Below are positions 1 to 21,177 of a DNA stretch of 21,177 nt, in pieces. Position numbers and translations under genes: made by a program. Under the pieces are notes generated by a model. The model was not told the origin of the DNA and ran no database searches. It saw nothing but the letters and a program-made list of their open reading frames with translations. How positions within the stretch are numbered: the first letter of the stretch is position 1; the number at the start of each line of letters is the position of its first letter. Origin of the DNA: Patellaria atrata CBS 101060 (taxonomy: Eukaryota > Ascomycota > Dothideomycetes > Patellariales > Patellariaceae); contig MU006089.1 in assembly GCA_010093705.1 (NCBI GenBank), positions 661,577 to 682,753 of the forward strand. The letters are read 5' to 3'.

Positions 1-1086
1 CCTCTCCTCCCCCTCCCCACTAGTATCCCCCCACCCCTCACTCCTCCACCCCGGCCCTCCCTCCCACCATTCCCCCGGCACCCGCTCAACAACACTCCCC
101 ACGCCACGGCCCAGGTCCTCATCATTCGCCCACTCCGCCCCCCACCCGTCCGCGACCCGCGCCCACGGCATTGGCCCCTCGAGCCTGAAGGCGTAGTTCA
201 GCACATTCGCGAAGGGGCGGAGCGGGTTAAATCGATCCCGCAGCGCGAGGAGGGAAGTCAGATAGGTGAACACCTCGGGCGAGGGACGGAACAGAAACAA
301 ACTGGGTGAGAAACGCTTCGCCTTCGGGTTCCCGGGGTCCGGGTCCGGACCATCGTGGTCGCGGGATAGGAGTTCCGGTTTACTGGCCAGGAGGTACGTG
401 GGGGGCAGGGGTGCTTCGTCGTCTTTTACCCCGCGCGAGGGGGAGGGCAGGGAGGTGTGGGATACGCCTGCTGGGTCCCAGAAGAGGGGGGTCAGGGGAC
501 GCAGGAGGAGGGTCGAGGGGGATAGGTATAGGATTTTGTCGTAGGGTGGGAGGTTGAAGAGGTGCAGTCTGCTGAGGTCGTCTTTGAGCCAGGGGTTGCC
601 GTCGCCGTGGGTGGGGATCCAGGGGGCGGAGAGGGGCGGGATGGGGAGGACGGTGGCGCCATCGACGCGGAGACGCTTGATGTGGCGTCGGGGGACGGAG
701 GGTGTAGTTAGGATTAGGAGGGGGATTTTGGTAGTGTTGGCGCCGACGAGGGGGGAATGTAGGAGTTGGTAGATTAGGAGACGTGTGGCGAGGTATTGCG
801 GGTCTCGGTCTTGGAGGGCTTTGTCGGTTGCGGAGACGTAGTAGGTTGCTGCGCCCGGGGAGGAGAGTTTACGCTCGGTTGGACCGGTAAGGAAGGTTGC
901 GAAGGCGAGAGAGAGGCCCTCGGCTGGGAGGGATGGGTGTTGGAATTTTGTGGTTTCTGTGCTGCTTCCGGTTGTGGGGATGAGGGAGGAGAGTGAGGGT
1001 GAGGAGGGGTGGAGGAGGAGGGTTAGGAGGGCGGAGAAGATGAAGAGGGTGGTGAGGAAGATTATCGTCCGGAGGGACGGAGCCAT
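1..1086 (-). CDS. GT8-like glycosyltransferase, type II membrane protein (3' end cut by window edge)
   Basis: Seen: 362 codons open from an ATG at 1086 with good context (CACAATGGC) to base 1, with no stop, so the C-terminus lies outside the window. Residues about 8-26 form one hydrophobic segment after a short basic N-terminus, as in Golgi type II glycosyltransferases. Next come a Ser/Thr/Pro-rich stem (27-60) and a body whose blocks recall fungal family 8 (glycogenin-like) enzymes: RDPQYLATRLLIYQLLHSPL (94-113), LSRLHLFNLPPYDKILYL (171-188) with LLLRPLTPLF (193-202), and GPMPW (304-308). A nucleotide-sugar transferase of the secretory pathway is inferred. Odd: where GT8 enzymes carry the metal-binding DxD (usually LDAD), this protein reads LSPS (188-191), so activity is doubtful or unusual. 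GC is about 60-70% in two 60-base samples, far above the neighbours. Single exon as far as visible. Family assignment is from memory of motifs. Confidence 0.75.
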   Translation of the reverse strand, partial: MAPSLRTIIFLTTLFIFSALLTLLLHPSSPSLSSLIPTTGSSTETTKFQHPSLPAEGLSLAFATFLTGPTERKLSSPGAATYYVSATDKALQDRDPQYLATRLLIYQLLHSPLVGANTTKIPLLILTTPSVPRRHIKRLRVDGATVLPIPPLSAPWIPTHGDGNPWLKDDLSRLHLFNLPPYDKILYLSPSTLLLRPLTPLFWDPAGVSHTSLPSPSRGVKDDEAPLPPTYLLASKPELLSRDHDGPDPDPGNPKAKRFSPSLFLFRPSPEVFTYLTSLLALRDRFNPLRPFANVLNYAFRLEGPMPWARVADGWGAEWANDEDLGRGVGSVVERVPGEWWEGGPGWRSEGWGDTSGEGEER

Positions 1087-1346
1087 TGTGGTTTGTGGTT
1101 ATGGTTTGGAGTTTCGAGTTGGAGATGGTGAGAAGGACAAGAAGTTGTGATATATTGCTTCGTGTCGCGTGGTGGAATGGGTTTCATGCAAGGGCAACGT
1201 CAGGGATGCGCAGATATCTCGATTACGATATCAGATCCTGAATTAGAGAAAACTGAGCATATATCTTTCTGATAAGGCCTTACAATTTAGCAGATAGTTT
1301 ACTGTAGGTGCGTGAAACTAAGGTAATCGATCTAGTGGTACGACTC
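1087..1346. other. Intergenic: GT8-like promoter and DUF2235 3' flank
   Basis: These 260 bases separate two minus-strand genes. Composition drops abruptly from the GC-rich coding region to about 40% GC within roughly 100 bases. No recognisable TATA box or repeat was seen. Confidence 0.5.
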
Positions 1347-3513
1347 TTACTTCTTCAGTGTCGGCTTGGCTCTAATATAAACCTCACTTATAGGGTCTAT
1401 ATTAGAGCGCTCCCATCTTACCCATTCGCCTATACCGAACTCTGGTGGTGCTCGTCTCACGCCTCTCCCACCGCCTCCACAGATTAGGTTCCCTGGCCTA
1501 TACGTGGGATCTGCCTCCATCCGTCTCAGAACGGAGTTGTGGACGATGACTTCGTCAGGAATATCCCGGACCTCACCCTTCGGTAATGGCCAAGTGATAC
1601 TCTTCCATGAACCATCTTCCTGTAAGTCCATCCTACGGAAGGGTAAATACTCCATGATATTCCAAGAAATAACGGACAAACGTGGAAGACCATTGTTGAA
1701 TTGGAGTACATCATGGATTTTCCCTCGAGTCGCAGCTGCATGAAGGATTCGATTGAATTCAGACGTCACATCATGATGTAGAGAACTGGGATTAGGATGT
1801 TGTATTAAACGTGGTGCTCCACTTTCCGGGTCAGGAGAAGCGGGGTCAATTTCTATCTGGGGGATTGGTGCTCCAGGAGGTCCCTCGGAAGTCATCTCAA
1901 AATCCAGACAGCAGTTCAACCTTTGAAGTTTGGTCTCATCGAAGCGAAGGCCAGCGCGCTGAGCTTCTTGCACCATCCATACGAGAGGTACATGGCTCAA
2001 TGCGGCGTCTTCTCCATCATGTAAAGGCAAACCACCGCCTATGTCCTAATGCGAATTAGTAGATGAACCACATATTTTCCACTGGGAACGATGGAGTTTG
2101 TAGTTGCTGTACACTCCCTACCAGTAAAATTAATTACCATTGTACAATCTGCCGAAACCGGGTAGTGGGCCGATATTGACCATGTTTGTACAGCCAGTGT
2201 AAGTAAAGCGAGGAGCGCTAATTTCGAATAAAAGAATATTATATGTTTGGGTACTTACAGCGTGACATCCTGGAAACCATACTTCTAATATATCCTGCTC
2301 TCGCTCCTCACCCGAGTCCGAATCCTCGTAATGCTTAATCTCCAGAACGGATGTCTGGGATATGGAGGTCAAATGCGATTCATGCCCACTCTGAAAGCTC
2401 GCCCTACGGTAATTAGGGCTTAATGACCGCACACCTGATACCTCCGATGGATCTCGAAATTTTTCAAGCAAGGTGGGTCTCAAGTCATTTCTAGCCGGCT
2501 TTTTATAGCGATGATCCTCAGTAACAGGCCCTCCACGAGGAATATCATCGTCCCCTTGTCCGGCCGTAATAGCGGAGGACGTCGCATGCCAATACGATCG
2601 TCGACGATGGTGTTTTTTCTTACATCTGACCTCAGAAATCAGATCCTGACGAAACTTGGCACGACGTTCATCGATAGCAACGGCATGTCGAATGACCTTA
2701 GCTGAGCTACGAGCTGTGTAGGGAAACCTACTTCGCTGCATCCAGGCATTTTCGAAACGTGGGACGCTATTTACGGTATCAAACAGTCCAAGAAATCTGA
2801 TCCGGCGTACAGGTCTGCTGAATGTTTCTCGAAAAGCACACATGAATTCTAGCAACTGTCTCTTCTCTTTCTTATCCTCCTCTGTTTTATCTTCTCGAAT
2901 CTGCCAAGTCTGGAAAGTTTTCCAAGCGAATCGCGCCATCTCTTCATTACCAGGGGAAAGAAGGCCAACATGGTCTAGCATTTCAGCGAGGAACCGCGCT
3001 GTATACGCTCCACGTGAAAACCCAAAGAAAAAGATATCATCACCGGGTGTATAATATCTCATCAGGAACTTTGCTCGTTAGCCAAAACTAAAAGTATGGA
3101 GAGACTGATATATAATACCAACAATATCAACCTACCTTATACCCTCCCATGACATGTTCAGCGAATGACGAGCCAACAGCAGAGTCTTTTGCTTTAGCAT
3201 ACCATGACTTGATTTTGGACACCGTTGAGGTATGTGTGAAAGATGTTGTGGTCACATAGGTTCCGATTCCAGGTTGGTAATAGTGGAATTGAGAACCATC
3301 TGCTCGATCCATCATCCGGTAGATCTTCAAAATGTTTGAATCGGTGTCTGTTCCCGTAAAACGATTTCCGGTTCCATCGAAACAAAGAATGAATTTCTTC
3401 CGCTCTCTCTTTCCTACTCTTTTTGCCGGGTCATAATGTTCGTTGTTAGCTCCATTGGAAGGCGCATGTCGATTCGATGTAGTAGGTAGCTTCTCAGACT
3501 GGTTATTCGCCAT
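1347..3513 (-). CDS. DUF2235 (Tle1-like) alpha/beta-hydrolase, three exons
   Basis: Exons 3513-3136, 3068-2259 and 2045-1347 join in phase 0 throughout to give 628 aa; introns are 3069-3135 (67 bp, GCTAAC branch) and 2046-2258 (213 bp, GTAAGT donor, CTACTAAT branch). Domain landmarks in order: FILCFDGTGN (about 41-50), HYYQPGIGTY (77-86), the nucleophile elbow GFSRGAY with Ser144, GLFDTV with Asp223, and GCHADIGGG with His395 spanning the second splice junction. Together these give the Ser-Asp-His layout of the DUF2235 family. In bacteria the family includes type VI secretion phospholipase effectors; fungal members are cytosolic or of unknown role, so the substrate here is unknown. Residues about 279-385 form a basic then acidic, probably disordered insert between Asp and His. 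No signal peptide. The splice joins restore conserved motifs, so the gene looks intact. Confidence 0.93.
2046..2258 (-). other. Unusually long intron 2 of the DUF2235 gene
   Basis: Donor GTAAGT and branch/acceptor CTACTAATTCGCATTAG give a 213-bp intron, four times the local norm. It joins GCHA to DIGGG, a contiguous conserved motif. Inside are a second AG (after GAAATTAG) and a second donor (GTAATT) that frame an 80-nt pseudo-exon. Eighty is not a multiple of three, so inclusion would shift the frame. Confidence 0.85.
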
Positions 3514-5481
3514 TACTGTTCAATTTGAACTTAGGTATGAAACCTTACGCTCTGCATACGGTGGGATTATCGAGCAGTGGAATCCACGGAAAAGGGGACA
3601 AGGTTAGAGTATATTTTGTACAAGTAGATGACAGACGACGTTCGAATGAGCAACACATGTGGAAGCTACTACCCACTTCATCATTTTTAAGCGGGGCTCG
3701 ATTGATGATAGTCATTATAGAGATCGGAAATCAAGACAACAGAGATGACCGTAAAGAACGTCTCTATGATTGGTTTCAGAGCTGTGGTGGTTTCTGTTCT
3801 AATTGATGGGCGCCAACTCCTCGCATGGAGGGGAGTAAAGTAGAGTAGATAGGCACCTGTGGAGGTCAGACATCCGATCTACTGCATATTGAGTGTACTA
3901 GTTCGGAGAAGATCAGCAATACCTGCATATTTGCGTCTGTTCAACGCTAGTCGTAGATTTCAGCTGAAAGCATGCGGAATACTTCGGAGTTAGATTGACT
4001 TGGGGCTTGATCCGTCGAATCCATGGCGAGAATCGCTGTCAAAGACCATCATGTTAAGTTCGTATAGAGGAGCCTAAGCTAGTACCGGATCGTGCTGGTA
4101 GACGGGTTCTGTAGCTAGAAGGACAAGTGACTAGCTGGAAATGTCAAGACATAGCTAGAACTTTAATGCATGTTGCAGAAACAAGCTATGCAACTGATTC
4201 TTAAGTTCCGAGATTTGCGTAGATTCCATCCCTTCAGTGACATTATTGGTTCGGATTGCTTTTCAGATTCATTTAACGCAGAGCCTTGTTTAGAGGGTCC
4301 TCGAACGAATCGGTGCCGTCCTCTGTCTGTCTCAAAGTATGCTTTCAAACGCATCGTCCACTGCTGCTCTTCTTCGTTGCTTTGCATAATGACATCCTTT
4401 TGGTGGTTGTTTTGGCGTCAAGTATGTTGTACGGTACTTCTGAACTTATGGGTGTGCAAGGGTGGTTCAAACGACCCCTGCCTTTTTGAGGCCGCTTTTG
4501 GTACGCTACCCACACCACCGAAGCCTTAACCCAACCTCTCCCCGTCGTCTTTCGAGCATGACAGAATAGTCCCTTTCACATGTGAATAGAAATTATTTCC
4601 TACATCCGCCAGGTAAGACGCATTGATATCATTTTGGTTCCGAACAAAGCTGTTCTTCTCTCAATCTTCAATATGAAGTGATATCTTTGTCACCCATTGG
4701 GAGATGAAGTTAGTTGAAATGAAACGCAACAATTGATCAAAGTAGTAATGCAAGTCAGTTCTATCGGCGACTGCGCTCGTGTACTACCACACTGGATTGT
4801 GTTCAAGACCGCATATTTGGGCGTTGGAGCTGCGGTTGTGGGTAGCACTGCAGTGATAGAGGAGGGCGTCCTTGCAGAATACCATCCTGTGCGCTCCGTA
4901 CATTGGTGTCGGTTCAAACATCTACCCTTAAGGATACTCTCATGTCATCTGTATGGAGCGTTTAAATGCGAATCCGAGTCAGATTTTTACAGTATCCCGT
5001 TCAATAAGGATATCCGTACAAGTGCAATAAACGTATGATAAGAATATGAAATCAACAAAATTAGTTCGTAAGAATGGGGACTGGATATCAGGATTGCATC
5101 TTCAACATATTTCAACACAAAGAATGCAATAAGTCTTCCAAGATTGGATAAGGGAAACGACACTTACTCTGAAGCTGAATTGAGAGAGATAATAGAGTGA
5201 TGGAAAACATGCATCGCAAATTCCGAGATAAAGTATTGTTTGGAACAAATGAGAGGATACTCTGATCACTTAGAGAATTTTAGAAGAAAAAGATAAAGAT
5301 TAAGATCAAGTGCCCGTAAAGGACTATTCATATTCTGGGAACTGGGCCGCAACAACAGAATCCTAGCGGTAGAACCTATATTATGAGCTTTTCGTAGTTT
5401 ACACTCATTGATATAAATGCTGGTTCCTCATCTATCCCACTCTATGCCCTGACGCCCACAGTCCGCCACAACTCTTTCCCT
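3514..5481. other. Long intergenic stretch, no gene recognised
   Basis: It lies between the 5' end of the DUF2235 gene and the 3' end of the proteasome beta6 gene, so it should hold the former's promoter and the latter's terminator. Short open frames occur on both strands (for example 4170-4529 plus, 4733-5038 plus with 4690-4917 minus), but none has recognisable motifs, consistent splice signals or a convincing start. I see no repeat, transposon or RNA gene. Confidence 0.6.
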
Positions 5482-6310
5482 CTAGTCTAGCTTCAACGGT
5501 TTATATATCTCCTCAATCCCGTCTTTCGTGATGATGAACATTTGTAACCCATCACCAACCTCAATATGCCTCTCCACCGCACTCGAAAACGCATCCTGCA
5601 CCAACTCCTCTACATCCTTCCTAGGTAATAGTTCCCGTTCCCTCGCCTGCAATGCATGTCCCTCGCCACTTCCTAGCACATACTGATTTTTGTAATTGAC
5701 CTGATTATCCAAAAACGGCATGATCAGACTGGCCGCCGCGCCTGCTGCCCTACACTGCTCGCGCTCATAGCTGCCCACCGGGTCGTAACTGTATAGTGCG
5801 CCTTTGCCCTCCTCATCCAATCCACCTAAGATCGCGGTTACATAGTAGGGGAAGAATCGTTTTTGATAGAGGATGTGCGAGAGTCGTTGTGCGCAGGCGG
5901 CTACGGACATGGGTTTACCATGCTGGTAGCGATACATCTTGACGATAGTATCAAGACGCTCTTTTAGGGCCAAGCCGTCGGCGGCAAATCCGACTACGGA
6001 GAGCACGATGCGAGAGTCTGCACCACCAACTTTGAAGAGTTTGGGCGCGAAGCGGGTGTTGATATTATAGCCGGAGGTGGAGCGGGTGTCACCAGCGAGA
6101 ATTGCGAAGTCGGCTCCTGTGATGCCGAGTGTGCTGCCGCCGTTATCGGTATAGCTATAGATGGATTAACACAAGTACTATGAAGAATTATAGCATATCT
6201 TACGGGTAGAAGCCGTGCTGTCTTGTACCCTCTGGAACGGTTGTGGGTGTTTGTTTGAAGGAGTAACCAGGGCCGCTTTGTGGAGGAGCGGCGGTGAATA
6301 TGGAGCCCAT
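5482..6310 (-). CDS. PRE7: 20S proteasome subunit beta6 (PRE7/PSMB1 type)
   Basis: Exons 6310-6204 and 6154-5482 join to 780 nt, 259 aa, with a 49-bp intron (6155-6203; GTAAGA...TAG) splitting codon 36. The yeast and human subunits are about 241 aa, so the length fits. Landmarks: GGSTLGITGADFAILAGDTR (41-60), VVGFAADG, KRFFPYYV, DPVGSYEREQCRAAGAAASL, MPFLDNQVN and ERHIEVGDGL near the C-terminus. These are diagnostic of beta6, a non-catalytic subunit of the inner rings of the 20S core that degrades ubiquitinated proteins in nucleus and cytosol. The catalytic N-terminal Thr of beta1, beta2 and beta5 is not expected here. The gene is divergent from the HCNGP-like gene with 236 bases between start codons. 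Coding strand is C-rich at the 5' end and G-rich at the 3' end. Confidence 0.97.
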
Positions 6311-6546
6311 TTTGATAGTCTCAGGTAGTTCGAACCAAATGAGAAGAGTATTGAGGCCCAGAGAATATATTTCTAGAGAGTAGAAGATCAGAAAGGTGGT
6401 GTTGACTTGGTTTATGGTTTTGAGGGTTGGATGTTAATGGGAGCTTTGCTGAGACGCGCGAGCTTCAAGCTGCCTGGCCAAGAGCCGCATGACGATCTTT
6501 CGAGCTCCGTCGCAACAGCACCACTTCCTTGCCAGAACATCTCGGC
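6311..6546. promoter_or_regulatory. Divergent promoter between PRE7 and the HCNGP-like gene
   Basis: The 236 bases between two divergent ATGs must hold both core promoters. The right half is CpG-rich (GAGACGCGCGAGC near 6450). I looked for the budding-yeast proteasome element GGTGGCAAA and did not find an exact copy on either strand. Confidence 0.6.
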
Positions 6547-7536
6547 ATGTTGAATCTCACAAATTATGATAGTAGCGATGAGGAGGCATTGGAGCCACCA
6601 CAGCAAGAGGTAACACGCCCTCATTATCTGCATAGAGCTGTTAGGCGGGTATCTACTAATGGAAAAGGCTGTAGACGAAATCGCAAGAAGTAATACAACC
6701 CCCAAAGATCAATAGACTAGTCAATTGTACGAAATCGAATAATGGGAGTTTTGATGATAAGCTAATGATATGTAGCTACTCTTCCAGCGAGCTCGTCTGC
6801 GCAAAAACCACTTTCAACACCCACTTCTACAGTGACATCAATTGATGTCCCAGTCCCTGATGCAACTCCATCAGGACCGTCTTTGGGGCCTTCAGCACCT
6901 CCTACAACTCAAGAGACTGTCACAGAGAATGAATCAGCATCGGCCCAATCCCCATACTCCTCGACTAGGGCTACAATCCGCAACCTTACCATGCCGTCCG
7001 TACCTAACTTTGAGATCCCTCCATCACCGCCTGGCTCGCCACCACGCGGGTCCACAGCGAAATTTGCGCGCTTTTTAGAACTTAAAAAGCAGGGCGTTCA
7101 TTTCAACGAGAAACTAGAGAAGTCAACGGCCTTACGGAATCCTAGTTTGTTACATAAGCTGATGGACTTTGCTGGAATTTCGGAAGAAGACTCTTATGCT
7201 TCTACTTTATCACTTGATCTAGCGATTCCAACGAAGTTTCCAGAGTATGCATATGCGGAGGAGCTGAATAAGAGCCAAGCGCTTATCAGGGAGCGAAGAG
7301 AGAAAGAGAAAGCTGTAAGGAGAGCTCAAGGAGAACAAGTCGAGTTTGTTCCGTCTAGAACATTGGGACATTCAAACCGTACCAGTACGCCTACCAGTGG
7401 CAAGGGCTCAAGAGATAGCACGTCGGAGAGGGTTATGGCGACTTTGAATCAAGGTAAATCTGAACGGGGTTGGGAAGGTGGAAGAAAATCGCGATTTGAT
7501 GATACTAGAAGGAGAAGATCTAGATCGCCTAGATAA
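6547..7536 (+). CDS. HCNGP / SAP30-binding-protein-like nuclear protein, three exons
   Basis: Exons 6547-6609, 6675-6726 and 6776-7536 total 876 nt, 291 aa. The start MLNLTNYDSSDEE is the acidic opening typical of fungal HCNGP proteins (usually M-x-GLVxYxSSDEE). Introns are 65 bp (GTAACA, branch CTACTAAT) and 49 bp (GTACGA, branch GCTAAT). The 52-nt middle exon is needed to reach the open frame of exon 3, since skipping it breaks the phase. The core begins at about residue 119 with IPPSPPGSP, then AKFARFLELKKQGVHFNEKL and NPSLLHKLMDFAGI, then an acidic/aromatic stretch ending near 207. The C-terminus is basic with an SRFDD...RRRRSRSPR tail, suggesting nuclear, RNA- or spliceosome-linked work. 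SAP30BP in animals binds the SAP30 co-repressor and has been tied to splicing; the role here is inferred from family. Confidence 0.9.
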
Positions 7537-7952
7537 ATTAGGTATTTAGTCGTGAATTCTACCATCTTTAGACCAACGTGTATGAAATAGGTGCTCTGTA
7601 GTTCCCTATTCGAACTCATAACGGGGCCGGGAGTAGTGTACCAATTTAGCAAACTACGAATCAATCAAGTGAATCGCTCAGCCGATTATTCTACGCATTA
7701 TTTCACCATCAGCTTTTACCATCTGAAGTGTTGAACATATTGGTGCCAAGACTAGCGAAGCTGTTAGGCAGAGAGCTCCAACGTAAGAGCTTCAGTTTGT
7801 GTCTATAAACAGTTCAACATCAACGAACTACCAAATACCCCATCTCCTCTCACTCTGCCTCAAACTAGAGTACCATTTTCTTGAGACATCCTTCTTTACC
7901 CTATCTCCCATAGATTCACGTCGTAACCTTCTATTCGCAAATCACGCGCATA
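7537..7952. promoter_or_regulatory. HCNGP-like 3' flank and PRE4 promoter
   Basis: The stretch 7835-7915 is rich in pyrimidine runs (ATCTCCTCTCACTCTGCCTC and similar), a common core-promoter feature of highly expressed fungal genes, ending about 40 bases before the PRE4 ATG. No TATA box was recognised. Confidence 0.45.
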
Positions 7953-8838
7953 ATGAACCACTTACCGCAAGCATGGGGTCGCGTACGTATAAGTCAATTC
8001 CTAAGGCTTGAGACTTTGGATTAATTATTTATAGCCTCGTGATGATGTCTATGGACCATACAACAACTCATATCTCCAAACATCCGGTCCCAGCCAACAT
8101 ACTCAATCCCCCATCGTCACCGGAACCTCGGTCCTCGCCATAAAGTTCAAAGATGGCGTCGTAATTGCAGCCGATAATCTCGGTATGTCCAACCCTCACA
8201 TATCTCCAAACCCCAACTAACACCATCTAGCATCATACGGCTCCCTCGCCCGCTTCACCGACGTCAAGCGTCTCCTCCGGTTCAACTCCCGCGCCGTCAT
8301 AGGCTTCGGAGGCGACGTCTCTGACATGCAATACCTAACCCGTCTCCTTTCCTCCCTCGAGATAAACGAAAACTACTCCGTAACCTCCTCCACCGAGCTT
8401 GCCGCCAATAACTTACACACCTATCTGCACAAAGTGATGTACAAGCGGCGCTCAGACTTCAACCCTCTGTGGAACCAGATTCTGATCGCAGGGTTGGATG
8501 TTGCGGACAATCCTTACCTCGCGAGCGTGGATCTGCTCGGTACTACGTTTTCGAGCCCGACGCTCGCAACAGGGTTTGGGGCTCATCTTGCCGTGCCGAT
8601 TATGAGACGAGTGTGTCCGGATGAGGAGGCTGCAAAGGAGTTGACGCAGGAACAGGCGGTGGAAACGGTTAGGGAGTGTATGAAAGTGTTATTCTATAGG
8701 GATGCGAGGAGTTTGGACAAGTACTCTATTGCTGTCGTCACTAAAGAAGGTGTAGATTTGAAGCATGGGGAGAAACTGGAGAAGCAGAGCTGGGCTTTTG
8801 CAGAGGGCATTAGAGGGTATGGTACACAGGTCAATTGA
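7953..8838 (+). CDS. PRE4: 20S proteasome subunit beta7 (PRE4/PSMB4 type), three exons
   Basis: Exons 7953-7982, 8035-8182 and 8231-8838 total 786 nt, 261 aa. Introns of 52 bp (GTACGT...ATAG) and 48 bp (GTATGT...CTAAC...CTAG) restore the frame exactly. Landmarks: a short propeptide ending near [13 protein letters not shown] (31-43; yeast mature beta7 starts at the equivalent TQ), [18 protein letters not shown] (51-68) across the second splice site, [46 protein letters not shown], and the terminal GIRGYGTQ. This is the non-catalytic beta7 subunit, whose C-terminal tail helps lock the two half-proteasomes together. It lies less than 2 kb from beta6, its neighbour in the ring. The coding strand turns from C-rich to G-rich along exon 3. 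Confidence 0.97.
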
Positions 8839-9649
8839 GCGGTTGGGGACGAGATCATAGAAGGTGATGCTCGATAAGAAAGAACTGGATGTTAGGCCGC
8901 TATTTGAGTGGCAAATAATACCAATCATCTCGATAAGATTCGTAGGTCCTTTGTGATTTTGGAAGATCTATCCCTTGCGGCTGTATTGGATGCGACCGCA
9001 AATCGATCGAACGCGTCATGCGTAGGATACTTTTACTTGGAATCCTCGGGTTATGAACGGGAGTCGTCAATGAATAGGCTTTCATTAATAGAGAGTAGTG
9101 ACCCTCCAATACTAGATCGTTCCATTGTTCCTCCTTTACGTTAGAATCGTCTTCTTTATTGCTTCCTTCTATACGAACAGTGACCGAACAGATACTTCAT
9201 TTACCTACTTCTTACCACAACCGCAAAAGAGCGATTCCATGCCCACAGTTGAGCGAGCTGCAATGCTACAGTTAAACCGTCTGTACGACCACATTTTGGG
9301 GAGTCGTTTACCCACAGCCAGCCCGAATCATACGGCTCAGATACGGTCGTAACTCAGTAACCCGCAAGGCTCAGATACGGCCGCAGCTCAGTGTTTCGTA
9401 CAATCCCAGCTCCAAGATCGATCGAGCATCACATACAGCGATAACTAGAGCCTTACTGAACCGAACCGAGTCAGTGTGGGTGGCCACCTAAAAGGAGAAA
9501 TGAAGTAGATGTAGAACTGATAAGTGTTCTGGTATCCCCCGGCTTCTCTAGTGTGTTGTAAAGTATTGGGAGCTTTGGTTTCCTTCTCCCGTACCTCCTC
9601 CACCATTACTTTGTATTATACGTACTTCCCAATCCGTCTTTCTATTTTA
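8839..9649. other. Intergenic, no gene recognised
   Basis: PRE4 3' flank followed by short open frames on both strands (8908-9144 plus, 8900-9109 minus, 9125-9352 plus) without family motifs. A two-copy tandem repeat is listed separately. Confidence 0.55.
9334..9392. repeat. Two-copy tandem repeat, 34-bp period
   Basis: GGCTCAGATACGG followed by a variable CG-rich part and CTCAGT occurs at 9334-9358 and again at 9368-9392. About 22 of 25 bases agree, and the differences are transitions. No function is apparent. Confidence 0.7.
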
Positions 9650-10033
9650 CTAGTTGTTCATATGTCTCTTGGCGGTGGATGGTGATTTTAACGTTGGCGA
9701 TCTCAACGTTGGTGTACTGGGGTCACTTAGTCTATGGTATCCGAATGATACCAAGCAGGGCTTTATATCTTTAGCGTATATTGATATTGGTGGATTCTCC
9801 ACCTTCGCATTGAGTACATTCCTCAGTTCATCCCTCTTCTTGATCCCCTGTTCCAACCTTGCCTGGCGGTCAGCGGTAGTGAGGACGGTCAGAGGATGGG
9901 CCGGGGTTTGCAATCTTCTGGCATCTTATGTTATTGCGTGATGCGTGAATGTCTGATCATAACGTACTTCTTGCTCATCTTCTTCCTTGTCGGAGGATGT
10001 AATGTCTGTGGGGAGATCGCGGTTGGAAGCCAT
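9650..10033 (-). CDS. Small hypothetical protein, splice model uncertain
   Basis: Not recognised. Exon 1 (10033-9968) reads 22 codons, MASNRDLPTD followed by an acidic Ser/Asp/Glu stretch, and meets a consensus-like donor GTACGT. Exon 2 ends with a stop at 9650 and encodes ARLEQGIKKRDELRNVLNAK, then a proline- and serine-rich tail. The phase fits if the acceptor is the CCGCCAG before 9862 (105-bp intron, 92 aa). An alternative keeps more upstream sequence, starting DARRLQTPAHPL, by using donor GTTATG and acceptor CATAAG. That intron would be only 39 bp, short for this genome. The charged helical middle and disordered tail suggest a small soluble protein. A decayed gene is also possible. Confidence 0.4.
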
Positions 10034-10397
10034 CTTCCTATGAGGATTGAGGATTTCGACGGCTGACTGAGTTGGAAGGATGAGAGTTGTGCGGCTAGTT
10101 TTATATCTGACTGTCTAAGAAGACTCTAAGCAGCTTTTTGATTAAATCCGTCACATTATACAAATAAGTCACACGCGCCACTACAAACGGAACAACAGTG
10201 ACTTGCAAAGCCTTGCCCCTCGTTGTTCTTTCCCACAATCTCCACTCCATATTTTTTCGTTGAAGCACATCAACCGAAGGTTTCTCATTGCCTGTTGCTG
10301 AATTCATCAAGAAAGGACTTCAGGTAAGAGTATATCAACCTTCAGTGGGTATACTAGGATTGAGGATTGTGTGATCATAGGCCTTTCACTGAACGCA
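10034..10397. other. Intergenic between a minus gene and family-A copy 1
   Basis: Two divergent starts flank it. A 69-codon open frame on the minus strand (10101-10310) has an ATG but no recognised motif and a stop just upstream. I do not call it a gene. Confidence 0.5.
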
Positions 10398-11118
10398 ATG
10401 GTGACTTCCGAAACCAACCACGAACTCCAGCTCAAACTTGCTAATCTACAGGCAGAGACTGCCTACTGGTAACGCAAATTACAAGATGACATTACAGACC
10501 CGGAGATTCTTCAAATGAGGAAGGAACAAACTGAGATGCGTGAAGAGATGGCAAGGGTTCTCAAAGCTGGAGATGAACCGAATTCCGCATATTCAGCTTG
10601 TGTGAACGCGTACTTGTTCTGGCCAAGACTGAATAAAGGTTTGGCATTCAATGTATCTACACACGCATATGATGGTATAGCCTGAACTCACTGAAATCTC
10701 TGCCACGGTTCGAGATCTTCTGATAACTGATGAGGCGAAGAAACACTCAGTTTTGGTATGTAATTGATCTACACATGTGATTACATACTAACGTATGTAC
10801 CATATAGACTAAACTCACTGAAGTCTCTGCTATAATTCAAGCCGTTCAGGCAACCGATGACGTAGAGAAATACTCAGAATCCACACAAAGGGAGATTCGG
10901 AAGTTTGCTGAGGATGCCCTTGAGAAGTTTCAGTGGCCAGAAAAGCTCTAGAATTCTCCGATATGGGGTACAAGTGTTTACATGAAATACTAAAAGGACT
11001 GGACGACGATACTGCGAAGGGCAATATTAAGGCGTTCGACAAGAACACCAGGAGTACGCAGATTTTCCACACAATGAATTTAAAATCAAAAGCTGACATA
11101 CATGCTCTATTAGTCTAG
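10398..11118 (+). pseudogene. Family A copy 1: decayed coiled-coil-like gene with duplicated exon
   Basis: Unknown family. From the ATG at 10398 the frame gives a charged helical sequence (HELQLKLANLQAE), broken by TAA at 10470-10472 and then continuing RKLQDDITDPEILQMRKEQ. Two similar exons follow: LTEISATVRDLLITDEAKK (from 10684) and LTEVSAIIQAVQATDDVEK (from 10811). They are separated by a good 52-bp intron (10756-10807; GTATGT, ACTAAC, ATAG). The second runs on to REIRKFAEDALEKFQ, after which a one-base frame change near 10931 leads into VARKALEFSDMGYKCLHEIL and a stop at 11118. Resemblance to the 17.7-kb copy lies in DALE...HEI(L/I)...DT. The stop could be CAA to TAA. Expression and function unknown; splicing before 10681 is uncertain. 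Confidence 0.5.
10684..10877 (+). repeat. Tandem exon duplication, 127-bp period
   Basis: Bases 10684-10750 and 10811-10877 align without gaps at roughly 70% by eye, most differences being transitions. The bases before each unit also match (TCTACACA ... TATAG), so the duplicated unit seems to include the intron end as well as the exon. Confidence 0.65.
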
Positions 11119-12085
11119 GTTTTGTATGGGTATACTGATAGCTAGGTACCCTCACTCGGAAACGGGATGGGACAAAAATAGGAAGCGTTGTAAAACACAC
11201 GATGGATCGAGATGTTAGGACGGGAGAGAGCGTTCATGCAAGGTTAAACCCTCATCGATGTTTTGGCCGTCTTGATTTCTAAGGCTAGAAGAGACAATCG
11301 AATTATAAAATGATTGAGAATCCAAACATATCGAGACCTTTATACTAATGGAGAACAAGAAAGTTGACCTACTTTACTATCCAGTGGTGATGTATGGAGG
11401 GTTGTCGTGAAATTAAAGTTTCCACCTGGTCTGGATCCCTTTATGTTGTCTTAGAAGTAGTCTATTTGAAAATCGATTAGGTAATATAAGTCGACCTCCA
11501 TGCATGATGCATCATGGTAATGTCTCCTCTCTGCTACCTTGAGACTTTACAATAAGAAGCCTGTGCATTCAGCCCGCTAACGTAGGGTCGTGCACTTTAC
11601 GTATTGGACTAAGGTATGGCTTCGTTCTTAGTATTCTTCAACGAAACTTCTATTATTAGAGAACACCACAATTTCATAGCATCAAGTATAGGTTCGGCGT
11701 AAAAGGAACAGTGCTTTACGCGAAGTAGATGCTTGGACTGAGGTGAAAGGTGAAAATTTCTCGTCTTTCTGTGAAACAATACTGCGTCCTGACAAGCAAA
11801 GGGATATGTCCTGGTGCTATACAAAACGCAAAGATCTTGCTCTACGGTAGGGTTACAAAGGTTATGGTTCAGGCTGTTCATCAGATCTCTTTCTTTGTCC
11901 AGTTTTTCCCATCTCTAAGCCATTGTAAAAGTCACCAACATCTGTTGTATAACCGTATCGACTCGATGCTAGCTACTCGAGCCCACTTTTAATTGCAAAT
12001 CTATAAGATTCTCCATCGTTAGCTCCTATTACATAAGAAGGGTTAGTTCTAATTCGGATGCATATTTAGTAGAGCGCTTGTTCAC
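11119..12085. other. Intergenic, nothing recognised
   Basis: Lies between the convergent 3' ends of family A copy 1 and family B copy 1. Open frames at 11609-11881 (minus) and 11750-11992 (plus) overlap each other and show no motifs. Confidence 0.55.
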
Positions 12086-12657
12086 TTAGGAGTGCATAGT
12101 ATAATTGCATTGCTTGTTTACTACTATTGCCGAAGTAGTATGCAGGTCTCCAACATCTCGACTATGCATGTCGATAGTTGAAATTGTAATTATTATTGCT
12201 CTGTCTGGCTGTTTTCTGTCCTTTCTCTGAAACTCATCGCATTGGAAAAGCTCAGATATTGCTGCACGCCTTTCTAGTAGTCGAGGGATGGTAACTCTGG
12301 ACTCCGCTATGCGCTCTGTTTCACCTGTGAATCTGATTTCGGAATCCAGGATAACCCCGGGCTTTCGGATTTCCTCGGCGGGAATCATCTTTTATTCTTT
12401 ACCAGCTCTCTAAATCCGTTAGGGCGGCTTGTAACCTTTTTATCTCTGCTTGTTTTGCGTTCAGTCCGGTCCCTTTCTCCAGATCCTGTGGGTTGACCAA
12501 TCCATCATTGGTACTAATCGGACCTACTTGAAATTTAGCCTCTCTGTAAAATATGATGTTTGTATTGATACACCAATTTTTATCGGTGATCGTTCGCCTG
12601 TTGCATGAAGCTGTCGAGATTGATGGTCTGAACATCCTCTTTATCGCTCTCCTCCAT
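12086..12657 (-). pseudogene. Family B copy 1: decayed charged helical gene
   Basis: Unknown family. An ATG at 12657 opens MEESDKEDVQTINLDSFMQQ, an acidic start, and stops after 25 codons at a TAA following NDHR. Other frames continue the coding-like signal: ITDKNWCINTNIIFYREAKF, then GLVNPQDLEKGTGL and KQAEIKRLQAALTDLESW to a stop at 12399. A further open frame (12388-12086) includes LLERRAAISELFQCDEFQRK. At least one stop and a frame change interrupt it unless undetected introns intervene. GLVNP and the R-R helix are shared with the 18.3-kb minus copy, in the same order. Function unknown. Confidence 0.45.
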
Positions 12658-13721
12658 CTGTAAATTGAACTTAGAGTTAGTGAATCAATGAGGTTTCCTC
12701 AGACAATGCATTATCAGTGATCGGCTCTTCAAAACTCACAACCGAACATTCGTTAGGCGATATTATGGATACATTTATTGGGCAAGATACCTTCCATGTC
12801 TACCCTTGGTATATGTTCTGACACTCGAAGAAGACTTGGGTGCCTCCCATGAGAAGTACTTCGGATAGACTGAGTTCACATACCCATTATAACCTATATT
12901 GTCGGAATTGAGGTTCCGGCAATGTGTTTGAGACGGCTGGTATGCTACAATAGAGATGGCTGGATAGGCAAAGGTTCAAGATAGCATTAGTGACTGCAGG
13001 ATGTTAGATAATCAATGAATACTTTACGCCTTTCCTTTTACCCACTCACCTCATACCTGTGTGTCTATCCAAGTAAGCAAGACAATCGGTGAGTGTGTAT
13101 GCGGCTACACCTGTATCTACTCTGAATACTTATCTATATCAAGCACTCAAGACACGATCCGTTGAGTAGTATCTTTCGCACGGAGTGGTTTCCATATTGC
13201 GGAATACTTCACATAAATAGATACAATCCTCCTTCCCTCTCCTGCTGGAGTGCTCCCTTATGGCCATATATCCATAGTGTGCCCAGTACTGGCCTGCATT
13301 TGTACAGTACTGTCTATCTCCATAGACTCCAATGCTATATGAATTGTGATAGCAAACTTCAACCATACGTGAAATTGTACATTGGCAAGGGGAAGCCTTC
13401 AATGAATTTGGTGTTATCGAAACACAGGATAGTAGCTGCGTCGGACCCTTTTTACGGGGTATTATATAGGCTGCACAAGGGGGGATTGTCGGTCAATCGT
13501 AGTTGGATGGAAGTAGGGAATGTTCGCGCTCAGTGTCTGTGAATAGATACTCATGGAGCATATGTTTCAAGAAATATCAAGGCTTTAATTGTCTGAAAAT
13601 GATTCATATTTTAAAAAATAATTGTCGAAAGAATTAGTTTTGAAGGTGCGCAACAAAGCATTGGGCAAGGGGTAAGCGAGAGTGTGGTTTGAGAGTTCAT
13701 TTGCTTGGCGCATAATGTAAG
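12658..13721. other. Intergenic upstream of U6
   Basis: Contains overlapping open frames at 13139-13402 (minus, Cys-containing) and 13162-13542 (plus), neither with a convincing start context, signal peptide or splice structure. No repeat or further RNA gene was recognised. Confidence 0.5.
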
Positions 13722-13735
13722 TTTATTTACAAATA
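13722..13735 (+). promoter_or_regulatory. TATA-like element of U6
   Basis: TTTATTTACAAATA sits about 15-30 bases before the inferred U6 5' end, roughly where U6 genes carry a TATA box for TFIIIB. AT-rich surroundings make the call tentative. Confidence 0.4.
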
Positions 13736-13807
13736 ATTTTAAGTTCTATTTGCCTTCGGGCATTTGGTCAATTTGAAACGATACAGAGAAGATTAGCATG
13801 GCCCCTG

Positions 13808-13856
13808 GTAAGTAATTAATCAAGTCCAACGTTCGAATCCCGCTAACGTCAATTAG
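13808..13856 (+). other. 49-nt spliceosomal intron inside U6
   Basis: Donor GTAAGT is the mRNA consensus, the branch site is GCTAAC (13842-13847) and the acceptor is ATTAG. It interrupts the loop region of the internal stem-loop, next to the catalytic core. Introns in U6 are known from Schizosaccharomyces and several other fungi. The precursor must be spliced before it can act in splicing. Confidence 0.93.
13830..13840 (+). promoter_or_regulatory. RNA polymerase III B box within the U6 intron
   Basis: CGTTCGAATCC matches the TFIIIC B-box consensus GGTTCGANTCC at all positions but the first. It lies inside the intron, as reported for Schizosaccharomyces U6, so the mature RNA lacks it. In budding yeast the U6 B box is instead far downstream of the gene. 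Confidence 0.85.
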
Positions 13857-13896
13857 CACTAAGGATGACACGCTCAATCAAAGAGAAGCTACAAGA

Positions 13897-13903
13897 TTTT
13901 TTT
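13897..13903 (+). terminator. RNA polymerase III T-run terminator of U6
   Basis: Seven consecutive T residues directly follow the U6 3' end, as expected for polymerase III termination. Confidence 0.9.
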
Positions 13904-14388
13904 ATTTGCAATATTCCTACTCAGTCAACTTTTGCCCCCTGCGGTACTGACTTGGCGACTTGGCCTGATTAGCAATTACGCTTGTGAATCCGGTACCCTA
14001 CCTAGTCCTAGCCTTCCCTCCTAGATTCTTTACTTTTAGTCTATCCTACTTCTCGTCTTCCCATAACACGACTATCTGCATTATGCTGAAATAATCATTA
14101 CGACTGATATGATGTGGTAAAAGTAATTTATTGAAGAAATGGTATGATAGTGCTGTACTTTCGCTATATATCACTTTTCGGTGACATCCGTAGCTGGATC
14201 CTCCCCTGACTCTCTTTGTTTACCACTTCTTACAAGACGCGGTATTGGGATATACAACATGTCGGAAGTAGCTAGCATAAGATGCTTCCGGAGAAAACTA
14301 AGTCCTACTCTCTAAGTTCGAAAGTTGGACCTGATACTACCCCGTCTTGTATTTAGAAGAAATCTAGGCTCTCCATCTCCCGTTATAA
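13904..14388. other. Intergenic downstream of U6
   Basis: AT-rich, no open frame of note, no second RNA gene recognised. Confidence 0.55.
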
Positions 14389-14885
14389 CACTTAGGGCCT
14401 ACTAAAGATTTAATACGAGAAGGTATCCCACTAACTACACAAATTGGAGACATTTTACGAAAGGAAGAAGTTAATGATATTTTAGCAAACACATGCCATA
14501 TTAGAGTAACCGAAGAGTGCGAATTATTGTCATGGCTCAACCTCAGATGAAAGCTGAAAGGTATATTGCTATATGTACATGAAACTTAAACTTAAGGAAA
14601 GAAAATTTTGAGACAACATATGCTGTTCTACTAAAGTACAGTATGACTAAGCCGCTGGATCATCCAAGGTATTTATACCTATCGGGTCTAACCCGTCCGT
14701 GACAGGAAGAACTTAGCCATATTGCACAACTTATGGCCGCTGCAGGATACGGATATGAGCCTAGTGAAGACGAAAATTCGGATAGCACACCATATGATGA
14801 ACTGCCGGAGGATATGGCATCAGTCGAGGATGCTGAGAGTATTTCTACACCTATTTCTGGGGAACTGGTGTTGCCGCTTCGATAG
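14389..14885 (+). pseudogene. Family C copy 1: gene fragments
   Basis: Unknown family. An open stretch at 14389-14550 encodes PTKDLIREGIPLTTQIGDIL and then RKEEVNDILANT to a stop. It follows a possible acceptor (ACACTTAG) and has no ATG. A second exon-like stretch, 14706-14885, follows a plausible acceptor (branch TCTAACCC, GTGACAG) and reads EELSHIAQLMAAAGYGYEPS, then a long acidic Ser/Thr/Asp/Glu tail ending LVLPLR. The frame just upstream of the nearest donor (14663) holds a stop, so the two parts do not join cleanly. The motif E-E-x(4)-A-Q-L-M and its DNA (TTGCACA, CTTATG) recur at 16.4 kb on the same strand. Whether the two stretches belong to one gene is unproven. Confidence 0.4.
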
Positions 14886-16034
14886 TGATGCTGTCAGTAT
14901 TGCTATGCATTGCCGATCCCGCTTACCGAGTTACGAGAAGGGGAGATTAAAGAGGATAGAAGATCTTTTGGGAGCGGTGTTTTGAGGTAGGGTTTTTTAA
15001 GTCAGACCTGGGATGGTGTGCACAATCTATGCATAGAATCGAGAACGTCGACGATATGCCATACAAAGGAAGGTCCACAATCTTCAATGTACGGGAAGGG
15101 GGTGGCATACGATACGGAGGACAGTATGTCATATTGATAGTATAACTAGTTTTATACAGCTAGTACGTGTCCATCTCCCCTACTTTAGATTTGTTTATTG
15201 TTAGACTTATAAGTAAAATCGCATTTACTGACCACTAGAAGCAGCAGTAGAGATATGTGATTCCAGCGACAATAGAAGAGTAGACGTGATTAACAGCACA
15301 TTAGCATGGGAAGTACGCACAAGAGTGCTGGATTAGAGACGGTGAAGGCAAAGCATACCCATAGTCTTTGCCGCTAGAAAGAAGAGATCTTACGCTTACA
15401 TTGCAACCAGAGTTGCCACTGGATAGAGAGGGCCGGGGGAGAAACAGCATATCCCCATGGCCACCTTAGCTCCATTTTTCCCTTCCCTCCTCCAATATAA
15501 ACAAATGTTCATTTGCTGCCTGCAATTGGCCCTTTTCAACTTCAACGAACAGAAACTGGCAGAAGGATAACCTGATTAAAGGAGTACAAACACATTAACG
15601 AGCTAAACGAGCAGGTCAGTCGAACGAGTTCAAACAAGTAAATATCTAAGTCAGACCACTTCCTCGTACTTAGTACAAACCCGTGCCTACCGCACGCCGT
15701 TTGCTCCTCGTATCGTCCGACCCGAGTTAATCTTCATTAAGTATTCATATCTCAATGCTGTCATATCTTCTTCTTCCTTCATCCTAAGCTTCTAGTACCA
15801 AGGGCGTTTACATACACCAGCCTTCCTCAACACCGAAACCTTAGCAGTATAGCTATTTGCTCGGTTCAAACTACCATTCACTGTTAAGAAACACGATCTC
15901 GGCTTCAAGCTCCACAAGTCTGCAGGAACAAGGGTCTTACTACCCAATGTACCCCCTCTGAAACTACTTTATAGATCAAAGTTAACTCAAACTCTAGGGA
16001 TTCTTACATAGATCTAGACAAAGGGCTATGGAGT
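14886..16034. other. Intergenic upstream of family C copy 2, with a possible promoter
   Basis: No gene recognised. Around 15470-15530 a pyrimidine-rich tract (TTTTTCCCTTCCCTCCTCC) is followed by TATAAA at 15496-15501, a combination that could be a core promoter for a transcript reading right. No matching gene start lies close by, the first ATG-led frame of note being 16035. Confidence 0.4.
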
Positions 16035-16538
16035 ATGCATCAAGAATTTGAGGACAGCTCCGATGACTCCGATGCTGAATGCATTGAGGTTAGAGGAAAG
16101 GCGTCCCAGGAAGAGTGGGAAAAGAGCAAGGAGTTGGAAGAAGCAGAGCAAGAGGACCCCTTTGACGAGACTCCTGCCTATGACCTTACTGAACTCAAGT
16201 CAAAGATCGACCCGATGATAGTAAGCATACTCCCTATCTATGCATACTCAATACTGACGATTCCCTTCTAGAACACTCACCTTGAGGAGCTCAAAGGTCC
16301 TTCAAAATCAGTTTGACCAATTATGGAAGGACAACAAGCGTACGGAGGCGGCTGATGCATTCCTTGAATATCCCGAAAATGCATAGCTGCTGATTTCGAA
16401 GAATCTCTGTATTTTGCACAGCTTATGACGACTACGGGATCGACACATGGACCCACTTCACCTGCGGAATCGTATTATGAACCAGCTGCGAATGTGGAAC
16501 TCAGGCCTGATTCATTGAAGGGAGCAGAGGGGATATAG
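16035..16538 (+). pseudogene. Family C copy 2: acidic coiled-coil-like gene, probably broken
   Basis: Unknown family. Exon 1 (16035-16220, 62 codons) starts MHQEFEDSSDDSDAECIEV, strongly acidic, then a charged helix. A textbook intron follows (16221-16271; GTAAGC...CCCTTCTAG). After it, NTHLEELK changes frame to VLQNQFDQLWKDNKRTEAAD, and a second change comes before FEESLYFAQLMTTTGSTHGP and an open tail to TAG at 16536-16538. Two frame changes suggest a pseudogene. A rescue by alternative splicing is possible: acceptor at CTCAAAG, then an intron from GTACGG to TTCGAAG, phases fitting. It would drop residues that look coding. Shares AQLM and its context with the 14.7-kb copy. Confidence 0.45.
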
Positions 16539-17144
16539 AAGGAGCTTCGATGGGTGGTCCCAAGGTTAAATGTGCGCGCCCGATATAGTTTTACTACTAG
16601 ACATGACGGATGGGTGTGCCACTGGAATGGCGTTTCTTGGGGCTGTCGTAATGAGGATTGGGGTAGGTAGGGGGTATCCCTTAGCAAGCTTCGACCCGGC
16701 AGTTTTGCTGAGTTGAATTTGGTATGAATTGACATAACTTCGGAATACCATAAGCAAAAATGAGTCTGTATGGCTAAGCCTTTTGCACAATCACAAGTGC
16801 CTTGCATCTTTCGACTTTCCTATATAGAAATGTCGGAACTACCTTGAGAACGAGCAAACAGGAGAAGAAGGATATGAGTGCCTGAAAGAGTTCTGTACAA
16901 TTCTGAGAGTATACCCGTAGCTTGACGTCAGAGCAGACAATGATACAGCAAGAGTTGAAATTTCGTTATGGTAGAGGAAGTATTTTAGTCTGATATCGAC
17001 CTAATGTACATTCACCTGGTAAAAACCATCCACCTTGTATGTCCCTATTCCTCAACCTCAGCTTGTACATAGTCCCCGGTCAGAGTATGACTTGGTTCGC
17101 TCTCCATTAAAGCATCTCCATCATCTGTATCTTGTACAGGGCTC
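16539..17144. other. Intergenic, nothing recognised
   Basis: Open frames at 16475-16807 and 16566-16790 (minus) overlap each other and lack motifs. No repeats seen. Confidence 0.5.
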
Positions 17145-17678
17145 CTATACAGACTCCTCGGGGGCACTCGTGTCCTGCCCTACATATCCGTACTTCTCAT
17201 ACCACATGATCCTTTTCTTTTCGTATGAATTGATCATCCACTGATAATTTTCTGTACACTCGTTCATGCGCTTCTCAATTCCCTTCTGTACAGATAATGT
17301 GTCAGCTCGCACTTTATCATATGCTATATCTGTACATACAGCTAAAAGCACAATTTCTGCACGGCTTTTAATCCTCCCAAACAGCATTTGCCCACGGCTA
17401 GTATTTGTCTCAAGCTTGATCGAGCATGAGCCATCCGGTTTCAAGACTAGCAGCCTTGTCAGGAGCCTAATGTTGGTCATTACCGTTCGGGTCGCTTTCT
17501 CGAACTCCGACAGCATGTTCTCATCGTCATCGAAGTACACTGGTACATGATACTTCGTCTCATCGATAAACTTCTCCATCATATCGAACGCCGCCCTTAC
17601 GGGGTGTGAGTGAAATGTCTCTTTCCATACTAAAATTTTTAATGAAGCGTTAGCATCTTGCCAAAGTGGAATGTCCAT
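17145..17678 (-). CDS. Family D copy 1: hypothetical charged helical protein
   Basis: Not recognised. An uninterrupted 177-codon frame is the longest intact one right of 10 kb. It reads KETFHSHPVRAAFDMMEKFI, then YHVPVYFDDDENMLSEFEKA, a hydrophobic helix RLLTRLLVL, then a long amphipathic C-terminal part rich in Lys, Glu and Arg. No signal peptide or membrane segment. The first 16 codons from the ATG at 17678 are suspicious: the DNA there reads GATGCTAAC...AAAATTTTAG, a perfect branch point plus acceptor. The true protein may therefore start in an upstream exon, with TATGGAAAG as the exon start. Resembles the 19.8-kb gene in K-I-L...HP(V/L)(R/K) and VPV. Divergent from family A copy 2, whose ATG is 24 bases away. 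Confidence 0.45.
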   Translation of the reverse strand: MDIPLWQDANASLKILVWKETFHSHPVRAAFDMMEKFIDETKYHVPVYFDDDENMLSEFEKATRTVMTNIRLLTRLLVLKPDGSCSIKLETNTSRGQMLFGRIKSRAEIVLLAVCTDIAYDKVRADTLSVQKGIEKRMNECTENYQWMINSYEKKRIMWYEKYGYVGQDTSAPEESV

Positions 17679-17702
17679 AACGAGTGAAAGATGAATTCAC
17701 GC

Positions 17703-18154
17703 ATGCGTACCATTGGAGGTGCTAATTATCCCACAGTCTTCGAAGGCGAAGCCTTAAAGTATCTCCAGTCGTCACATAGGAAGACGATAGAAAGTACCAT
17801 GATTGGTGAGCACTATAAGCAGTGGGAGTTTATAAGAGAGCTTGAAAAGATGCTTTGGAAGCTCTGAGGTATGTAAAAGCCGCAGATAATCCAGAGACGT
17901 ACTCCCATATTCATGAAATTATTAGACAATTGATTGATACTGAGGCAAGTGCTGTACGGATTAACCCAAAATATTGGTGCTTAGGCTCTCTCAGCGAAGA
18001 CTTACGTAGCAGATATCTGCAAAAGAGATTTCTTGTATGCTGGTATGTTGTGTACAATCTCGAATGTCTCTGGTGTGAGGAATGTTTTGGTCGCGAGAGA
18101 GCTGGTCGGGGTTGTACGTGTTTTGGAAAGGAGCGAAGCGTGAGGAAAATATAA
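17703..18154 (+). pseudogene. Family A copy 2: decayed
   Basis: Unknown family. ATG at 17703 opens MRTIGGANYPTVFEGEALKY and 54 codons ending ELEKMLWKL and TGA. One frame over, overlapping the end of that stretch, is KDALEALRYVKAADNPETYS, then HIHEIIRQLIDTEASAVR. This aligns with DALEKF...LHEILKGLDDDTA of the 10.4-kb copy, so a one-base change near 17846 probably split a single frame. GTATGT at 17870 could also serve as a donor, in which case the second stretch would be intronic. The similarity to the other copy argues against that. After about 18000 the open frame continues without resemblance. Confidence 0.4.
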
Positions 18155-18327
18155 ACAATCGGTGGTAAAACTGACTGGTGCAAAATAAGGCGGAACAGTT
18201 GGGTCATCATGTGATTGTTCGGCAATGGTTGCCCCAGCAACCAGCTTCACAATAGCTGTATGTAAATGTGTGCACCACACAAATCTATGATTCGGACACA
18301 GGTAGAGTCATACTAGTGACTAGATTC

Positions 18328-18976
18328 TTAATCATTCTTTATGCTCGACTTTCGCGAATATATCGCTAAATCAAGCTCGATGCTCTCAAACCTCTTGCGC
18401 CTTTTTAGAGCCTCTTGATTAATTTTAGCTATGCATAGTGCTCCTACCTAGAGAGCCATAATAATATTCAGAGTCTCCCTCTCCTCCTTAGATATTGTAT
18501 CGTCCTCCGCAGTTTTATTCATCCTTGTAACCCAATCAGGATCAAATCCAGCGTCCCTAAGGGCTTGTACAGGGTTTACAAGACCAGGGAATTCGTCCTC
18601 AAAAAAATCATGGATTTATATAGCACAGCAATTCTGTCTCGAATTATCTTGTCTCTGAGGCCCAGTATTCCTTTCCCCCTAGCAGATATTCTTTGTACCT
18701 GTCGTCCATATATGGAAATTGGTCTACCTTTGCATGGCGTCAGTGGCGACATTCAGCCTCTATGTGCACGTATTACCATCAGTTGATCGGAGGATCTCTT
18801 CTTCTTTAAGTATTGACAAATTTCAAAATTGTCCCACCTTCAACCATCCACTCTTCATACTGTTTCTCCAACTTCTGCTTCTCTGCTTCAGGTGGTGCCA
18901 CCAGTCTCCTCAAACGGTGCCTCAGGACCTCGTTTCGAAATAGCCATGCACCTCGACGTGTCTGTAGTGAAGGCAT
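18328..18976 (-). pseudogene. Family B copy 2: decayed charged helical gene
   Basis: Unknown family. ATG at 18976 opens 56 codons, MPSLQTRRGAWLFRNEVLRH then LEKQYEEWMVEGGTILKFV, ending at TAA 18806-18808. A second frame gives RDKIIRDRIAVLYKSMIF and runs into a T7 homopolymer where the frame changes to FEDEFPGLVNPVQALRDAGF. It continues ERETLNIIMAL to TAG at 18448-18450, then stays open in frame (VGALCIAKINQEALKRRKR) to a stop at 18328. Order and motifs (hydrophobic F-rich segment, GLVNP, R-R helix) match the 12.1-kb copy. The homopolymer slip could be a sequencing error. The TAG could be CAG changed at one base. Confidence 0.5.
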
Positions 18977-19845
18977 GATGGTATTTCTGTATAATCAGAT
19001 TGTTTTCATGGCTAGAGAGAGGATCAATGCTGAATTTCTTATCTCTACTACTCACTTATTCCAGGCGACTGGGCCAGCAAAATCTCCGAACTCGACAGTA
19101 AAGATCAGTTGTGGAGATGTAGAAAGTCAAGGTAGGTGATTGACAGTTAAATATTTGAACTCGGAAAGCTCACTAGGGTACCCACGAAGGAGCTTATTAG
19201 TTTGTGTGAACCATCAATTGACACTGTTCCGTTTGCACAGAATTCCTCTCCCACCTCGATCCCATAATTCCTTTAAGTTCAGATCGAAAATGGTTCATCT
19301 TTAACCTATTTCGGTCAACGCTCAGCTACGCTCATACCCTTTTGATACATGCACACCCCTCTCAACTGCACATGGTCAAAGTATCCGCATGACGTTAACG
19401 ATGTAATATATGGGCCCATTTTAGAGAGTTGATCAGGTTCTGGGTCTTCATTCTCCAGACTTACGCGTTTATAGTTACATTACGGATATTGTAATTGCAC
19501 AATGATCGAGTAGTACAGTATGAGCCATGGCGAAGGCAGAAAATAGCATTGGACAGCGGAGAATATTGATAGCCTAGAATCTCTGCATTAATCTATCTCT
19601 AAGCGATCATAGACATGGAGTTGAATTCAGGGTCTTTGAGCCCCTGACCGCACATCACTCTCCCCTAGCACATTCTAGAGACGTAAACCTCTGTGCTTGA
19701 GACATACATAGACAGAATAGCACCGCTATTGTGATATGCCACCATCTCCCTTGATACTCTTCTCAGTCATCATCGCGAGTAGAAGGTTAAGCATTCGTAT
19801 GACCTTGGCCAGCATCAGTAGCGACTGTAGCGTCAGGAGCATTAC
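18977..19845. other. Intergenic, nothing recognised
   Basis: Plus-strand open frames here mirror family B copy 2 or are featureless. The 19140-19845 part has only short frames and no repeat I could see. Confidence 0.5.
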
Positions 19846-20300
19846 CTAGACCCATCGAGTGTCCAATGATTCCAACATCTTCTGAAATTGAATCCACAGA
19901 TCATGTTCATCAACATCAGGCGGCAAACCTTCATCCCTCTTATCTCCCTCACACAAATTGAGGTTGCGAGTGAGAATGACGATATAAGCCTTCCTTAGGG
20001 TGCTGAAACGGGCGAGAAGGCTTCCGTACGTGGACATTAGTTCTGCCTGAGAGGTTTTGGCAGCCCAGCACACACATATACGGTGGGTAGGTATGTTGAA
20101 ATTACCTGAGCTAGGAGTTTGACTTCCACTGGTACGAAACCGTAGTATTGTTCGCGCTTCGCCTTATCATACATTCCTTTCTCGGCGAAGGAGTTGATAT
20201 CTGCTTTTAGCTTCTTCGACGCTTCTTTTAGGGGGTGGCTGGAGTAAATTAGGAAGGCAACTCGTTCCATTTTCAAAATTTTGGCTAACATACCTCTCAT
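19846..20300 (-). CDS. Family D copy 2: hypothetical charged protein, two exons
   Basis: Not recognised. Exons 20300-20106 and 20046-19846 join in phase 0 across a 59-bp intron (GTAATT...CTCTCAG) to give 131 aa. The N-terminus reads MLAKILKMERVAFLIYSSHP, then LKEASKKLKADINSFAEKGM and YYGFVPVEVKLLAQ. Exon 2 adds STYGSLLARFSTLRKAYIVI and an acidic end. No signal peptide or recognised domain. The K-I-L...SHPLK and VPV blocks resemble the 17.1-kb gene. The upstream frame is open for about 20 codons before the ATG, so the true start may be an earlier exon. Alternative ending: an intron from GTTTGC to TTTCAG (47 bp) would switch to a frame reading DVGIIGHSMGLGN to a stop near 19790. Confidence 0.4.
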
Positions 20301-20970
20301 CTTTTTAGTGCTAGAGTATTTGTTATGATCATAATTCTTATTCTTATGGCTGAAAACTTATCGCCAGGCTCTGCCATTTTGATGACTGACCCTATCCTAT
20401 ACGCTGTACTCGGGTTTGATGGAAAGGATGATACTGTGGACAAATTAGAAGTTGGTGGTAGAAAATGCGGAGATACCTAAGCGTAATTAATCCGTGTGCA
20501 TGTCATAGAATAATTGAACCGTTCAGATGCTCGTAATCAACATGGAGGCTATGACATAGACCGTAAGATTTATGGCCAACTAGTTCACAGGGACAACCCT
20601 CATGTGCACACATGTCTTCCCTACGCCACTTAAAATCTGTGGTTCGAGTCTTTCACCAGGGGATGTGAGATCTCATGTGGTTCTTACCCGGGTTTGAACA
20701 ACACGTGAGCAGATGGCTAATGCATGCAGGAGACGTGAACAAAGTAGAAGAGTAGATTCTACAAAAGATAACTAGATGTATGGCATAGAACTGGAAACCA
20801 AGAACCGATGGCAATGAGAAAGAATAGATGCTTCTACAATTTCCTCTATATGGATTTTAGAGGTCTTAGCTTTCCTTTGTAAATAATATTAGTGGACTAA
20901 GCCACTAGAGACTTCACTAAGCATATAAGGGCCCTGAAAAGGGATTTATGTATAAGGGTCTTGTTCAAGC
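20301..20970. other. Intergenic, nothing recognised
   Basis: Includes a GGTTCGAGTC motif at 20641 resembling a B box, but no tRNA fold around it, and a small hairpin TAGTGG-ACTAAG-CCACTA at 20890-20907. Confidence 0.45.
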
Positions 20971-21177
20971 CGTGCACGGTTTCAGAGCGTGCACGGTCGC
21001 CCACCAAAATTTAGTTCTCAAAATACACGTATCCGGAGACAGTGTGGCCAATAATACTTTAGTATTAGATACTATCGAATACGGATTAGTATTGTATCGG
21101 ATCGATATCGATAAATACCTTAATAATACCTTAACAATACTTCGCTTAATATAGCGAAACCCACAATTTAATAGAAT
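20971..21177. mobile_element. Possible end of a DNA transposon or MITE
   Basis: CGTGCACGGT is repeated exactly at 20971-20980 and 20989-20998. An unusually AT-rich tract with many TAGTATT/ATACT words follows, and then a perfect palindromic hairpin TTCGCT-TAATAT-AGCGAA at 21141-21158. Paired short subterminal repeats and an abrupt composition change resemble ends of fungal Tc1/mariner-like elements. No transposase and no second end are in view, so this is only a suggestion. Confidence 0.2.

Follow-up and report, generated by a model that had tools for sequence, protein, structure and literature searches.

A U6 snRNA gene of Patellaria atrata CBS 101060 with a near-consensus B-box match inside its mRNA-type intron

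A U6 snRNA gene on the forward strand of the window, by which we mean the whole 21,177-base stretch of DNA that was analysed, is interrupted by a 49-nt intron with mRNA-type splice signals, and this intron contains a match to the B box that is better than chance. We consider it likely, with a probability of roughly 0.78, that this is a working U6 gene transcribed by RNA polymerase III (Pol III), with its B box in the intron and with the intron being removed by the spliceosome. The arrangement itself is of a known kind and is probably found here in a further fungus. The following features, all on the + strand, make up the gene:

13722-13729, + strand: TATA-like TTTATTTA, located some 28 to 21 bp before 13750 (from the sequence; weak evidence)
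13749-13807, + strand: U6 exon 1 with the 5' stem-loop, the ACAGAGA box and the 5' side of the internal stem-loop (RF00026 match at 13752-13807)
13765-13775, + strand: A-box match TGGTCAATTTG (pattern TRGYNNANNNG), the sole + strand match in 13700-13920
13808-13856, + strand: 49-nt spliceosomal-type intron, GTAAGT ... GCTAAC ... TTAG, between the two U6 matches
13830-13840, + strand: B-box match CGTTCGAATCC inside the intron, with 1 mismatch to GGTTCGANTCC (equalled in 19 of 20,000 shuffles)
13842-13847, + strand: branch-site match GCTAAC (sequence match)
13857-13903, + strand: U6 exon 2 with the 3' side of the internal stem-loop and the 3' tail to the T run (sub-threshold RF00026 match; alignment of the joined exons to the L001 U6)
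13897-13903, + strand: run of seven T, the likely Pol III terminator (from the sequence)

The 5' part of the gene was identified in an Rfam search of the whole window, in which the U6 model RF00026 matched 13752-13807 on the + strand with 51.9 bits (E = 1.2e-10). This match spans model positions 1-63 of 105, is by itself above the gathering score of 44, and shows no change at Rfam consensus positions 33-63. The true 5' end of exon 1 could lie a few bases before 13749. When the threshold was relaxed, the model aligned from position 66 onwards to 13856-13900 with 20.8 bits (E = 0.34), which is below the gathering score; this match, together with the alignment of the joined exons to the L001 U6, shows that the 3' side of the internal stem-loop and the U-rich end are present. 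No further U6 match was found in the 21,177 bases, even at the relaxed threshold.

The L001 gene was obtained by scanning collections of viral and genome contigs with an exact 28-base U6 pattern, which had no site in the viral contigs and one site in the genome contigs. This site belongs to a full-length, intronless U6 gene (L001, 2255-2359), which served only as an intronless reference. Since its contig is filed as a Verrucomicrobiaceae MAG, L001 is probably foreign (misbinned) eukaryotic DNA.

The homology to U6, as given by the two Rfam matches, breaks exactly at the 5' signal GTAAGT (13808-13813) and picks up again past the 3' signal TTAG (13853-13856), and the last A of GCTAAC is located 10 nt before the final intron base. 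The break in homology coincides with a GT..AG interruption and a branch site. A U6 gene split by a 49-nt intron with mRNA-type signals had been proposed in the first-pass annotation, and the two RF00026 parts flanking 13808-13856 bear out both this proposal and its coordinates. When the intron was folded alone, only a weak hairpin of -2.8 kcal/mol was predicted (minimum-energy fold).

When the window was scanned for possible introns of 42-90 nt with GTRNGT, CTRAC and YAG as required signals, nine rows of 48-85 nt were obtained, including the U6 intron; two of the others have a common 3' end. The candidate introns elsewhere in the window, which are unverified, have CTAAC or CTGAC branch sites; since the scan demanded GTRNGT, CTRAC and YAG, the likeness of the signals among the candidates is partly built in.

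The remainder of the window contains two ORFs for proteasome beta subunits within about 3.4 kb of each other, one on the - strand (5482-6006; best PDB match yeast C5/beta type-6) and one on the + strand (8326-8838; best PDB match yeast PRE4/beta type-7), with an HCNGP-family ORF (6832-7536) between them. Two further ORFs at 2130-3513 on the - strand encode consecutive parts of a Tle1-like catalytic domain (PF09994) and are probably exons of one gene. A 25-nt direct repeat is present in two copies, 34 nt apart and 88% identical, at 9334-9392, and positions 1-1000 have a G+C content of 0.64, whereas the 20 remaining full 1-kb segments have 0.41-0.50.

The B-box match in the U6 intron begins at 13830, where the 11-mer CGTTCGAATCC is preceded by 22 intron bases, and GTTCGAATCC occupies 13831-13840. 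It is clear of all splice signals, with one base separating it from GCTAAC. To judge how often such a match arises by chance, we used two comparisons, counting in each the sequences that have a site with no more than a single mismatch to GGTTCGANTCC. Among 20,000 dinucleotide shuffles of the intron there were 19; among 41,454 other 49-mers, taken from both strands of the window and not starting in 13600-14000, there were 78, which stem from the sites at 8279 and 20641. The pattern GTTCGANTCC occurs once on both strands of the window, at 13831-13840, with 0.13 occurrences expected, and at least once in 11 of 100 shuffles. A looser pattern, GWTCRANNC, was found 16 times versus 11.4 expected, and 13 of 100 shuffles reached 16; not being clearly enriched, it carries little weight alone. 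Sites with no mismatch to GGTTCGANTCC are absent from the window, the intronic site itself having one. Both the pattern count and the shuffles indicate that the intronic match to the consensus is better than chance, and the earlier description of a near-consensus B box located 22 bases into the intron without overlap with the splice signals is upheld.

On the two strands of the window, three sites differ from GGTTCGANTCC by no more than one base. Only the intronic one is preceded by an A-box match within 100 bp and also followed by a run of at least five T within 150 bp. The site at 20641 has A-box matches without such a run, while the site at 8279 has neither. Between 8289 and 16204, no other GWTCRANNC was found on either strand. 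The A box and the B box are 65 bp apart, start to start, and the run of seven T begins 67 bp after the start of the B box. A flexible linker of TFIIIC has been hypothesised to accommodate A-B spacings below 74 bp (review, PMC12409998), and the spacing seen here would suit a TFIIIC-dependent gene. The other elements are less informative: the A-box match is itself part of the U6 sequence and so adds no independent evidence, and the upstream region is A/T-rich with several TATA-like words, so that TTTATTTA is given little weight. Even the best B-box candidate on the + strand of 13898-14400 has 4 mismatches.

The joined exons align through the core with the L001 U6, with a single extra base near the junction, where the spliced product reads CACTAAGG and L001 reads CGCAAGG. 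Relative to L001, the extra base (within 13857-13863) is located in the apical loop of the internal stem-loop. In minimum-energy folds of the single RNAs, a CCU/AGG stem is common to the spliced RNA and L001, closing a predicted loop of 6 bases (GCACTA) in the former versus 5 (GCGCA) in the latter, and the exon junction is predicted to follow the first base of this loop. For the unspliced RNA, the CCU/AGG stem is not predicted. The spliced RNA was folded as a short excerpt, in which the remainder of the internal stem-loop is predicted to be unpaired. None of the other splice boundaries that would restore the standard loop length has GT..AG, as read by eye. Filamentous ascomycete U6 RNAs carry CACTAAGG at the same loop position. 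The ACAGAGA box, the AGC triad and the bulged U have functional roles in U6. The first-pass annotation had placed the intron at a catalytically sensitive position in the internal stem-loop; it does lie in the internal stem-loop, but "catalytically sensitive" overstates the case, since the predicted fold puts the junction in the apical loop, away from all three of these elements.

Many independent intron insertions are said to have occurred in fungal U6 genes. The window appears unlike fission yeast in base composition and in the 3' tail of U6. The title of Canzler, Stadler and Hertel (2016) states that U6 introns arose repeatedly in fungi, and the present gene resembles the fungal U6 genes of that work in having an intron in U6. 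An mRNA-type intron carrying a B-box match in the U6 genes of Schizosaccharomyces is indicated by the titles of Tani and Ohshima (1989) and Frendewey et al. (1990), both as cited in PMC10484740, and PMC8917221 describes S. pombe U6 as a Pol III product with an intron excised by the spliceosome. The gene reported here is like that of Schizosaccharomyces, as far as these titles and excerpts go, in combining a U6 gene, an mRNA-type intron and a B-box match within the intron. The first-pass annotation had also attributed the arrangement to Schizosaccharomyces, and the Frendewey et al. (1990) title just mentioned bears this out. No description of an intronic U6 B box outside Schizosaccharomyces was found in the literature searched, in which subscription papers are thinly covered.

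The S. cerevisiae U6 gene, SNR6, is not known to contain an intron. Its promoter is described as containing a TATA element, an intragenic A box and a B box, with involvement of TFIIIC (excerpts of PMC11346459), the B box being located downstream of the terminator (excerpts of PMC11346459 and PMC1796607). On this partial description, the gene in the window is like SNR6 in having a TATA-like stretch, an intragenic A-box match and a B-box match, and unlike it in the position of the last: since the best + strand site in 13898-14400 has 4 mismatches, a downstream B box of the budding-yeast type is not seen. One entry in a table of a Trichoderma review (PMC9518982) reads "U6 snRNA promoter with 1st intron" and is given as used for T. 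reesei, which suggests that practitioners already include an intron with a fungal U6 promoter; the table entry gives neither a reason nor a B box.

We weighed three other explanations. It is unlikely that the gene is a functional U6 whose intron is an ordinary one resembling a B box by chance, with transcription driven by the TATA-like stretch alone or by an unrecognised element. Such an explanation would fit with the reportedly many origins of U6 introns in fungi (Canzler et al., 2016, title) and with the abundance of loose matches in the window, but a match this good is rare within 49 nt by both of the comparisons given above, the motif was expected beforehand from fission yeast, and the + strand of 13898-14400 has no B-box site below 4 mismatches. 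U6 pseudogenes are common in some genomes, and the count of U6 genes here refers to the 21,177-base window only; if this were a pseudogene or a minor copy and the RNA came from another U6 gene, the one additional base in the apical loop of the spliced form might also be accounted for. However, this base falls in a loop, Rfam consensus positions 33-63 are unchanged, and the splice signals and the T run are intact, and we regard a pseudogene or minor copy as very improbable.

The T arm of tRNAs has a sequence resembling TTCGAATCCCGC. The intron or its B box might accordingly derive from a tRNA gene or a tRNA-derived element inserted into U6, which would concern the origin of the intron only and is compatible with a working Pol III gene. 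Besides the T-arm resemblance, a pair of A and B boxes at 20573-20651 in the same window would speak for such an origin. Here A-box matches (20573 and 20581) precede GGTTCGAGTCT at 20641 with tRNA-like spacing, no run of five or more T follows within 150 bp, and the sequence may represent a decayed tRNA-derived element or chance. In contrast, the intron by eye lacks the 5' side of a T stem and folds alone as weakly as noted above, and ARAGORN found no tRNA genes in the window, which counts against a tRNA origin. The chance of such an origin appears slim indeed, a shade below that of a pseudogene.

We therefore favour a working Pol III gene with its B box in the intron, having counted against it that the loose B-box pattern is common, that the A box is not independent, that several TATA-like words lie upstream, that the 3' match is sub-threshold, that the loop has an extra base, that the L001 U6, the one other U6 found, is intronless and that a second U6 gene without an intron may exist elsewhere in the genome. 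The confidence is also slightly reduced by the fact that the downstream search with the stricter B-box pattern covered the + strand. The gene anatomy and the rarity of the B-box match are seen in the sequence itself, whereas we infer Pol III transcription by way of the B box, splicing, and retention of the intron for its promoter. RNA polymerase III would transcribe the gene with the A/T-rich TATA-like stretch and the A box near the start, while TFIIIC would be anchored by the B box within the 49-nt mRNA-type intron. The spliceosome would then excise the intron, so that both halves of the internal stem-loop become connected via the apical loop. Since the B box is read in the DNA, its loss from the RNA would cost nothing, and the intron would be retained because of the promoter it carries.

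The wider proposal that the intronic B box is not confined to fission yeast, and that other fungi also keep U6 introns for the TFIIIC site, is a tentative one, to which we give slightly less than even odds. For the choice of a fungal U6 promoter, it would mean that the upstream sequence by itself is without the B box. If the arrangement holds outside Schizosaccharomyces, promoter function would provide a simple and testable reason for the presence of an intron in an RNA that catalyses splicing.
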